DNA of 64,000 bases from Aquicella lusitana (GTDB lineage Bacteria; Pseudomonadota; Gammaproteobacteria; DSM-16500), in the NCBI RefSeq assembly GCF_902459475.1, contig NZ_LR699115.1, positions 62,001 through 126,000 on the forward strand, in the 5' to 3' direction. Below the pieces are notes generated by a model. It did not search any database and was not told the origin of the DNA. It saw nothing but the letters and a program-made list of their open reading frames with translations. Made by a program: the position numbers and the translations under genes. Positions 1 to 64,000 of this stretch are shown piece after piece. The first letter of the stretch is position 1. The number at the start of each line of letters is the position of its first letter.

Positions 1-8
1 CACATTGC

Positions 9-119
9 CTATCTCCACAATTTTTTTTCGTTGGTAGTATAAGTAAAATAGCGGTAAGAAAAAGCAGCGACACCGAAAATAATTAGCAAGACGCCAATGA
101 TTGATGCGAGTGATTTCAT
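9..119 (-). pseudogene. Small one-helix membrane protein, probably frameshifted in an A-run
   Basis: A 36-codon frame starts MKSLASIIGVLLIIFGVAAF, one hydrophobic helix, and goes on with YFTYTTNEKK before TAG. Small bacterial membrane proteins of this type (an N-terminal helix, then TTREKV.D.GP, then a second helix) are familiar from genomes that also carry DUF1328 proteins; that family resemblance is from memory. The codons leading to the stop follow a run of eight A. With nine A the frame would read EKKIVEIGNV, which fits the family pattern, and would run off the window edge. The natural product is therefore probably longer. It lies just downstream of the DUF1328-type gene on the same strand. 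Confidence 0.5.
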
Positions 120-165
120 CTTTAACTCTCCTTGTTTGTTTCATCCCATATTCTTTCAGAAAAAG

Positions 166-495
166 TTACCATCCTATTAGTCGCATAATGAGCGAAATGA
201 CAAACAAAATAAGGAAAACAATGAAGATTACTCGTGCGACTTCAGCTGATGCTGTTGAAATACCGGTAAAACCGAAGATGGCAGCAATAATGGAAATGAC
301 GAGAAAGATAAGTACCCATGCTAACAAGGGGAAGCTGGTTCCTGTTAAATAGAGTATGAAAGAGATAATGAAAAGAACAATGAAAATAAAAAAGATGGCT
401 TTTGCTATTTCAATAGAAATAAGCGCAATACCTCCCAAGCCTAATAATCCCGCAATCAATGCGACAACAAGAAACAGTAGCGCCCATGCAAGCAT
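166..495 (-). CDS. Membrane protein made of two fused DUF1328-type units
   Basis: 109 residues, almost wholly hydrophobic. Residues 1-52 and 56-109 are an internal repeat: LLAWALLFLVV/LLAWVLIFLVI, then ALIAGLLGLGGIA/SIIAAIFGFTGIS, then EIAKAIFFIFIVLFIISF/EVARVIFIVFLILFVISL. Each half matches the usual complete DUF1328 (YtjA-type) protein of roughly 55 residues with two helices, so four helices are expected here. The start is supported by AAGGA about eight bases before ATG. The function of DUF1328 is unknown; members are often linked to envelope stress. The fused form is unusual. The frameshifted small membrane protein follows directly downstream. Confidence 0.85.
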   Translation of the reverse strand: MLAWALLFLVVALIAGLLGLGGIALISIEIAKAIFFIFIVLFIISFILYLTGTSFPLLAWVLIFLVISIIAAIFGFTGISTASAEVARVIFIVFLILFVISLIMRLIGW

Positions 496-679
496 AATGG
501 CAATTCCTTTTGTTAAAGAAAAAGTGAGTCTTTAAAATACAATTATAACATGAAATAAGTCAAGATGTGCAATTATTCAATAAGTTATGAAATAAAAAAA
601 AGAAAAAAGCATTTACGATATAATGATTCTGTAGGCCATAAAGAAGAAAGCTGTATTTATTAAGCCAGGAAGGTTAAAC

Positions 680-1057
680 ATGACAGCAAAGAAAAAATCT
701 TTTTTTACCGCGACAGTGATCAAGTTGCTTTTTTTTCTGCCAACGCTTTTTGGATTTGTCGGCAATTTTTTTGCACTTGTTGAAATTGAAGCGCGCCTCG
801 CGGGGAGAAATCTGGTTACTTTATTAGTACTATATTTAATGCTTGGTTCATTGCTGACAAGTCTATGGCTGTGTCTGTTGGGGTTACTGTTTTTATATCT
901 GATTACCGTTCAATCCAGCTGGGCGCTTGGTCTCATGATTATTCTCGTATTAAATTTGCTCTTTTTAATTATCATCGGCCTAATTATGATTAGGCTTAAA
1001 AATAATTTATTATTTCCCGAGACACGTAACCTTTTGCGCCATTTACGCAACCAATAA
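680..1057 (+). CDS. Small membrane protein, YqjE/holin-X-like topology
   Basis: 125 residues. A short basic N-terminus (TAKKKSFF) is followed by a hydrophobic stretch, an acidic amphipathic segment around residues 35-48 (LVEIEARLAGRN), two strong transmembrane helices near 50-75 and 80-105, and a basic tail. This order of acidic helix and two membrane helices resembles the YqjE / putative holin-X superfamily, whose members are small inner-membrane proteins. The assignment rests on topology only. AGGAAGG lies upstream of the ATG, and TATAAT at 619-624 is a possible -10 box. No neighbour suggests a pathway. Confidence 0.6.
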   Translation: MTAKKKSFFTATVIKLLFFLPTLFGFVGNFFALVEIEARLAGRNLVTLLVLYLMLGSLLTSLWLCLLGLLFLYLITVQSSWALGLMIILVLNLLFLIIIGLIMIRLKNNLLFPETRNLLRHLRNQ

Positions 1058-1151
1058 TGGTTTTGCGTCCTATTGTTTGGAGTATGAATTAATTGTATGA
1101 TTTGTTCTGCGCATTCATTAATCTATCCTTCAATTCAACCAGGTGATTCCC

Positions 1152-2174
1152 ATGACTGAAAAATCGTTTGCCAGCGATAATTATGCTGGTATTCACCCTG
1201 ATATTATGCGGGCAATTATTGAGGCAAATCAGCATCATGCTCCTGCATATGGCCAGGATGTATATACGGAAAAGGCCGTTAACAAATTTAAAGAACATTT
1301 TGGTAATGATATTGATGTTTTTTTTGTATTGAACGGGACTGGCGCCAATGTGACATCACTTGCGGCTATTAACCGTAGCTACCAGGCCGTGATTTGTGCT
1401 GAGTCGGCGCATATCCAGGTTGATGAGTGCGGTGCGCCAGAAAAATTTACCGGATCAAAACTACTTCTTGTCTCTACTAAGGACGGAAAACTTTCGGTCG
1501 AGAGCATCAAACGCCATTTGAGTCGTTTGGGCGATCAGCATCACGTGCAACCCGGGATCATCTCTATTAGTCAGACAACAGAATTTGGCACGGTTTATAC
1601 GGTAGATGAAATAAAAGCGATTGCTGATTTTGCACATCAGAACCAAATGTTTTTGCACGTAGATGGTGCCCGCATCGCTAATGCGGCAGTTAGCCTTGGA
1701 GTGGAATTGAAGGCCATGACAAAAGAAGCGGGTGTTGATGTCCTTTCTTTTGGCGGTACCAAAAATGGCATGATGATAGGTGAGGCGGTTGTGTTTTTTA
1801 ATCGTAGTTTATGCAAGGATTTTCTATACGTTCGTAAACAAAGTATGCAGCTTGCTTCCAAGATGCGATTCATCTCTGCCCAATTTTATGCACTGCTCTC
1901 CAACGACTTATGGAAACGGAATGCTCTGCAGGCAAATGCCATGGCACAGTTGCTGGCAAAAAAGCTGGCTACAGTCGAAGGCATCCGATTGACGCAGGAA
2001 ACGCAGGCAAATGCCATTTTCGCAACCATGCCGGTGCAATATATAGAAAAATTGCAGGAAAAATTTTATTTCTATATATGGAATGAAGCGGCATCCGAGG
2101 TAAGAATCATGACGTCCTTCGATACCACAGAAAGTGAGGTGAATGCCTTTGCTGAATGCGCGGCGGCGCTATAA
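1152..2174 (+). CDS. Low-specificity L-threonine aldolase family (beta-eliminating lyase fold)
   Basis: 340 residues, the usual length of the PLP-dependent threonine aldolase family, which cleaves threonine or allo-threonine to glycine and acetaldehyde in the cytoplasm. The PLP-binding lysine is K204 in SFGGTKNGM, and the aspartate that contacts the pyridine nitrogen is D171 in LHVDGARI. The N-terminal FASDNYAGIHPDIM and the GTGAN loop near residue 64 also fit. An upstream in-frame GTG at 1143 exists, but AGGTG at 1141-1145 is well placed for the ATG at 1152. An EamA transporter follows about 90 bases downstream; a shared role in amino-acid handling is possible but unproven. Confidence 0.85.
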   Translation: MTEKSFASDNYAGIHPDIMRAIIEANQHHAPAYGQDVYTEKAVNKFKEHFGNDIDVFFVLNGTGANVTSLAAINRSYQAVICAESAHIQVDECGAPEKFTGSKLLLVSTKDGKLSVESIKRHLSRLGDQHHVQPGIISISQTTEFGTVYTVDEIKAIADFAHQNQMFLHVDGARIANAAVSLGVELKAMTKEAGVDVLSFGGTKNGMMIGEAVVFFNRSLCKDFLYVRKQSMQLASKMRFISAQFYALLSNDLWKRNALQANAMAQLLAKKLATVEGIRLTQETQANAIFATMPVQYIEKLQEKFYFYIWNEAASEVRIMTSFDTTESEVNAFAECAAAL

Positions 2175-2262
2175 AATAGCGAGCCCAGCGAGGTGGTAAA
2201 AATAGGTGGGGTATGAAAGAATATCCTACTAACAAAATCTTATTAAAATAACAGGTTGTGCA

Positions 2263-3174
2263 ATGAATACGGCTTTGATGTCTCCCTCTCAATTACAACT
2301 GCGCGGTACTCTTCTGGTGGCACTGTCAGGTATGTTATACGGCCTCATCGGCTATTTAGGCACAGAACTTTTTCATGAACATTTTTCTGTCGCTAATATG
2401 CTTTTCTGGCGGTTTTTGATTGCTACCTTTTGGATGCTGGGAAGTATTACCCTGTTGAGGAAAAAAAACAGCGAATCAACACAAGCTTATTCCAGCTTGG
2501 TTAAAGTTATTCTGTTTGGTGCTGTGACTTATAGCGGCGGAAGCGCTTTTTATTTCATGGCGAGCACTCACATTGGAACAGGTGTGGGTATGGTAATTTT
2601 CTTTTCATTTCCTGTGTTTGTCACACTATTTGCCTGGTTGTTCAGCGGCTGGCGCATCAATAAACACACCTTTGCGTCCCTGGTGGCCGTGGTGACAGGC
2701 TTGTTGCTATTAAAAGGTCAGGGTCAGTATCAGCTGGATATTTTTGGCCTGTTCTTTGCCATACTTGCTGCATTTTGTTATGCAAGTTACGTTTATGGAA
2801 GTCAGCACAGTGCAAAAACTATCGATTCCCGATTGCTTACTTTCCTTATTTGCTTCGCCAACACGGTCATCTTTTTAATTTTATCCTGCTATACGCATAG
2901 CTTGAGTGTGCCTGTTACGCCCGTTGCATGGTGTTATGTGCTGGCGCTCGGTATCATAGCGACCGCCGTCCCTATCCAATTGCTACTGGATGGTTTAAAG
3001 TATATTAGTCCAGTAAAGGCATCCATACTGTCCGTTCTTGAACCGGTTGTCACTGTCATTATTGGTTTGGCACTGCTTCATGAAAAGATGTCTTATACAC
3101 AATCGATCGGCGTCATTATCGTTTTATTGGGCGCGATACTGATACAGTTTGAAAGGATTGCCGATCATACATGA
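2263..3174 (+). CDS. EamA/DMT-family transporter
   Basis: 303 residues with about ten hydrophobic helices, arranged as two EamA repeats (roughly residues 14-140 and 160-297). The first repeat opens with LLVALSGMLYGLIGYLG, and the second ends with EPVVTVIIGLALLHEKMS, the typical end of an EamA domain (EP...G..ll.E). Such proteins export amino acids, nucleosides or other small metabolites through the inner membrane. The substrate cannot be read from the sequence. It lies between a threonine-aldolase-type enzyme and an amino-acid permease, which makes amino-acid-related export plausible. Confidence 0.85.
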   Translation: MNTALMSPSQLQLRGTLLVALSGMLYGLIGYLGTELFHEHFSVANMLFWRFLIATFWMLGSITLLRKKNSESTQAYSSLVKVILFGAVTYSGGSAFYFMASTHIGTGVGMVIFFSFPVFVTLFAWLFSGWRINKHTFASLVAVVTGLLLLKGQGQYQLDIFGLFFAILAAFCYASYVYGSQHSAKTIDSRLLTFLICFANTVIFLILSCYTHSLSVPVTPVAWCYVLALGIIATAVPIQLLLDGLKYISPVKASILSVLEPVVTVIIGLALLHEKMSYTQSIGVIIVLLGAILIQFERIADHT

Positions 3175-3209
3175 CCCAGCCAATTTGAATAAAGGAATGA
3201 ACCCTTAGG

Positions 3210-4793
3210 ATGATGTTAAATCGACGTTTTACGCCTTTTGGCCTGCTGATGATAAGCATTAATGGTATGGTGGGCTCTGCTTGGTTATTCGCTCCTTTAT
3301 ACGCAGCAAAAATCTCAGGCTCTGCAGCGATTATTGCATGGCTGGTAGGCGGGGCGGCGACGATTATCATCGCTTTGACCTTTGCTGAATTATCGGTTTT
3401 ATTTCCTGTTGCAGGTGGGACTGCCCAGATCCCGCAATTGAGCCATGGGACATTCACCAGTTTTGTCTTGAGCTGGGTTGCTTGGCTCTCTGCCTTGACA
3501 ATGGCGCCTATCGAAGTACAAGCCATTTTGCAATATGCGTCTACCTATTTCACTTCGTTAACTATGTTTGAAAACGGTGTTCCTGTGCTAACGGGGATAG
3601 GATTGGTCTGGGCAACATTGTTGATGCTGGCGTTTTGCATGATTAATATCGTCAGCTATAAGGGTCTGATGCGCTTTAACTTTCTATTATTTTTCTTCAA
3701 GGTTGCGGTTATTATTATCGCCATCATTGCGCTAATGAAAGTAAGCTTTCATAGCAGCAATTTTACAGGCCTAGTACCTACTACTTTTTCAATGAGCGGC
3801 TGGCAAGCTATTTTAACAGCGGTCGCATCGGGTGGCGTGGCTTTTGCGTTTACCGGCTTTAAACATGGTGTAGAACTGGCCGGTGAAACAAAACGATCAG
3901 CGCTTGCCATCCCCTTGGCGATAGTAGGCTCCGTTGCTTGCTGTCTGGTGCTTTATATTGGCTTGCAGGTTGCCTTCATTGGCGCACTGCATCCCAGCAC
4001 GCTTTCCCATGGCTGGGCACACGTGAGTTTCGTTGGAGATGTGGGACCTTTTGCTGGACTTGCGGCGGGACTGGGTTTGGCCTGGCTGGTGAAACTGCTC
4101 TATATAGACGCGGCTGTTTCTCCATCCGGCGCTGGCCTCATTTATGTGACATCAACTGCCCGTATTCTGTATGCCATGAGCCAGATTGGTTATGTGCCGC
4201 GTTGGCTTTCTTACCTCAATAAACAACATTTTCCGGTTGCAGCCATTATGGTGAATTTTGTCCTCGGCATGTTTTTATTTTTACCGCTACCGGGTTGGCA
4301 GGCGATGGTGAGCTTTCTGGTTTCCGGTATGGTCATCTCCTATGCTATGGGCCCGATTGCATTGCTCTGTATGCGTATTGAGTTGCCAAATGAAAAGCGG
4401 CATTTTCGTTTGCCTGCTGCCACCCTGATTTGCCTTCTCGCGTTTTATTTTTGCAACTTACTCAGCTACTGGACAGGTTGGGACACCATTTATAAATTAT
4501 CGATTGCCATGGGAATTGGTATCGTCTTTTTTATTATTGCCTGTTTGCGCGGGCGCTTGGCTGTCTCCTCGCTTGGAATTAAATCTGGCCTGTGGATTGC
4601 GCCCTATTTTGGAGGCTTGGTCCTGATTTCCTATTTGGGTGCCTTTGGTGGTAAGAACGTGATTCCGTTTGGTTGGGACTTTGTTGTAATAGGTATCTTC
4701 AGTGCAGTTATTCTTTACATTGCTGTTAAAAACCGAGCAGTGGCAGGAGAAAAAATCCTGGAACAATCTCTGGCAGAGTTACCTTCTGTATAA
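3210..4793 (+). CDS. APC-superfamily amino-acid permease
   Basis: 527 residues with about 12-14 hydrophobic helices. Helix 1 carries the unwound glycine motif of the APC fold (ISINGMVGSAWLFAP), and helix 6 contains GGVAFAFTGFKHGVELAGE, similar to the substrate-binding F(A)(F)xGF..........E region of amino-acid permeases. Inner-membrane amino-acid/proton or amino-acid/antiport transport is expected; the substrate is not predictable. It starts 35 bases after the EamA gene and may be co-transcribed with it. A hairpin at 4854-4871 lies downstream. Confidence 0.85.
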   Translation: MMLNRRFTPFGLLMISINGMVGSAWLFAPLYAAKISGSAAIIAWLVGGAATIIIALTFAELSVLFPVAGGTAQIPQLSHGTFTSFVLSWVAWLSALTMAPIEVQAILQYASTYFTSLTMFENGVPVLTGIGLVWATLLMLAFCMINIVSYKGLMRFNFLLFFFKVAVIIIAIIALMKVSFHSSNFTGLVPTTFSMSGWQAILTAVASGGVAFAFTGFKHGVELAGETKRSALAIPLAIVGSVACCLVLYIGLQVAFIGALHPSTLSHGWAHVSFVGDVGPFAGLAAGLGLAWLVKLLYIDAAVSPSGAGLIYVTSTARILYAMSQIGYVPRWLSYLNKQHFPVAAIMVNFVLGMFLFLPLPGWQAMVSFLVSGMVISYAMGPIALLCMRIELPNEKRHFRLPAATLICLLAFYFCNLLSYWTGWDTIYKLSIAMGIGIVFFIIACLRGRLAVSSLGIKSGLWIAPYFGGLVLISYLGAFGGKNVIPFGWDFVVIGIFSAVILYIAVKNRAVAGEKILEQSLAELPSV

Positions 4794-4853
4794 AGCTTAT
4801 CAGCCGAGAACTTTTATCACGGGCGAAATAGCATTGCTATTTGCATAATAGAC

Positions 4854-4871
4854 GGCCCAATTTACTGGGCC
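4854..4871. terminator. Hairpin between convergent genes
   Basis: GGCCCA at 4854-4859 pairs with TGGGCC at 4866-4871 around a six-base loop. It lies between the permease and the convergent acetyltransferase gene. No clear T-run follows on either strand, so terminator function is only likely from position. A second AT-rich stem (AAATAGC/GCTATTT, 4826-4842) lies just before it. Confidence 0.4.
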
Positions 4872-4894
4872 ACCGTAATGATAGAACCGTGCCA

Positions 4895-5485
4895 TTAAAG
4901 TTGCTTAAGCCAAAAGATCATCGGCTTAGGAGACGCTTCACTTTCACCAATCTCTTTCCACTTGAAAAAAGTTTTTAGTTCCCGATGCTTGGTAAAGCTG
5001 AGACCTTCCCAAAATCTATCAGGCGGGTTCCAATCAATTGGCCTTCGGGGATCATCTGGCTGCCTGTCAACAACGCTAAAGGTAATTGTTTCATAAGTCC
5101 CTTTTTCCCGGATTGCCTCTTCAACTTGCCTGGAAAAATTCAGTCCGATTTTGTGGCCGCGGTATTTTGGCAGGAGAATGCCTTCGCTAACATAAAAAAT
5201 CTTATTGAGGTCCCAATTGTTTGCAAGAAAAGGAAGTTTTATTTCATCTGTTTCATTTTTTAATGGCGTAGCGGTTGATGCACCTACCAGCTTATTGTCA
5301 TCAAAAACGAGAACAAAGATACTCTCTGAAAACTGCGTATAGCTTGTTAAATAATTTTTTTCATATTCAAGATCGCCTTCGCATAAATAAGGGTATTCGT
5401 AAAATATCTTTACTCGAAGCTCAGCAAGGTCTGAAATAAAAGGGATCATTTGTTGGCTTGATAAACGCTTAATTTCTATGTCCAT
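4895..5485 (-). CDS. GNAT-family N-acetyltransferase
   Basis: 196 residues from the ATG at 5485; an in-frame GTG four codons upstream is an alternative start, but an AAGTG stands before the ATG. The GNAT fold is suggested by an LVGAS strand (residues about 81-85), an SEGILLPKYRGHKIGLNFSR segment that matches motif A with its acetyl-CoA pyrophosphate loop (RGHKIG), and the following aromatic FTKHREL. The substrate is unknown. It stands alone between the permease and argR, convergent with the permease. Confidence 0.75.
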   Translation of the reverse strand: MDIEIKRLSSQQMIPFISDLAELRVKIFYEYPYLCEGDLEYEKNYLTSYTQFSESIFVLVFDDNKLVGASTATPLKNETDEIKLPFLANNWDLNKIFYVSEGILLPKYRGHKIGLNFSRQVEEAIREKGTYETITFSVVDRQPDDPRRPIDWNPPDRFWEGLSFTKHRELKTFFKWKEIGESEASPKPMIFWLKQL

Positions 5486-5585
5486 GGTAAAATTCACTTA
5501 AAATCAAATAAAAATAAAAGAGGTATATACACTATTCTACTGAGAAAGTTTAGTGTTAATTAGAGAGAAAAATAAAATTTTCTAA

Positions 5586-6050
5586 TTAAGCTGTCTCTGC
5601 TAAAAAGGATTTGACGGCTATTAATATTTTGGGGATTTGCTTTATTGATTTCGGCGCAATGAAGACCGTATCGTCGCCCGCCACCGTGCCGAGAATATTT
5701 AACGCTTGCGTGTTGTGATCGAGCAGGCGCCCAATCAGAGAAGCCGATCCAGGATTCGTGCGAATGACAATCAGGGTTTCGTTTGTCGTAATACTTAATA
5801 CTAGTTGGGACAGAATATTTTTAGAAGTGGGTGGAGCAGGTTCGAGCGGTAATGTGTATACAATCTGTTTTTGCTCATTGGTTGTTTTGATGGCGCCCAA
5901 TTTGCGCAGTAGACGCGAAATTTTTGACTGGTTAACAGCATATCCTTGCTGTTCCAGTGCATGTTTTATTTCTTCCTGCGTACCGGCGGAACCGGAATGC
6001 AGAATGGATTTTAAAACAACAACGATACTGGAAACAGATTTGGCCGGCAT
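5586..6050 (-). CDS. argR: Arginine repressor ArgR
   Basis: 154 residues, the normal length. The N-terminal winged helix (residues 1-65) contains NQSKISRLLRKLGAIK, the recognition helix region of ArgR. The C-terminal oligomerisation and arginine-binding domain contains GTVAGDDTVFIAP, the family hallmark whose two aspartates bind arginine. ArgR forms hexamers that repress arginine synthesis and transport genes when arginine is present. It is divergent from an ABC transporter whose promoter carries two ARG-box-like sites, so local control of arginine uptake, and perhaps of argR itself, is very likely. Confidence 0.93.
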   Translation of the reverse strand: MPAKSVSSIVVVLKSILHSGSAGTQEEIKHALEQQGYAVNQSKISRLLRKLGAIKTTNEQKQIVYTLPLEPAPPTSKNILSQLVLSITTNETLIVIRTNPGSASLIGRLLDHNTQALNILGTVAGDDTVFIAPKSIKQIPKILIAVKSFLAETA

Positions 6051-6106
6051 AGCATGCCTCTCATTTTGAAATCGGTCTTCACCAAGTAAGAGTGTCTTTT
6101 ACTCGA

Positions 6107-6161
6107 TTGACAAGTTTAGCGCAACATGATTATATATGCAACTTAACTGAATAATTATGCA
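6107..6161 (+). promoter_or_regulatory. Promoter of the arginine transporter with two ARG boxes
   Basis: TTGACA (6107-6112), an 18-base spacer and TATATA (6131-6136) form a sigma-70-type promoter. TGATTATATATGCA (6127-6140) and TGAATAATTATGCA (6148-6161) match the core ARG box TGAATWWWWATTCA with two and one mismatches. Their centres are 21 bp apart, the spacing known for ArgR hexamer operators (two 18-bp boxes with 3 bp between). Box 1 overlaps the -10 element, so bound ArgR would block transcription. Confidence 0.75.
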
Positions 6162-6168
6162 TGCCGCT

Positions 6169-6924
6169 ATGAATAAAATAAAAATCGAAAATTTATATAA
6201 GTCTTTCAATAAACATGCAATTTTGGAAGGCGTCAGCTTTACAGCCCAAAAAGGTGATGTGATTGCGCTCATGGGGACCAGCGGCTCGGGAAAAAGTACG
6301 CTGCTGCGTTGTATTAATCTGCTGACCATGCCGGACGGCGGTACCATACAAATTGACCACCAGATCATGCGCTTTGGTGAGCAAGACAAAACCCTTTTGT
6401 CCAACAAAGAAATGATCAGGCTGCGCAAGAAGGTGGGAATGGTGTTTCAGCAATTCAATCTGTGGGCGCACATGACTGTACTTGAAAACCTGATCGCAGC
6501 ACCGGTGCATGTACTCAAGCAAAATAAAAAACAAACCGTAGAAGAAGCCAAAAAACTCTTAATTAAGGTAGGACTGGCTGACAAATTACACCGTTATCCT
6601 GCTCAGCTTTCCGGTGGCCAGCAGCAGCGTGCTGCTATTGCGCGAGCACTGATGATGAAGCCAGAAATCATGCTGTTTGACGAGCCGACTTCTGCGCTTG
6701 ATCCGGAAATGGTTGGGGAAGTATTGGGCGTCATGCAGCAATTGGCTAACGAAGGCATGACCATGTTAGTTGCCACGCATGAGCTAAATTTTGCACGCCG
6801 CGTTGCCAATCAGTCCATCTTTTTGGATGGTGGAAAAATTATTGAGCACGGTGATACGGTTTCGATGTTTAGTCATCCTGCCACAGCGCGTTTTCGCCGA
6901 TTTCTTGAAGCGATGCAGCATTAA
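6169..6924 (+). CDS. artP: Arginine/basic amino-acid ABC transporter, ATPase subunit
   Basis: 251 residues from the ATG at 6169 (MNKIKIENLYKSF). An ATG four codons earlier, at 6157, lies inside the second ARG box; neither has a clear Shine-Dalgarno sequence. The Walker A motif is GTSGSGKST, the signature LSGGQQQRAAIARAL, and Walker B IMLFDEPTSALD with the H-loop ATHEL. The protein belongs to the polar amino-acid uptake group (GlnQ/HisP/ArtP) and powers import at the inner membrane. Binding protein and two permeases follow in order, and the ArgR-type operator points to arginine or a related basic amino acid. Confidence 0.88.
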   Translation: MNKIKIENLYKSFNKHAILEGVSFTAQKGDVIALMGTSGSGKSTLLRCINLLTMPDGGTIQIDHQIMRFGEQDKTLLSNKEMIRLRKKVGMVFQQFNLWAHMTVLENLIAAPVHVLKQNKKQTVEEAKKLLIKVGLADKLHRYPAQLSGGQQQRAAIARALMMKPEIMLFDEPTSALDPEMVGEVLGVMQQLANEGMTMLVATHELNFARRVANQSIFLDGGKIIEHGDTVSMFSHPATARFRRFLEAMQH

Positions 6925-6955
6925 TATAATGAGCAAGTGGAGAAAGTATCCTTCC

Positions 6956-7714
6956 ATGAAAAACTATTTCCTAATGATCATCCTGCTTTTTTTTATGAAT
7001 GGCGCCTTAAATGCAGGACAATGGAAGACTATTCAGTTTGCAACAGAAGCCACCTATCCGCCATTTGAATTTATTGATCCTTCCGGCCGCATTACAGGAT
7101 TTGATATTGAAATCGCTAGCGCGTTATGCCAGCAGATGAAAGTAGACTGCACGTTCAGCAATCAATCGTTTAATAGTCTGATACCCAGTCTGAAACTGGG
7201 AAAATTTGATGCCATCATTGCAGCGCTGGGAGTAACGGAAGAAAGGGAAAAGGAAGTCAGCTTCACCCATGCTTACTATGAACCGAGCGGCAGTTTTGTT
7301 GGCGCTATGCCAGCTTCTTTTTCACTCTCCCAGTTAACCGGAAAAGTGATTGGGGTACAGCAGGGCTCTGTCTTCGAGAAATATTTGCGGGATAAATATG
7401 GTGTCAGTGTAAAAATTAAAACGTATGCTAGCGTGCAGGATGCGTTCCTTGATCTTGTGCTGGGCCGTCTAGATGCGGTGCTTGCAGATACGCCTATCGC
7501 GACCGCCTGGCTCAAGCGAAATGAAGATAACCAGTTTGGCCTGATCGGCAAACCAGTTGTAGACCATGCGTACTTTGGCACGGGCTATGCCATTGCTGTT
7601 CGAAAAGGCGATGCGGAACTACGTGACGCTTTCAACAAGGCATTAGCGGAAATCAAGGCGAATGGAACCTACGAAAAAATCGCTAAAAAATATTTTGGCC
7701 GTGCTATTCATTAG
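6956..7714 (+). CDS. artJ: Periplasmic amino-acid-binding protein of the transporter
   Basis: 252 residues from the ATG at 6956. An N-terminal signal peptide (MKNYFLMIILLFFMNGALNAG) ends near residue 20. The mature protein opens with the family pattern IQFATEATYPPFEFIDPSGR, then GFDIEIASALCQQ and LKLGKFDAIIAALGVTEERE, typical of type 3 solute-binding proteins (SBP_bac_3, ArtJ/HisJ type). It captures the amino acid in the periplasm and delivers it to the permease pair. It lies 31 bases after the ATPase gene. Confidence 0.88.
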   Translation: MKNYFLMIILLFFMNGALNAGQWKTIQFATEATYPPFEFIDPSGRITGFDIEIASALCQQMKVDCTFSNQSFNSLIPSLKLGKFDAIIAALGVTEEREKEVSFTHAYYEPSGSFVGAMPASFSLSQLTGKVIGVQQGSVFEKYLRDKYGVSVKIKTYASVQDAFLDLVLGRLDAVLADTPIATAWLKRNEDNQFGLIGKPVVDHAYFGTGYAIAVRKGDAELRDAFNKALAEIKANGTYEKIAKKYFGRAIH

Positions 7715-7758
7715 AGCAAATCTGATTTGGTGGCAGTATATAAATTGAGAATAAGACA

Positions 7759-8427
7759 ATGTTACTTGACGGTTATTTATTACAAATTCTTTCTGGTACA
7801 CTGGTGACGATAAAAGTGGCCTGCCTGTCTGCCATTATCGGCATGATTGTTGGTCTGCTCGGCGCGACAATTGAGTCGATTCCCATTGCTTGGTTGCGCT
7901 ATCCTGCAGCGAGCTTAATTTTTATTATCCGTGGATTACCCGAATTGTTCGTTCTGTTTTTTATTTATTTTGGACTGGCAGCAATTCTAAGCAAACTATT
8001 ACATCATTATGTGGACATTAGTTCATTCGCCGCCGCTGTTACAGCGCTGAGCCTTATTTTTGGTGCCTATGCTTCACAGGTTTTTCGCGGCGCTTTTCTC
8101 GCTATCGATGCCGGCCAAATAGATGCCGGAAAAGCCATGGGTTTTAATGGCAGGCAAATTTTTACACGCATTCAGGTACCTCAAGCCTGGCGTCACGCCT
8201 TGCCCGGATTAGGTAATTTATGGCTGGTTTTATTAAAGGATACCGCCATTGTCATGTTGATCGGTCTTGCGGACTTAATGAGTGAAGCAAAAATTGCAGC
8301 GAGCACGACATTGAAGCCTTTTACTTTTTATCTCGTCGCTGCGAGTATTTATTTGCTGATTACTAGCGTGTCACAAATTATTATTGATTTTTTAACCATC
8401 AGGGCTAACCGGTATATTCATCCATGA
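7759..8427 (+). CDS. artQ: Amino-acid ABC permease subunit (ArtQ type)
   Basis: 222 residues, about five membrane helices. The EAA loop that contacts the ATPase is visible as AGQIDAGKAMGFNGRQIFTRIQVP, and the N-terminal TLVTIKVACLSAIIGMIVGL fits the HisM/GlnP family. It is one of two inner-membrane subunits. Its end overlaps the next gene by four bases, so the two subunits are probably translationally coupled. Confidence 0.88.
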   Translation: MLLDGYLLQILSGTLVTIKVACLSAIIGMIVGLLGATIESIPIAWLRYPAASLIFIIRGLPELFVLFFIYFGLAAILSKLLHHYVDISSFAAAVTALSLIFGAYASQVFRGAFLAIDAGQIDAGKAMGFNGRQIFTRIQVPQAWRHALPGLGNLWLVLLKDTAIVMLIGLADLMSEAKIAASTTLKPFTFYLVAASIYLLITSVSQIIIDFLTIRANRYIHP

Positions 8428-9107
8428 CCAATTTAATTGCTTACTTACCCGATTTATTAAGCGGCTTGTCCGTTACCCTCACGCTAATGCTGGCGTCGGT
8501 GGCAGCAGGTTTAGTGCTAGCTGTTTTAATGACGCTCTGTAGTATTTCTGAAAATATATTTCTGCAAAAGCCAGTCAACCTATTTATTTTCTTTATTCGT
8601 GGCACACCTCTACTCGTGCAGCTTTTTCTAGTTTATTACGGGCTTGGTCAGTTTGAATGGATAAGGCATTCATTTCTCTGGATCGCCCTCCGTGAGCCGA
8701 CGGTATGTGCGATCATCGCGCTTTCTGTAAATACGGCTTGTTATACGTCTATTCTGCTAAAAGGCGCGATTCACTCTGTTCCTAAAAGTGAAATCGCTGC
8801 TTGCGAAGCGCTTGGCATGTCAAAATGGCTGGCGTTGCGCCGCATTATTCTGCCCCGCGCTTTTCGTATTGCTTTACCTGCGTACTCTAATGAAGTAATT
8901 ATTGTATTAAAGTGTACATCGCTTGCCAGCACGATTACCCTGCTTGATCTGATGGGCGTAACGCAACAGTTAATCGCACAAACTTATGACACGATTACTT
9001 TGTATTTACTAGCCGGGACCCTATACTTGTCACTGAATGCTGTCATTATCAGTGTATTCAAAATAGTGGAAAGAGGGTGCAGGATTCCTACCCAACACGC
9101 GCGATAG
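8424..9107 (+). CDS. artM: Amino-acid ABC permease subunit (ArtM type)
   Basis: 227 residues, the second permease half. The EAA loop reads SEIAACEALGMSKWLALRRIILPRA, and FFIRGTPLLVQLFLVYYGL is the characteristic RGTPLLVQ helix of this family. The start overlaps the preceding subunit by four bases. It ends the operon; a large inverted repeat follows from 9117. Confidence 0.88.
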   Translation: MTNLIAYLPDLLSGLSVTLTLMLASVAAGLVLAVLMTLCSISENIFLQKPVNLFIFFIRGTPLLVQLFLVYYGLGQFEWIRHSFLWIALREPTVCAIIALSVNTACYTSILLKGAIHSVPKSEIAACEALGMSKWLALRRIILPRAFRIALPAYSNEVIIVLKCTSLASTITLLDLMGVTQQLIAQTYDTITLYLLAGTLYLSLNAVIISVFKIVERGCRIPTQHAR

Positions 9108-9116
9108 ATTGCGATG

Positions 9117-9275
9117 GGAGCATGACCCGTTTTTAGCAGCAAGAGTAACCATTCTCTGCTGCTCCTTTTGCAAAGAAACGACTTGGTTTTTGTCGCAGAA
9201 CAAGCCGGTGAAAGAGCGGGTTCCCCTTGTTCTGGAAAAAAAGTTACTCTAGCTGCTAAAAGCGGGTAGTGCTCC
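9117..9275. repeat. Structured dispersed repeat, complete copy
   Basis: About 159 bp with long imperfect terminal inverted repeats: GGAGCAtgACCCGtTTTTAG (from 9117) pairs with the complement of the segment ending in CGGGTagTGCTCC (9275), and the pairing extends through AGCAGC.AGAGTAAC (to 9150, and from 9243). The interior holds a perfect 9-bp stem, CAGAACAAG (9196-9204) with CTTGTTCTG (9226-9234). The right two-thirds recur near 46793-46912. It lies between artM and the thiamine operon. No coding potential and no evident target duplication were seen. Confidence 0.75.
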
Positions 9276-9282
9276 AATTGGA

Positions 9283-9311
9283 TTAACTGGATTCTAAAAA
9301 AAAATTATGTT
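9283..9311 (+). promoter_or_regulatory. Possible promoter of the thiamine operon
   Basis: TTAACT (9283-9288), a 17-base spacer rich in A, and TATGTT (9306-9311) form a moderate sigma-70-type promoter placed about 15 bases before the riboswitch. Confidence 0.4.
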
Positions 9312-9326
9312 TAAATGTGTGCGCTT

Positions 9327-9413
9327 GTTCACTAGGGGTGCTTCAGGTTTTCCTGAAGCTGAGAGAGTCCCTTTGAACCTGATCGGGCTAGGGCCTGCGT
9401 AGGGAATGTGACT
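9327..9413 (+). promoter_or_regulatory. TPP riboswitch (THI element)
   Basis: The conserved core is plain: GGGGTGC, then a stem CTTCAGG/CCTGAAG, the invariant CTGAGA (9359-9364), CCCTTTGAACCTGATC, and GCGTAGGGAA. A short closing helix TCAC/GTGA joins 9329-9332 with 9408-9411. The element binds thiamine pyrophosphate and lowers expression of the downstream genes. It precedes thiC by about 80 bases. Confidence 0.95.
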
Positions 9414-9453
9414 AGACATGCAAAAACTTTCGGTTTTGTGACTATTCTTGCGT

Positions 9454-12232
<2,779 letters not shown>

Positions 12233-12240
<8 letters not shown>

Positions 12241-12436
12241 TGTGCAGCTTAATGCGCAAGCAATCACAGTGGAATCCAATTTATCATTGGCAGCGTTATT
12301 GCATGCGCAGGGTTACCAGGAAACGTATTTTGCTGTCGCGCTTAACCGGCGCTTTGTTTCGCGTAGTGAGCACGCCATTACTTTTTTACAAGAAGGCGAT
12401 CAAATCGAAATTATTTTTCCCATGCAGGGAGGTTAG
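12233..12436 (+). CDS. thiS: Sulfur carrier protein ThiS
   Basis: 67 residues with the ubiquitin-like beta-grasp pattern and the essential C-terminal Gly-Gly (FPMQGG), which becomes a thiocarboxylate that donates sulfur to the thiazole ring. Internal segments [13 protein letters not shown] and [10 protein letters not shown] fit the family. It overlaps the end of thiO and stops one base before thiG. Confidence 0.93.
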
Positions 12437-12437
12437 T

Positions 12438-13226
12438 ATGTGGAAATTGGCGGATGAAATACTTTCCAGTCGATTACTGTTAGGCACCGCACAATATCCT
12501 TCATTGCAGACGATGCGTGACGCCATTCATGCTTCTGGTGCAAATGTGATTACTGTTTCACTGCGTCGCCAATCGCCGCAGGAAAAAAGCGGTAGTGCAT
12601 TCTGGCAATATATAAAGGAATCAGGCTGCCATTTACTGCCGAACACGGCAGGTTGTCACTGCGCACAGGATGCGATTACCACAGCAGAAATGGCCAGAGA
12701 AATTTTTCAGACGCACTGGATCAAGCTGGAAGTGATTGGCGACGATTATAATTTGCAGCCTGATCCTTTTGAACTCGTTAAAGCAGCGAGTATGCTGATT
12801 CATAAGGGATTTGAAGTGTTTCCCTACTGCACGGACGATCTGGTTTTATGTAAGCGCCTAATGGATGTCGGTTGTCGGATTTTAATGCCATGGGGCGCAC
12901 CCATTGGTTCCGGTAAAGGCCTTGTTAATCCTTATTCGTTAGAAATGCTTCGCACACGTCTTCCTGAAGTAACATTAATCGTGGATGCAGGCATTGGCAA
13001 ACCTTCCCACGCAACCCAAGCCATGGAACTGGGCTTTGACGCAGTCTTATTAAACACGGCCGTCGCATTGGCAAATGATCCTGTCCGTATGGCAACAGCA
13101 TTTCAGCATGCGGTGATCGCCGGGCGGGCAGCATATGAATCTGGCATGATGCCAGAAAGGAACATGGCGCATCCCAGCACATCTCTGCTTGATACGCCTT
13201 TTTGGCACCAGGAAGCGCAGGCATGA
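12438..13226 (+). CDS. thiG: Thiazole synthase ThiG
   Basis: 262 residues, starting [21 protein letters not shown] right after thiS. The lysine that forms the Schiff base with deoxyxylulose phosphate is K96 in WIKLEVIGD, followed by [19 protein letters not shown] and [12 protein letters not shown] form the phosphate-binding end of the barrel. ThiG joins deoxyxylulose phosphate, the ThiO product and ThiS sulfur into the thiazole. The stop overlaps the start of thiDE (ATGA). Confidence 0.95.
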
Positions 13227-14701
13227 TGAAACCCATCGTCTGGACCATTGCAGGTTCGGATCCGAGCGGTGGCGCGGGCATGCAGGCTGATTTGCGTGTG
13301 CTTGAGCGGCTTGGCGTCCGGAGCGCTTCAGTGGTGACTGCTGTTACCTCTCAGAATTCAAATATCCTAACTGCAACACATTATTTGCCGCCACATCACA
13401 TCGATGCACAGCTTACCGCGCTCACTGCCGAGTTGCCCGCGACGGTAGTGAAAATCGGCATGCTCGGTAGCAGGGGAGCGGTGAATTGCATCGCCCGTTT
13501 TTTGAAGCTGTATGATGGCCAGAGTGTGTTGGATCCCGTGTGTGTGGCAACCTCTGGCAAGCCTTTGTTCAGAGGCAGTATTCGAATGTATCTGTCGCAG
13601 TTAAAACAATTGTTTCCATACCTTGACCTGTTGACGCCGAATGTGCCTGAGGCGGAAGCCATACTAGGTTGTCGGATTCATTCCCATCAAGATATAGAAA
13701 GAGCGGCGCGAGAGATACTTTCGCTGGGCGTCAAAAATATTTTAATTAAAGGCGGGCACGTTGATCATGACGCGCTGAGCCAGGACTATTGGACGAATGG
13801 CAGCGAATCTTTTTGGATGGCAAGCGACCGTTATCCGCAAAAAAAATACCGCGGGTCTGGCTGTGTATTGTCCTCTGCTATTGCTGCAGCTCTTGCGCTT
13901 AATCATGAAATGAAAGATGCCATTGTCATGGCAAAAATGTACATCAATAGGGAAATCCGTCTAGCTCAAACATTGTGGACAAGGACGGATTTAGTGCAGC
14001 AAACAAGCTGGCCAACGTGTGAAATGGATTTGCCTCGCGTGTCCAAAAAGCCGCTTAGCCTCGTTGCAGCGTCTTTTCCTAATTGCGGACCGAGACCACT
14101 TGGCTTGTATCCTATTGTTGACAGTAGTGACTGGTTGCAAACTTTATTGCCATTGGGCGTTACGACTATCCAATTGCGAATCAAGCATCAAACTGGCAAG
14201 ACATTGGAAAAAGAAATTCAACGCAGCATTCTTTTGGCAAAAAAATACAAAGCGCGCCTTTTTATTAATGATGAATGGGAAAAAGCGCTTGCCTTTGGCG
14301 CTTACGGCGTGCATCTGGGGCAGGAAGATTTACAGTTGGCAGATATAAAAAAAATAAATGAGGCGGGCTTACGTTTGGGCGTTAGTACCCATTGTTATTA
14401 TGAAGTAGCAAGAGCACACGCTATTCAACCTTCTTATATTGCCTGTGGTCCCATTTTTCCTACAACGAGTAAGATGATGTCCTTTGCTCCACAAGGAATT
14501 TTGAATTTAAAAAACTGGTGCAGCCTGTTAAATCAGTATCCTTTGGTCGCAATAGGCGGAATTAACAGGGCAAATATTGACAATGTCCTTGCGACAGGCG
14601 TGAGCGGCGTCGCCATGATTTCGGCGATTACTAAAGCGGAGGACCCCATTGCCTCCACCCGAAAATTATTACAAATAGTGGATCATTATCAATGCCGTTG
14701 A
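13223..14701 (+). CDS. thiDE: Fused HMP-P kinase / thiamine phosphate synthase (ThiD-ThiE)
   Basis: 492 residues, two enzymes in one chain. Residues 1-255 are Thi[18 protein letters not shown] at the start, [22 protein letters not shown] and a [13 protein letters not shown] anion hole; it phosphorylates hydroxymethylpyrimidine phosphate. Residues from about 295 to the end are Thi[52 protein letters not shown] and VAIGGIN; it couples the pyrimidine and thiazole parts. The order ThiD then ThiE is a known bacterial fusion. It overlaps thiF by ten bases. Confidence 0.93.
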
Positions 14702-15795
14702 CTGAAATGGAATTTAACCGTTATATCAGGCAAATCCATCTAAAAAATATAGGCGTGGAAGGCCAGCAAAAATTAAAAAAAGCGCGCGTATTATGTGTGG
14801 GCGCTGGCGGTCTTGGTTCGCCTCTGCTCGTTTACCTTGCGGCAGCGGGTGTAGGTACGATCGGTATTATCGATCACGATGCAGTAGAAATAAGCAATCT
14901 GCCGAGACAAATTCTTTATCAGGATAGGCATGTAGGAGAGCAGAAAGTTTGCGCCGCTAAAACGCAGCTGATGAAGCTCAATCCCGCATGCGAGATCAAG
15001 ACGTATAATGAAAAACTGGATTCAACCAATGCACCTGCGCTGATTGATCAATTTGATATTGTGGCTGATTGTACCGATAATTTTGCTGCACGCTATCTTA
15101 TCAATGAGCATTGTGTTGCGTTGGGCAAACCCTTTGTGTTTGCGAGTATTCATGAGTTCGAAGGGCAGTGTTCTATTTTTCTTGGCGATGAAGGACCGTG
15201 CTACCAGTGTCTTTTTCCTGCAACATCACAAAACGGCATGCTGCCGGATTGCCGTACGGCCGGTGTGCTGGGTGTATTGCCTGGCTTGCTGGGCCTGATT
15301 CAGGCAGCTGAAATAATAAAATGGATTGTGGGGCAGGGTACTTTACTCGCGGGTCGCGTCATGATGGTTGATATGCTAACCATGCAGTTTCGTGAATTCA
15401 GTTTATCGCATAATCCGGATTGTGAAACCTGCAAAAGATATCGTATGATGAGGCCTTCAAAAATTGAAAGGCAGCAGAGAGACGTTAAAATGAATGACTA
15501 CATTATTTCACCTAGCGAGCTGAGTCACGCTTTAGAAAACAATCAGGATATTCAACTGGTAGATGTCAGGACACCTGAAAAACACCAGGCATTTAACATT
15601 GGCGGCACGCTGATTCCACTGGAAGAATTGCCAAACCGCTTTCAGGAGCTGGACCCTAATAAAATGGTAGTGACTTATTGCACGTCGGGCGGCAAGAGTA
15701 TGACCGCATTACAATTTTTATTGAGCGCTGGCTTCAAGTCGGTGAAATCACTGGATGGTGGCATGACTGCCTGGCAAAAGGAAAAACTGAAATAG
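14692..15795 (+). CDS. thiF: ThiF/MoeB-type adenylyltransferase with C-terminal rhodanese domain
   Basis: 367 residues. Residues 1-255 are an E1-like adenylation domain: VGAGGLGSP nucleotide loop, SNLPRQILY, the CTDNFAARYLIN loop, two zinc Cys pairs (CYQC, CETC) and a cysteine C187 in PDCRTAGVLG. Residues about 275-365 are a rhodanese domain with active-site C330 in YCTSGGKS. It would adenylate the ThiS C-terminus and may also bring the sulfur through the rhodanese cysteine. The position at the end of the thiamine operon favours ThiF; MoeB-like action on MoaD cannot be excluded. Confidence 0.88.
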   Translation: MPLTEMEFNRYIRQIHLKNIGVEGQQKLKKARVLCVGAGGLGSPLLVYLAAAGVGTIGIIDHDAVEISNLPRQILYQDRHVGEQKVCAAKTQLMKLNPACEIKTYNEKLDSTNAPALIDQFDIVADCTDNFAARYLINEHCVALGKPFVFASIHEFEGQCSIFLGDEGPCYQCLFPATSQNGMLPDCRTAGVLGVLPGLLGLIQAAEIIKWIVGQGTLLAGRVMMVDMLTMQFREFSLSHNPDCETCKRYRMMRPSKIERQQRDVKMNDYIISPSELSHALENNQDIQLVDVRTPEKHQAFNIGGTLIPLEELPNRFQELDPNKMVVTYCTSGGKSMTALQFLLSAGFKSVKSLDGGMTAWQKEKLK

Positions 15796-15822
15796 CAGAT
15801 AGCGAGCTCGCGCCTGATGGGA

Positions 15823-16839
15823 TTATGTCCATTTGACGATGACAAAAACGCTCGCAAGTAGCCAGATAAAAAGCATCGTTGCGAGATAAAGAGGCTTTAA
15901 CCCTACTTTTTTAATTTTGTTCCATTTCGTTTCGATGCCGATCGCTCCCATGGCCATGGTCAACAAAATAATATCGATTTGGTTGATCACGTTGATGAGT
16001 TGAGCCGATAAGAGATTCAGTGAATTAAAGGCAATCACCAGAACAAAGCCAATGGCAAACCAGGGAATAGTTAGCCGGGTTTTGCTGTTATTCTCTGCCT
16101 GTCTCGAAGTGCGGCTGAGTAAAAGAGAAAGCAAGATGAGCGCGGGAACCAGCAATAGCACGCGAATCATTTTGACAATCACGGCGATTTTACCAGCTTC
16201 AGCACTAATATTAGCGCCAGCGACTAATGCTTGTGCTACTTCATGAATACTTGCGCCGGCAAAAATCCCGAATTGATTGTTGCTAAAACCAAATAGCCCA
16301 GCATGCTGAAGCAAGGGGTAAAGAAACATGGAAGCTGTGCCAAAAAGGACGACTGTGCCGACAGCAACCGCCGCCTTATAGGAATCGCTTTTTAAAATAT
16401 CTTCAACAGCAAGCACTGCAGCAGCACCGCAAATAGCGGCACCGGCGCTGATGAGCAGTGATAAGTCAGGATCGAGTTTAAACACTTTTCTACCCAACAA
16501 ATAACCTGCGCTAAGCGTGAAAGTGACAACAAATATATCCAGCAACAGCGCCTCTAAGCCTACGGAAGCGATCTGCTGAAAACTGATACGAAAGCCATAT
16601 AGCATGATTGCTGTGCGTAATAAACGCTTCGCGGCGAATTGAATACCGGGAGACCAGGAACCAGGATACGGTAAGGCATTGCCAAACAGCATACCCAGCA
16701 AAATAGCAATCACAAGCGAACTGATACCAGTGGCAGCGAGCCAAGGCAGGGTCATAATGGAATAGCTGATAGCAGCAAGTGTGGCCACAAATAAGAGACC
16801 AAGCACAGGCTGGGATGGATGGGTCGTCGAAGATATCAT
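15823..16839 (-). CDS. YeiH/UPF0324-family membrane protein
   Basis: 338 residues with about ten membrane helices, the usual length of the family (Cons_hypoth698, often called putative sulfate exporter). Recognisable parts are LLRTAIMLYGFRISFQQIAS, ISAGAAICGAAAVLAVED and GIFAGASIHEVAQALVAGA. The substrate is not established. It is divergent from an ArsR-type regulator across about 130 bases; YeiH genes are often beside regulators of sulfur or redox response. Confidence 0.85.
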   Translation of the reverse strand: MISSTTHPSQPVLGLLFVATLAAISYSIMTLPWLAATGISSLVIAILLGMLFGNALPYPGSWSPGIQFAAKRLLRTAIMLYGFRISFQQIASVGLEALLLDIFVVTFTLSAGYLLGRKVFKLDPDLSLLISAGAAICGAAAVLAVEDILKSDSYKAAVAVGTVVLFGTASMFLYPLLQHAGLFGFSNNQFGIFAGASIHEVAQALVAGANISAEAGKIAVIVKMIRVLLLVPALILLSLLLSRTSRQAENNSKTRLTIPWFAIGFVLVIAFNSLNLLSAQLINVINQIDIILLTMAMGAIGIETKWNKIKKVGLKPLYLATMLFIWLLASVFVIVKWT

Positions 16840-16938
16840 GTCTTACGCACTTTACAGTTGATCGATTCAGTCGTCTTCCGCCACACGGAAAGGCATATTG
16901 TATAACACTTAGTCATAAGGATGAAGTGAAAGCTATAA

Positions 16939-16966
16939 TTGACATATTGCAAAATCCCGATATAAT
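16939..16966 (+). promoter_or_regulatory. Consensus promoter, probably giving a leaderless mRNA
   Basis: TTGACA (16939-16944), a 16-base spacer and TATAAT (16961-16966). The ATG of the regulator gene is at 16973, seven bases after the -10 box, where transcription should start. CGATAT occurs at 16958-16963 and again at 16969-16974, eleven bases apart, overlapping the -10 box and the start codon; a third CGATAT is at 17305-17310 upstream of the reductase gene. Confidence 0.65.
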
Positions 16967-16972
16967 AACGAT

Positions 16973-17275
16973 ATGAATGTCATTACTATTTTTAAAGCCT
17001 TATCGAACGAAACGCGCCTGAATATCCTTAAGTGGTTGAAGGAGCCTGGAAAACATTTTGTCTCAACGCATTGTGACGTTGAAAAGGATGGCGTCTGTGT
17101 TGGTTTAATTGAGAAGAAGGCGGGACTTTCCCAATCGACCATCTCACAATATCTTTCACTGCTTCAACAGGCGGGGTTGATTACTATGGAGCGTTCCGGC
17201 CAATGGACTTATTGCAAGCTGAATGAAAAGACCATTAAGGAATGGATTGCAATGTTAAGGCATGAATTAATATAA
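16973..17275 (+). CDS. ArsR-family winged-helix regulator
   Basis: 100 residues. The HTH region reads GLIEKKAGLSQSTISQYLSLLQQAGLI, followed by a beta wing (ERSGQWTYCKLNE); FKALSNETRLNILKWL is the typical ArsR opening. Two cysteines near residues 41 and 49 (HCDVEKDGVC) lie before the HTH and could sense metal or redox change; that is inference. It is followed by an Old Yellow Enzyme gene 70 bases downstream and is divergent from YeiH, so either may be its target. The start sits at the predicted transcription start (see the promoter entry). Confidence 0.85.
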   Translation: MNVITIFKALSNETRLNILKWLKEPGKHFVSTHCDVEKDGVCVGLIEKKAGLSQSTISQYLSLLQQAGLITMERSGQWTYCKLNEKTIKEWIAMLRHELI

Positions 17276-17344
17276 AATTTTTGCCTTATTATATTGAGAT
17301 TTTTCGATATTTAAATATAGCTATAAACCTATAAAGGAGCGGAG

Positions 17345-18400
17345 ATGAATAACAATAACAGTCTTTTTAGCCCTTATCAGCTAAACCAAGCGCTTGTGCT
17401 AAAGAACCGAATTGTGATGGCACCCATGACGCGCAGTATGGCAGCGGATCAGTTTGTGCCTACTGCGCAGATGGCGGAATACTATGCTAGGCGTACCGAT
17501 GCTGGATTGATTGTGACAGAAGGCACGATCATCCGCCCTGATGCTCAGGGCTATCCTGCTGTTCCCGGTATCTATACGAAGGCGCAAATCAATGGCTGGC
17601 GGCGCGTGACGGATGCGGTGCACGCGAAACGGGGTGTGATATTCATGCAAATCTGGCATGTGGGCCGGGTTAGCCACCCATCCTATCTGAATGGCGAATT
17701 GCCGCTTGCGCCGTCTGCAACTGTGATGATGGGCCGGGTGAAACGGGGTGAAGGGATGACACATGGGGAATCACGCGCCGTTACACTGGCTGAAATTAAT
17801 GATCTGATCGCAAGTTATGCGCAAGCCGCCAAAAATGCGATAGAGGCCGGTTTCGACGGTGTCGAGATTCATGGTGCAAATGGTTATTTGATCGATCAGT
17901 TTCTGCATTATCACACTAACCATCGAACAGATCGCTACGGCGGCTCGCCCAACAATATGGCGCGCTTTGCACTGGAAGTCGTTAAAGCCTGCGGCGAAGC
18001 CATCGGATATGAGCGGGTGGCGATTCGATTATCCCCCGGTGCTTATTTGAATGAAATAATAGGCGATGCACGAGACAGTCTAGTATTTGAATACTTGTTG
18101 AAAGCATTAAATGTATTTTCCATTGCTTATGTTCATACCGGCGACGATGACAATACCAGAACGTATTCTGAATTAGGTAATAGCACAACGACAGCGTTTA
18201 TACGTTCCTTTTATAAAGGAACATTAATTGCCTGCGGCAATTATTCGCAGGAAGGTGCTAAAGCGGGAATAGACAATAATGCATTCGACCTTGTCGCATT
18301 CGGCAGGCCTTTTATTGCAAATCCTGATCTGGTTAATTTGCTCAGACATCAACATCCTGTTCAACAGTTTGATGCAAGTATGCTGTCAACCTTATATTAA
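17345..18400 (+). CDS. Old Yellow Enzyme family alkene reductase (NemA-like)
   Basis: 351 residues, a complete FMN-dependent NADPH oxidoreductase barrel. MAPMTRSMA near the N-terminus, IMQIWHVGRVSHPSYL, and FDGVEIHGANGYLIDQFLHY followed by NHRTDRYGGS are diagnostic; the His and Asn of HGAN bind the carbonyl of the substrate. FGRPFIANPDL closes the barrel. Such enzymes reduce electrophilic alkenes, quinones and nitro compounds. A good GGAG precedes ATG. A redox or electrophile-responsive regulator upstream fits this role. Confidence 0.92.
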   Translation: MNNNNSLFSPYQLNQALVLKNRIVMAPMTRSMAADQFVPTAQMAEYYARRTDAGLIVTEGTIIRPDAQGYPAVPGIYTKAQINGWRRVTDAVHAKRGVIFMQIWHVGRVSHPSYLNGELPLAPSATVMMGRVKRGEGMTHGESRAVTLAEINDLIASYAQAAKNAIEAGFDGVEIHGANGYLIDQFLHYHTNHRTDRYGGSPNNMARFALEVVKACGEAIGYERVAIRLSPGAYLNEIIGDARDSLVFEYLLKALNVFSIAYVHTGDDDNTRTYSELGNSTTTAFIRSFYKGTLIACGNYSQEGAKAGIDNNAFDLVAFGRPFIANPDLVNLLRHQHPVQQFDASMLSTLY

Positions 18401-18423
18401 TACACATAAAACGAGGAATGAAT

Positions 18424-18972
18424 ATGAAGCAGTTGATGATTGTAATCGATATTCAGCAGGAATATATAGCTGAAGGCAGGCCATTTTACATTAAGGGTAT
18501 CGCCCCTTCTTTAAAAAACGCAAAAAGTTTGATCGAGGCCGCGCGTGAAAAACAAATCCCGGTGTGGCATATCAAACATTATCGGGACGGCGGCGATATT
18601 TTTGCGCAAGAAAGTGCATTCAGTGATTTCATCCCAGGATTTGAACCTGCCACAGGTGAAAAAACATTTATTAAGAATCGATACAGTTGTTTTTCATCCC
18701 CTGCTTTTGCAGAACAACTCAATCAAATGCAGCCGGAAGAGATCGTTGTTATCGGATATGGTTCATCCATGTGTTGCCTCTGTACTATCATTGACGGCAT
18801 TCACCGCGGATTCAAATTTACACTGATTGAGGATGCGACAGCTTCTCGTTCGTTCCCTTATGCGAATGAAAATGAAATGCACCGTGCAGCTATTCAAATT
18901 CTGAGACAGTATGCCAACATTGTAAATACGAAAGAATTAATGAATAAACTATCATCACACACCACTGCCTGA
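18424..18972 (+). CDS. Isochorismatase-like cysteine hydrolase
   Basis: 182 residues from the ATG at 18424, chosen because GAGG (18413-18416) is seven bases before it; an in-frame ATG two codons earlier is too close. The fold is shown by MIVIDIQQEY (catalytic Asp), a Lys in IKNRYSCF and the nucleophile region VVIGYGSSMCCLCTIIDGIHRG. Family members hydrolyse isochorismate, nicotinamide or similar amides; the exact substrate cannot be read. It follows the reductase by 23 bases and could share its mRNA. Confidence 0.82.
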   Translation: MKQLMIVIDIQQEYIAEGRPFYIKGIAPSLKNAKSLIEAAREKQIPVWHIKHYRDGGDIFAQESAFSDFIPGFEPATGEKTFIKNRYSCFSSPAFAEQLNQMQPEEIVVIGYGSSMCCLCTIIDGIHRGFKFTLIEDATASRSFPYANENEMHRAAIQILRQYANIVNTKELMNKLSSHTTA

Positions 18973-19116
18973 ATAAGATATATGGATTGAATTTGTATTG
19001 GCAGCTATTTACTCCCGGTGAATATTCGTTATTATAGTTGGAGTTGCTGCCATCTTATTTGAAATCACATTTGTTATCCCGTTTGGAGGGATCACATTAT
19101 CCAGGGAAAAGGAATT

Positions 19117-20577
19117 ATGCCGTACGATGTACCACACATTATTAATGGACAACCCATCGTAATAAAAGAGCGGAATCTGAATATTTATAATCCAGCGACA
19201 GGTGAAGTGATTGGACATGTTGGTGTTGCAGATCAGCTGTTGGTGGATAAAGCAGTGAAGGCAGCACAGTCTGCTTTTGAAACATGGTCGACGACCCCGC
19301 CTCCGCAACGTGCAAAAATTTTGTTTCAGTATAAATTCCTGCTTGACCAAAACATTGATCAACTTGCCAAGCTGGTGACACAGGAACACGGCAAGACATT
19401 GGCTGAAGCAAAAGCATCTGTGCAGCGTGGCATTGATGTAGTGGATTATACTTGCGGCATCCCTAACCATCTCAAAGGCAGCTTTGCGGAAGAAGTAGCA
19501 AAAGACATGGATTGCTATTCGTTGCATCAGCCGCTTGGAGTGTGTGCAGGCATTACGCCCTTTAATTTTCCTGCCATGATTGCGCTCTGGATGTTTCCCA
19601 TGGCGATTGCTTGCGGTAACACCTTTATTTTAAAGCCATCGGAAAAAGATCCGTCCTGCTCTGTGCGATTGATTGAGCTTGCCATGGAGGCAGGCGTGCC
19701 CAAAGGCGTTATCAATCTGGTTCATGGTGACAAAGAAACAGTCGACGTGCTCTTGATGCATCCAGGCATCAAGGCGATCAGTTTTGTTGGATCAAGCGCA
19801 GTGGCCGAACATGTGCATCAAACAGCTACGATACATAACAAACGAGTACAGGCATTTGGCGGCGCCAAAAACCATTGTATTGTCATGCCGGACGCTGATC
19901 CGGATCAGGTTGCGGACGCACTCGTGACTTCAGCCTATGGATCAGCTGGCGAGCGTTGCATGGCGTTATCCGTTGCGACCATTATCGGTGAAAAATTTAC
20001 TGACGCATTAATTGCCAAGATGAAACCCAGAATTGAGCAGCTTAAAATTGGACCCGGAACCGAAGCCGGCGTAGAGATGGGGCCTTTGGTCACGCAGCAG
20101 CATTGGGAGCGAGTAAAATCCTATATCGATATTGGCAAGCAGGAGGGTGCGACGCTGGTAGTTGATGGCAGTGAATACAAACCTAAAAATTTTGAAAGCG
20201 GATTTTTTATGGGCGGGACGCTTTTCGATCATGTTAAACCGTCCATGCGTATTTACCGCGAAGAAATTTTTGGTCCTGTTCTTTCAATCGTGCGCACACC
20301 GGATCTTAACACCGCGCTTAAACTGGTAAATGAGCATGAATACGGCAACGGAACGGCGATTTTTACACGCGATGGTTATGCTGCCCGCACCTTTGCCGAA
20401 AAAGTGCAGGCGGGTATGGTGGGCATTAATGTGCCGGTACCTGTGCCCGTTGCTTATCAAAGTTTTGGCGGGTGGAAGCGTTCCATTTTTTCAGATATAG
20501 GTATGTATGGATCGGAAGCAGTGCGGTTTTATACTAAACTAAAGACAGTGACACAACGCTGGTTTCCAAGGACATGA
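19117..20577 (+). CDS. mmsA: CoA-acylating methylmalonate-semialdehyde dehydrogenase
   Basis: 486 residues, aldehyde dehydrogenase superfamily. Family segments are GVCAGITPFNFPAMIALWMFP, FILKPSEKDPS, FVGSSAVAEHV and the catalytic cysteine C281 in YGSAGERCMA; QSFGGWKRSIFSD near the C-terminus is typical of MmsA. It converts methylmalonate semialdehyde to propionyl-CoA in valine breakdown. AAGGA precedes the ATG. It overlaps mmsB by four bases, which supports the function. Confidence 0.93.
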   Translation: MPYDVPHIINGQPIVIKERNLNIYNPATGEVIGHVGVADQLLVDKAVKAAQSAFETWSTTPPPQRAKILFQYKFLLDQNIDQLAKLVTQEHGKTLAEAKASVQRGIDVVDYTCGIPNHLKGSFAEEVAKDMDCYSLHQPLGVCAGITPFNFPAMIALWMFPMAIACGNTFILKPSEKDPSCSVRLIELAMEAGVPKGVINLVHGDKETVDVLLMHPGIKAISFVGSSAVAEHVHQTATIHNKRVQAFGGAKNHCIVMPDADPDQVADALVTSAYGSAGERCMALSVATIIGEKFTDALIAKMKPRIEQLKIGPGTEAGVEMGPLVTQQHWERVKSYIDIGKQEGATLVVDGSEYKPKNFESGFFMGGTLFDHVKPSMRIYREEIFGPVLSIVRTPDLNTALKLVNEHEYGNGTAIFTRDGYAARTFAEKVQAGMVGINVPVPVPVAYQSFGGWKRSIFSDIGMYGSEAVRFYTKLKTVTQRWFPRT

Positions 20578-21476
20578 ACATGACTACGATCGGATTTATC
20601 GGGCTGGGACATATGGGTCATCCCATGGTTCTGAATTTGCTGAAGGCGGGATTTACTTTGCATATATATGATGTAGTGACAGAAGCCATGCAAGATCTTA
20701 CCCACCATGGCGCAATTGCTGCAGAATCTGTCGCTGCCTTGGCCGAAAATGCGGATGTGATCATTACCAGTGTGCAAACGGGCCAGCAGGTCAGCGAGAT
20801 TTGCATGAGTCACGATGGCATTTTTTCACATGCCAAACCCGGCTTACTTTATATTGATTGCTCTTCCATTGACATCTCTACTACTCACTTGCTGCACGAG
20901 GAAGCACAAAAACTGCATATCGCCATGCTGGATGCGCCTGTTTCAGGCGGTGTAGCAGGAGCAGAAGCCGCTACTTTAACGATCATGGTGGGTGGTAATA
21001 AAGCGGATTTTGAACGTGCGCAACCCATCTTAAAAGCGATAGGCAAAAAAATAGTGCATGCGGGACCCGAAGGCTGCGGTCAGGCCGCCAAAATTTGCAA
21101 TAATCTTTTGCTGGGCATTTCCATGATTGGCGTATGTGAAGCGTTTACTTTAGCGGAAAAGCTCGGCCTTGATCCCAAGAAATTTTTTGAAATTAGTTCC
21201 AATGCATCTGGACAATGCTGGTCCATGACTAGCTATTGTCCTGTGCCCGGCATTCTGGAGAATGTACCGGCCAATCGCGACTATCAACCCGGTTTTATGG
21301 CCAAAATGATGCTGAAAGATTTGCGTTTGGGGCAACATGCCGCTGAAGCGACGGATACAGTCATTCCTTTAGGCTCTGTAGCGACAGAGCTGTATGAGTT
21401 ATATGTTAATCAGGGATTTGGCGAAAAGGATTTCTCAGGTATTATTAATCTTCTTGCGAGCAAGTTAAATGACTAA
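20574..21476 (+). CDS. mmsB: 3-hydroxyisobutyrate dehydrogenase
   Basis: 300 residues. The NAD-binding motif GFIGLGHMGHPM opens the protein, the substrate loop is DAPVSGGVAGAEAATL, and the catalytic lysine region is GCGQAAKICNNLLLG. The enzyme oxidises 3-hydroxyisobutyrate to methylmalonate semialdehyde, the substrate of the preceding gene product. Start overlaps the mmsA stop (ATGA). The earlier valine-pathway genes are not in this window. Confidence 0.93.
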   Translation: MNMTTIGFIGLGHMGHPMVLNLLKAGFTLHIYDVVTEAMQDLTHHGAIAAESVAALAENADVIITSVQTGQQVSEICMSHDGIFSHAKPGLLYIDCSSIDISTTHLLHEEAQKLHIAMLDAPVSGGVAGAEAATLTIMVGGNKADFERAQPILKAIGKKIVHAGPEGCGQAAKICNNLLLGISMIGVCEAFTLAEKLGLDPKKFFEISSNASGQCWSMTSYCPVPGILENVPANRDYQPGFMAKMMLKDLRLGQHAAEATDTVIPLGSVATELYELYVNQGFGEKDFSGIINLLASKLND

Positions 21477-21605
21477 GAGGGGTACATTTCACGCGGGCAT
21501 TTTACATCCATCGCGCCTATTTTGCCTGTTCAAATAAATTCCTGTATCATGGGTGGAGATTGAAAATTAAAAACATTAATAAACAATAAGGTACAGGTAA
21601 AACAC

Positions 21606-23126
21606 ATGCAAATCCGGCCATTTTTCGCTTTTGTTTTCTCCATCTTTTTCTTACTTACCAGTTTTCCCGTTGCCGCTCAATCCAGTCTTGAAAGTAGTGT
21701 GGAAAATTATTTTGAATCCATCCAGTCATCTCCACATGCATTATCAGTGTTTTTGCGTAGTATGCCTAAAGGCGGCGACCTGCATAATCATGCATCAGGT
21801 GCTACTTATGCAGAAAACCTGATCCGGTATGCCAAGAACGATGATCTTTGTATTAACAGACAAACTTATGCTGTTTTTGCTGATGCACAATGCACAGCAA
21901 GCGACCGCCTAGACACTGTTGTGACAGATCCAGCTTTATATGATGCTGTTATTGATGCATGGTCTATGCGTCATTTTGTGGCAGGAAAAGAATCCGGGCA
22001 TGATCATTTCTTTGCAACGTTTGGAAAGTTTGGTGTTATTACTGGAAAACACAGCGGTGAAATGTTAGCTGAAATCAGTCAACGTGCGGCGATGCAGAAT
22101 GAATTGTATGTTGAACTCATGGTGACAGCAGACAACAATGAATCTGGAAAGCTTGGCAAGCGGATAGGCTGGGATCCTGATTTTTCAGCCATGCGCGACA
22201 AACTGCTCGCAGCCGATTTTCAAAATATTATTCAGTCCATTTCGAAGCGATTGAATGATGATGAGGCTCAAAAATCTTCACTGCTTGCCTGCCAGTCAAC
22301 ACATCCCAAAGCGGGCTGTGGATTAAAAGTACGTTATCTCTATCAGGTATTACGCGAACAGCCGCCTGAAATGGTATTTGCTCAACTGCTTGCTGGTTTT
22401 GAAGCTGCTAGCAAAGACCCGCGTGTTGTGGGCATCAATATGGTGCAGCCGGAAGATGGTGTTATTTCCATGCGAGATTATGCCCTGCATATGCAAATGG
22501 TACAGTTTTTACATAACATTTATCCTAATGTCCGTGTCAGTTTGCATGCAGGCGAGTTGAATGACCAGCTTGTCCCACCCGAAGGTTTGAAATTTCATAT
22601 TACTGATGCAGTGGAAGTGGCAGGTGCTAACCGTATCGGTCACGGCGTTGATATAGCGCAGGAAACAAAAGCCTATTCATTGCTGAAAGAAATGGCAGAT
22701 AAGGGCGTCATGGTCGAGATAAACCTGAGCAGTAACGAAGGGATATTGGGTATTCAAGGTAAAGAACACCCGCTGCCGCTTTACCTGCGTTATGGCGTAC
22801 CGGTTGCGTTGTCGACTGATGATGAAGGTGTCAGCAGAAGTAATTTGACGACTGAATATGTCAAGGCTGTTACTACCTATCATCTTTCCTATCCCACATT
22901 AAAAAATATGGTGCGTAACAGTATTGCTTACGCATTCGTCCCTGGCGAAAATTTATGGACTGATCGTGATTACCGTCAACCGGTTTCTGTCTGCGCTAAA
23001 GACAGCCTGGGTTCAGATAAACCTTCCTCGGCCTGCCGGGTATTTTTGGATGCGAACGAAAAAGCTAGTCTGCAATGGGAGCTTGAAAAACGATTCGTTG
23101 CGTTCGAACGACGCTTTAAAAATTAA
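21606..23126 (+). CDS. Exported adenosine deaminase-like enzyme
   Basis: 506 residues. A signal peptide (residues 1-24, FVFSIFFLLTSFPVAAQ) is followed by an amidohydrolase barrel: MPKGGDLHNHASGA (metal-binding HxH), VSLHAGEL, NRIGHGVDIA, VEINLSSNEGI and VALSTDDEGVSR. These are the metal and catalytic residues of adenosine deaminases. It is longer than cytosolic Add (about 330 residues), like secreted ADGF-type forms, and acts beyond the inner membrane. Probable role: conversion of extracellular adenosine to inosine for purine salvage, or changing host adenosine levels if the organism is host-associated. A double hairpin terminator follows. Confidence 0.87.
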   Translation: MQIRPFFAFVFSIFFLLTSFPVAAQSSLESSVENYFESIQSSPHALSVFLRSMPKGGDLHNHASGATYAENLIRYAKNDDLCINRQTYAVFADAQCTASDRLDTVVTDPALYDAVIDAWSMRHFVAGKESGHDHFFATFGKFGVITGKHSGEMLAEISQRAAMQNELYVELMVTADNNESGKLGKRIGWDPDFSAMRDKLLAADFQNIIQSISKRLNDDEAQKSSLLACQSTHPKAGCGLKVRYLYQVLREQPPEMVFAQLLAGFEAASKDPRVVGINMVQPEDGVISMRDYALHMQMVQFLHNIYPNVRVSLHAGELNDQLVPPEGLKFHITDAVEVAGANRIGHGVDIAQETKAYSLLKEMADKGVMVEINLSSNEGILGIQGKEHPLPLYLRYGVPVALSTDDEGVSRSNLTTEYVKAVTTYHLSYPTLKNMVRNSIAYAFVPGENLWTDRDYRQPVSVCAKDSLGSDKPSSACRVFLDANEKASLQWELEKRFVAFERRFKN

Positions 23127-23143
23127 AGTTCAGTAAAAGAGCG

Positions 23144-23200
23144 CTTGCGGAAACAAAAGTTTCCGCAAGGGGCTTTCAGGAGGAAAGCCTGTTTTATTTG
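23144..23200 (+). terminator. Strong double-hairpin terminator
   Basis: CTTGCGGAAAC/GTTTCCGCAAG (23144-23169, four-base AAAA loop) is a perfect 11-bp stem. A second stem, GGCTTTC/GAAAGCC (23171-23189), is followed by TGTTTTATTT. It ends the adenosine deaminase transcript. Confidence 0.85.
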
Positions 23201-23249
23201 TTATTTGCTAATGATAAAGTAAATTAATTTATCGAAAGGAATCGAGTCA

Positions 23250-25706
23250 ATGACACATATTGTTAATCTCGCGGAAGTTAGCTTAGCAGATCTTGCCATT
23301 GTAGGCGGTAAAAATGCTTCGACCGGTGAAATGATTCAGCATCTTTCACGTGGCGGCATTAAAGTGCCAGGTGGCTTTGCAACGACCGTGGAAGCCTATA
23401 AGTACTTTCTGTCTCAACGTGATTTAGATAAAAAAATATTACGCATTCTTCACTCCGTCAAAATAAAAAATATGCAATCGCTTGCAAAAGCGAGCGCGGA
23501 AATCAAGCAATTGATCATTGCCACACCACTCCATAAGGAATTTGAACGGGAGATTACAGCCGCATACGCCAAGCTGAATAATGCTGCCGTAGCTGTTCGA
23601 TCTTCTTCAACCGCTGAAGACTTGGCGAGCGCTTCATTCGCAGGACAGCAGGAAACGTTCCTAAATGTTAAAGGTATTCAATCAGTTTTACATGCGGTTA
23701 AATTGGTTTTTGCCTCTCTCTTTACCAGTCGCGCCATTGCCTACCGCATACATCATGGCTTTGATCATCATCAAGTCGCAATGTCTGTGGGTATTCAGCC
23801 CATGGTGCGCAGTGATAAAGGTGCAAGCGGTGTGATTTTCACGCTGGATACAGAATCTGGTTTTGACAAGGTGATACTGATTACAGCTTGTTATGGTTTG
23901 GGTGAATCTATTGTGCAGGGTAAGGTTAATCCGGACGAATTTTTTGTATTCAAGCCTTCGTTGCAAATGGGCAAGTTTGCATTACTTGAGCGCAAGCTCG
24001 GTGAAAAAAACAGCATGATGATTTATACCAAAGAAAAGAATCCGAAGAAATCAATTAAAAGTGTTATTGTACCTGAAGCTAAGCGTAATAAATTTTGTAT
24101 CAGTGATGATGAGGTGCGAAAGTTGTCAGAACAGGCACTGATAATTGAACAACATTATGGCAAACCCATGGATATCGAGTGGGCCAAGGATGGATTGACC
24201 GGTGAAATATTTATTTTGCAGGCGCGTCCTGAAACAGTCAAAAGCCAGCATGTAAACACACAAATACTGGAACGTTTTGAATTGTCAAAGCCCGGTAAGG
24301 TATTGGTACAGGGACAAAGTGTAGGCCAGCGTATAGGACACGGCCCTGCCAAGGTTATCAAGGAAGCCAAAAATATTCATTCCATGAAACCTGGCAATGT
24401 ATTGGTGACGGATATGACTGACCCTGATTGGGAACCTATCATGAAACTTGCCTCTGCTATTGTCACTAATCGCGGTGGAAGAACGTGTCATGCTGCTATT
24501 GTAGCGCGCGAATTGGGTATTCCCGCCATTGTGGGATGCGGAGATGCAACCAGTCAAATTTCAAATGATGAAATCGTTACCGTTTCCTGTGCTGAAGGTC
24601 AGACAGGATTCGTTTATGAAGGAAAAATTCCATACACGATCAATCAAATCAGCGTTGCGAACCTGCCAGAATTACCTGTCAAACTTTGCCTGAATATCGG
24701 GAATCCTGATAAGGCATTTACAACCCAGTTTCTCCCCAATGAAGGGGTGGGCCTTGCGCGATTGGAGTTTATTATTGCTCACATGATCGGTATTCATCCC
24801 AATGCATTATTGAGTTTTGATAAGTTGTCAAAAAAATTAAAGCAGCAAATTAGACAGCGCACAGCTGCTTATGCGAGCCCTGTTGAGTTCTACATTGAAA
24901 AATTACGCGAAGGGATTTCCACTATCGCCGCCGCCTTCTATCCCAAGCAGGTGATATTCCGATTTTCGGATTTCAAGTCCAATGAATATGCCAACCTGCT
25001 GGGTGGCTCACAGTTCGAACCGCAGGAAGAAAATCCCATGCTGGGTTTTCGCGGCGCTTCACGTTATATCAGCCCGCAATTCCAGCGCTGTTTCGAATTG
25101 GAATGCGAAGCTGTGAAACGCGTTCGTGACGGCATGGGCTTGACCAACGCACAGGTAATGATTCCCTTTGTGCGTACAGTTGATGAGTTAAAGAAAACCA
25201 TTGAATTGATGGAACAATGCGGATTATCTCGCGGTAGAAATGAATTGAAATTGTATATGATGTGCGAAATTCCTTCGAACGTTTTACTCGCAGAGCAATT
25301 TTTAGAATTAATAGATGGTTATTCCATCGGATCAAATGATCTAACCCAATTAACATTGGGACTTGATCGGGATTCAAGCCTGGTGGCGCCATTATTTGAC
25401 GAACGGGATGAGGCAATTAAAAAATTACTGCACGAAGTGATCTCTGTCTGTCATAAGAAAAACAAATATATAGGGATTTGCGGGCAAGGCCCTTCAGACC
25501 ATCCTGATTTTGCAAAATGGCTGCTGGATGAAAAAATACAATCTATTTCTCTTAATCCGGACACCGTCGTGGACGCTTGGCTCATGTTAGCAAAAGATTT
25601 GCCTAAGCCCTCACGCAAGCATACAGAAACAAGCAAAGAATCCGCCTCTAACCTGAACCTTAATACGCTCGATACAGCGACCTTTATAAAATGTTCTTCA
25701 GCGTAG
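23250..25706 (+). CDS. ppsA: Phosphoenolpyruvate synthase
   Basis: 818 residues, the full three-part enzyme. The N-terminal ATP-grasp domain contains VGGKNASTGEM and VRSSSTAEDLASASFAGQ; the phosphohistidine is H414 in GGRTCHAAIVARELGIPAIV; the C-terminal PEP/pyruvate barrel contains FRGASRY, MCEIPSN, GSNDLTQLTLGLDRDS and C744 in GICGQGPSD. It makes phosphoenolpyruvate from pyruvate and ATP, the entry to gluconeogenesis. It is a single-gene unit between two terminators. Confidence 0.95.
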   Translation: MTHIVNLAEVSLADLAIVGGKNASTGEMIQHLSRGGIKVPGGFATTVEAYKYFLSQRDLDKKILRILHSVKIKNMQSLAKASAEIKQLIIATPLHKEFEREITAAYAKLNNAAVAVRSSSTAEDLASASFAGQQETFLNVKGIQSVLHAVKLVFASLFTSRAIAYRIHHGFDHHQVAMSVGIQPMVRSDKGASGVIFTLDTESGFDKVILITACYGLGESIVQGKVNPDEFFVFKPSLQMGKFALLERKLGEKNSMMIYTKEKNPKKSIKSVIVPEAKRNKFCISDDEVRKLSEQALIIEQHYGKPMDIEWAKDGLTGEIFILQARPETVKSQHVNTQILERFELSKPGKVLVQGQSVGQRIGHGPAKVIKEAKNIHSMKPGNVLVTDMTDPDWEPIMKLASAIVTNRGGRTCHAAIVARELGIPAIVGCGDATSQISNDEIVTVSCAEGQTGFVYEGKIPYTINQISVANLPELPVKLCLNIGNPDKAFTTQFLPNEGVGLARLEFIIAHMIGIHPNALLSFDKLSKKLKQQIRQRTAAYASPVEFYIEKLREGISTIAAAFYPKQVIFRFSDFKSNEYANLLGGSQFEPQEENPMLGFRGASRYISPQFQRCFELECEAVKRVRDGMGLTNAQVMIPFVRTVDELKKTIELMEQCGLSRGRNELKLYMMCEIPSNVLLAEQFLELIDGYSIGSNDLTQLTLGLDRDSSLVAPLFDERDEAIKKLLHEVISVCHKKNKYIGICGQGPSDHPDFAKWLLDEKIQSISLNPDTVVDAWLMLAKDLPKPSRKHTETSKESASNLNLNTLDTATFIKCSSA

Positions 25707-25716
25707 TTGGTTAGCA

Positions 25717-25748
25717 CCGGCGTCTGACAGTTAAGACGCCGGCTTTTG
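25717..25748 (+). terminator. Rho-independent terminator of ppsA
   Basis: CCGGCGTCT (25717-25725) pairs with AGACGCCGG (25734-25742), followed by CTTTTG. It lies eleven bases after the ppsA stop. Confidence 0.85.
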
Positions 25749-25824
25749 CAAATCACCGCTCAATAATTGCATATATTTTATGCAGCCATGTTTTTATCTG
25801 GATTTTGGCTGGTTCGATAATACT

Positions 25825-25901
25825 GTCATCCTGAGAGCGTTTTTGGCTCGAAGGATTTTCCCCGATGTACAAAAGAAGATCCTCGCTTCGCTCAGGAGGA
25901 T
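25825..25901. repeat. Degenerate copy of a palindromic GTCATCCTGAG repeat
   Basis: GTCATCCTGAG (25825) and CGAAGGAT form the left arm, GATCCTCGCTTCGCTCAGGA (25878-25897) the right arm of an imperfect hairpin. A perfect version of the same repeat lies at 58355-58414 and 59672-59679. The intergenic stretch 25749-26034 otherwise shows nothing coding. Confidence 0.7.
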
Positions 25902-26034
25902 AGTTTTGTGAACGCCTTCAAAAATAGCCGAAGTCCAGCTTATAGCACACGGTATTTTTCCAGGAGCGGCTCTGTTCATTCCTATCTGGTATTCATATAT
26001 ACTTTGCGCTGATAATTTAAAGTAACTGCCACCC

Positions 26035-27927
26035 ATGATTAGCTTACGTAACATCACCTTGCGCCGCGGCCAGACTATTTTGCTGCAGGACGTCAATTGG
26101 ACCATTTATCACAAGCAGCGTATTGGGATCATAGGGGCGAACGGCTCTGGCAAATCCAGCTTGTTTGCCTTGTTGCTGCAGACGTTACATGCCGATAAAG
26201 GTGAGCTTGAAATTCCCCGGCAAATCCGCATTGCGCATGTAGCCCAGGAAACACCCGCTTTATCCATGTCAGCACTGGACTTTGTTCTGGATGGTGATAT
26301 CGAATGGCGTGAATTACAAGCAGCGTTAAAAGAGGCTGAAGCAAAAAATGATGGTACGCGGATCGCCCTGCTGCACGAAAAGCTCAGCATTATTGATGGC
26401 TATACTGCACCCAGTCGGGCAGCCATTATCCTGGATGGGTTGGGCTTTAATCCGGAAGAACAACAAAAAGCAGTGAGTGATTTTTCTGGTGGATGGCGTG
26501 TTCGCCTGAATCTGGCAAAAGCATTGATGGCACGCTCGGATGTGCTGTTGCTGGATGAACCGACCAATCACCTCGATCTGGATGCCGTCATTTGGCTTGA
26601 GCAATGGCTTTTGAAATATGCGGGAACCTTATTACTGATCTCCCATGACCGTGATTTTTTGGATCAGACGGTTGATCACATTGCTCATCTTTCACACCAG
26701 CAGCTTAAATTGTATACCGGCAATTATTCTACCTTCGAAAAGCTGCGTGCCAATGAATTGCTCATGCAGCAAGCGGCATATGAAAAGCAGCAAAAAGCAA
26801 TCGCGCATATGCAATCTTTTGTGGATCGATTTCGCTACAAAGCTTCCAAAGCGCGCCAGGCCCAGAGCCGACTAAAAGCATTAGAACGGATGGAAGTGAT
26901 TTGTGCGGTTTCAGCCGAATCACCTTTTCAATTTCATTTCCGGCCGCCAGCACAATGCCCAAATCCTTTGTTGACACTTGAAAAAGCCGATGCAGGATAT
27001 GGCGATAAATGTATTCTTCAGCATATCAATTTAAGCATTACCCCTAAGGATAGAATCACGATTCTTGGACCAAATGGTGCCGGAAAATCAACACTGATTA
27101 AACTGTTGGCGGGCGAACTCAGCCCTCTTCGTGGTAAAAGAGTGACAGGCCCGGGATTGAAAATAGGCTATTTTGCCCAGCATCAGGTTGACAGATTGCA
27201 CCTTACTGAATCACCGCTCGCTCATTTGCGTGTGCTGGCAGAAAATGTACCTGAACTGGAATTGAGGAAGTACCTGGGTAGTTTTGGATTTTCAGGCGAT
27301 ATGGTATTAAAGTCAGTAGGACAGTTTTCAGGCGGCGAAAAATCACGCCTTGCGCTGGCGCTCCTGGTGTGGCAGCGACCCAACTTGCTACTGCTCGATG
27401 AGCCTACCAACCACCTGGATATGGACATGCGCAATGCACTCAGCATTGCCTTGCAGGAATATGAAGGCGCGATGATTCTAGTGACACATGACCGCTTTTT
27501 GGTGCGTTCAACCACAGACCAATTATTACTAGTGGCAAATGGTAAGCTGCAGCCTTTTGACGGTAATCTAGAGGATTATCAGCAGTGGCTATTCGAATTT
27601 CGCCGACAGCAAACCGCGGATACATCGGGATCACGAGACAAACCAGAAGAGTCACGTAAAGCGCAACGTCAGCATGAAGCAAAACAGCGAGAGCACCGCC
27701 GTCCTTTACTGCAGAAAATAAAAAAACTGGAAGATGAGCTGGCAAAATTACAAAAAGAAACGGCGCAAATTGAAGAAATGTTAACGGATTTGACGCTCTA
27801 CGAGCCTCAGAATAAAGATCGGCTGCAAAAATACTTGTTGGCCCAGGCGCGCATCAAAGCCGCAGTCGAAGAGGCAGAAAATGCGTGGCTTAGCGCCTGC
27901 GAAGAAAAGGATCATCAAAATAACTAA
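26035..27927 (+). CDS. yheS: ABC-F ATPase, YheS-like
   Basis: 630 residues, two ABC domains without membrane segments. Walker A motifs are GANGSGKSS (domain 1) and GPNGAGKST (domain 2); signatures are FSGGWRVRLNLAKAL and FSGGEKSRLALALL; Walker B LLLDEPTNHLD occurs in both. The segment between the domains (about residues 235-300) is a charged helical linker, and the C-terminal 90 residues form a coiled coil (LQKIKKLEDELAKLQKE). ABC-F proteins act on ribosomes. The opening MISLRNITLRRGQTILL and the VAQETPAL segment point to the YheS subgroup. Confidence 0.9.
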   Translation: MISLRNITLRRGQTILLQDVNWTIYHKQRIGIIGANGSGKSSLFALLLQTLHADKGELEIPRQIRIAHVAQETPALSMSALDFVLDGDIEWRELQAALKEAEAKNDGTRIALLHEKLSIIDGYTAPSRAAIILDGLGFNPEEQQKAVSDFSGGWRVRLNLAKALMARSDVLLLDEPTNHLDLDAVIWLEQWLLKYAGTLLLISHDRDFLDQTVDHIAHLSHQQLKLYTGNYSTFEKLRANELLMQQAAYEKQQKAIAHMQSFVDRFRYKASKARQAQSRLKALERMEVICAVSAESPFQFHFRPPAQCPNPLLTLEKADAGYGDKCILQHINLSITPKDRITILGPNGAGKSTLIKLLAGELSPLRGKRVTGPGLKIGYFAQHQVDRLHLTESPLAHLRVLAENVPELELRKYLGSFGFSGDMVLKSVGQFSGGEKSRLALALLVWQRPNLLLLDEPTNHLDMDMRNALSIALQEYEGAMILVTHDRFLVRSTTDQLLLVANGKLQPFDGNLEDYQQWLFEFRRQQTADTSGSRDKPEESRKAQRQHEAKQREHRRPLLQKIKKLEDELAKLQKETAQIEEMLTDLTLYEPQNKDRLQKYLLAQARIKAAVEEAENAWLSACEEKDHQNN

Positions 27928-28080
27928 TTGATAATAATAGTTATTTATTGTAAATAGCCTGCTTGATAACACACTCGTATTTTTGTGTTTCTTGTTATAT
28001 AAGTAGAGTTTGGGCTGAAAGAACTTTGCTTTCGAGCTAACAATAAATTGTATAAGAGCATTAAAAAATGAGGAGCCAAT

Positions 28081-29553
28081 ATGCCATTACTATTAAATCT
28101 GTGGGGTCCGGGTGAAAATGATGCAGGTCGACTGGAAATCAATGGCAAGGATCTAATTATCGAGTTTATCCCCCACACAAACTCGGCATCCGATACCAAA
28201 CATGCGGCTATGCGCAGAGATCGTTTTAATTTTGCCCTTTCATTTTATTTATCTTATCTGCTCGAGGAACAGATTGATTACAGCAGCCTGGCCAGAATTA
28301 CACAAGTCCAGGACGTTGAACGTGAAGGCTATTGTATTTTACTGAGCTTTAGCAAAAACGTGGATGCAGCTGTCATACAACTGCTCTTTGGGGGAGAATA
28401 TTTGTCCCGCTCTGAATTGGCTAAATTTATGGATGAGGAATGCCGACGGAATATACTCGAGAAAACAGGAATTTATTTCAATCAGTTGCAGCAAAACAAG
28501 GATGAAATCAAAGAACGCAGTCATGGTGCTACCCGGCATCCTTTAGATGATTTAATCCAAGATGAATCCAATGAATTCGCAAAGCTAGATGCAGAGTATG
28601 AACTGGCAGCTAAAAACCATGCAAAGCATCTCGCGCAATATGAGGAAAAATTGGATGAGCAGAGCAGAAATCTGGCTCAACTGAACAAGGAGTTAAAGTT
28701 ATTGGAACAAGCTATTAGCGAGTTCGCCCTAGAAGAAGAACAGCAGAAGAAGAAGTCACAGGAAGTCATGCTCGAAAAATATCACGAACTGATCACGCAG
28801 TTGGATCAGACTTATGCTGCAGCCAAGCTGCCTGTTGCGACGCCTTTGGTTACGTTGCATGAGCAAACAGGTATAGTAAATTCATCAGCTTTGGCAATCA
28901 AAATGGAATTTGAAACCCAGTTTGTGAAAATGGAAAATGCAATTGATCGAATTCAGCAAAGGAATCCTGTCGCTAAAATAGTGAATCAGTACGACGATGG
29001 TTTAAATAGTGAATTAGATGATAACAGAAATGTTTTTGAAGATTGGGCGGCGCAATCAAAAATCAAAACAGCTTACTATGCTAAAAGTATGGCCTTGCTG
29101 AAAAAAAATCTTGCTGAGTCTCAAACTGTACTAGTTTATGCAGCTTTTGAAGACCAGATTGCCATTCAGCGTACCATGAAAATAGAACAGCATCCCGATC
29201 ATGAAATTTATGATGATATATGTATACTCGATGAGCAAGACAAGAAATTTTTTACCGAATTAGCTAAGCAAGTCACGTTAAATGCGCTCGCCCGCGAAGA
29301 AGAACTAAGAAACAAAATAGCGCTAGAGAACGCTCAAGTGACGGCGCCTGCTGCAAAACAGCTAACTTCTTATAAATCCCGGTCAAAGACAATGAGTTCC
29401 TCGTTTTATGAGGCGATGTCTAACTATACTTCGCAAGCGCGACAGCTGCTATTTACTACCTCAACCACCAATAAGGAAGTTGAGCTCAAGGAAAATAGCG
29501 GCACAATAACGCGCACTCGAGGTTTATCTTTTACACAGCAAAATAGCAAATGA
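28081..29553 (+). CDS. Unrecognised coiled-coil protein coupled to uup
   Basis: 490 residues that I do not recognise. The first 150 residues look globular (MPLLLNLWGPGENDAG, hydrophobic stretch FNFALSFYLSYLLEEQ). Residues about 170-260 are a highly charged coiled coil (LAQYEEKLDEQSRNLAQLNK and EEEQQKKKSQEVMLEKY), a second helical part runs to about 420, and the tail from about 425 is rich in Ser, Thr and Lys. There is no signal peptide or membrane helix. A clear GAGG lies nine bases before ATG. Its stop overlaps the uup start by four bases (ATGA). A large polar coiled-coil protein with a Ser/Thr-rich tail could be a secretion-system effector, but the coupling to uup argues for a housekeeping role. 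Confidence 0.6.
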   Translation: MPLLLNLWGPGENDAGRLEINGKDLIIEFIPHTNSASDTKHAAMRRDRFNFALSFYLSYLLEEQIDYSSLARITQVQDVEREGYCILLSFSKNVDAAVIQLLFGGEYLSRSELAKFMDEECRRNILEKTGIYFNQLQQNKDEIKERSHGATRHPLDDLIQDESNEFAKLDAEYELAAKNHAKHLAQYEEKLDEQSRNLAQLNKELKLLEQAISEFALEEEQQKKKSQEVMLEKYHELITQLDQTYAAAKLPVATPLVTLHEQTGIVNSSALAIKMEFETQFVKMENAIDRIQQRNPVAKIVNQYDDGLNSELDDNRNVFEDWAAQSKIKTAYYAKSMALLKKNLAESQTVLVYAAFEDQIAIQRTMKIEQHPDHEIYDDICILDEQDKKFFTELAKQVTLNALAREEELRNKIALENAQVTAPAAKQLTSYKSRSKTMSSSFYEAMSNYTSQARQLLFTTSTTNKEVELKENSGTITRTRGLSFTQQNSK

Positions 29554-31445
29554 GTTATCTAATTAGTCTTGATCATGTTTCACTCGCTTTTGGGCTGGAT
29601 GCGCTGCTTGATAATGTCAAGCTGCAGATTGCTGGGGGCGAACGTGTTTGCTTAATTGGCCGTAACGGAGCGGGCAAGTCGTCGCTATTAAAAATTGTGG
29701 AAGGAACATGTCAGCCAGACAGTGGTACTGTCTGGCGTCAGCCGGGGCTACGGCTGTCCTGTCTTTCTCAGACGCTGCCTTCGGATCGTGAAATGACTGT
29801 GTATGAATACGTTGCGCAAGGGTTGGCTAGCACGGGTCAATTACTCGCAGCTTATCATGCGCTGACACAAAAAATTGCATTATCGCATACAGAGCGGGAT
29901 TTAGCGGAACTGGAGCAATTGCAACACCGTATCGATGTTAATCAAGGATGGGCGTTTGAGCAGAATATCAATACCACACTAAGCCGACTGGAATTGAATG
30001 CGGACCAGAAAATGGCTGATTTATCCGGCGGCTGGCAGCGCCGTGCGGCACTTGCACGGGCCTTGGTGTCAGCACCTGATTTACTATTACTTGATGAGCC
30101 GACCAATCATCTCGATATTCATGCCATTCAATGGCTGGAAGAGTTACTGCTTTCAAGCAGCGTGACACTTCTGTTTGTGACGCACGATAGGACTTTGTTA
30201 CGTCGTCTGGCAACACGTATTATTGAGCTGGATCGCGGACAACTGACTTCCTGGCCGGGTGATTATGATAATTTTCTGCGCCGCAAGGAAGAAATGCTGC
30301 ACGCGGAAGCCAAGCAAAATGTAGAGTTTGATAAGAAGCTGGCGCAGGAAGAACGATGGATTCGGCAAGGCATCAAGGCTCGTCGTACGCGTAATGAAGG
30401 GCGTGTCCGCGCTCTTTATGCTATGCGCACAGAGCGGGCAAAACGTCGCGAAGTGCAGGGTGCATCATCCTTTAATATGAATACGGCGGAGCAATCCGGG
30501 CAGGTAGTGATAGAGGCAAAAAACATTTCCCACCATTTTAATCATACGCCGGTGATTCATAATTTCTCATTACGTATCATGCGCGGCGATAAGATTGGTC
30601 TCATCGGTCCCAATGGCGCTGGTAAAAGCACATTGCTGAATATTTTATTGGGGGAGTTGACGCCGCAACAAGGCTCTGTGACGCACGGAACCAAATTACA
30701 TATCGCCTATTTCGATCAGTTGCGTCGTAATCTCGATTTGGAAAAATCTGTGATAGATAATGTTGCAGAGGGAAGAGAGTTTATTGAAATCAATGGTAAT
30801 AGACGGCATATCATCAGCTATCTTGGTGATTTTCTCTTTACCCCGCAGCGTGCATTAACACCCGTTAAAGCGCTATCCGGAGGCGAATGTAACCGTTTAC
30901 TGCTGGCGAGATTGTTTTCCCAGCCGGCTAATTTACTGGTCATGGATGAACCGACTAATGACCTTGATATTGAAACCTTGGAATTACTTGAAGAATTACT
31001 CAGTGAATATCAGGGCACACTGTTATTAGTGAGTCATGATAGAACTTTTTTGGATAATGTGGTAACCAGCACGCTGGTATTTGAAGGCAATGGTAAGGTG
31101 AGAGAATATATAGGCGGTTATCAGGACTGGTTGCGTCAGAGAAAAACAGAACCTGCACCGATGCTTCAGCCAGCACGCCAGCCAGCGCAGGCGATTCATC
31201 AAAAAATATCAAAGCAAAATAAAAAATTAAGCTATAAAGAGCAGCGTGAGTTGGATAAATTGCCGGCAAAGATCGAGGCACTGGAACACCAACAGAACGA
31301 ATTACAAACCGAAGTTTCAAGTCCCGAATTTTATAAAAAGTCCCCTGATGTTGTTACCGAAACATTGGCAAAGTTGAAGAAAATATCCACGGATCTGGAG
31401 CAAGCCTATCAACGTTGGCAGGAATTGGAAGATCGATCATCCTGA
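29550..31445 (+). CDS. uup: ABC-F ATPase, Uup-like
   Basis: 631 residues with two ABC domains: Walker A GRNGAGKSS and GPNGAGKST, signatures LSGGWQRRAALARAL and LSGGECNRLLLARLF, Walker B LLLDEPTNHLD and VMDEPTNDLD. The C-terminal 90 residues (KISKQNKKLSYKEQRELDKL and a following coiled coil) match the Uup DNA-binding tail. Uup influences transposon excision and ribosome function. The start overlaps the preceding coiled-coil gene by four bases. A strong hairpin follows at 31455. Confidence 0.9.
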   Translation: MSYLISLDHVSLAFGLDALLDNVKLQIAGGERVCLIGRNGAGKSSLLKIVEGTCQPDSGTVWRQPGLRLSCLSQTLPSDREMTVYEYVAQGLASTGQLLAAYHALTQKIALSHTERDLAELEQLQHRIDVNQGWAFEQNINTTLSRLELNADQKMADLSGGWQRRAALARALVSAPDLLLLDEPTNHLDIHAIQWLEELLLSSSVTLLFVTHDRTLLRRLATRIIELDRGQLTSWPGDYDNFLRRKEEMLHAEAKQNVEFDKKLAQEERWIRQGIKARRTRNEGRVRALYAMRTERAKRREVQGASSFNMNTAEQSGQVVIEAKNISHHFNHTPVIHNFSLRIMRGDKIGLIGPNGAGKSTLLNILLGELTPQQGSVTHGTKLHIAYFDQLRRNLDLEKSVIDNVAEGREFIEINGNRRHIISYLGDFLFTPQRALTPVKALSGGECNRLLLARLFSQPANLLVMDEPTNDLDIETLELLEELLSEYQGTLLLVSHDRTFLDNVVTSTLVFEGNGKVREYIGGYQDWLRQRKTEPAPMLQPARQPAQAIHQKISKQNKKLSYKEQRELDKLPAKIEALEHQQNELQTEVSSPEFYKKSPDVVTETLAKLKKISTDLEQAYQRWQELEDRSS

Positions 31446-31454
31446 TATTTTGGG

Positions 31455-31484
31455 TTGTCACACGGGAACGATCCCGTGTGACAA
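31455..31484. terminator. Strong bidirectional hairpin between uup and ribH
   Basis: TTGTCACACGGGA (31455-31467) pairs perfectly with TCCCGTGTGACAA (31472-31484) around ACGA. It lies between convergent genes, and AT-rich sequence stands on both sides. Confidence 0.8.
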
Positions 31485-31486
31485 TA

Positions 31487-31942
31487 TTAAATTGAATCCC
31501 CGGTTTTAATTGACTGCATTAGGTTTACCATTTGAATCGCCGCATCTGCTGCTTCAACGCCTTTGTGGCCTATTTTGCCGCCCACACGGTCTTCAGCCTG
31601 CTGCATATTGTTGGTCGTTAAAACGCCAAATATGACAGGAATTTCATAATCCAGCATCACGCGCTGACAACCTTGGCTCACCTGCTCACAAACATAATCA
31701 TAATGATCTGTATCGCCTCGAATGACGCAGCCGAGACAAATAATGGCTGCATATTTTTTTGATTTTGCCAGCAATTGTGCAGGGAGAGGAATCTCAACTG
31801 CACCAGGGACACTGATCACAGTGATACTGTCCTGGTTAATGCCTTGAGCCTTTAAACCTGATAAAGCGCCTTCAAGTAATTTGTCTGTTATAGATTGATT
31901 GTACTGACTGACGACAATGGCAAATTTATTTTTCATTATCAA
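31487..31942 (-). CDS. ribH: 6,7-dimethyl-8-ribityllumazine synthase
   Basis: 151 residues, the normal length. [50 protein letters not shown] and [18 protein letters not shown] are family blocks; His in the DHYDYV block is the proton acceptor. It condenses the RibA/RibD pyrimidine product with dihydroxybutanone phosphate to lumazine. Its start overlaps the ribBA stop by four bases; it is the last gene of the riboflavin operon. Confidence 0.95.
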
Positions 31943-33171
31943 ATTTCCTTACTGCTTAATTGCAAATCAAGGTGAATGGAGTGATTGAGCTTTTGTTTTT
32001 TGGTAAGCAGATAATGGCGGTTATGTTCATTATCAAAAGCGGGCAGCGCCACTTGGGTGACGTGGTCAACACCGTAGGCGATGAGGTCATTAATCTTATG
32101 CGGATTGTTTGTTAATAACTGTACGCGATTAATGTGCCGATTACGCAGGTAATTGGCTGCAATATAATATTTTCGGGCATCCACCGGCAATCCCAGTTTT
32201 TGGTTAGCTTCAACGGTGTCATAACCCTGTTCTTGCAGTGCATAAGCTTTTATTTTGTTGAATAAACCAATGCCTCTGCCTTCCTGACTCAGGTAAATTA
32301 ACATACCGCCTTCTTCACTGATTTTTTTCAAGGCGAAGTGTAATTCCTGGTGGCAGTCACAACGCTGCGAAGCGAATAAATCACCGGTCGTGCAAGAGGA
32401 ATGGACGCGCACAAGCAAAGGCTCATCTGGGGCGCGTGGGGCTTTGGAGAGGACCACATGCTGTTCGCCGGTAATTTTTTCTTTTATGACAGTGATGTTA
32501 AACATTCCGTAATTTTCAAGCGGAAGCGATGTAGCAGTTTCTTCTTCAATCAGATTTTCGCGATTAAGACGATAAGCAAGGATGTCATTCACGGACAGCA
32601 AGGTGAGCCCATGCTGGGCAGCAAAATTTTCCAATTGCTCGCCGCGCGTCATCGTGCCGTCTGTGTTCATTAGTTCACAAATGACTGCAGCGGGTTTTAA
32701 ACCTGCCAATCGCATTAAATCAATGGAACCTTCGGTATGGCCTTGGCGTTCCAGCACCCCGCCGTCTTTGGCATGCAAGGGGAACACATGGCCGGGTCTT
32801 GCCAGATCTTCCGGTTTTGCATCATCACTGATAGCGAGCTGAACAGTCTTTACACGATCTGCCGCGGAAACACCACTTACTTCTTTTGCATCAATGGAAA
32901 TTGTAAAGGGTGTACTGACAAAACTGGTATTTTCATTCGGTGGAACCATCAAGGGTAATTGCAATTGTTTTAATTTATCGGAGGTAAGCGGCAGACAAAC
33001 AATGCCGCTGCCTTCACGAATCATAAAATTCATGATTTCAGGTGTAATCATTTCAGCTGGAAACACCAAGTCACCTTCATTTTCACGGCTGGCGTCATCC
33101 GTCAAAATAACCATTCTGCCTTGGCGCAGTTCCGCGAGCGCTTTTTCCACGCGTTTAATTTCAGGACGCAT
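31939..33171 (-). CDS. ribBA: Fused 3,4-dihydroxy-2-butanone-4-phosphate synthase / GTP cyclohydrolase II
   Basis: 410 residues from the ATG at 33171, chosen because GGGAGGG lies seven bases upstream; further in-frame ATGs lie before it. Residues 1-205 are Rib[41 protein letters not shown] and ELMNTDGTM. Residues 210-410 are Rib[21 protein letters not shown] with the three zinc cysteines, then [12 protein letters not shown] and LLTNNP. Both halves look intact, so one chain supplies both riboflavin precursors. It overlaps ribE by eleven bases and ribH by four. Confidence 0.95.
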
Positions 33172-33766
33172 TAGCATACCCTCCCAGCAATTTTTCAACA
33201 TATTTACCCATTATGTCGACTTCGATATTAATCATGTCGCCTTCGCTATATTGATGTGTGATGGTGACGGCCTGTGTATGGGGGATAAAGGTTACTGTAA
33301 ACCATTCAGGCGTGGATTCGATGACGGTGATGCTCATGCCATCCAGGCCAATATAGCCTTTGGGCACCACGTATTTTGATAATTTTTCCGGGAGACTGAT
33401 TTTCACCAGCCAGGCGTCACTCGCATCGTTTTTTATTTCTAGGATTTGACCGATCCCATCCACATGGCCTTGCACGTAATGACCGCCAATACGACGATTT
33501 AATGTCAATGAGCGCTCTAGATTAACCTTGCTGCCGACGGTGAGCCGATCCAGATTGGTTAGCCGTAAGGTTTCAGGAACAGCAGTAACCTGGAAGCTTT
33601 GGTCGGTAAACTGGGTAACAGTTAGGCATACGCCATTCACAGCAATGCTGTCGCCCACAACAAGGTCGTTAAAGACAGATTGAGGTGAAATGGTAAATTG
33701 TTTGCATCCATTTATTATTTCCAGTTGAGTAATGATACCCATTGTTTCGACTATTCCGCTGAACAT
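33161..33766 (-). CDS. ribE: Riboflavin synthase alpha chain
   Basis: 201 residues with two lumazine-binding repeats (about 1-97 and 98-195). The N-terminus [10 protein letters not shown] is invariant in the family; the repeats show NGVCLTV and DGMSITV, and [13 protein letters not shown]. It dismutates two lumazines to riboflavin. Its start overlaps ribD by sixteen bases, and its stop overlaps the ribBA start. Confidence 0.95.
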
Positions 33767-34848
33767 GTGTGCTCCTTATAATAGTTGGCTTCAAAATGAA
33801 AATCGCCGTGGATTTGAGAAAACTGGACGTAAGGGATAAGCTGTTTTTGTTTCATAGCGCCTATAATCACAGGCGCAAGATAGACATGGATTTTGTTTAC
33901 TAGGTTTTTTCTGAAAAAACTCTCATGTATAGTCATCCCGCCTTCGACCAGCAGACTAGTAATATTCTTTTTGCCAAGTTCGTCCAAAAGACTTGATAAA
34001 TCAACCCGACCTTGTTCATCGGGAGGCAAAACCAGTACTTCAATATTTTTATCGCGCAAGGCCTTGTGCTGATCTGCCTTCATTGCATCAGTTGTAGCTA
34101 GCAGGATTTTAGCGGGCATTGAGGAATCAAAAAGCCGTAAATCAAGCGGTAGTTCACCGCGGCTGGATAAAATAAGGCGAACAGGATGTTTGATGTTTTT
34201 TTCATTCTCTGCATCAAGACGGACAGTGAGCAGTGGGTTGTCGTCGATGGCTGTGCGCGCGCCAATTAAAATAGCATCAACTTGTTGTCTTAGCAGATGA
34301 GTAGTATGCCGTGACTCACTGCTGGAAATATTTTTGGAATCGTGTGGATGAGTGATGGTTTTTCCATCCAGTGACATGGCCCATTTGGCAATCACAAAGG
34401 GACGCTTATGGCGCATGAAATGAAAAAATATTTCATTTAAGCGGCTTGCTTCTGCCTCTAGCATGCCCGTTTCAACCGTTATTCCTGCTTCCCGCAGCGC
34501 TTCAATGCCTTTACCTGCCACAAGTGGATTGGGGTCAAGGCAGGCGACGTAAACTTTTTTTATACCTGCCCGAATAAGGGCATCCGTGCAAGGCGGTGTT
34601 CGATTGTAATGGCAGCAGGGCTCGAGTGAAACATAGGCAGTTGCGCCCCGGGCTGCGGTTCCAGCTTCACGCAGAGCATAAATTTCTGCATGCGGTTCAC
34701 CCGCGCGTTGGTGAAATCCTTGTCCGACAATGCGGTCATCTTTGACGATAATGCAACCTACCATCGGATTAGGCGAAACCGTCAAACGGCCTTGTTCAGC
34801 CAGTTGAAGTGCGAGTGACATGAAGCTTGAATGGGTTGTTGCCTGCAT
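33751..34848 (-). CDS. ribD: Bifunctional pyrimidine deaminase / reductase RibD
   Basis: 365 residues. The N-terminal deaminase (to about 145) contains NPMVGCIIVKD, the zinc site GEPHAEIYALREAG and EPCCHYNRTPPCTDAL. The C-terminal reductase contains AMSLDGKT, DAILIGARTAIDDNPLLTVR and LLVEGG. It carries out steps two and three of riboflavin synthesis. It is the first gene behind the FMN riboswitch; its AAGGG ribosome site lies in a hairpin (34854-34880). Confidence 0.94.
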   Translation of the reverse strand: MQATTHSSFMSLALQLAEQGRLTVSPNPMVGCIIVKDDRIVGQGFHQRAGEPHAEIYALREAGTAARGATAYVSLEPCCHYNRTPPCTDALIRAGIKKVYVACLDPNPLVAGKGIEALREAGITVETGMLEAEASRLNEIFFHFMRHKRPFVIAKWAMSLDGKTITHPHDSKNISSSESRHTTHLLRQQVDAILIGARTAIDDNPLLTVRLDAENEKNIKHPVRLILSSRGELPLDLRLFDSSMPAKILLATTDAMKADQHKALRDKNIEVLVLPPDEQGRVDLSSLLDELGKKNITSLLVEGGMTIHESFFRKNLVNKIHVYLAPVIIGAMKQKQLIPYVQFSQIHGDFHFEANYYKEHTCSAE

Positions 34849-34853
34849 GTATT

Positions 34854-34880
34854 AAGCCCTTATAGTCGGCTTCGGGGCTT
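34854..34880 (-). promoter_or_regulatory. Hairpin covering the ribD Shine-Dalgarno sequence
   Basis: On the minus strand AAGCCC (34880-34875) can pair with GGGCTT (34859-34854). The second arm overlaps the AAGGG that would serve the ATG at 34848. This is a plausible translation-level expression platform for the riboswitch. Confidence 0.55.
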
Positions 34881-34954
34881 TTTATGAATGCATGCCACAA
34901 CATACCGGCAGTTGTGACCTATTTAGGGCAACAACAGAAGGATATGTTTACTGG

Positions 34955-35136
34955 CTTATCTTCTTTCATCCGGACTTTAACCGTCGGCTCTGGATTTGCA
35001 CCAAATCTGCTGACCAGCTCTCATGGGGCAAAATGGCCTCATGAAAGTGCGCTCGCGGGCTTTTTGCTACCGATTAATTATCAATAAGTTAGCAAATTAC
35101 CGCCGGTAGGGAATTACACCCTGCCCCGAAGATAAG
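34955..35136 (-). promoter_or_regulatory. FMN riboswitch (RFN element)
   Basis: On the minus strand the element begins CTTATCTTC and ends GAAGATAAG, a perfect nine-base closing helix. Between them are the conserved GGGGCAGGGTG.AATTCCC, TACCGGCGGT, and at the 3' end GATTTGGTG.AAATCCAGAGCC, GACGGTTAAAGTCCGGATG. The element binds FMN and lowers expression of ribD-ribE-ribBA-ribH. Confidence 0.96.
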
Positions 35137-35142
35137 GCATGA

Positions 35143-35171
35143 AAAATAATCGTAAATAGAGGTTTTGTCAA
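35143..35171 (-). promoter_or_regulatory. Promoter of the riboflavin operon
   Basis: On the minus strand TTGACA (35171-35166), a 17-base spacer and TATTTT (35148-35143). The expected transcription start, about seven bases on, falls at the first base of the riboswitch closing helix (35136). Confidence 0.7.
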
Positions 35172-35257
35172 TACAGATCAGGCGAGTGACGGTGGAGTGT
35201 AATAGGCGATCCATGTAAAATACGGCCATTCTGTCTTGCAAAAGGAATGGCGTCATC

Positions 35258-35545
35258 ATGAAGAACATTTTTACCGATCACCCCAAAAGTATAGGAGAAA
35301 GCTATCTACAGCATTTCAAATTTGCTTTTCTGTTTGGGATGAACATGCTGATAGCGGGCGTCGCCTGCCTGGTTCATGCTATTTTTCCTTTTCTTTTTCA
35401 GAAAACAGGAAGCAATATTCTCTTGAAAATGACCCGGCATTTTGTCGAACGCATGCCGAGGACAGAAGACAGGATTGTTTCACTTTCACAGTCGCTCGAG
35501 CGCAAAATTCATGAAAATGCAAAAAAGGAATTTATCCGGCATTAA
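35258..35545 (+). CDS. DUF6356-family small protein
   Basis: 95 residues. It opens KNIFTDHPKSIGESYLQHFKFA, then a hydrophobic segment (GMNMLIAGVACLVHAIFPFLF) and a basic tail. FTDHP.S.GE.Y..H and CLVHA..PF.F are the marks of this conserved proteobacterial family (known as DUF6356, formerly often labelled capsule biosynthesis protein). Function unknown. It follows the FMN riboswitch region in divergent orientation. Confidence 0.75.
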   Translation: MKNIFTDHPKSIGESYLQHFKFAFLFGMNMLIAGVACLVHAIFPFLFQKTGSNILLKMTRHFVERMPRTEDRIVSLSQSLERKIHENAKKEFIRH

Positions 35546-35676
35546 TGGCACATCATTAAAGCGTCAACCATATTCTGGCTGTTTCACTCAGGTATTTCGT
35601 TAGCTAGATAGATTCTGGGCGGTTTGTTATTCTTGTGATTACGCATATTAAATTTAACTTATATCAATGGTGAATC

Positions 35677-37398
35677 ATGGATGAACTAAACGACGAGGTG
35701 CAACAAGCTGCAAGAATTGCATTGATGGAATGGCAGGCTGATATTAGCAAGAATAGCTATACCCGCGACAATGATTTAATTCATACAGTACAATTTTCAT
35801 TGCCGAACACGTTTTCAACGTTTAACGCCGAGCTAGAAGCCTTCGGTGATGCAGTAGCAAGCAGGTTAGAACCGCTTGTGAATGAAAATAACCTGTCTGC
35901 TAACTTGCCACATTTAGACGAATATGACGCATTGGGTGAGCGTATCGATAAAGTAAAACATCATCCTAGTTATATTGAGGCGGGTGATATTATTTATGCA
36001 TCCCGCCTGCTTGCCAAAATGGCAAAACCTGGCGGCTTGGTAGAATGCCTGTCACTCCTGTTTCTGTCTTCGCAAGCGGGCGAGGCCGGGCACAATTGTC
36101 CTATAGCCTGTTCAGCCGGCATCATTCGGGTTTTACAGCGTGTCCCCGATTTTCCTGACAAAGCCTTTTATCTGGAAAAATTATTATCGCCTTCCTTTCA
36201 AACTAACTTTACAGGTGCGCAATTTTTGACAGAAATACAAGGCGGGTCAGATGTCGGTCAAAATGCGGTGCGTGCTGAACATGATCAAAAAGAAGGATGG
36301 CGCATTTATGGTGAGAAATGGTTTTGTTCTAATGCGGGTGCCAATCTGATTTTTATTACCGCGCGGTATGATCAGACTGTTCAGGGTACAAAAGGATTGG
36401 GATTGTTTCTTGTGCCCGCCGAATGGAAGGGGAAAAAAAATCATTATCGATTAAGGCGGTTGAAGGACAAAATTGGTACACGTTCCATGGCGACGGGTGA
36501 AATTGATTTTTGCGGTGCTCACGCCATTCCGGTGGGTTCGTTAGAAGAAGGCTTTCATCTTGTCATGGATAATGTTTTACATTTATCCAGGTTGTTTAAT
36601 GCTTTTTGTGTATTGGGGATGGCCCGTCGCGCGTACACAATCGCACGCGCGTACGCAAAATACCGTGAAGCGTTTGCGCATCCCATTTTGGATTACCCTT
36701 TAATCCGCGAAAATTTGGCCCGTATCAAGGCTGAAAATGCGGCTATGCTGGCGGCTATTTTTGCCACCGCTCGATTGCAGGATCAGCTGGATATAGGAGA
36801 ATGGCCCAATCAGGATGGAAAGTTATTATTAAGATTACTCGTCAATATACAAAAATACCTGACAGCGCTTTACTCGGTAGAGCATATTCATCATGCGCTG
36901 GATGTATTGGCCGGTAACGGTACAATCGAAACATTTTCATCGCTTCCACGTTTATTGCGCGACTGCATTGTGTGCGAAAACTGGGAAGGAACACATAATA
37001 TTTTGCGCATGCAAGTTCTGAAAGATATTCTTAAGTATGATATTGATCAGATCTACATAACGTTCATGCAAGGTGAATTTGCTAAATTAGATGTTACGTC
37101 AAAACACACACAATTGCTGGCGGAAAAACTCAATGAATTTGAGCGCGAATTAAGCCAGTTTCGCCAGCTTAATCCGGAATTGCAATCACTTAATATTCAA
37201 TTTATTGTAGATAGAATGGCGATTTTATATTGTGCTTTAATGCTGTTAATCGAAGCGCAGGATCAGAAAGAAAAAAATAAATCGGCATCAAAACTGGATT
37301 GTTATCAGTATTTTTATATACTGCATATAGCCGATAAAAAAATACATTATGACCAGGCATATCTTGATCTGATAACTAGGATCATCTCAACTGAATGA
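35677..37398 (+). CDS. Acyl-CoA dehydrogenase, AidB-like
   Basis: 573 residues, longer than standard acyl-CoA dehydrogenases (about 390) and close to the AidB group. FAD-binding parts are LTEIQGGSDVGQNAV and WFCSNAGANLIFITARY; RSMATGEIDFCGAHAIPVG is also typical, and the C-terminal DCIVCENWEGTHNILRMQVLKD carries the conserved E of the family. The substrate is unknown; AidB itself is tied to alkylation protection. It overlaps the next gene by four bases. Confidence 0.85.
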   Translation: MDELNDEVQQAARIALMEWQADISKNSYTRDNDLIHTVQFSLPNTFSTFNAELEAFGDAVASRLEPLVNENNLSANLPHLDEYDALGERIDKVKHHPSYIEAGDIIYASRLLAKMAKPGGLVECLSLLFLSSQAGEAGHNCPIACSAGIIRVLQRVPDFPDKAFYLEKLLSPSFQTNFTGAQFLTEIQGGSDVGQNAVRAEHDQKEGWRIYGEKWFCSNAGANLIFITARYDQTVQGTKGLGLFLVPAEWKGKKNHYRLRRLKDKIGTRSMATGEIDFCGAHAIPVGSLEEGFHLVMDNVLHLSRLFNAFCVLGMARRAYTIARAYAKYREAFAHPILDYPLIRENLARIKAENAAMLAAIFATARLQDQLDIGEWPNQDGKLLLRLLVNIQKYLTALYSVEHIHHALDVLAGNGTIETFSSLPRLLRDCIVCENWEGTHNILRMQVLKDILKYDIDQIYITFMQGEFAKLDVTSKHTQLLAEKLNEFERELSQFRQLNPELQSLNIQFIVDRMAILYCALMLLIEAQDQKEKNKSASKLDCYQYFYILHIADKKIHYDQAYLDLITRIISTE

Positions 37399-38117
37399 GT
37401 AACAACGCGTCTATAAATGATACCGCTTTGATTACATGGCCGCCGCTTTTTTTCATTAGAAAGCACCGACGTGCGCGACATGTAAAAATCAGGGTAACAA
37501 AAACACATCAACTGGAAATCACTGTCCCATATCGATTTAATATCCGGGAAATTCCCGCAATTCTGGAAGAGAACAGAAGCTGGATTACTAAACACTTGCA
37601 ACGTTTACAACCCTGGTATCCTGACGTATTGCCAGAAAAGATAGACATACACTTTCTCAGGCAAAGCTGGACGGTAACTTATATGGCATGTCAATCGCGT
37701 TTAAAGCTGGTTTGCCGCCCAGATAATGAAATTGTACTGATGGGCGACGTGCATAACCATGAAACTTGCAAGACATTACTGGGTAAATGGCTAAAACAGC
37801 AGGCTAAACTGGTTTTGATACCGCTGCTCGAAAAACTTAGTCTGCAAACGGGGCTACAATATAAGCATGTCACTATTCGCAACCAGAAATCCTTATGGGG
37901 CAGTTGTACTTGCGATAAGGCAATCAATCTTAATTATAAGCTCATCTTTTTGCCGCCTGAACTCGTTACCTATGTCATGATTCATGAGCTTTGTCACCTT
38001 CGTCATCTCAATCATTCCCCTCAGTTCTGGGCGCTGGTCGCCCAATTCGATCCTGCCTGGCAGGATCATCGGCGTTCACTTCGTGGCACAGACCAATATA
38101 TCGCTCCCTGGCTTTAA
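37395..38117 (+). CDS. YgjP-like zinc metallopeptidase (M48/DUF45)
   Basis: 240 residues. The zinc site is H197-E198...H201 in MIHELCHLRHLNHSPQFW, with the third ligand likely in the same stretch. KSLWGSCTCDKAINLNYKLIFLP just before is the strong DUF45/YgjP signature. The N-terminal half is a small basic domain (RHVKIRVTKTHQLEITVP). It overlaps the acyl-CoA dehydrogenase gene by four bases. Substrate unknown. Confidence 0.88.
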   Translation: MSNNASINDTALITWPPLFFIRKHRRARHVKIRVTKTHQLEITVPYRFNIREIPAILEENRSWITKHLQRLQPWYPDVLPEKIDIHFLRQSWTVTYMACQSRLKLVCRPDNEIVLMGDVHNHETCKTLLGKWLKQQAKLVLIPLLEKLSLQTGLQYKHVTIRNQKSLWGSCTCDKAINLNYKLIFLPPELVTYVMIHELCHLRHLNHSPQFWALVAQFDPAWQDHRRSLRGTDQYIAPWL

Positions 38118-38201
38118 ATACGTTTACTGTGCGACATGTTACACATTTGTTGATAAAATCGGAATGTTATACCCGGTGAGAAGGAAAGCAGAGGGATGAC
38201 A

Positions 38202-38900
38202 ATGCATTTGAAATTGCTGTTAAGATGGCTCCCGCTTTGTTTGATCGTTATTGGACTAGGCTGCGTTTTTTATTTTGGCTGGCACCGATACCTCAGTTTT
38301 TCTGCGTTAAAAGATTATCATGCGTTATTACGCGGCTGGGCAGAGGCACATTATCTACTGACCGCTATTATCTACATCATGGTTTATATCGTTGCGGTTG
38401 CGTTATCTGTGCCGGGGGCGGTGTTTATTACGCTGACAGGCGGTTTTTTATTCGGCCCTATTGCGACGCTTTATGTTGTGACAGGTGCGACACTTGGCGC
38501 GACACTTTTGTTCCTTGCAGTACGCAGTGCATTGGGTGTCTCGCTTGCAGCTAGGGCGCGCGGTTGGGTGGCGAAAATGGAAAAAGGCTTTAATGAGAAT
38601 GCATTTAACTATCTGCTTATTTTAAGGCTCATTCCTCTTTTTCCTTTTTGGGCAATTAACGTTGCCGCGGGATTGCTTGCCGTACGGCCTGTCACATTTA
38701 TTGTGGCTACTTTTATAGGCATTATTCCGGGTACTTTTGTGTATGTGATGGTGGGAAATGGCTTAAGCACCGTTCTGGCTTCCGATCAGGTGCCTCAATT
38801 AAATGTTATTTTTGCACCTCCCATTCTATTACCGTTGCTGGGCCTTGCGCTGCTTGCATTATTACCCGTCATTTATAAAAGATGGAAAAGGAGATCCTGA
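38202..38900 (+). CDS. TVP38/TMEM64 (DedA-like) membrane protein
   Basis: 232 residues from the ATG at 38202; an ATG two codons earlier is too close to the GAGGG at 38191-38195. Six or so hydrophobic segments are present, with the family motif ALSVPGAVFITLTGGFLFGPIATLYVVTGATLGATLLF and RLIPLFPFWAINVAAGLL. These proteins act in membrane lipid handling. It overlaps the following oxidoreductase gene by one base (TGATG). Confidence 0.88.
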   Translation: MHLKLLLRWLPLCLIVIGLGCVFYFGWHRYLSFSALKDYHALLRGWAEAHYLLTAIIYIMVYIVAVALSVPGAVFITLTGGFLFGPIATLYVVTGATLGATLLFLAVRSALGVSLAARARGWVAKMEKGFNENAFNYLLILRLIPLFPFWAINVAAGLLAVRPVTFIVATFIGIIPGTFVYVMVGNGLSTVLASDQVPQLNVIFAPPILLPLLGLALLALLPVIYKRWKRRS

Positions 38901-40321
38901 TGACGATGCTCCACGTTGATCTTTGTGTGATTGGTGCCGGTTCAGGTGGGTTAAGCACCGCAGCCGTTGCTGTCCAGATGGGAGCGTCAGTCGCTTTAGT
39001 GGAAGCTGGGAAAATGGGTGGTGATTGTTTGAACTATGGATGTGTGCCATCCAAGTCACTTTTGGCAGCAGCAAGACGCGCTCAGGATATGCGTGAAGCA
39101 GAACAGTTTGGGTTATCGGCCATGGAAGTGTCGGTTGATTTTTCAAAAGTCATGGCGCATGTTCACGGTGTTATCCAGACCTTGAGCGCCAACGATTCTG
39201 TTGAGCGGTTTACCAAATTGGGTGTGCAAGTCATTCAAAAGCCAGGCACGTTTAAAGATAGCCGCACACTGCTTGCCGGCGATACTATTATCAAAGCCCG
39301 CCGTTTTGTGATTGCAACAGGATCTTCTCCCGCCATACCGCCCATCCCAGGGCTAGAGAAAGTGCCTTTTTATACCAATGAAACGATTTTTGATGTGATT
39401 AAAAAACCCGAACACCTTATTGTCATTGGCGGTGGCCCCATTGGTTGCGAATTGGCACAGGCATTTTTACTGCTGGGTGCCCGTGTAACGCTGTTGGAGG
39501 CTTTTAACATTCTGCCGCGTGATGAGGAGGATCTGGTAGGCGTTTTGCGCGAGGAACTAATAAAGAACGGATTAACCTTGCATGAAAGGGTGAAAATCAC
39601 GCAAGTTAATCAGCGAGAAGGCCAAATTGACATTGTATTTGAAAAAGAGGGGCAGCAGCAGATAGTGACCGGTTCTGATTTGCTCGTCGCGACTGGGCGC
39701 CAAGCCAATATACAAGGGCTTAATCTGGAAGCGGCAGGTGTTCGCTATTCAAAGAAGGGGATTGACGTGAATGCCAGCTTGCGAACAAGCAACAAATATA
39801 TTTATGCAATCGGCGATGTTGTAGGCCCGTATCAGTTTACCCACATGGCAAATTATCACGCAGGCATTGTGATTAAAAATATTTTGTTTCGCTGGCCAGC
39901 CAAGGTGAATTATTATGCCGTGCCATGGGTAACCTATACGGGGCCCGAACTTGCTCATGTAGGTTTAAGCAGTAGGGAGGCACTCAAACAATTTCCTGAC
40001 GCGCGTGTGCTGACATGGGATTTCACCGAAAATGACCGGGCTCAGGCAGAGCATAGAACGCGGGGAAAAATAAAAGTGGTGACCACGGCCAGAGGGAAAA
40101 TCCTAGGCGTATCCCTATTGGGACCGCATGCAGGTGAACTATTATTACCGTGGATCCTGGCAGTGCAGGATAAGAAACACATACGAACCATGACAGATGT
40201 AATCGTGCCTTATCCTACGTTGAGCGAAATAAGCAAACGAGTAGCAGGAGAATTTTATACATCTTTACTTTTTTCTAATCGTATTCGAAAATTAGTACGG
40301 TTTTTACGTATTTTTGGATAA
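38900..40321 (+). CDS. MerA/dihydrolipoamide dehydrogenase-type flavoprotein reductase
   Basis: 473 residues from the ATG at 38900, with GGAG upstream. The FAD motif is VDLCVIGAGSGGLSTA, the redox disulfide is C43/C48 in GGDCLNYGCVPSK, the NAD(P) motif is VIGGGPIGCELAQAF, and FAD contact IYAIGDVVGPYQFTHMA follows. The C-terminal dimerisation part (HAGELLLPWILAVQ) is complete, but there is no extra C-terminal mercury-binding cysteine pair, so this is a MerA-like disulfide reductase rather than proven mercuric reductase. Pairing with TVP38 genes is common in bacteria. Confidence 0.88.
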   Translation: MTMLHVDLCVIGAGSGGLSTAAVAVQMGASVALVEAGKMGGDCLNYGCVPSKSLLAAARRAQDMREAEQFGLSAMEVSVDFSKVMAHVHGVIQTLSANDSVERFTKLGVQVIQKPGTFKDSRTLLAGDTIIKARRFVIATGSSPAIPPIPGLEKVPFYTNETIFDVIKKPEHLIVIGGGPIGCELAQAFLLLGARVTLLEAFNILPRDEEDLVGVLREELIKNGLTLHERVKITQVNQREGQIDIVFEKEGQQQIVTGSDLLVATGRQANIQGLNLEAAGVRYSKKGIDVNASLRTSNKYIYAIGDVVGPYQFTHMANYHAGIVIKNILFRWPAKVNYYAVPWVTYTGPELAHVGLSSREALKQFPDARVLTWDFTENDRAQAEHRTRGKIKVVTTARGKILGVSLLGPHAGELLLPWILAVQDKKHIRTMTDVIVPYPTLSEISKRVAGEFYTSLLFSNRIRKLVRFLRIFG

Positions 40322-40326
40322 TCCCC

Positions 40327-40944
40327 ATGCTTGAAACCTATCTGCGTCCTTTATACCAGCTTTGTATAGCCGATCCGATTGCCCGCTGCATGAAAAATGT
40401 TTCACCAGAGCGTATTACTTATGCGTCTTGTCTGACGGGCCTGCTGGTGTTGCCGGCGCTGATGTTGAATTTACCTTCATTTGCTATCACCTTGCTGATA
40501 ATGTCCGGATTTTTAGATACCCTGGATGGTACCCTTGCAAGAATGGATAACAAAGCATCTAATACAGGCTGTGTGCTTGATATTATCTCGGATCGTATTG
40601 TTGAGCTAGCGATTATAATTGGGTTATTTGCTATTGACCCTGTACACCGTGGCTGGATGACACTTGCCATGCTGGGCAGTTGTTATCTGTGTATTACTTC
40701 GTTTTTGGTAGTGGGAATTTTCAGTACAAACTATTCAAAAAAAGGATTTCATTATAGCCCAGGATTAATTGAAAGAGCGGAAGCCTTTATATTTTTTATT
40801 TTGATGATCTGGTTGCCAAATTATTTTTCAATTTTAGCCGGCCTTTTTACCATGCTGGTATTATTTACCAGTTATTTACGTATCAAGCAGTTTATAAAGG
40901 CAAACGAAACGCGGGCGGAAACGCAATACGTACCAGAAGGATAA
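40327..40944 (+). CDS. CDP-alcohol phosphatidyltransferase
   Basis: 205 residues with about six membrane helices. The active-site motif D-x2-DG-x2-AR-x8-G-x3-D-x3-D is complete: DTLDGTLARMD, then G, D and D in GCVLDIISD. It transfers a phosphatidyl group from CDP-diacylglycerol to an alcohol; the alcohol is not predictable. It begins six bases after the reductase gene, making a three-gene unit with TVP38, suggestive of membrane lipid work. It converges on the CBS protein. Confidence 0.88.
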   Translation: MLETYLRPLYQLCIADPIARCMKNVSPERITYASCLTGLLVLPALMLNLPSFAITLLIMSGFLDTLDGTLARMDNKASNTGCVLDIISDRIVELAIIIGLFAIDPVHRGWMTLAMLGSCYLCITSFLVVGIFSTNYSKKGFHYSPGLIERAEAFIFFILMIWLPNYFSILAGLFTMLVLFTSYLRIKQFIKANETRAETQYVPEG

Positions 40945-40957
40945 GTAAATTTTTTAG

Positions 40958-41401
40958 TTATTGATGGTGGTCGCCGTGAATATATTTTGTCAGCGATGAA
41001 ATCTCGTTTTTTTGTGCGAGCATAGTCCATCGCGTTAAGTCGCCGATAGAGATGATACCAATCAGTTTACCATTTTCTATGACAGGCAGATGCCTAAACC
41101 GTTTTTCGGTGACTAGTTGCATTGCTTCGGCAACGGATGTGGAAGGTGTAACTGTAACAAGCTCTGTTGTCATGATATCAGCTACTTTAAATTTTCCTAC
41201 TTCACAATTACAGCTGATAACCTTGCGAATAATGTCACGTTCGCTCACAATCCCAATTAATTTATCATCTTCCATTACCAGTAGAGCACCTATACCTAAT
41301 AGGTTCATTTTTTTCGCGCATTCATAAACGGTCACGTCAGGCGAGATGAGATGAATGGTGTATCCTTTATCTTGTAGCAAGCTGCTTAGACGGCTTTCCA
41401 T
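40958..41401 (-). CDS. Two-CBS-domain protein
   Basis: 147 residues. Two CBS motifs: MEDDKLIGIVSERDIIRKVI (first) and ENGKLIGIISIGDLTRWTM (second). Such stand-alone CBS pairs bind adenosine nucleotides and often sense energy state; the partner is unknown. GGAGAG lies before ATG. Confidence 0.88.
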   Translation of the reverse strand: MESRLSSLLQDKGYTIHLISPDVTVYECAKKMNLLGIGALLVMEDDKLIGIVSERDIIRKVISCNCEVGKFKVADIMTTELVTVTPSTSVAEAMQLVTEKRFRHLPVIENGKLIGIISIGDLTRWTMLAQKNEISSLTKYIHGDHHQ

Positions 41402-41450
41402 GTTACTCTCCTTACTTTACTTAACGAAGGGTACGGACACTTTACAATGA

Positions 41451-41987
41451 TTATTTCTTTTTGTCTGATTTTTTTTCGAATAAATGAGCATACTGGCCAT
41501 ATCCTCGTTTCTCCAGCTCTTCAGCTGGAATAAATTCGAGTGCGGCTGAATTCATACAATAGCGTTTGTAAGTTGGTGGCGGCCCATCATCAAATACGTG
41601 TCCTAAGTGGGATTGTCCATGTTTGGAAACCACTTCAGTTCGGTCTATAAACCAGCCCGGATCCGGTCTCAAGATAATATTGCCTGATTCGAGCGGCTTG
41701 GTAAAACTGGGCCATCCCGTCTTGGAATCATACTTATCTAATGAACTGAATAAGGGCTCACCCGATACAATATCAACATAAATGCCAGGTTTTTTATTGT
41801 CCCAATAGGCGTTTTTATAAGGCGGTTCAGTGCCTTTTTCTTGTGTGACATAGTACTGCATGGGTGTAAGCCGTTTTTTTATGACATCATCGCTTGGCTT
41901 TTGATACGGGGTTGCGGCAAAAACTAAACCAAGCGATGAAAATAAAATAATAAAAATGAAAAATATTTTAAAGCGATGAAATTTCAT
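41451..41987 (-). CDS. msrB: Exported methionine sulfoxide reductase B
   Basis: 178 residues. A signal peptide ([24 protein letters not shown]) directs it to the periplasm. The MsrB domain shows [45 protein letters not shown] and the catalytic C144 in [11 protein letters not shown]. The zinc Cys pairs found in many MsrB proteins are absent. It reduces R-methionine sulfoxide in envelope proteins. It is divergent from exported msrA, so a periplasmic repair pair is likely. Confidence 0.92.
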
Positions 41988-42085
41988 TACCTTACCCTCA
42001 GACTTGTCATATAATTAGTATAACGAATATTTAAATGTTAAAGATGAAGGATTCATTTGCTTAATGTTCAGGTGAAGGAATGTTT

Positions 42086-42676
42086 ATGAATTTTATTAAA
42101 AAATGGCTTGTTCTCCTGTTTCCTTTAATTTTTTCCTTCTTTTCAGCTTCATTAGCGAATGCAGCGATTGCGACCTTTGCGGGCGGCTGCTTTTGGTGCG
42201 TCCAAGCGGATTTTGACAAAGTCCCCGGGGTTGAAAAAACGATAGTTGGTTTTACAGGCGGAGAAGTGGCTACACCCAGCTATAAACAGGTTTCTCAGGG
42301 CAAGACTGGGCATTATGAGGCGGTGCAAGTGTCCTATAATCCAAAAAAAGTCAGCTACCAGGAATTACTGGATGTTTTTTGGCATAACATTGATCCTACT
42401 GATGCCAGCGGACAATTTTGTGATAAAGGGAATCAATATCGAGCTGTGATCTTTTATCATAATAAGGAGCAAAAACGACTTGCGATAGAAAGCAAAGAGA
42501 AGTTGGTAAAATCCGGCCGATTCCCACAAGTTGTTACTGAAATATTGCCAGCAGGAACATTTTATATCGCTGAACCTTATCATCAGAAATATTATCAAAA
42601 AAATCCTATTCGGTATAAATTTTACCGTTATCGATGTGGGCGTGATCAGCGCTTACATGAGCTTTGGGGTAGTTAA
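42086..42676 (+). CDS. msrA: Exported methionine sulfoxide reductase A
   Basis: 196 residues from the ATG at 42086; GAAGGA is six bases upstream, too close to the ATG at 42080. A signal peptide ends near residue 26 (SFFSASLANA). The catalytic cysteine is C35 in GCFWC; FTGGEVATPSYKQVSQGKTGHYEAV and DPTDASGQFCDKGNQYR follow. It reduces S-methionine sulfoxide. Together with the divergent msrB this gives complete periplasmic methionine sulfoxide repair. Confidence 0.93.
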   Translation: MNFIKKWLVLLFPLIFSFFSASLANAAIATFAGGCFWCVQADFDKVPGVEKTIVGFTGGEVATPSYKQVSQGKTGHYEAVQVSYNPKKVSYQELLDVFWHNIDPTDASGQFCDKGNQYRAVIFYHNKEQKRLAIESKEKLVKSGRFPQVVTEILPAGTFYIAEPYHQKYYQKNPIRYKFYRYRCGRDQRLHELWGS

Positions 42677-42688
42677 TTTGCCTCGTAT

Positions 42689-43048
42689 TTAACTAGGTTG
42701 TCTCACTTGATAAGTTCCGGTTGCAGCATTTGGGCCATCGGTATTAAAGTTGACTGGGCTTGCAGGGTCTTTGGTAGCGCATACAGCTGAACTGCCTGCA
42801 TTAATACGTGTTGTTGCTCCACAATTTCTAACATTGATACCGCCTGCATCCGTGCCACCATTTACCGTAATATGTATAATGAGATTTGCGCCGGTGCCGT
42901 TTTCAATCGTCACGATATCGCTAGGACTTTGTGATGTCCAGGCGACAGGTGGAAATGAAAATTTCTCTGTCGTCACTTGAGCAAATGTAGGGAAACATAG
43001 AACCAAGGAGCCTACTAGTAGCGCAACCGATGAGAGTTTTAACATCAC
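42689..43048 (-). CDS. Secreted hypothetical protein
   Basis: 119 residues. A signal peptide (SVALLVGSLVLCFPTFAQ) is followed by about 95 residues with many Thr, Asn and Gly, and two cysteines (residues about 75 and 90) that could form a disulfide. I recognise no family. It lies alone, converging on msrA. Confidence 0.6.
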   Translation of the reverse strand: MMLKLSSVALLVGSLVLCFPTFAQVTTEKFSFPPVAWTSQSPSDIVTIENGTGANLIIHITVNGGTDAGGINVRNCGATTRINAGSSAVCATKDPASPVNFNTDGPNAATGTYQVRQPS

Positions 43049-43138
43049 TCACCTCCGATGCTGCAGTAAGAAGGTTGAATTCTTACTATTATACCCCCAA
43101 AGTGGTTCCTGAAATAAAACACAAAAATATTGAATAAG

Positions 43139-43528
43139 TTATTCAATGCGTTGCCAAACCTCATAGACTTCATCCGGCCCCGCGCTGAACCGGGAGGGCC
43201 TGGGTTTATCTGGGAAAGCAAAGTTCGCTTTTAAAATATCATGATCCAGCTCAAAAATACCTTGTAGTCTTTTACCTGCAAATGGACCTTCATCTGGAAT
43301 AAAATCAATCTGATGCGGTTGGGTATCAGTATTAATAATCACTTTGCCGGACTTGCTTTTAGGAAAACCGCCTACAAATTGGGGATAAGTGACATCTGCC
43401 CAATCCAAAAGAAATTTATCGTCAGGTGTAAAGGAATAACGGAATTCCTTGAAAATGGAGTCAGGTAACCATTTGGTTTTTAGCTGGCAGCACACGACTT
43501 TCCATTTGCCTACAAGTTCTTTTTGCAT
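43139..43528 (-). CDS. TIGR03067-like hypothetical protein
   Basis: 129 residues from the ATG at 43528, chosen because AGGAGAAA precedes it. The pattern ELVGKWKVV... (opening), PHQIDFIPDEGPFAGKRLQGIFELDHDILKA and DKPRPSRFSAGP resembles the TIGR03067 domain, a small beta-rich protein of unknown function. No signal peptide. It is followed, on the same strand upstream, by the DUF302 gene. Confidence 0.65.
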   Translation of the reverse strand: MQKELVGKWKVVCCQLKTKWLPDSIFKEFRYSFTPDDKFLLDWADVTYPQFVGGFPKSKSGKVIINTDTQPHQIDFIPDEGPFAGKRLQGIFELDHDILKANFAFPDKPRPSRFSAGPDEVYEVWQRIE

Positions 43529-43551
43529 ACTTATTTCTCCTGATTCCAAAT

Positions 43552-43944
43552 TTAAATAACTGTGTCAATGATTCCTTTTAAAAAACCATTAAACTTGTGA
43601 ATGGTCTGAATGGATGTTTGAATGTGAAAGAGATCAGCCAAACGGTCATAATTGTGATAAGCGACAAAGGTGGTTTGTTCGGCTCGCCAGGCAACGATTT
43701 TAAGCGGCAATTCAATGCCAATCGCAGGGGATTCAACCATCAGAGCGGTGCCAACCTGGGGATTACCAAAAATCAGCACTTCTTCATCCTGCAAGGTGAG
43801 ACCCACAGCACGGGCTGCCGCGCTGTGGTTTATGCGTGCAAAAATGGTGATTTGCTTTTCCCGCAATATATTTTCAATATGATCAATTATTTCTTTTACA
43901 GAACGGTTGGAGGTGTTGATAATTAAGAAATCATGGTCGTTCAT
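43552..43944 (-). CDS. DUF302-family protein
   Basis: 130 residues from the ATG at 43944, with AGGAGCG before it. The pattern FARINHSAAARAVGLTL, EVLIFGNPQVGTALMVESPAIGIELPLKIVAWRA matches DUF302 proteins, an alpha/beta dimer family of unknown role. It lies 23 bases from the TIGR03067-like gene on the same strand. Confidence 0.85.
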   Translation of the reverse strand: MNDHDFLIINTSNRSVKEIIDHIENILREKQITIFARINHSAAARAVGLTLQDEEVLIFGNPQVGTALMVESPAIGIELPLKIVAWRAEQTTFVAYHNYDRLADLFHIQTSIQTIHKFNGFLKGIIDTVI

Positions 43945-43986
43945 GCATTCGCTCCTGCTGAATAGCGAGCAAGCCAATGATTCATT

Positions 43987-44802
43987 TTACCTCAATGCGG
44001 TTCTGTTTTTAAATGTATTTATTATATATAAGCCAAATACAATGGCGCTGATCCAGAAGCTAATAGGCCAGTCAGTGAAGTAGGAAAGACAGATACCTGC
44101 CCAGACGATAGCTACTGCAAGGAGCGTACTAAAAATAATGCCTGTCCAAAAATGCGATGTCCATTGTACAGCAATGGCAGCGGGCCCAACCAAGAGTGTA
44201 AAAATCAGGATGACGCCTACGACCTGACTAGTCAGTGTGACAGCAATAGCAAGGATAAGGACAAAGAAAACGGCAATCCAGAAGAGTGAAATGCCTTTGG
44301 CTTCGGCAACTTCCGGTTCAATGCTCGCAAACAATAATCGTCTACTAATGAATGCCATTGCAAGCAAACTGATAATCATCAGCCAAAACATAATTTGAAT
44401 ATCCTGGTCGGAAACACCCAATAAATTCCCGAAAAGGATGATGGTTGCTTGCCCGGCATACCCCTGATGGAAATGCAGAAATAAACTGCCAAGTCCCAGA
44501 CAGAAGGATAGAACAATGCCAATAGCCATATCGCTTTTATTAATCCGATTACCAAATGCGCCTATTCCGATAGCAGCTATCATCGTTAATAGAAATTGTC
44601 CGGTGATGGGGGCTAAGCCAATTAATAATGCGCCGCTTGCGCCCGCAAAACCGATGTGTCCTAAAGCATGTGCTGCAAAGGAGAGGTTACGGATAATGAC
44701 GAAATAACCTACGATGCCGGCTAGAATAGCTGCAATGGTGCCTGCGATAAAAGCGTGCTGCATGAAATTGTATTCAAACATAGTTGAAAGTAAGCTAATC
44801 AT
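43987..44802 (-). CDS. znuB: Zinc/manganese-type ABC permease
   Basis: 271 residues from the ATG at 44802, which overlaps the ATPase gene by eight bases; longer in-frame starts extend into that gene. About eight helices, with IRNLSFAAHALGHIGFAGAS and the family loops KGISLFWIAVFF and VGVILIFTLLVGPAAIA. It forms the membrane part of a metal importer with the two genes that follow on the strand. Confidence 0.85.
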   Translation of the reverse strand: MISLLSTMFEYNFMQHAFIAGTIAAILAGIVGYFVIIRNLSFAAHALGHIGFAGASGALLIGLAPITGQFLLTMIAAIGIGAFGNRINKSDMAIGIVLSFCLGLGSLFLHFHQGYAGQATIILFGNLLGVSDQDIQIMFWLMIISLLAMAFISRRLLFASIEPEVAEAKGISLFWIAVFFVLILAIAVTLTSQVVGVILIFTLLVGPAAIAVQWTSHFWTGIIFSTLLAVAIVWAGICLSYFTDWPISFWISAIVFGLYIINTFKNRTALR

Positions 44803-45601
44803 GGTGATGCAATTCCTGCTCGTGTATATGACGCCCTTCGCCCAAAACAAATAGTCGATTTTTAATATGAATGACTTCAATCGGTATGCCGTAGAGTGAA
44901 CTCAGCATGGAGCTGGTGATGATTTCGTCCACTGCACCGATGATTGCTTTTCGCTGCGCAAAATACAAGACGCGGTTCATCACGTCCAGTAAAGGGTTGG
45001 GGTCATGTGCGGAAAATAGAATAGTAACATGCAAGTGCTGCTGGATATCCTGCAGCAAGCGTATAAATGTATCTTGATAGCGAGGATCGAGATTGGCCAG
45101 CGGTTCATCCAGTAATAGAATATCAGGTTTGTCCAGAAGTGCTTGCGCTAGAAAAATACGCTGTTTTTCGCCGCCTGAAAGCGTATGCAGCGGCCTGTCT
45201 GCATAGCTATTCGCGTTGACGAGTTCCAAGATTTTTTGTATTTCTAACCGCTTCCCTTTGGGGAGAAAAGGTAACCCATAACGAGTACCATTAAATGATG
45301 CTGATAGAATGGCGCGGCCCGTTAGGTTTGCAACGGAGGCGTGAGTGCGCATTTGCGGCATGTAACCGATTTGTTTATGGCCCTGGTAAGGCGCTGCGCC
45401 CAACACGTTAATCTTTCCCGACAGTGGTTTTAATAGTCCCAGGAGGGCTCGCAAGAATGTACTTTTACCCGAGCCGTTGGGGCCAAAAATACCTATAAAC
45501 TCGCCTGCGCGAATCGATATATTAATATTTTCAATAACGGGCTGACGTCCTTTATATCCGATGTCGGCGTGTTCAGTGCTAATGACAATATGGTTATTCA
45601 T
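44795..45601 (-). CDS. znuC: Zinc/manganese-type ABC ATPase
   Basis: 268 residues. Walker A GPNGSGKST, signature LSGGEKQRIFLAQAL, Walker B ILLLDEPLANLD and H-loop SAHD. Its stop overlaps the permease gene, and it overlaps the substrate-binding-protein gene by four bases. The C-terminus HIHEQELHHHD is histidine-rich and may bind metal. Confidence 0.88.
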   Translation of the reverse strand: MNNHIVISTEHADIGYKGRQPVIENINISIRAGEFIGIFGPNGSGKSTFLRALLGLLKPLSGKINVLGAAPYQGHKQIGYMPQMRTHASVANLTGRAILSASFNGTRYGLPFLPKGKRLEIQKILELVNANSYADRPLHTLSGGEKQRIFLAQALLDKPDILLLDEPLANLDPRYQDTFIRLLQDIQQHLHVTILFSAHDPNPLLDVMNRVLYFAQRKAIIGAVDEIITSSMLSSLYGIPIEVIHIKNRLFVLGEGRHIHEQELHHHD

Positions 45602-46485
45602 GAATGAGGCTCATGCTTGTTAGCTAAGGCTTTTTCAAGCTCGTTAAGTTGGTTTATCATCCACTCTACAAACGTTGTATCGGGCGGTATCATTTCACTG
45701 ACGCCTACAACCGGGATTTTTTCTTCGCTGGCGATGGCGATCATGCGGTTTGTCATGGGATTCATCACCTGTTTATTGTAAATCAGGACGCGTACGGTAT
45801 GCTGACGGAGATCGGATTCAAACTGTTTTATTTGTGAAATGGAAGGCGGTACATCGTTCATGATGCTGATCTGAAACGCTTTGCCATGCATCACAAGCCC
45901 GATGCTGTCGGCCATATAATTAAAAATAGATTCGGTAGCAATCACTGGCGTATGTTGAAATCGATTTTTTAATGTTGCTATCTTATCCAAAATAATTTGA
46001 TAATTTTGCTTAAACTGCTTGAGCCTTGAACCGAAATAATCCTGATGAGCAGGATCCAATTGTTGAAGCTGGCTTGTTAGCTGTTCAGCAAAACGGGGCA
46101 TGGTTTCGGGCAGGTACCAGAGATGTGGATTGCTGCCTGATCGAATGCCCATTAGTTGGGCGACATTAATAACCGATCGACGTTTCTGTCCTTGAATAGC
46201 AAGTAGCGATTTCACCCAAGGATCATAATCAGCGCCGTTGTAAATGATAATATCCGCTTCCGCTGCCTGTTTTGCTATGCTGGGTTTCATGCTGAATAAA
46301 TGGGGATCTTGGCTGGGACTATTAAGCACGCTCGATATGCTGACATAACGACCACCTATTTGCTGGGCAATGTCACCATACACATTTTCGGCAGCGATAA
46401 TATGAATCGCAGCCTGCGCAGTAATGCCGTGCAGGCTTATCACGAATGCGGTTAAGAAAAGCAGAATGATCTTTATGAGCCGCAT
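45598..46485 (-). CDS. znuA: Metal-binding periplasmic protein of the transporter
   Basis: 295 residues. Signal peptide MRLIKIILLFLTAFVISLHG and TAQA. The A-1 family pattern of metal-binding proteins is visible: SQDPHLFSMKPS (first His), NPHLWYLPE (second His), and Glu/His near ATESIFNYM. It lacks the long His-rich loop of many ZnuA proteins, so manganese cannot be excluded. First gene of the znuA-znuC-znuB unit. Confidence 0.87.
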   Translation of the reverse strand: MRLIKIILLFLTAFVISLHGITAQAAIHIIAAENVYGDIAQQIGGRYVSISSVLNSPSQDPHLFSMKPSIAKQAAEADIIIYNGADYDPWVKSLLAIQGQKRRSVINVAQLMGIRSGSNPHLWYLPETMPRFAEQLTSQLQQLDPAHQDYFGSRLKQFKQNYQIILDKIATLKNRFQHTPVIATESIFNYMADSIGLVMHGKAFQISIMNDVPPSISQIKQFESDLRQHTVRVLIYNKQVMNPMTNRMIAIASEEKIPVVGVSEMIPPDTTFVEWMINQLNELEKALANKHEPHS

Positions 46486-46792
46486 GCTTTTATTCCTCGG
46501 CCTGTTTTGCTTTGCCCAAACATGGACAAATTTTGAGATTTAGATCGTTGTGCATTGTTTAAAATAAATCCCGTCGATAGCTGAACCGCATTTAGTTTCG
46601 TGAGATAAGCTTTTCATATGCTAGCAGAAAAAGGATATAGCCACTAATTCCGATAGCGCGATGTATGCAAGGCAGCGAGTATAAAGTAAATTTTTATAGA
46701 CTCAACTAAACATCACTAGAGGTGTTCAATATATAGACAACAATACTCGGACCGTATTCTCCCAACAGATTGCGCTAGTGTGCTATCCCTGT

Positions 46793-46912
46793 CGTTCCTT
46801 TCGCAAAGAAACGGCTGGTTTTTGTCACGGTGCAACCCGGTGGAGAATGGTTGCACCGCCTGTTTCTGGAGAAAAAATGGTTACCTTCGCTGCTAAAAAC
46901 GAGTAATGCTCG
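46793..46912. repeat. Structured dispersed repeat, truncated copy
   Basis: About 120 bp that match the right two-thirds of the element at 9117-9275, e.g. GCAAAGAAACG.CTGGTTTTTGTC, CCGGTG, TGTT.CTGGA and GCTGCTAAAA.CG.GTAATGCTC. It has its own perfect 9-bp stem, GGTGCAACC (46829-46837) with GGTTGCACC (46849-46857). The left terminal arm is missing. The rest of the intergenic stretch from 46486 shows no gene. Confidence 0.7.
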
Positions 46913-46986
46913 CTTAACTTACCAACATTTTGATAATAATGTATTATACTGAAATCGAACAGACGAATATTTTTAAGGATGAAAAT

Positions 46987-47439
46987 ATGGCTGATAAAAT
47001 CGATACTGATACCAAAAAACTGATGCTTAGAAAGCAACCCTGCTTTTCGCAGCTCAGAGAAGAAGAAATAGAAATCCTCGCGTCGCTACTGGTTGAAAAA
47101 CACGTTTCGCCGGGGGAGATTATTGTAAAAGAAGGCGATCCGGTTGACAGCGTTTATCTTATCGTCAGTGGAAAAGCGGATGTCAGATGCATCAAGGACA
47201 GAAACCATCCAGACCAAACAGAATCGGTTGCCACCTTAATTCCTGGAGATGCCATTGGACTCAATGAAACGGGATTTTATTCTCTGTCAGGTATACGAAC
47301 GGCGACTGTTATAGCCATTGACGAAATGGTGTTACTGCGTCTTAGCGTCGCAGCTTTTCACGGTTTTGCATTGGCGTATTCACATGTAAATGAAGTCATG
47401 CGCAGCTATGCCAGAAAATTATTGGGGATGAACACCTAG
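46987..47439 (+). CDS. Cyclic-nucleotide-binding-domain protein
   Basis: 150 residues from the ATG at 46987, with AAGGA seven bases upstream. The cNMP-binding beta-barrel is shown by LREEEIEILASLLVEKHVSPGEIIVKEGDPVDSVYLIVSGKADV and GDAIGLNETGFYSLSGIRTATVIAIDEMVLLRLS. There is no HTH, so it is a stand-alone sensory domain, perhaps not binding cAMP: the Arg that contacts the phosphate is not in its usual place. Confidence 0.82.
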   Translation: MADKIDTDTKKLMLRKQPCFSQLREEEIEILASLLVEKHVSPGEIIVKEGDPVDSVYLIVSGKADVRCIKDRNHPDQTESVATLIPGDAIGLNETGFYSLSGIRTATVIAIDEMVLLRLSVAAFHGFALAYSHVNEVMRSYARKLLGMNT

Positions 47440-47478
47440 TTTAAAAAAGGCTTGTTTTGACTATACAAGGAAAATGCC

Positions 47479-47802
47479 ATGGTTATTTACGAAGTCAATT
47501 TAAACGTGAGTCATGAAATTTATGATGATTATTACAAATGGCTGCTGGAACATATTAAAGCTATGCTAAAGTTAGATGGCTTTAAAAAAGCTGAGATTGG
47601 TTTAATTAAGGGTGAAGAAGATGATGGAAAAAAACACATTCGCGTCAACTATCTGGTCGATTCTTATAATCATCTCAAACAATATTTAACGCATGACGCA
47701 CCTGCAATGCGAGTGGAGGGATTGCAAAAATTTGGCGATAAATTTAGCGCAAGCCGTCGTATTATTGTGTCGCCTATTGTGCTAGAAAGCGCTGTTTCAT
47801 AA
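47479..47802 (+). CDS. DUF4286-like small protein
   Basis: 107 residues. VIYEVNLNVSHEIYDDYYKWLLEHIKAML, then a ferredoxin-like pattern RVNYLVDSYNHLKQYLTHDAPAMRVEGLQKF that matches DUF4286. Unknown function. It lies 39 bases after the cNMP-binding gene and may share its transcript. Confidence 0.75.
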   Translation: MVIYEVNLNVSHEIYDDYYKWLLEHIKAMLKLDGFKKAEIGLIKGEEDDGKKHIRVNYLVDSYNHLKQYLTHDAPAMRVEGLQKFGDKFSASRRIIVSPIVLESAVS

Positions 47803-47834
47803 TCTTTACTTTTCTCCTTATTTTTGATGGGAAT

Positions 47835-47846
47835 CTCTGTACAGAG
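47835..47846. repeat. 12-bp palindrome CTCTGTACAGAG (copy 1)
   Basis: A perfect palindrome in the intergenic stretch after the DUF4286-like gene. The same twelve bases occur again at 57443-57454. Confidence 0.6.
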
Positions 47847-47984
47847 GATGGGAATTAAATCTTGGTTGAATAATGCCTTAATTGATATTTTTGATCATAA
47901 TTTATCCTATTAAATTATGGTAACATAAAATAAGAATTTTAATAATTCTAACCCAGCCAAACTGGCGTATGCCGAGGAGGCGTT

Positions 47985-48224
47985 ATGGCCAACATCAATG
48001 ATCCGAACTTAACACCCAAACAAAATCGTACGACTTCCATGATCGCCATTATTGTTGTGCTGATCATCATCGCTGTTTTGATTTACTACTTTACTTATAG
48101 GACACCAGCAGTGACTGAAACTGTTGTGCCACCTGTTCCTGCAACAGAACAGACAACCGGCAATGCGCCAGGTACAACGCCTGCCTCGCAACCCGTTACA
48201 GGCACCAGCAACAGAAGTTATTAA
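47985..48224 (+). CDS. One-helix membrane protein with Thr/Pro-rich tail
   Basis: 79 residues. A soluble N-terminal part (ANINDPNLTPKQNRT) is followed by a single membrane helix (SMIAIIVVLIIIAVLIYYF) and a tail rich in Thr, Pro and Ala (about residues 43-79) with no clear structure. AGGAGG precedes the ATG. Function unknown. Confidence 0.65.
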   Translation: MANINDPNLTPKQNRTTSMIAIIVVLIIIAVLIYYFTYRTPAVTETVVPPVPATEQTTGNAPGTTPASQPVTGTSNRSY

Positions 48225-48279
48225 GACACATAATGGGTCTTTTCATTATTTGTCTCGATGGTGGATCAAGGAGGAACAA

Positions 48280-48348
48280 TGACACTTGCTATTTTGTTCA
48301 TTTTACTCAATGGCGCTGACTACATTTATTCTTCCGCACATATTTAGT
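48280..48348 (+). CDS. Possible 22-residue hydrophobic microprotein
   Basis: MTLAILFILLNGADYIYSSAHI is 22 codons, behind GGAGGAACA, a nearly perfect Shine-Dalgarno with good spacing. The opening MTLA and a hydrophobic run recall DUF3309 microproteins (usually about 50 residues), so it may be a shortened or decayed member. Evidence is the ribosome site and composition only. Confidence 0.35.
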
Positions 48349-48423
48349 CGAAGTTGAGAAGCGCTTTGGTGGCGCCAAATGAGGAAAAAGAAATTGTGAG
48401 TTGATTCATTTTGATCGGATATA

Positions 48424-50634
48424 ATGATGAAAAAAATCAATCCCATCAATTATAAATTACTTCGCCCGCAAGTGGATCTTTCTCATTTAAATTTCAAAAC
48501 AACAGATGAAATGAATTCATTCACACATTTTGTGGGTCAGGAAAGGGCCTTGCATGCTATTCAATTTGGCGTGAACATCGAAAGCCACGGATATAATCTT
48601 TATGCGATGGGGCCCTCCGGTATAGGGAAACGTTCATTTGTACAAGCTATCTTGGAAGCGCATGCAAAGAAGTTGCCAGTGCCTTCTGACTGGTGTTATA
48701 TCCATAATTTCGCTATGCCTGATAAGCCCATCGCCTTGCAATTGCCGCCCGGTCTGGGTCGAGTTTTGCAGGAAGATATGAAAAGTTTTATACATGAGCT
48801 TGGTGCTAGCATTCTGGCTGTATTTGAGAGTGATGAGTATCATTCAGCGCTGATGAAGATTAACAAGTATTTTTCCAGAGAAAAAGAATCTAATTCCAAA
48901 GCAGAAAAAACGCCTTCTCTTTACAAAAAGAAACATAAAAGAGAAAAGAAATTACAATTAAAAATGGTTTCAATAGTTTTAAAACCTATTTTTAGCAAGC
49001 TTAAAAAAAAGTATAAGTCATTCCCTTCTGTTATCGCCTATCTGAATAATATTAAGCAAGATGTCATGGAGAATATTGCTGATTTTATCAGGCAGGATGA
49101 AAAAACCAATTTATATACTTTTACTTATGAAAATCCTGTTTTGACAAAATATAAAGTTAATCTGCTGGTGGATAATGCGGAGTTAAAATGTGCGCCGATT
49201 ATATTTGAAGAAGCTCCATCTTACTCCTCTTTGATTTGTCGCATAGAACATACTTCCGAGATGGGCGCGCTTGTCACCAATTTTACATTGATCCGTGCCG
49301 GTGATTTACATCGGGCAAATGGAGGTTATTTACTTGTAGAAGCCCGTAAATTAAAAGCTAACCGCGAGGCATGGGAAGCATTGAAATCAGCACTTTATTC
49401 CCAAGAGATTCGAATTAAGCCGCTTGAAAATGAATACGATTCCATTAAGCCAGTTTCACTGGAACCCATGTCCATTCCGTTAAAAATTAAAGTGATTTTG
49501 TTGGGTGACCGCAAAACCTACTACTCACTCTGCCAGCATGATCCTGATTTCACAGAACTCTTTAAAGTAGCTGTTGATTTCGATGAGCAGATAAAGCGTA
49601 ATAAAAAAAATACAAAACTCTACGCCAAACTGATCGCAACGATCGTCAAACAAAAGAAGCTACGCCCATTTCACATTTCAGCTGTTGCGGCCGTGATCGA
49701 TTACAGTTCTCGTCTGGCTGAAGATGTTGAGAAATTATCAACTCATATACGTGACATTGAAGACTTGTTGCTGGAGTCTGATTATTACGCAGGTGTCGCA
49801 CGCAAAAAAATGGTAAAAGAAGCACATATAAAACAGGCCATTCAGGCACAGATCCACCGAATGGATCGAACAAGACAGCTTTATTACGAAGACATTCTAC
49901 GAAATTTCATTATTATCAAAACAGAGGGCTCAGCCATTGGCCAGGCAAATTGCCTGTCGGTTAGAAGAGTAGGAAATTTTTCTTATGGTCATCCTACACG
50001 TGTGACAGCCAGAGTGCGGCTAGGGAAAGGCAAGTTAATTGATATTCAACGTGAAATCAAAATGGCGGGTCCTATCCATTCTAAAGCAGGTCTCATTATT
50101 GCTAATTTTCTTGCAAGTCGATTTAATCAGGACCTGCCTTTTTCGCTTTCAGTTAGTCTGGCGTTTGAACAGATTTACTGCTGGACGGATGGCGACAGTG
50201 CCTCTGTGGGCGAACTCTGCGCCTTGCTCTCGGCGCTTGCTGAAATTCCTCTCCTTCAATCTCTTGCCGTGTCGGGATCAATAGATCAATACGGAGAGGT
50301 ACAGGCTATAGGTGGTGTAAATGAAAAGATTGAAGGATTTTTTGATGTTTGCAAGGCAAGAGGACTAAGCGGCAAGCAAGGTGTCATCATCCCAGCTGTT
50401 AATATCAAAAATTTAATGCTGAGAGAAGATGTAGTTGACGCGGCAAGATTAAAAAAATTCTTTATTTATCCCATTGAAACCATTGATGACGCTATTTCAT
50501 TACTGACGGGATTGCCGGCAGGTAAGCGGGAAAAGCGCGGTAATTTTCCAAAAGACAGTGTTTACTTCAAAATAGAAGAACGTTTAAAAGAATACAGCAA
50601 GACGCGAATAAAAAGCAGATTGATCGAAAAATAA
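48424..50634 (+). CDS. Lon-like ATP-dependent protease (AAA + Lon C-terminal domain)
   Basis: 736 residues. An N-terminal AAA part has Walker A MGPSGIGKRS; HRANGGYLLVEARKLKANREAWEALKSAL is the typical second ATPase block of the LonB-like (YcbZ) group. The C-terminal serine-lysine protease domain has S592 in DGDSASVGE and K635 in GGVNEKIEG, the expected catalytic dyad. A basic insert (about residues 155-185, rich in Lys) lies between the motifs. It degrades unknown substrates; these proteins are linked to stress response. It is a single-gene unit. Confidence 0.88.
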   Translation: MMKKINPINYKLLRPQVDLSHLNFKTTDEMNSFTHFVGQERALHAIQFGVNIESHGYNLYAMGPSGIGKRSFVQAILEAHAKKLPVPSDWCYIHNFAMPDKPIALQLPPGLGRVLQEDMKSFIHELGASILAVFESDEYHSALMKINKYFSREKESNSKAEKTPSLYKKKHKREKKLQLKMVSIVLKPIFSKLKKKYKSFPSVIAYLNNIKQDVMENIADFIRQDEKTNLYTFTYENPVLTKYKVNLLVDNAELKCAPIIFEEAPSYSSLICRIEHTSEMGALVTNFTLIRAGDLHRANGGYLLVEARKLKANREAWEALKSALYSQEIRIKPLENEYDSIKPVSLEPMSIPLKIKVILLGDRKTYYSLCQHDPDFTELFKVAVDFDEQIKRNKKNTKLYAKLIATIVKQKKLRPFHISAVAAVIDYSSRLAEDVEKLSTHIRDIEDLLLESDYYAGVARKKMVKEAHIKQAIQAQIHRMDRTRQLYYEDILRNFIIIKTEGSAIGQANCLSVRRVGNFSYGHPTRVTARVRLGKGKLIDIQREIKMAGPIHSKAGLIIANFLASRFNQDLPFSLSVSLAFEQIYCWTDGDSASVGELCALLSALAEIPLLQSLAVSGSIDQYGEVQAIGGVNEKIEGFFDVCKARGLSGKQGVIIPAVNIKNLMLREDVVDAARLKKFFIYPIETIDDAISLLTGLPAGKREKRGNFPKDSVYFKIEERLKEYSKTRIKSRLIEK

Positions 50635-50719
50635 ATTTCAAGATTCAGATTCATTTGCTGACTATGATTGGCCTGAGCGAAAAAATTTTAGGAATGAATT
50701 TAGTCATGTAAAACAACAC

Positions 50720-50744
50720 GGGAGAGGCCATAGCTGTCTCTCCC
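50720..50744. terminator. Hairpin after the Lon-like gene
   Basis: GGGAGAG (50720-50726) pairs with CTCTCCC (50738-50744). It lies between convergent genes; T-runs are weak on both strands. Confidence 0.5.
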
Positions 50745-50762
50745 ATGCATTATATTGCTTAT

Positions 50763-50900
50763 TTAAAATTTCTTTTGCTTTTCTTGCTCTTGATGACCCG
50801 GGCGGCGCTGTTGTTCCTGGCCTCCGCCTGGACGGCGTTCTTGTTCATGCCCCGGTCGGCGTTCCTGTTCCTTGCGTTGCTTATCTTGTTCATGGCTCAT
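50763..50900 (-). CDS. Small repetitive hydrophilic protein (Gln/Glu/Arg/Pro-rich)
   Basis: 45 residues from the ATG at 50900, with AAGGAG well placed upstream. The sequence is an imperfect repeat of QERRPGHE / QERRPGGGQ / QQRRPGHQ within a polar frame, and contains no hydrophobic core. It is probably disordered. Function unknown; such small polar proteins are seen in stress-related contexts, which is only analogy. Confidence 0.6.
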   Translation of the reverse strand: MSHEQDKQRKEQERRPGHEQERRPGGGQEQQRRPGHQEQEKQKKF

Positions 50901-51153
50901 ATCTGTTCTCCTTGATAAATGGTGGGATTGAGCTGATGATTTTAGCGCGTATTGCATCCTTACAATCGTGAAAATGTATTGTTGTTATATTTTTAATTAT
51001 AATTTTTTTCCACACTAAAATATATAGGGATAAATCCTATTGATCAATATATCTATAATTTAAATCATTATCTTAATTTAATACATTGATTAACATTATA
51101 AATTCAAATGATAAACAATGAATTTAATTTGTAACGAAATTATCCATTTTTAG

Positions 51154-51915
51154 CTAAGCGGGCATAACAAGTTCAGGTCTGTATTCGAAATGCATTGTGT
51201 CGTAAAAAAACCATCTTCCTCCCCAAAAAAAACCTTCTTTTTCGAAGATTTCTACAATCCTCAATGGAATGCGGTTGCGATACCCTATCTCAGTGATAGA
51301 CCGTTTTAATCTTCGCACATCCCATAACCAATAATTGGAATAAGACGAATTAATATCAATCGCAATTCCAAAACTATGAGAACTTAAATAACTTTGTCCC
51401 GCTACTTTGCGCCAATAAAAACTTCCGGCCGGATTTGCAAGATATTTGTAATAAGAGGGAGGTAGTTTTTCCAGTTCGGCTGAAATGCGACGTAATTTTT
51501 TATCAACCCCATTGACGGTAGTGACTTTGAGCGGATAGCGTTTACCAAACACGTTAGGCATCCAGTAAATGGTCACAAGTTTTTTGTTTACTTCAACCGA
51601 AGACTTGCCATACATTTTTTTAAAAAATGATTCATAGGAATCTTTTAAGACATCTTCTTTGGAGATACTACCATAGGAGTAGTCCACCCCATAAAATAAA
51701 CCTACAAGGTAGTCAAGCAGTGGGACGTTTCCTCGTATGGGTGTGCGCGTTCCATCTTTCCAGGCAATATAGTTCCATGTGATTTTGTCTATGCTGTCAG
51801 GATAAGACGCATGCAATCGTTTAAACACATCTTGCGATTCCCCATAAGCGCTGACGCCAAAACAAAGCAGGAAAACGAACAGTAGAAAAGCGATTAGCCC
51901 ATTGTTTTTGACCAT
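51154..51915 (-). CDS. Exported M15-family peptidase
   Basis: 253 residues. Signal peptide ending near residue 25 (FLLCFGVSAYG). The zinc site is typical of the D-Ala-D-Ala carboxypeptidase (M15) family: SSHSFGIAIDINSS and WGGRWFFYDTMHFEYRPEL. It would cut peptide stems of peptidoglycan or similar D-amino-acid peptides in the periplasm. Confidence 0.85.
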   Translation of the reverse strand: MVKNNGLIAFLLFVFLLCFGVSAYGESQDVFKRLHASYPDSIDKITWNYIAWKDGTRTPIRGNVPLLDYLVGLFYGVDYSYGSISKEDVLKDSYESFFKKMYGKSSVEVNKKLVTIYWMPNVFGKRYPLKVTTVNGVDKKLRRISAELEKLPPSYYKYLANPAGSFYWRKVAGQSYLSSHSFGIAIDINSSYSNYWLWDVRRLKRSITEIGYRNRIPLRIVEIFEKEGFFWGGRWFFYDTMHFEYRPELVMPA

Positions 51916-52017
51916 TCTATTGACCTTAAGCTTCCGTTCAAGCCCGTATTATAGTCTGTGTCATACATTGAGAAAAGAGCGATTCTCAAAGAATGTTGCA
52001 GTTAAAAAAGCGTATTT

Positions 52018-55000
52018 TTAGGAGGAGATAACACCGTTTAGCAAAGTAAGTTTTTTCCCGGAAGTCGCTGGGATGCGTGGGCCGGGTAAAACGATACCGG
52101 CTAGATTGAGCGGATCCACAGCATAAAACTCGGTGATTTCATCGCACGGGTTTTGTTTTTTAATCGCACGTAATGAATCTACGGCGTAAGGCAATGCAAA
52201 TTGTTCGCCTAGAAAACCATCTACAAAACGGCCGCCTCTGATGTCTCCACGGGCTTCCATTCGCCTGAACATGTTGAGCAAGTCGCGCCAGCGGGGACTA
52301 TTTTTTTCTCTCACAATCAAATCACGAAAGACGACGCCATAGCGTTTGAGCAGCATCCAGCAGGCGGCTTCAAGTTGTTCTGGTTCTGGGGCGGGTTCAT
52401 GGCCATAGAGTAGCGACCATCGTCCGGAGCTAAATCGTGTCTGGATGCGTCTGCGCCTTTTATCCGATCGACGACGTGGATCAATTAAGGCGCGCAGGTT
52501 ATCAAACCCATCTGCTGTGACAAGTCCTGCAGTGACCAATTCCCACAAGCCTGTTTCAATTTCCGCTTTAAGTTTGTTAACGCCCCGTGCAATGTCAGTA
52601 AAAAAAGAGGCCCCGCGTTGTTTGAGATAGTTATAAATGCTTTTTGCAGCATGGCTTAATCTAGCCAGATTTTCCTCATGATAAACAGGGCCGGCCATCC
52701 AGTCTGCTTCTTCTCTGATAAAGAAGGTGATAGGCGCTACACTGGTCGGCATAATGCGTTTTGTGTTTCGAGGTAACGCATCGTTACTGGTCATGACAGA
52801 TTCAGGTTCGGTGACAGCAGCGTGTGGCGACAGACGGCCCCAACCTACTGCGCCAGTTAAGCACAAACGATCCAGCATATCCCGGTCATAGTCTTTGATC
52901 CTTTTTGCAAAAATCTGTTGTTCCCAGGCATTCGCTGGTATTTCAAAACCTTGCAGCTGTTTGATGACCTCGAGCAAGCCCTGTTCGCCGCTCAAGCGGG
53001 TTTCAGGCGCCAAGTGTTGCCACTTCAATAACCAGCGCATGAATTCGGCCGCAGACACCGGCTGAATTTCCCTGTGAAGCCTACCCAGTGTCATGCGATG
53101 GATGCGGGCAAGCAATCTTCTTTCACACCATTCCGTCTCGCCTCGCGCAGGCGTTCTGAAATGGCCTCTTAATATCAAGCCACTTGATTCCAGTTTTAGC
53201 AGTGCCTGTTCGATACTGCTCACATCCAGGGAGAGTAATTTATTCAACTCATAGCAAGTAGTGGGACCTAAATGTTGCATCCATCCCCGCACCATACGCT
53301 CAATCGCTGTGTCACGATCGGGTACATCTTGCGCAAAATCATTGCTTAAGCCGGGGAGCGTCGCGTGAGTATAAATGGCAGTAAAGACTTTTATTTTTTC
53401 AACAGCTATCCAGTGAGGTTGGTCGTTTATTTTTGCAATACCCGCTCGTCCTGCTGTTACCAGCTCAGCGAAAAAATCGGACTAGCCAGTCAGGGGACGC
53501 TCCGTAAAAGTATCAGGTTGGGGAAAAGCAATAAGGGTTTGTAACAGATCATGTAATTCATCCGCATTTCTAATATCAGGCCAGACTTCGCGCTGCACCT
53601 CATCAATGGCGGCTTGGTCTAGCTTGCCTGCTTCCTGCAAAACTGATTCGGGCAGTATTCGGCGCATTTCTACGGCTCGCGCTCTTCTTTCTTCAAGTGG
53701 CGCGTCATCCAGAAAAGCGTAGGGATTTGCGTTTAAAATTTCATGCGAGAATGGCGAGGGAACAGGCGTGTCAATAGCAAGACACTGGATGGAGCCATTT
53801 CCGATGCCATTTAACACGGAAAGGAAACCATCCAGATCAAGTGCTTCCGTTAATGTGTCTTTTATTGCTTCATTGATCAGTGGATGATCTGGCAGCTCAA
53901 TGTCGCGTCCGCCTAGATTATCCTGGCACGCTGCTGCATCAGGGAAAACAGCAGCAAGCAGATCATCGGAAAGCATGCGTTGTATATTGGGCGGTATTTT
54001 TTTTCCGTAACGAAACCGCACCAACGCAAGCGATCGCGTTGCTGTCCAGCGCCAGCGGGTAGTGAAAAGCGGCGCCTGTAAAACTGCCTGAGTAAGGACT
54101 TCTTTAGTGGAATGCGGATGAAGAAATTGAAAGACATCTGTTAACGGGAAGCTGTGCTGCTCTGCTAATGCGATATTCAAGCCATTATCAGTTGCTGCCG
54201 CTTGCAGTTCAAAATTAAACGAGCGGCAAAACCGTTTCCGCAAAGCCAGCCCCCAAGCTTTGTTGATGCGAGCACCAAATGGAGCATGAATGATGAGTTG
54301 CATGCCGCCGCCTTCATCAAAAAAACGTTCGGCAATCACTGTCTGTTGCGTAGGGACGGCGCCAAGTATGGCCCGCCCTTGTACTAAATAGTCGATTAAT
54401 TGCTCTGCGCCCGCTGTATCCAGCCCACAATGCTTTTTTAACCACGCAATCGCTGCGGAACTTTTGGGATGCTTTTTTATGTCTTCATGCGATATCTCAG
54501 CATTCGGCAGTCTATCGTTTAATTTTTGGCGCAAATCAGAAACATACCATGAAAGCTCATCCGTTCTTGCTGGCGCTTCGCCACGCCAGAAAGGAACGCT
54601 GGGTGGCGCGCCGTGTGCATTTTCAACAAGAACACGGCCCGCCGCGCTTTCGATGCGCTTAATTTGCCACGAGGTGGTGCCGAGTAAAATAATATCGCCG
54701 CGGTTGCTTTCAACGGCAAAGTCTTCATCTAGCGTGCCTACCATCACGTTATTGGGTTCGGCAATCACGGTAAACAAACCGTTTTCAGGAATCGCGCCGC
54801 CGTTCATGATGGCGGTCATGCGAATACCGCGACGCGGTTTCACTAATCCATTCACACGGTCGCGAAACAAATAGGCACCATAACGCCCGCGCGAACCTGC
54901 TACGCCTTCAGAAAGCATTTCCAAAACCGTATTAAATGTGTCCCGGGATAAATTTCTGTAAGGATAGGCTCGGCGAGTTAGTTCAAACAAATCCTTTTCA

Positions 55001-56286
55001 CGCCATTCACCCGTAGCGCAAATAGCAATGATTTGCTGGGTCAGGACGTCGATAGGCTGCTCAGGGATAATCAGTCGATCAAGATCGCCTTGTTGGATCG
55101 CGTATAGCAGGGCAGCGCATTCCATAAGCTCGTCGCGCGTGGTGACAAAAAAGCGTCCCCGGGATATAGCACCATGCCAGTGTCCTGCACGGCCAACACG
55201 TTGCAGAGCAATGGCAATCGCGCGCGGCGAACCAATCTGGCAAACCAGATCTACCGTGCCTATATCAATCCCTAATTCCAGCGAGGCTGTAGCGACTAAT
55301 ACTTTCAATTCGCCTTGTTTTAGTTTTGATTCCACTGTATGCCGTATTTTGCGTGAAAGGCTACCATGATGTGCTGCGACCTGATCATCGCCCAGACGTT
55401 CAGCCAGGTGATGTGCTATACGCTCAGACAATCGGCGTGTATTAACAAACACCAGGGTGGACCGATTTTGTTTGGCTAATTCTGCTATTCGGTCATAAAT
55501 TTCGTCCCACATTTCATTGGAAGCAACGGCGCCAAGTTCACTGACAGGTGTTTCAATCGCTAATTCCAGATGTCTTGCGTGTCCTATATTGACTATTTGC
55601 GGCAAGGGACGCTTAGATCCTGCAAGAAAGCGGGCAACGAGTTCAATGGGTTTCTGTGTAGCGGAAAGTCCGATCCGCACAGGTGAGTACTGTATTAGCG
55701 CATCAAGGCGTTCAAGTGACAGAGCAAGATGCGAGCCGCGCTTGTTATTGGCGAGCGCATGAATTTCATCCACAATGACGGTTTTTATATCCGATAGCAT
55801 GGCGCGGCTTTTTTCTGCGGTAAGCAGAATATAAAGTGATTCAGGCGTGGTTACTAGAATATGCGGCGGTTTTTTAAGCATGGTTTGTCGGTCACGTGGC
55901 AGTGTGTCGCCAGTGCGCAGTGCAATCCGGATTTCCTGCATGTTAAATCCGCGCTCCTCGGCCAGCTTGCGAATTTGGTTTAAGGGCGCCATGAGATTTT
56001 TTTGTATATCATTACTTAGCGCTTTGAGCGGTGAAATATAGATGACTTGCGTTTGCTCCGGCAGATTTCCTGATAACGACTGCCGTACCAGACGATCAAT
56101 ACATGCCAGGAAGGCAGCAAGGGTTTTGCCCGAGCCTGTTGGAGCGGAAATCAGGGTTGTTCTGCCTGCCAGAATATGCGGCCAGCCGTGCTGTTGCGGT
56201 TCAGTAGGCCATCCTATTTCGCTGGTAAACCAATCGCGCACCAGTGGGTGCGCCCAGTCAAGGCTTTCTGTTTTATTGGGAAGCAT
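52018..56286 (-). pseudogene. lhr: Lhr-type DNA/RNA helicase, split by one in-frame TAG
   Basis: On the minus strand the reading frame from 56286 runs 934 residues to a TAG at 53484-53482 and then continues in the same frame, through SDFFAELVTAGRAGI, for 62 codons to an ATG at 53295 and on to 52018. The total of 1422 codons equals full-length Lhr. The first part has the helicase core: APTGSGKTLAAF, VDEIHALA, SLELGIDIGTVD and RVGRAGHWH. The second has the Lhr C-terminal part (EWCERRLLARIHRMTLGRL, RWLLKWQHLAP, LDRLCLTGAVGWGRLS). The stop stands where homologues usually carry a Trp-like residue (TGG to TAG). Possible outcomes are loss, read-through or two separate proteins; the 425-residue second half lacks a good ribosome site. 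Confidence 0.85.
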
Positions 56287-56578
56287 GCGCGTTCGTATGT
56301 CATGGATGCAGTATTATGGAAATTATACACTAATAATAAAAAGGATCATCAAATGATCAGCTTGGTAATAAAATATTTAAAATCAAAAAGATAATAATAT
56401 GGGGCTGTTATCAATGCTTGTTTAGGACACGGTGGCAAGCATTCTGCAGCATCCACCAAGCTTTTTTATTTAATGAATGCAAGCTGATTTTTTAGGAAAA
56501 AAGCCAGACTTAGTTCACCGATCAGGCATGTTATACTGATAACTTAATACATGTTGTGTGAATCCTACAGGAAGTACC

Positions 56579-57435
56579 ATGTGCCGTTTTATTGCTTACA
56601 TCGGCAACCCGCTAGTTCTGGATGAAGTGCTGTTTAAGCCGGATCACTCGCTTATAAAACAAAGCACGCACGCGCTTGAAATGAAGGAGCCGCTGAATGG
56701 TGATGGTTTCGGTTTGGGCTGGTATGCGCAGGATATTGATTTTACCCCTGGTGTTTTTAAGTCTATACAGCCAGCCTGGAATGACTTGAATCTGAAACAT
56801 TTGGCTGCAAAATTACGATCAAACTGTTTTTTTGCGCATGTACGCTCTGCGACCCGGGGCTATGTATCGCAATTTAACTGCCATCCATTCAACTATGATC
56901 AATATCTCTTTATGCACAATGGCGATATAGGAGGCTTTGAAAAAATTAAGCGTTTTCTGCGCCGTAAGTTATCAGACGATATCTATAACTGGGTTCAAGG
57001 CCAGACTGATTCAGAACACTTATTCGCGTTATTTCTGGAATTATTTAAACAGGAAAAACTGCATTTTAATGCAGAAAACACGGCCAGACTATTTTTAGCC
57101 ACCCTACGTGAAATTAAAAAATAAAAGATCTTCACCAGTGTTACTCTGCTTCACGAATTAATGCAGTTGTGACCAATGGAAAAAGCATGGTTGCGATCAG
57201 ATATAATTCGGATGCTAACGAAAAGCCTGCAACCCTTTATTATGCCACTGGTTCGCGATATGAGTATCATGATGGAGCATGCCATATCAGTCAGGATGAG
57301 AAAGGCAAGATTGGAGTTGTATTAGTGGCGTCTGAGCGTTTAACTAGTTATCAGGCGGAGTGGCACGAAATACCGCCCAACCATATGCTTTTGGTACATG
57401 ATGATTTTTCAGTTTTATTGCGCACAATAGAATAA
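56579..57435 (+). pseudogene. Class II glutamine amidotransferase, frameshifted in an A-run
   Basis: The ATG at 56579 gives MCRFIAYIGNP, whose Cys2 is the nucleophile of Ntn amidotransferases; AGGAAG precedes it. Further family blocks are NGDGFGLGWYA, FFAHVRSATRGYVSQFNCHPF, FMHNGDI and TDSEHLF. The frame ends at 57122-57124 after REIKK. In the next frame, continuing from 57124 (KDLHQCYSASRINAVVTNG), the protein resumes to 57435 with LVASERL and WHEIPPNHMLLVHDD, the usual C-terminal end. One more A in the six-base run would join both parts into about 285 residues, EgtC-like in size. It was probably one gene. Confidence 0.8.
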
Positions 57436-57442
57436 TAACTGG

Positions 57443-57454
57443 CTCTGTACAGAG
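57443..57454. repeat. 12-bp palindrome CTCTGTACAGAG (copy 2)
   Basis: Same palindrome as at 47835-47846, here just after the amidotransferase remnant. Confidence 0.6.
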
Positions 57455-57471
57455 AATAACTGGTATTGCTT

Positions 57472-57858
57472 TTATTTCATTTCCTTACAAGCACCCGCGA
57501 CGATTCGCTTGGTATTCTCATCTGTGGCGTAATTGCCTGACGCAATTCCTTTCATGTAGGTAACGACGACGGGTAGGTTTTCTCGCGAATAGGTGCAGAT
57601 ACGCGACACCGATGAGGTTGTTCCTCCAGGAGCCTGCTGAGTGAAAGTGACCTGACAATTGCCGGCTGCATCAAACCCTAAGATTTTGTAAGTGATAGTG
57701 ATTCCACCCAGGTTGGCACCGGTTATCTCATGTGTAGAAGGCGTGCAATTCTGCAAACTGTTAGCGTAGGTGTTCCAGTCACTTGGTTCGGCTAAACAGA
57801 TTGGATGCATCATCATGAGGCTAAATAGCAAGGCAATTTTACCTGCTGGTGTTTTCAT
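57472..57858 (-). CDS. Secreted hypothetical protein
   Basis: 128 residues. Signal peptide MKTPAGKIALLFSLMMMHPICLA, mature part of about 105 residues with four cysteines (near residues 38, 68, 87, 124), enough for two disulfides. No family recognised. The secreted protein at 42689 has similar size but no visible sequence likeness. Confidence 0.65.
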   Translation of the reverse strand: MKTPAGKIALLFSLMMMHPICLAEPSDWNTYANSLQNCTPSTHEITGANLGGITITYKILGFDAAGNCQVTFTQQAPGGTTSSVSRICTYSRENLPVVVTYMKGIASGNYATDENTKRIVAGACKEMK

Positions 57859-58104
57859 AGCGCTTTGCTCCTCGTCATGAGAAACGTGTTATTTTTATTA
57901 TAACGCATATGGAGCTGGCAAATTCAATTCAGTGCTTAGCGGCCATGTTTTTTCAAGTTAATTAGTAGGTTAACGTTAAAATTGTTATTCTGAGGGTTAA
58001 ATCACAGGTGGAGAAGGAAAAATACCTTTCCTTATTTACTCCTAATCGCATCAAGTGTCGCTTCAACAGGACAGCTAACATGACTGTTATTCGAAAGGAT
58101 TTAA

Positions 58105-58317
58105 ACGTGCTTTATTATCACTGCGGAAGTTAAACTTGATAAACATAAAAAATTAAAAAAATTGCTATCAAAGTCAGAGAAAGAAGCACAGCTTCAAAAA
58201 AAATTGTTACTGCGTCAAGCCAAGAAAAAGAAGAAAAAACGAGGGCACTTTTATAAAAAATTTAAAATGGACTGGCCATTGGGAAATATCATGATATTCT
58301 ACAAAGGCTATTCTTAA
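58105..58317 (+). other. Open lysine-rich frame without a start codon
   Basis: Seventy codons in one frame end with TAA at 58315-58317: HKKLKKLLSKSEKEAQLQKK and a following AKKKKKKRGHFYKKF. There is no ATG in the first forty codons. A short frame starting ATG at 58080 (MTVIRKDLNVLYY) lies in another frame. This could be a decayed or frameshifted small basic protein, or chance in A-rich sequence. The stretch 57859-58354 otherwise holds nothing I can support. Confidence 0.25.
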
Positions 58318-58354
58318 ATAATGGACTTTGGCCGTTTGACAGATTCACGAATTT

Positions 58355-58414
58355 GTCATCCTGAGCGCAGCGAAGGATTTCCTCTTGTGCATATAGAGAT
58401 CCTTCGCTGCGCTC
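58355..58414. repeat. Palindromic repeat, left part, interrupted by the IS
   Basis: GTCATCCTGAGCGCAGCGAA and GGAT (58355-58378), a 20-base loop, then ATCCTTCGCTGCGCTC (58399-58414). The remaining AGGATGAC of the second arm lies at 59672-59679 on the other side of the insertion sequence. Rejoined, the arms form a perfect 24-bp hairpin. Confidence 0.85.
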
Positions 58415-59661
58415 CACTACTGTCCGGTGAACCAGATTAAAAATTGATCGTCCTTGGTAAAGCGCTATGATAGCGCGCTAAACACCACATTTAGCACCAA
58501 GGACGAACTGATGAAAGATACCGTTTTTCAACGATTATTAAAACCCGTTACAAAAAAATTAATGAAGGAATGTATAGAACGCTTTCGATCTGATCATCGT
58601 TATGAATCATTTAATACATTTGAACATTTAAAAACGATGATTTATGCACATATTAATGAAATTAAAAGCTTACGCACGTTAGAGGTTGCGATAAACAGTC
58701 AAAAAATTGGTATAAAAACGCAAGTAAAACGCTCGACCTTAAGTGATGCCAATCGAAAACGACCAGCCGAAAGTTTCTTTTGGATATTAGAACAGCTTAT
58801 GTCTTTGTTACCCAGGAAAAAACATAAAGAAATAAAAAAAGTAATCAGGATATTAGATAGTAGCCCGATACAGCTAAGAGGCCAAGGGTACGATGAGTGG
58901 TCAAAGCAATATGCGACTCGGCATATACAAGGATTAAAACTACATGTTGAATATGATTTAGGATTAGATTTGCCCTTAAGGATGAAGTTGAGTCATCCAA
59001 ATTGTAATGATGCGACGATGGGACAAAAATGGCCAATCCTTAAAAACACCCTTTATGTGTTTGATAAAGGTTACTACGATTACAATTGGTGGTGGAGCAT
59101 CAACAAAAGGCAGGCTTATTTTGTGACTCGATTAAAGAAGAATGCGGCCATTGTTATAGAAAGCCGGCAAAAAAATACTCGCGAACCCATCTTACAAGAT
59201 TGTCTTTTTAGAATTTCAAATAAAGTTCCACGTGGTGGAAAACGCATGGAATATAGCGAGACGCTGAGATATATAAGTGTAAAAAGGGAAGGAAAAACTC
59301 CTCTTATTTTGGTAACTAACTTGAAAGATTTACCAGCAGAAAATATTGCTAAGCTTTATAAAGCCCGATGGGAAATAGAGCTATTTTTTAAATGGATCAA
59401 GCAAAATCTTCGACTTAAAAAATTTCTGGGCCGATCTTCTAATGCGGTTAAAATTCAAATAGCAACAGCCTTGATTGCTTTTATATTGATACAGATATTT
59501 AAAAATGTTTCAAATGAGAAACGTTCATTACATCTCGTTTTAGTCTGGATCAGACATAATTTGCATGTTGCAGAATATCGCAATAGACAATACAAGCCTC
59601 CTATTTATTTAATTTCAAGGAGGCCTGTTTATTTATGATACAGGTTCACCGGACAGTAGTG
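58415..59661 (+). mobile_element. IS4-family insertion sequence, complete
   Basis: 1247 bp with perfect 19-bp terminal inverted repeats (CACTACTGTCCGGTGAACC at 58415-58433 and its complement at 59643-59661). The flanks carry a ten-base direct repeat CGCTGCGCTC (58405-58414 and 59662-59671), the target-site duplication. One transposase gene lies inside. Ends, duplication and gene are all intact, so recent insertion is likely. Confidence 0.92.
58511..59638 (+). CDS. IS4-family DDE transposase
   Basis: 375 residues from the ATG at 58511 (AAGGA upstream; an in-frame ATG at 58454 is possible). An N-terminal DUF4372-like part (TVFQRLLKPVTKKLMKECI, FEHLKTMIYAHI) is followed by the catalytic domain: first Asp in RILDSSPI, second in VFDKGYYDY, and the complete Y(2)R(3)E(6)K signature in YKARWEIELFFKWIK. 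It cuts and joins the ends of its element. No damage is seen. Confidence 0.93.
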   Translation: MKDTVFQRLLKPVTKKLMKECIERFRSDHRYESFNTFEHLKTMIYAHINEIKSLRTLEVAINSQKIGIKTQVKRSTLSDANRKRPAESFFWILEQLMSLLPRKKHKEIKKVIRILDSSPIQLRGQGYDEWSKQYATRHIQGLKLHVEYDLGLDLPLRMKLSHPNCNDATMGQKWPILKNTLYVFDKGYYDYNWWWSINKRQAYFVTRLKKNAAIVIESRQKNTREPILQDCLFRISNKVPRGGKRMEYSETLRYISVKREGKTPLILVTNLKDLPAENIAKLYKARWEIELFFKWIKQNLRLKKFLGRSSNAVKIQIATALIAFILIQIFKNVSNEKRSLHLVLVWIRHNLHVAEYRNRQYKPPIYLISRRPVYL

Positions 59662-59725
59662 CGCTGCGCTCAGGATGACAGCGGTTTCTGTAGAATCTTC
59701 ACATGTAAATATAACAGGAGAAAAA

Positions 59726-60244
59726 ATGAAAGCTTTTTCTGGGACAGTAATGACTGCATTTTTGACATTCAGTGCAACGGTGGCAGCAGCTTCACCTGCT
59801 GCAGTGAGTAAGGCTTCCTGCAATAAACTGGCCGATACTACGCAGCCTTTTATTTTGGTTTTAAACAGTAATGATGACTTGATCGAAAGTATTAGCCAAT
59901 GTGCTAAGGATGCGCAATTGATGGCCGCTTCAGTGAGTGGGCTTGGGCAACTACATAACCCTGTTTTGGCTTATTTTAGCAGCGATCCCAAAGCCAAGCC
60001 AACGGTTACGCCTTTGCGGGGATTTTATGAACTGGTAAGTATCAATGGTAATATTACTAATAATGATAATAAATATTATACTCATCTCCATGCTGCGTTG
60101 GCGGACAAGCAATTTCGTGGTATTGCAGGCCATGTTAATTCTGCAAAAGTTGGTTTAACGGCAGAAATTACCATCATCCCTTTTTCATCTTCTGTGCAAA
60201 GAACGGTGGATCCTAAAACAGGATTCGGTCCTATTTTGCACTAA
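59726..60244 (+). CDS. Exported PPC/DUF296-domain protein
   Basis: 172 residues from the ATG at 59726, with AGGAG upstream. A signal peptide (MKAFSGTVMTAFLTFSATVA) precedes a PPC (DUF296) domain: PFILVLNSNDDLIESI, SVSGLGQLHNPVLAYF, HLHAALADKQFRGIAGHVNSA and GLTAEITI. PPC domains occur mostly in cytoplasmic proteins; an exported form is unusual. Its upstream region was disrupted 55 bases before the start by the insertion sequence, so its promoter is now unclear. Confidence 0.78.
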   Translation: MKAFSGTVMTAFLTFSATVAAASPAAVSKASCNKLADTTQPFILVLNSNDDLIESISQCAKDAQLMAASVSGLGQLHNPVLAYFSSDPKAKPTVTPLRGFYELVSINGNITNNDNKYYTHLHAALADKQFRGIAGHVNSAKVGLTAEITIIPFSSSVQRTVDPKTGFGPILH

Positions 60245-60273
60245 GGGTAACCGGGTAGCAGATCCAGCAGCAG

Positions 60274-60306
60274 ATTTCCCGCTCTGAAATTGCAGGAGCG
60301 GGAAAT
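60274..60306. terminator. Hairpin between convergent genes
   Basis: ATTTCCCGCTC (60274-60284) pairs with GAGCGGGAAAT (60296-60306). It stands between the PPC-domain gene and the convergent LysE gene. Confidence 0.7.
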
Positions 60307-60320
60307 TTCAATGGAAGCAT

Positions 60321-60950
60321 TTACTTCTTTACAAAGGCCAATGCAACTCCAAATCCGATAAGGAATACACCCATCGTTTTTTCTATATATTTTTCAATTT
60401 TATTAAGTAATCTTAAAACACGCCGATGGGATAATAGGATGGTCAAGCAGCAAAACCATGCGGTAATGATAATGAACATTTCTATCGCGTATACTAACTC
60501 CCACCCCAGCGATGTTTCTGGTTTGATGATGAGTGTAAAGAGGGCTAGGAAAAATAACGTCGCTTTAGGGTTGAGTAAGTTGCAGAAAAATCCTTGCCTG
60601 AAAGCAATCAGCTCAGACATTTTTGTTTTTTGTATGGAACCGGATTGCGGGGCGACGCTGGTATCTGCATGCCTTGCTAACAAGGCGTTAATGCCCAGAT
60701 AAATTAAATAAGCTGCTCCTATAAACTTAATGATGCTAAAAAGCAAAATCGATTGCGATATGATGACGGCCAATCCTAATACACAATAAGTGATATGCAC
60801 TAAAATGGCACTTCCTATGCCCAGGGAGGTAAAAATCCCCATGCGGCGAGAATGCAGGATAGTGTTCTTGGTGACTAATGCGAAATCAGGGCCAGGTAAC
60901 ATGGCGGAGAGCAACATTAATAATCCAATGGTAACAAATTGTGTAAGCAT
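60321..60950 (-). CDS. LysE-family amino-acid exporter
   Basis: 209 residues with about six helices. The family opening FVTIGLLMLLSAMLPGPDFALVTKN, then GIGSAILVHITYCVLGLA, IKFIGAAYLIYLGINAL and FRQGFFCNLLNPKATLFFLALF are the standard RhtB/LysE blocks. It exports amino acids; the substrate is unknown. Confidence 0.9.
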   Translation of the reverse strand: MLTQFVTIGLLMLLSAMLPGPDFALVTKNTILHSRRMGIFTSLGIGSAILVHITYCVLGLAVIISQSILLFSIIKFIGAAYLIYLGINALLARHADTSVAPQSGSIQKTKMSELIAFRQGFFCNLLNPKATLFFLALFTLIIKPETSLGWELVYAIEMFIIITAWFCCLTILLSHRRVLRLLNKIEKYIEKTMGVFLIGFGVALAFVKK

Positions 60951-61011
60951 AAGAGTAAGTCAGTTTAAAATGTCAATAATATACTATTAGACAATAGTGA
61001 TGGTTAAAAAT

Positions 61012-61035
61012 ATCCCGGCTTAATAAAGCCGGGAT
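61012..61035 (-). terminator. Rho-independent terminator
   Basis: ATCCCGGCTT/AAGCCGGGAT with a four-base loop, followed on the minus strand by ATTTTTAA. It ends the secreted protein gene that lies at 61091-61798. Confidence 0.8.
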
Positions 61036-61090
61036 GGCAAGATATAGAATATTTTTATTTGATTTACTTAAAATGTGCATCGTCCGGATT

Positions 61091-61798
61091 TTATTTTTTT
61101 GTAAAAATAATTGAACCATCATCCATCAATGCTATACAAGTTCCTACGTAAAAAACTCCTCTCGGTTTTGGGTTGGTGATTTGCTTCTTCTGAGGATCAT
61201 ATTTAAAGCTGTATTGACCATAGGAAAGTATTTCACTGCCATCAGGATTTTTTATCGCACGATAAACGTCTGGTTGACTGTAATAGCAATGATTCCCTCT
61301 GTCATCTGAATAACTCGTAAGAACATTATATTCAATATCCGATGCTCCGCGCATGATAGCAATATTATATTTTGCACCTGAGGATTCCCAACGCCAGTTA
61401 CCTATGATGTCACTGACGGGCGGCATATGATTGGGATCATAAAATGTATATGTATTGTAACTAGAGGTTAGCTTAACGGAATATGCAATATCATCACGCG
61501 TGATGGTTTCGCCCGTGATACAAGTAAAGGTCGTATTCGATGTTACTTTACACATATCTGTCGCTGAGCGTCCGCCTGGAAAAGTGTAATCAATATGATA
61601 GTCTTGTCCCGGAGCGGAACTTTTTGTAATGTTTAATTTGTATGTATTAATACCATCGAAATAATCCCATTCTTGGATAAAAGGATCCGAAGAATTACCA
61701 TTCGCCAGATTCGCAGCAACCGACGTACTAGTACAGGTTGAATATAATATAAGCGCTGACATTGTTAATAATAGGCTATTTTTATTAAGTGCTGTCAT
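61091..61798 (-). CDS. Secreted hypothetical protein
   Basis: 235 residues. A signal peptide (LLLTMSALILYSTCTSTSVAA) could be cut after residue 29. The mature part carries four cysteines and the block SDIIGNWRWESSGAKYNIAIMRGA, which recalls a lipocalin-like opening, but I do not recognise a family. A terminator follows at 61012-61035. Function unknown. Confidence 0.65.
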   Translation of the reverse strand: MTALNKNSLLLTMSALILYSTCTSTSVAANLANGNSSDPFIQEWDYFDGINTYKLNITKSSAPGQDYHIDYTFPGGRSATDMCKVTSNTTFTCITGETITRDDIAYSVKLTSSYNTYTFYDPNHMPPVSDIIGNWRWESSGAKYNIAIMRGASDIEYNVLTSYSDDRGNHCYYSQPDVYRAIKNPDGSEILSYGQYSFKYDPQKKQITNPKPRGVFYVGTCIALMDDGSIIFTKK

Positions 61799-62041
61799 TG
61801 AAAGTCTCCATATAACCGTATGTTTATAAATGTTTTAAAATGTTAGATGCAAAATTGTGCAAATATAGCATAAAAAGCGATATCTTAATAGTTTAAAATG
61901 GGTGGCGGTAACTTGCCAAATATAAACATAGAGTTGCGCACAGAATTCGCTTTTTTGAAATTCATTCAACAACTTTGAAAGCCATGATAGTTATAATTTA
62001 TGGTATTCTATATGTAAGAAGACAACCGCAAGGAAGTCTAT

Positions 62042-62995
62042 ATGTGGAAAATATGGAGCAGATTTAGCAGATTTATATTACCCACATTAGTAATCTTTAG
62101 TATTAGCCTATCTGCGTTTGCTTGGGATAAAGGCATTTACCTGACGCAATACATGCTAGAAAAGCCGGAAAAATTGAATTATTTTCTCCGCGAAGCCAAA
62201 GCCACGGGCCTTAATGCATTTGTAATAGATCATGATTATTACAGCTCCCGTTATGCGCCTGCGATCGCCAAAGTTAAAGCGGCAGGTATTAAAGTTATCA
62301 CCCGGATTGTTGTGTTCGAAGATGGTGGGAATGCGAAACAAGTCCGGTCAAAGGCATATTGGGAAGAAAAATTTAAATTGGTTGAAGATGCAATTAAAGC
62401 GGGTTCCGATGTCATACAGCTTGACTATATTCGTTATAGCTCTAAGCAGCCTGCTAATCCACAGCATGCCAAGGATGTTTATGAAGTCATTAAATGGTTT
62501 AAAGCTAAAATAAACGCACATAACGTTCCAATGGAAATTGATATTTTTGGTGAAGTAAGTTACTACCCATCAATGCATATAGGCCAGGATCTTAAAATGT
62601 TTGCTGATAGTGTTGATGGCATGAATCCTATGGTTTATCCATCGCATTTTTGGCCTTATCAAAAGTATTCTGCCAACCCATACAAAACGGTTAATGACTC
62701 GTTAAATGCTTTATTAAAGCAATTTAATGGCAATCCACCATTTAAGGTTCACGCATTTATTGAAGCCGCGAATTATCATTATCTGAAAAAAACATCGAAT
62801 GCTGAAAAACAGAAATATTTATTGCAACAAATACGCGCTGTAGAAGATGCCAAAGGAGTTTCAGGTTGGTACGTATGGAGTGCAAATAATGTTTATGAGA
62901 ACTTATTTCATGTATTAAAAAATAATAAGACGAGACAAGCTGATTTTTCCCATACAAAAACAGCGCAAAATACTGGGAAAGATCTGGACTCTTAA
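62042..62995 (+). CDS. Exported glycoside-hydrolase-like protein (DUF4015)
   Basis: 317 residues. Signal peptide ending near residue 28 (FSISLSAFA). The DUF4015 barrel is shown by KGIYLTQYMLEKPEKLNYFL, LNAFVIDHDYYSS, DVIQLDYIRYSS, IDIFGEV, DGMNPMVYPSHF and VSGWYVWSANNVYEN. The Asp and Glu of LDYIRY and IFGEV are candidates for catalysis. This family is related to the glycosidase half of PgaB. It converges on a polysaccharide deacetylase gene with 17 bases between the stops. Confidence 0.82.
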   Translation: MWKIWSRFSRFILPTLVIFSISLSAFAWDKGIYLTQYMLEKPEKLNYFLREAKATGLNAFVIDHDYYSSRYAPAIAKVKAAGIKVITRIVVFEDGGNAKQVRSKAYWEEKFKLVEDAIKAGSDVIQLDYIRYSSKQPANPQHAKDVYEVIKWFKAKINAHNVPMEIDIFGEVSYYPSMHIGQDLKMFADSVDGMNPMVYPSHFWPYQKYSANPYKTVNDSLNALLKQFNGNPPFKVHAFIEAANYHYLKKTSNAEKQKYLLQQIRAVEDAKGVSGWYVWSANNVYENLFHVLKNNKTRQADFSHTKTAQNTGKDLDS

Positions 62996-63012
62996 CTCCA
63001 AACAGTGAGCAT

Positions 63013-63822
63013 TCATTCCTTTTTTGCATTCATAATACCTGGTTTTGCGGTTGCTCTATTTACAATGGATGCGAAAGTTTTCATTGATTGGCCTTCAATA
63101 ATCATAAACCGCGGTTGCGCCATGGGCCTGTAACTTCTGTTAGCGGTGCGAGCATCAATACTAAATGCCATGACATACCCAGCCTTTGCTGCTTCCTGCT
63201 CCAAATAATCATCATAAATTCCAAAAGGCCAAGCCAATAATGTAACTTTAGTTCCAAGTTTATCTTCCAATATTTTTTTGGAATTCACTAATTGTGTTTT
63301 TACCAATTTCTCATATTCCGAGGATGAAAGCCTTTTCTTTTCCTGTTTGAAGTTTGGATGCCAATAAGTATGTCCTTGAATATCGAAGAGCCCAGTTTGC
63401 CGTAATTCTTTTAGCTGCGCCCATGTCATTGCATTTTTTCCTTGTGAGATGGCATGAGGATAAATAAATAAGGTCACTGGAATATTATATTTTCGAACCA
63501 GAGGAAGCATGTAGGTATAGACGGATCGCCACCCGTCATCAGCAGTGATGACAACTGGTTTTGCAGGTAAAGATGCACGTGTTCCTCGCAAATATTCAAC
63601 AGCCTCTTGTAGAGGGATGACTGTAAATCCATTATCTCTTAACCATTTCAATTGGGCTTCGAATTTTTTTGGGCGCATATTCATGCTGCCTGGAATAGTG
63701 GGGTTGAAGTTGTGATAGCAGAGGATAGGGATGTTAAATGAATCGGCTGCAAAGGCTGTACCTGAAAGCAGAACACTAATAATTAAAAATAGGCAGGAGA
63801 AGAGATTCCTGAGACGTAACAT
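63013..63822 (-). CDS. Exported polysaccharide deacetylase
   Basis: 269 residues. Signal peptide to about residue 25 (FLIISVLLSGTAFAA). The NodB domain shows the metal pair TADDGWRS and HTYWH (H-x3-H), with LLAWPFGIYDD as motif 3. It removes acetyl groups from a GlcNAc-type polymer at the cell surface. The closest relative by layout is the deacetylase half of PgaB. It lies convergent with the DUF4015 gene. Upstream to the window end (63823-64000) I see AT-rich sequence only. Confidence 0.88.
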   Translation of the reverse strand: MLRLRNLFSCLFLIISVLLSGTAFAADSFNIPILCYHNFNPTIPGSMNMRPKKFEAQLKWLRDNGFTVIPLQEAVEYLRGTRASLPAKPVVITADDGWRSVYTYMLPLVRKYNIPVTLFIYPHAISQGKNAMTWAQLKELRQTGLFDIQGHTYWHPNFKQEKKRLSSSEYEKLVKTQLVNSKKILEDKLGTKVTLLAWPFGIYDDYLEQEAAKAGYVMAFSIDARTANRSYRPMAQPRFMIIEGQSMKTFASIVNRATAKPGIMNAKKE

Positions 63823-64000
63823 ATGTTATCCTCCGTGACATATACTTTATTCACGTCAACCCTTGATGTATTACTGTATTATCCTTCATAGTAGAAGTAT
63901 TGCATGATTATACAATAGGACAAAATAAATTTTGTATGGCAGGCCATCGGTTTGGAGTGCCGAAATGGAACCTAACAAGTAGTTCATTGTTCGATTTATC

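What the first reader, a model, noticed from the sequence alone, without database searches (positions are those of the whole stretch)
9117..9275. Previously unlabelled structured repeat family, complete copy
A 159-bp element has 34-base terminal inverted repeats and an interior stem. A second copy 37 kb away (46793-46912) shares the right part but its interior stem is made of different bases, each pairing perfectly in its own copy. That points to a selected structure rather than chance, e.g. a MITE-like element or a structured RNA. I know no name for it.
Basis: partly seen in the sequence, partly recalled or inferred. Interest (0 to 1): 0.65.

Follow-up and report, generated by a model that had tools for sequence, protein, structure and literature searches.

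The report
Unnamed mobile DNA palindrome family
The repeat is a small mobile DNA palindrome too short to move by itself; a close relative carries dozens of copies whose two halves differ from copy to copy yet match each other, which looks more like one half being copied from the other than like natural selection for an RNA shape.

Summary
The element at 9116-9276 is real: its 34-nt arms match at 29 of 34 positions, fold z -7.6. Copy 2 is a true relative that lost its left arm. Both interior stems exist, but their right halves are not at equivalent positions, and stems that long occur in 49 and 13 of 1000 shuffles.
A congeneric genome (G001) settles the class: 91 matching ends; 41 two-ended copies of 158-180 bp were examined, and 24 carry an 8-9 bp direct repeat at 74% identity or more (cross-pair chance 1.3%). 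This is a MITE, a non-autonomous transposon. No transposase was found.
Arm covariation is very strong (36 of 72 pairs change on both sides; 0 of 500 shuffles reach it), but G.U (55) is no commoner than A.C (64) in the outer stem, against selection on an RNA. Three further palindrome families have near-constant cores with copy-specific, matched arms (in G015 core divergence 1%, arms 18%, within-copy mismatch 3/338). I infer template switching between arms. The window copy shares family A's end (25/30) but not detectably its core.

The parts
9116..9276 (+). Complete copy 1 of the palindromic MITE
9117..9150 (+). Left arm (terminal inverted repeat) of copy 1; the first 30 nt from 9116 match the G001 family-A end consensus at 25 of 30
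9242..9275 (-). Right arm of copy 1, 29 of 34 identical to the left arm when reverse-complemented
9108..9115 (+). ATTGCGAT, possible left half of a degenerate target duplication, directly after the stop codon of the upstream permease gene
   Evidence: read by eye; one indel against the right half, weak on its own
9277..9283 (+). ATTGGAT, possible right half of the degenerate target duplication
   Evidence: read by eye; weak on its own
9196..9204 (+). Interior stem of copy 1, left half CAGAACAAG
   Evidence: 49 of 1000 shuffles have a stem as long
9226..9234 (+). Interior stem of copy 1, right half CTTGTTCTG
46768..46913 (+). Copy 2, interior and right arm; left arm lost
46879..46912 (-). Right arm of copy 2 (28 of 34 identical to copy 1's left arm)
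46828..46837 (+). Interior stem of copy 2, left half CGGTGCAACC
46849..46858 (+). Interior stem of copy 2, right half GGTTGCACCG
   Evidence: 13 of 1000 shuffles have a stem as long

Best explanation
A MITE, a non-autonomous DNA transposon of about 160-173 bp, which is almost a perfect palindrome round a short core. Shown: the family in congener G001 has sharp ends, a preferred length of 173 bp, an 8-9 bp target duplication and many dispersed copies; the window copy carries a homologous end. Inferred: it moved by a DDE-type transposase acting in trans (not found; lost, unsampled or in a family not searched); copies lie between genes, often just after stop codons, where they are tolerated. Inferred: the two arms are kept alike by DNA template switching, one arm serving as template for the other during replication, known in general as quasipalindrome correction. 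This turns single mutations into matched double changes, lets arms evolve faster than the core while staying paired, and in a few copies may have carried the palindrome beyond the element into the flank. Arms then decay mostly by transitions. No function for the host is claimed.
For: End pattern with up to 3 mismatches: G001 91 ends (50 +, 41 -), G000 1, G016 1, none in the other 33 of 36 genomes; reversed-pattern control 0 in all 36. Before any length filter 12 of 21 automatically paired ends were exactly 173 bp apart. In 33 two-ended copies (filtered to 155-176 nt) flanking 8-mers are 0.511 identical against 0.288 for cross-pairs, 0 of 10,000 permutations. In 41 copies, 24 of 35 with plain flanks have the duplication, 0 of 6 with inverted flanks. 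Within-copy arm identity 0.862 against 0.752 between copies over 30 nt, 0 of 10,000. Double-sided changes at 36 of 72 pairs, 138 cells against 42.5 +- 5.4, 0 of 500; slid partners at most 27 cells. G.U 55 against A.C 64 in the outer stem, p 0.46. Within-copy arm mismatch / between-copy arm divergence / core divergence: 0.9/18.2/1.0% (B in G015, 7 copies), 1.4/23.5/7.1% (B in G001, 8), 1.2/23.5/8.4% (C, 4), 3.6/26.9/2.4% (D, 3). Copy 1's left end against the G001 end: 25 of 30, 0 of 5000 shuffles. Stops facing the element lie 0-90 nt away on 25 of 66 sides, median 9; copy 1's arm starts 9 nt after a stop.
Against: No transposase with these ends: of 8 ORFs scanned round three groups of ends, 7 have other functions and 1 has no clear family, and the 8 PF01609 places of G001 show no such end within the fetched 2.6-3.7 kb; other transposase families were not searched. 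The window core has no detectable similarity to the family A or B cores (best 73 of 400 shuffles). R3's hit on copy 1 (40.6 bits) is not independent proof: R3 also hits long hairpins of little sequence resemblance, clearly G009 and perhaps G002. Duplication decay and arm decay do not correlate across copies (rho -0.10, p 0.66, n 21). Four of the six copies with inverted flanks share a flank motif and may be a longer subfamily or nested palindromes. The absence of a direct repeat in those six follows largely from the inverted flank itself. Families B-D were found by a scan that requires matched arms, so their within-copy mismatch is biased low; D rests on 3 copies and C on 4. Recognisable duplications at the edge are seen in 4 of 8 B copies in G001 but at most 2 of 7 in G015. 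Copy 1's own duplication has an indel.
Confidence: 0.72

Rival explanations
1. Structured RNA (for example a small RNA or an untranslated-region element) whose stems are kept by selection; double changes are ordinary compensatory mutations.
For: Very strong covariation; core hairpins shared between families A and B (0 of 400 shuffles); a QMITE2 copy of Coxiella gives rise to an sRNA, CbsR16.
Against: No excess of G.U over A.C (outer stem 55 against 64, inner helices 23 against 40). Core nearly identical while arms differ by 18% yet pair. Target duplications. In 8900-9520 no terminator-like site and no + strand promoter-like site; three on the - strand against 0.8 expected, none inside the element. 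No Rfam match.
Confidence: 0.1
2. MITE in which matched arms are kept by selection for mobility: only copies with complementary arms can be cut or paired by the transposase, for instance through a hairpin or cruciform.
For: Arm mismatch (105/905, 11.6%) is of the order of the duplication mismatch (27/176, 15.3%) in the same 21 copies, as if arms were matched at insertion and decayed later.
Against: Does not by itself explain core divergence of 1% beside arm divergence of 18%, nor inverted flanks beyond the ends. Arms matched for 40-60 nt are deeper than an ordinary transposase site (recalled).
Confidence: 0.2
3. A member of the Coxiella QMITE2 family, or REP sequences moved by RAYT tyrosine transposases.
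For: QMITE2: size 150-190 bp, terminal inverted repeats, 7-11 nt direct repeats, 3' UTR preference, small truncated versions.
Against: QMITE2 letters could not be compared here. REPs leave no target duplication (recalled), and this family has one.
Confidence: 0.06
4. Two unrelated hairpins or decayed insertion-sequence ends; resemblance is chance.
For: Only one complete copy in the own genome.
Against: Interior alignment score 88 against at most 26 in shuffles; exact 21-nt ends in three other genomes with zero controls; 91 ends in G001.
Confidence: 0.02

Closest known systems
QMITE2 of Coxiella burnetii (PMC5896051; abstract, sections 6, 8, 9, 10 and part 1 of section 14 read)
   Same: MITE of 150-190 bp with terminal inverted repeats and copy-specific direct repeats of 7-11 nt, mainly in 3' UTRs and intergenic regions; small truncated versions; very stable fold.
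   Different: Sequence identity untested; IS1111 insertion and a GTAG REP were not looked for here; copy-specific matched arms are not mentioned in the parts read.
Template switching between inverted-repeat arms, quasipalindrome correction (PMC8604942: abstract and found passages; PMC8794818: abstract and opening of the introduction)
   Same: One arm is copied onto the other, giving arm homogenisation and multi-base compensatory changes.
   Different: Described there for yeast coding genes and for RNA genes; here it would act on whole families of dispersed mobile palindromes.
Rickettsia palindromic elements (passages in PMC10969869)
   Same: About 150-bp palindromic repeats in several families within one lineage.
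   Different: RPEs often sit in frame inside coding genes; these lie mostly between genes.
REP sequences and REPINs with RAYT (recalled)
   Same: Short extragenic palindromes, often in inverted pairs, spread in trans.
   Different: Here long terminal inverted repeats and an 8-9 bp target duplication.

Membership tests
MITE (non-autonomous transposon) | Short element with terminal inverted repeats and constant ends | tested here: met
   41 two-ended G001 copies of 158-180 nt; 12 of 21 automatic pairs exactly 173; window copy 161 nt with 34-nt arms
MITE (non-autonomous transposon) | Target site duplication of fixed length | tested here: met
   8-9 bp in 24 of 41 G001 copies, permutation 0 of 10,000; for window copy 1 only a degenerate one read by eye
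MITE (non-autonomous transposon) | Dispersed multiple copies in one genome | tested here: met
   G001 91 ends; own genome one complete copy, one truncated copy and three solitary ends at E below 2e-7
MITE (non-autonomous transposon) | Autonomous partner with the same ends | tested here: inconclusive
   Not found among the places looked at; elements of about 173 bp are too short for a transposase gene
QMITE2 | Sequence similarity to CbsR16 / QMITE2 | not testable with these tools
   Letters not in the text read; no named Coxiella chromosome was used
QMITE2 | 7-11 nt direct repeats, 150-190 bp, near gene 3' ends | tested here: met
   (shared by many MITEs, so not sufficient)
QMITE2 | GTAG REP that is a target of IS1111 | not tested
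   no search for IS1111 was made
REP/REPIN moved by RAYT | Spread without target duplication (recalled) | tested here: not met
   Target duplication present
Any Rfam 15 RNA family | Score above the gathering threshold | tested here: not met
   Only TPP and FMN riboswitches in the window
Selected structured RNA | Covarying stems with G.U wobbles tolerated better than A.C | tested here: not met
   Covariation met but G.U 55 against A.C 64, inner helices 23 against 40

The most novel reading that the evidence does not exclude
A set of mobile palindromes built as a constant hairpin core plus arms that are rewritten copy by copy: the two arms are repeatedly made from each other by template switching, at or after each move, so that arms diversify many times faster than the core yet hardly ever stop matching, and the palindrome can grow by mirroring its flank. 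A and B share the core with unlike arms, while the window element and A share the ends with unlike cores, so core and arms behave as exchangeable modules.
Probability: 0.35. Interest if true: 0.8.

Novelty: new variant of a known kind. Interest (0 to 1): 0.6.

Why it matters
Compensatory base changes are the standard proof of a functional RNA helix. Here is a natural set of dozens of loci with strong compensatory change and no sign that an RNA is being selected, so it warns against reading covariation in palindromic mobile elements as RNA function, and it gives many replicate loci, many with a target duplication as a rough clock, on which arm copying by template switching could be measured. 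It also adds an apparently unnamed MITE group to an order held here as 36 genomes.

Tried and rejected
Alysiella crassa pattern hit: no such arms, and it lies in what looks like a coding region by reading; taken as chance. Solitary ends in G012, G016 and G025 as parts of a larger transposon: their contigs were fetched whole and a scan showed no second end beyond two weak matches of 15 of 22. IS with a PF01609 transposase near the C2:19353 end: by reading it sits in a neighbouring repeat and its own ends are unlike. Candidate autonomous elements spanning two ends in C4, C47 and C9 of G001: the eight ORFs scanned are a transporter, a hydrolase, an aminotransferase, a cyclase, three type II secretion proteins and one without a clear family. 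PF01609 places of G001: best matches to the family A end 17-18 of 31, much the same as round unrelated IS copies of G000. Class-wide search of 369 genomes, only three of them from the family: besides G000 one hit with 2 mismatches, while the reversed control gave 2, so no evidence outside. Other R3 hits: G009's hairpin has no clear end similarity; G002's is marginal (17-20 of 2000 shuffles against the family A end); G004's may be a further relative (0-2 of 2000), which I had first taken for unrelated; G020 was read and left as weak; G007 and G027 were not followed. Literature: end letters, MITE and Coxiella, Aquicella, a guess at the lineage that was never tested, template switching, palindromic elements; listings only, apart from the papers named.

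Full report
OBSERVATION. The palindrome is present as described. Arms 9117-9150 and 9242-9275 agree at 29 of 34 positions; the fold has z -7.57; a seeded scan (10-base seeds, spacing up to 330 nt) finds it as the only palindrome with arms of 20 nt or more in the window. Copy 2 is homologous over the interior and right arm (score 88, 200 single-base shuffles at most 26) but has no left arm, and its fold is no better than shuffled sequence. The interior stems are perfect in each copy, but only their left halves occupy equivalent positions, and stems of that length arise in 49 and 13 of 1000 shuffles.

OWN GENOME. The window is C2:62001-126000 of a 2.62-Mb unnamed assembly. A sequence-only model of nine ends (R1) finds, with E below 2e-7, the two arms of copy 1, the right arm of copy 2 and solitary ends at C1:1640633, C1:1861352 and C2:19353 (all of these were in the model), and weaker ones at C1:1348654 and C1:162400 (at most 150 candidates per genome were scored). 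The nine aligned ends have no invariant column before their common start. In 36 genomes of the order an exact 21-nt match occurs once each in G012, G016 and G025, with no match to the reversed control. In 369 genomes of the class, three of them from the family, nothing convincing was found outside it.

A HIGH-COPY RELATIVE. R1 gave 16 weak hits (best E 0.0185) in congener G001, including two inverted pairs about 173 bp apart. A pattern written from those ends finds 91 ends in G001 and none with the reversed control. Automatic pairing gave 21 pairs, 12 of them exactly 173 bp long. I fetched 70 places; 33 had both ends, a length of 155-176 nt and a minimum end score; the other 37 (solitary ends, short versions, or no clear second end) were left out. 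Of the 33, 19 are exactly 173 nt. With copies found by model R3 in longer stretches the set grew to 41, 158-180 nt.

IT TRANSPOSES. Flanking 8-mers are identical at 0.511 of positions against 0.288 for left and right flanks of different copies; 9-mers 0.444 against 0.289; no excess at 4-7 or 10-12. Twenty-one of 33 have a repeat of at least 74% identity at 8 or 9 bp, chance 1.3%. Of 41 copies, 24 of the 35 with plain flanks have it and 0 of 6 with inverted flanks; the second figure follows largely from the inverted flank itself. By a simple open-frame test, 26 of 66 sides face a gene end and 26 a gene start, 14 neither; stops lie 0-90 nt away on 25 sides, median 9. Copy 1's arm starts 9 nt after the stop of a permease gene and lies before a TPP riboswitch and thiC. 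Its own flanks, ATTGCGAT and ATTGGAT, are a plausible but degenerate duplication.

ARMS COVARY, BUT NOT LIKE AN RNA. On the alignment of the 33 copies, 91.4% of cells pair, 36 of 72 pairs change on both sides, and 138 cells do so against 42.5 +- 5.4 in shuffles (0 of 500); slid structures reach 27 at most. The structure came from one member, L187, which favours it on cells paired. In the outer stem the non-Watson-Crick cells are 55 G.U, 64 A.C and 24 others; in the inner helices 23, 40 and 72. Wobble pairs are not preferred, so the departures look like strand-symmetric transitions, not like selection on a transcript. In the 21 copies with a recognised duplication, arm mismatch is 105/905 (11.6%) and duplication mismatch 27/176 (15.3%); across copies they do not correlate (rho -0.10, p 0.66). 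Between the 33 copies the arm differs by 22.3% and the core by 15.1%.

MORE FAMILIES, ONE RULE. A palindrome scan of 235 kb of G001 (stretches chosen round family A, so density is biased) and 103 kb of G015 (contigs chosen for R3 hits) gave 36 and 9 palindromes with arms of 24 nt or more, 26 of the 36 with at most one mismatch; one shuffle of the G001 stretches in two-base units gave none. Clustering gives A (20), B (15: 8 in G001, 7 in G015), C (4), D (3) and three single ones. In B, C and D the core differs by 1-8% between copies, arms by 18-27% with matched insertions and deletions besides, yet arms match within a copy at 96-99%. The within-copy values are biased low by the scan; the between-copy values are not. 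Direct repeats of 7/8 or 8/9 at the element edge are seen in 4 of 8 B copies in G001 and perfect 8-bp ones in 2 of 4 C copies; G015 (at most 2 of 7) and D (1 of 3 beyond doubt) are weaker. Cores of A and B are homologous (0 of 400 shuffles) although their arms are unlike. The window element and A share ends (copy 1 left arm 25 of 30, 0 of 5000 shuffles; copy 1 right arm 21 of 5000; copy 2 right arm 0 of 5000) but not detectably cores.

MECHANISM. Shown: transposition of the family, and matched, copy-specific arms. Inferred: arm copying by template switching, described for inverted repeats in general (PMC8604942, abstract and found passages; PMC8794818, abstract and opening of the introduction). 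Supporting detail: six of 41 family A copies have inverted flanks of 21-32 nt and no duplication. In two (C23:176115, C8:9363) the inverted flank looks copy-specific; the other four share a motif and may be a longer subfamily or nested palindromes. Selection for matched arms in mobility is the main rival and could act as well.

WHAT FAILED. No transposase with these ends was found in the places looked at; one family, PF01609, was searched in G001. Model R3 scores copy 1 at 40.6 bits and R2 scores G001 copies, but R3 also scores other long hairpins, clearly so in G009, so these scores support shape more than kinship; kinship rests on the end sequence. On rechecking, the G004 hairpin does resemble the family A end (0-2 of 2000 shuffles) and may belong. 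G001 and G015 are draft assemblies of about 50 and 120 contigs; artefacts at a few palindromes cannot be excluded, though duplications and differing arms at dozens of loci argue against artefact as the cause.

PLACE AMONG KNOWN THINGS. By anatomy it is a MITE. QMITE2 of Coxiella (PMC5896051) is the nearest published analogue I met in size, direct repeats and location; identity was not testable. The element itself is a new member of a known kind; the constant-core, copy-specific-arm behaviour of the group is what I call a new variant. That it is not in print rests only on the searches in one open-access library. The organism was not identified.

Noticed in passing
window 9324-9423 (+) and 34954-35137 (-): TPP riboswitch downstream of copy 1 and upstream of thiC; FMN riboswitch further on.
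   Followed up: no
window 9106-9113 and about 46766-46774: Both copies have AGATTGCG on the left, just before copy 1's arm and at the start of the truncated left side of copy 2; unexplained, and the solitary ends lack it.
   Followed up: no
window about 58454-59638, and G000 C2:19616-20266: An insertion sequence with a PF01609 transposase in 11 places of equal score; at C2 its ends read cactactgtccggtgaacc and it sits in a repeat like TCATCCTGAGCGTAGCGAAGGATCT with a 10-bp direct repeat gagcgtagcg.
   Followed up: partly
L043 11305-11676 (G000 C1 about 1866304-1866675): A 372-bp stretch of the own chromosome bounded by perfect 62-nt inverted repeats.
   Followed up: no
G001 L253-L264 and G015 L245-L252: Families B, C and D of long palindromes beside family A; one C copy (L261 839-1137) has in its arms a piece that reads like a family A end.
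   Followed up: partly
L181, L187, L203, L257 flanks; also L165, L186, L200, L150: A shared flank motif like GCGTTTCACTTAGGTATTCTAT next to several family A copies, perhaps another palindromic repeat or a longer subfamily.
   Followed up: partly
L241, L242, L243: Long near-perfect hairpins in G004 (end resembles family A), G002 (GTGTCATCCTGAG...CTCAGGATGACAC) and G009.
   Followed up: partly
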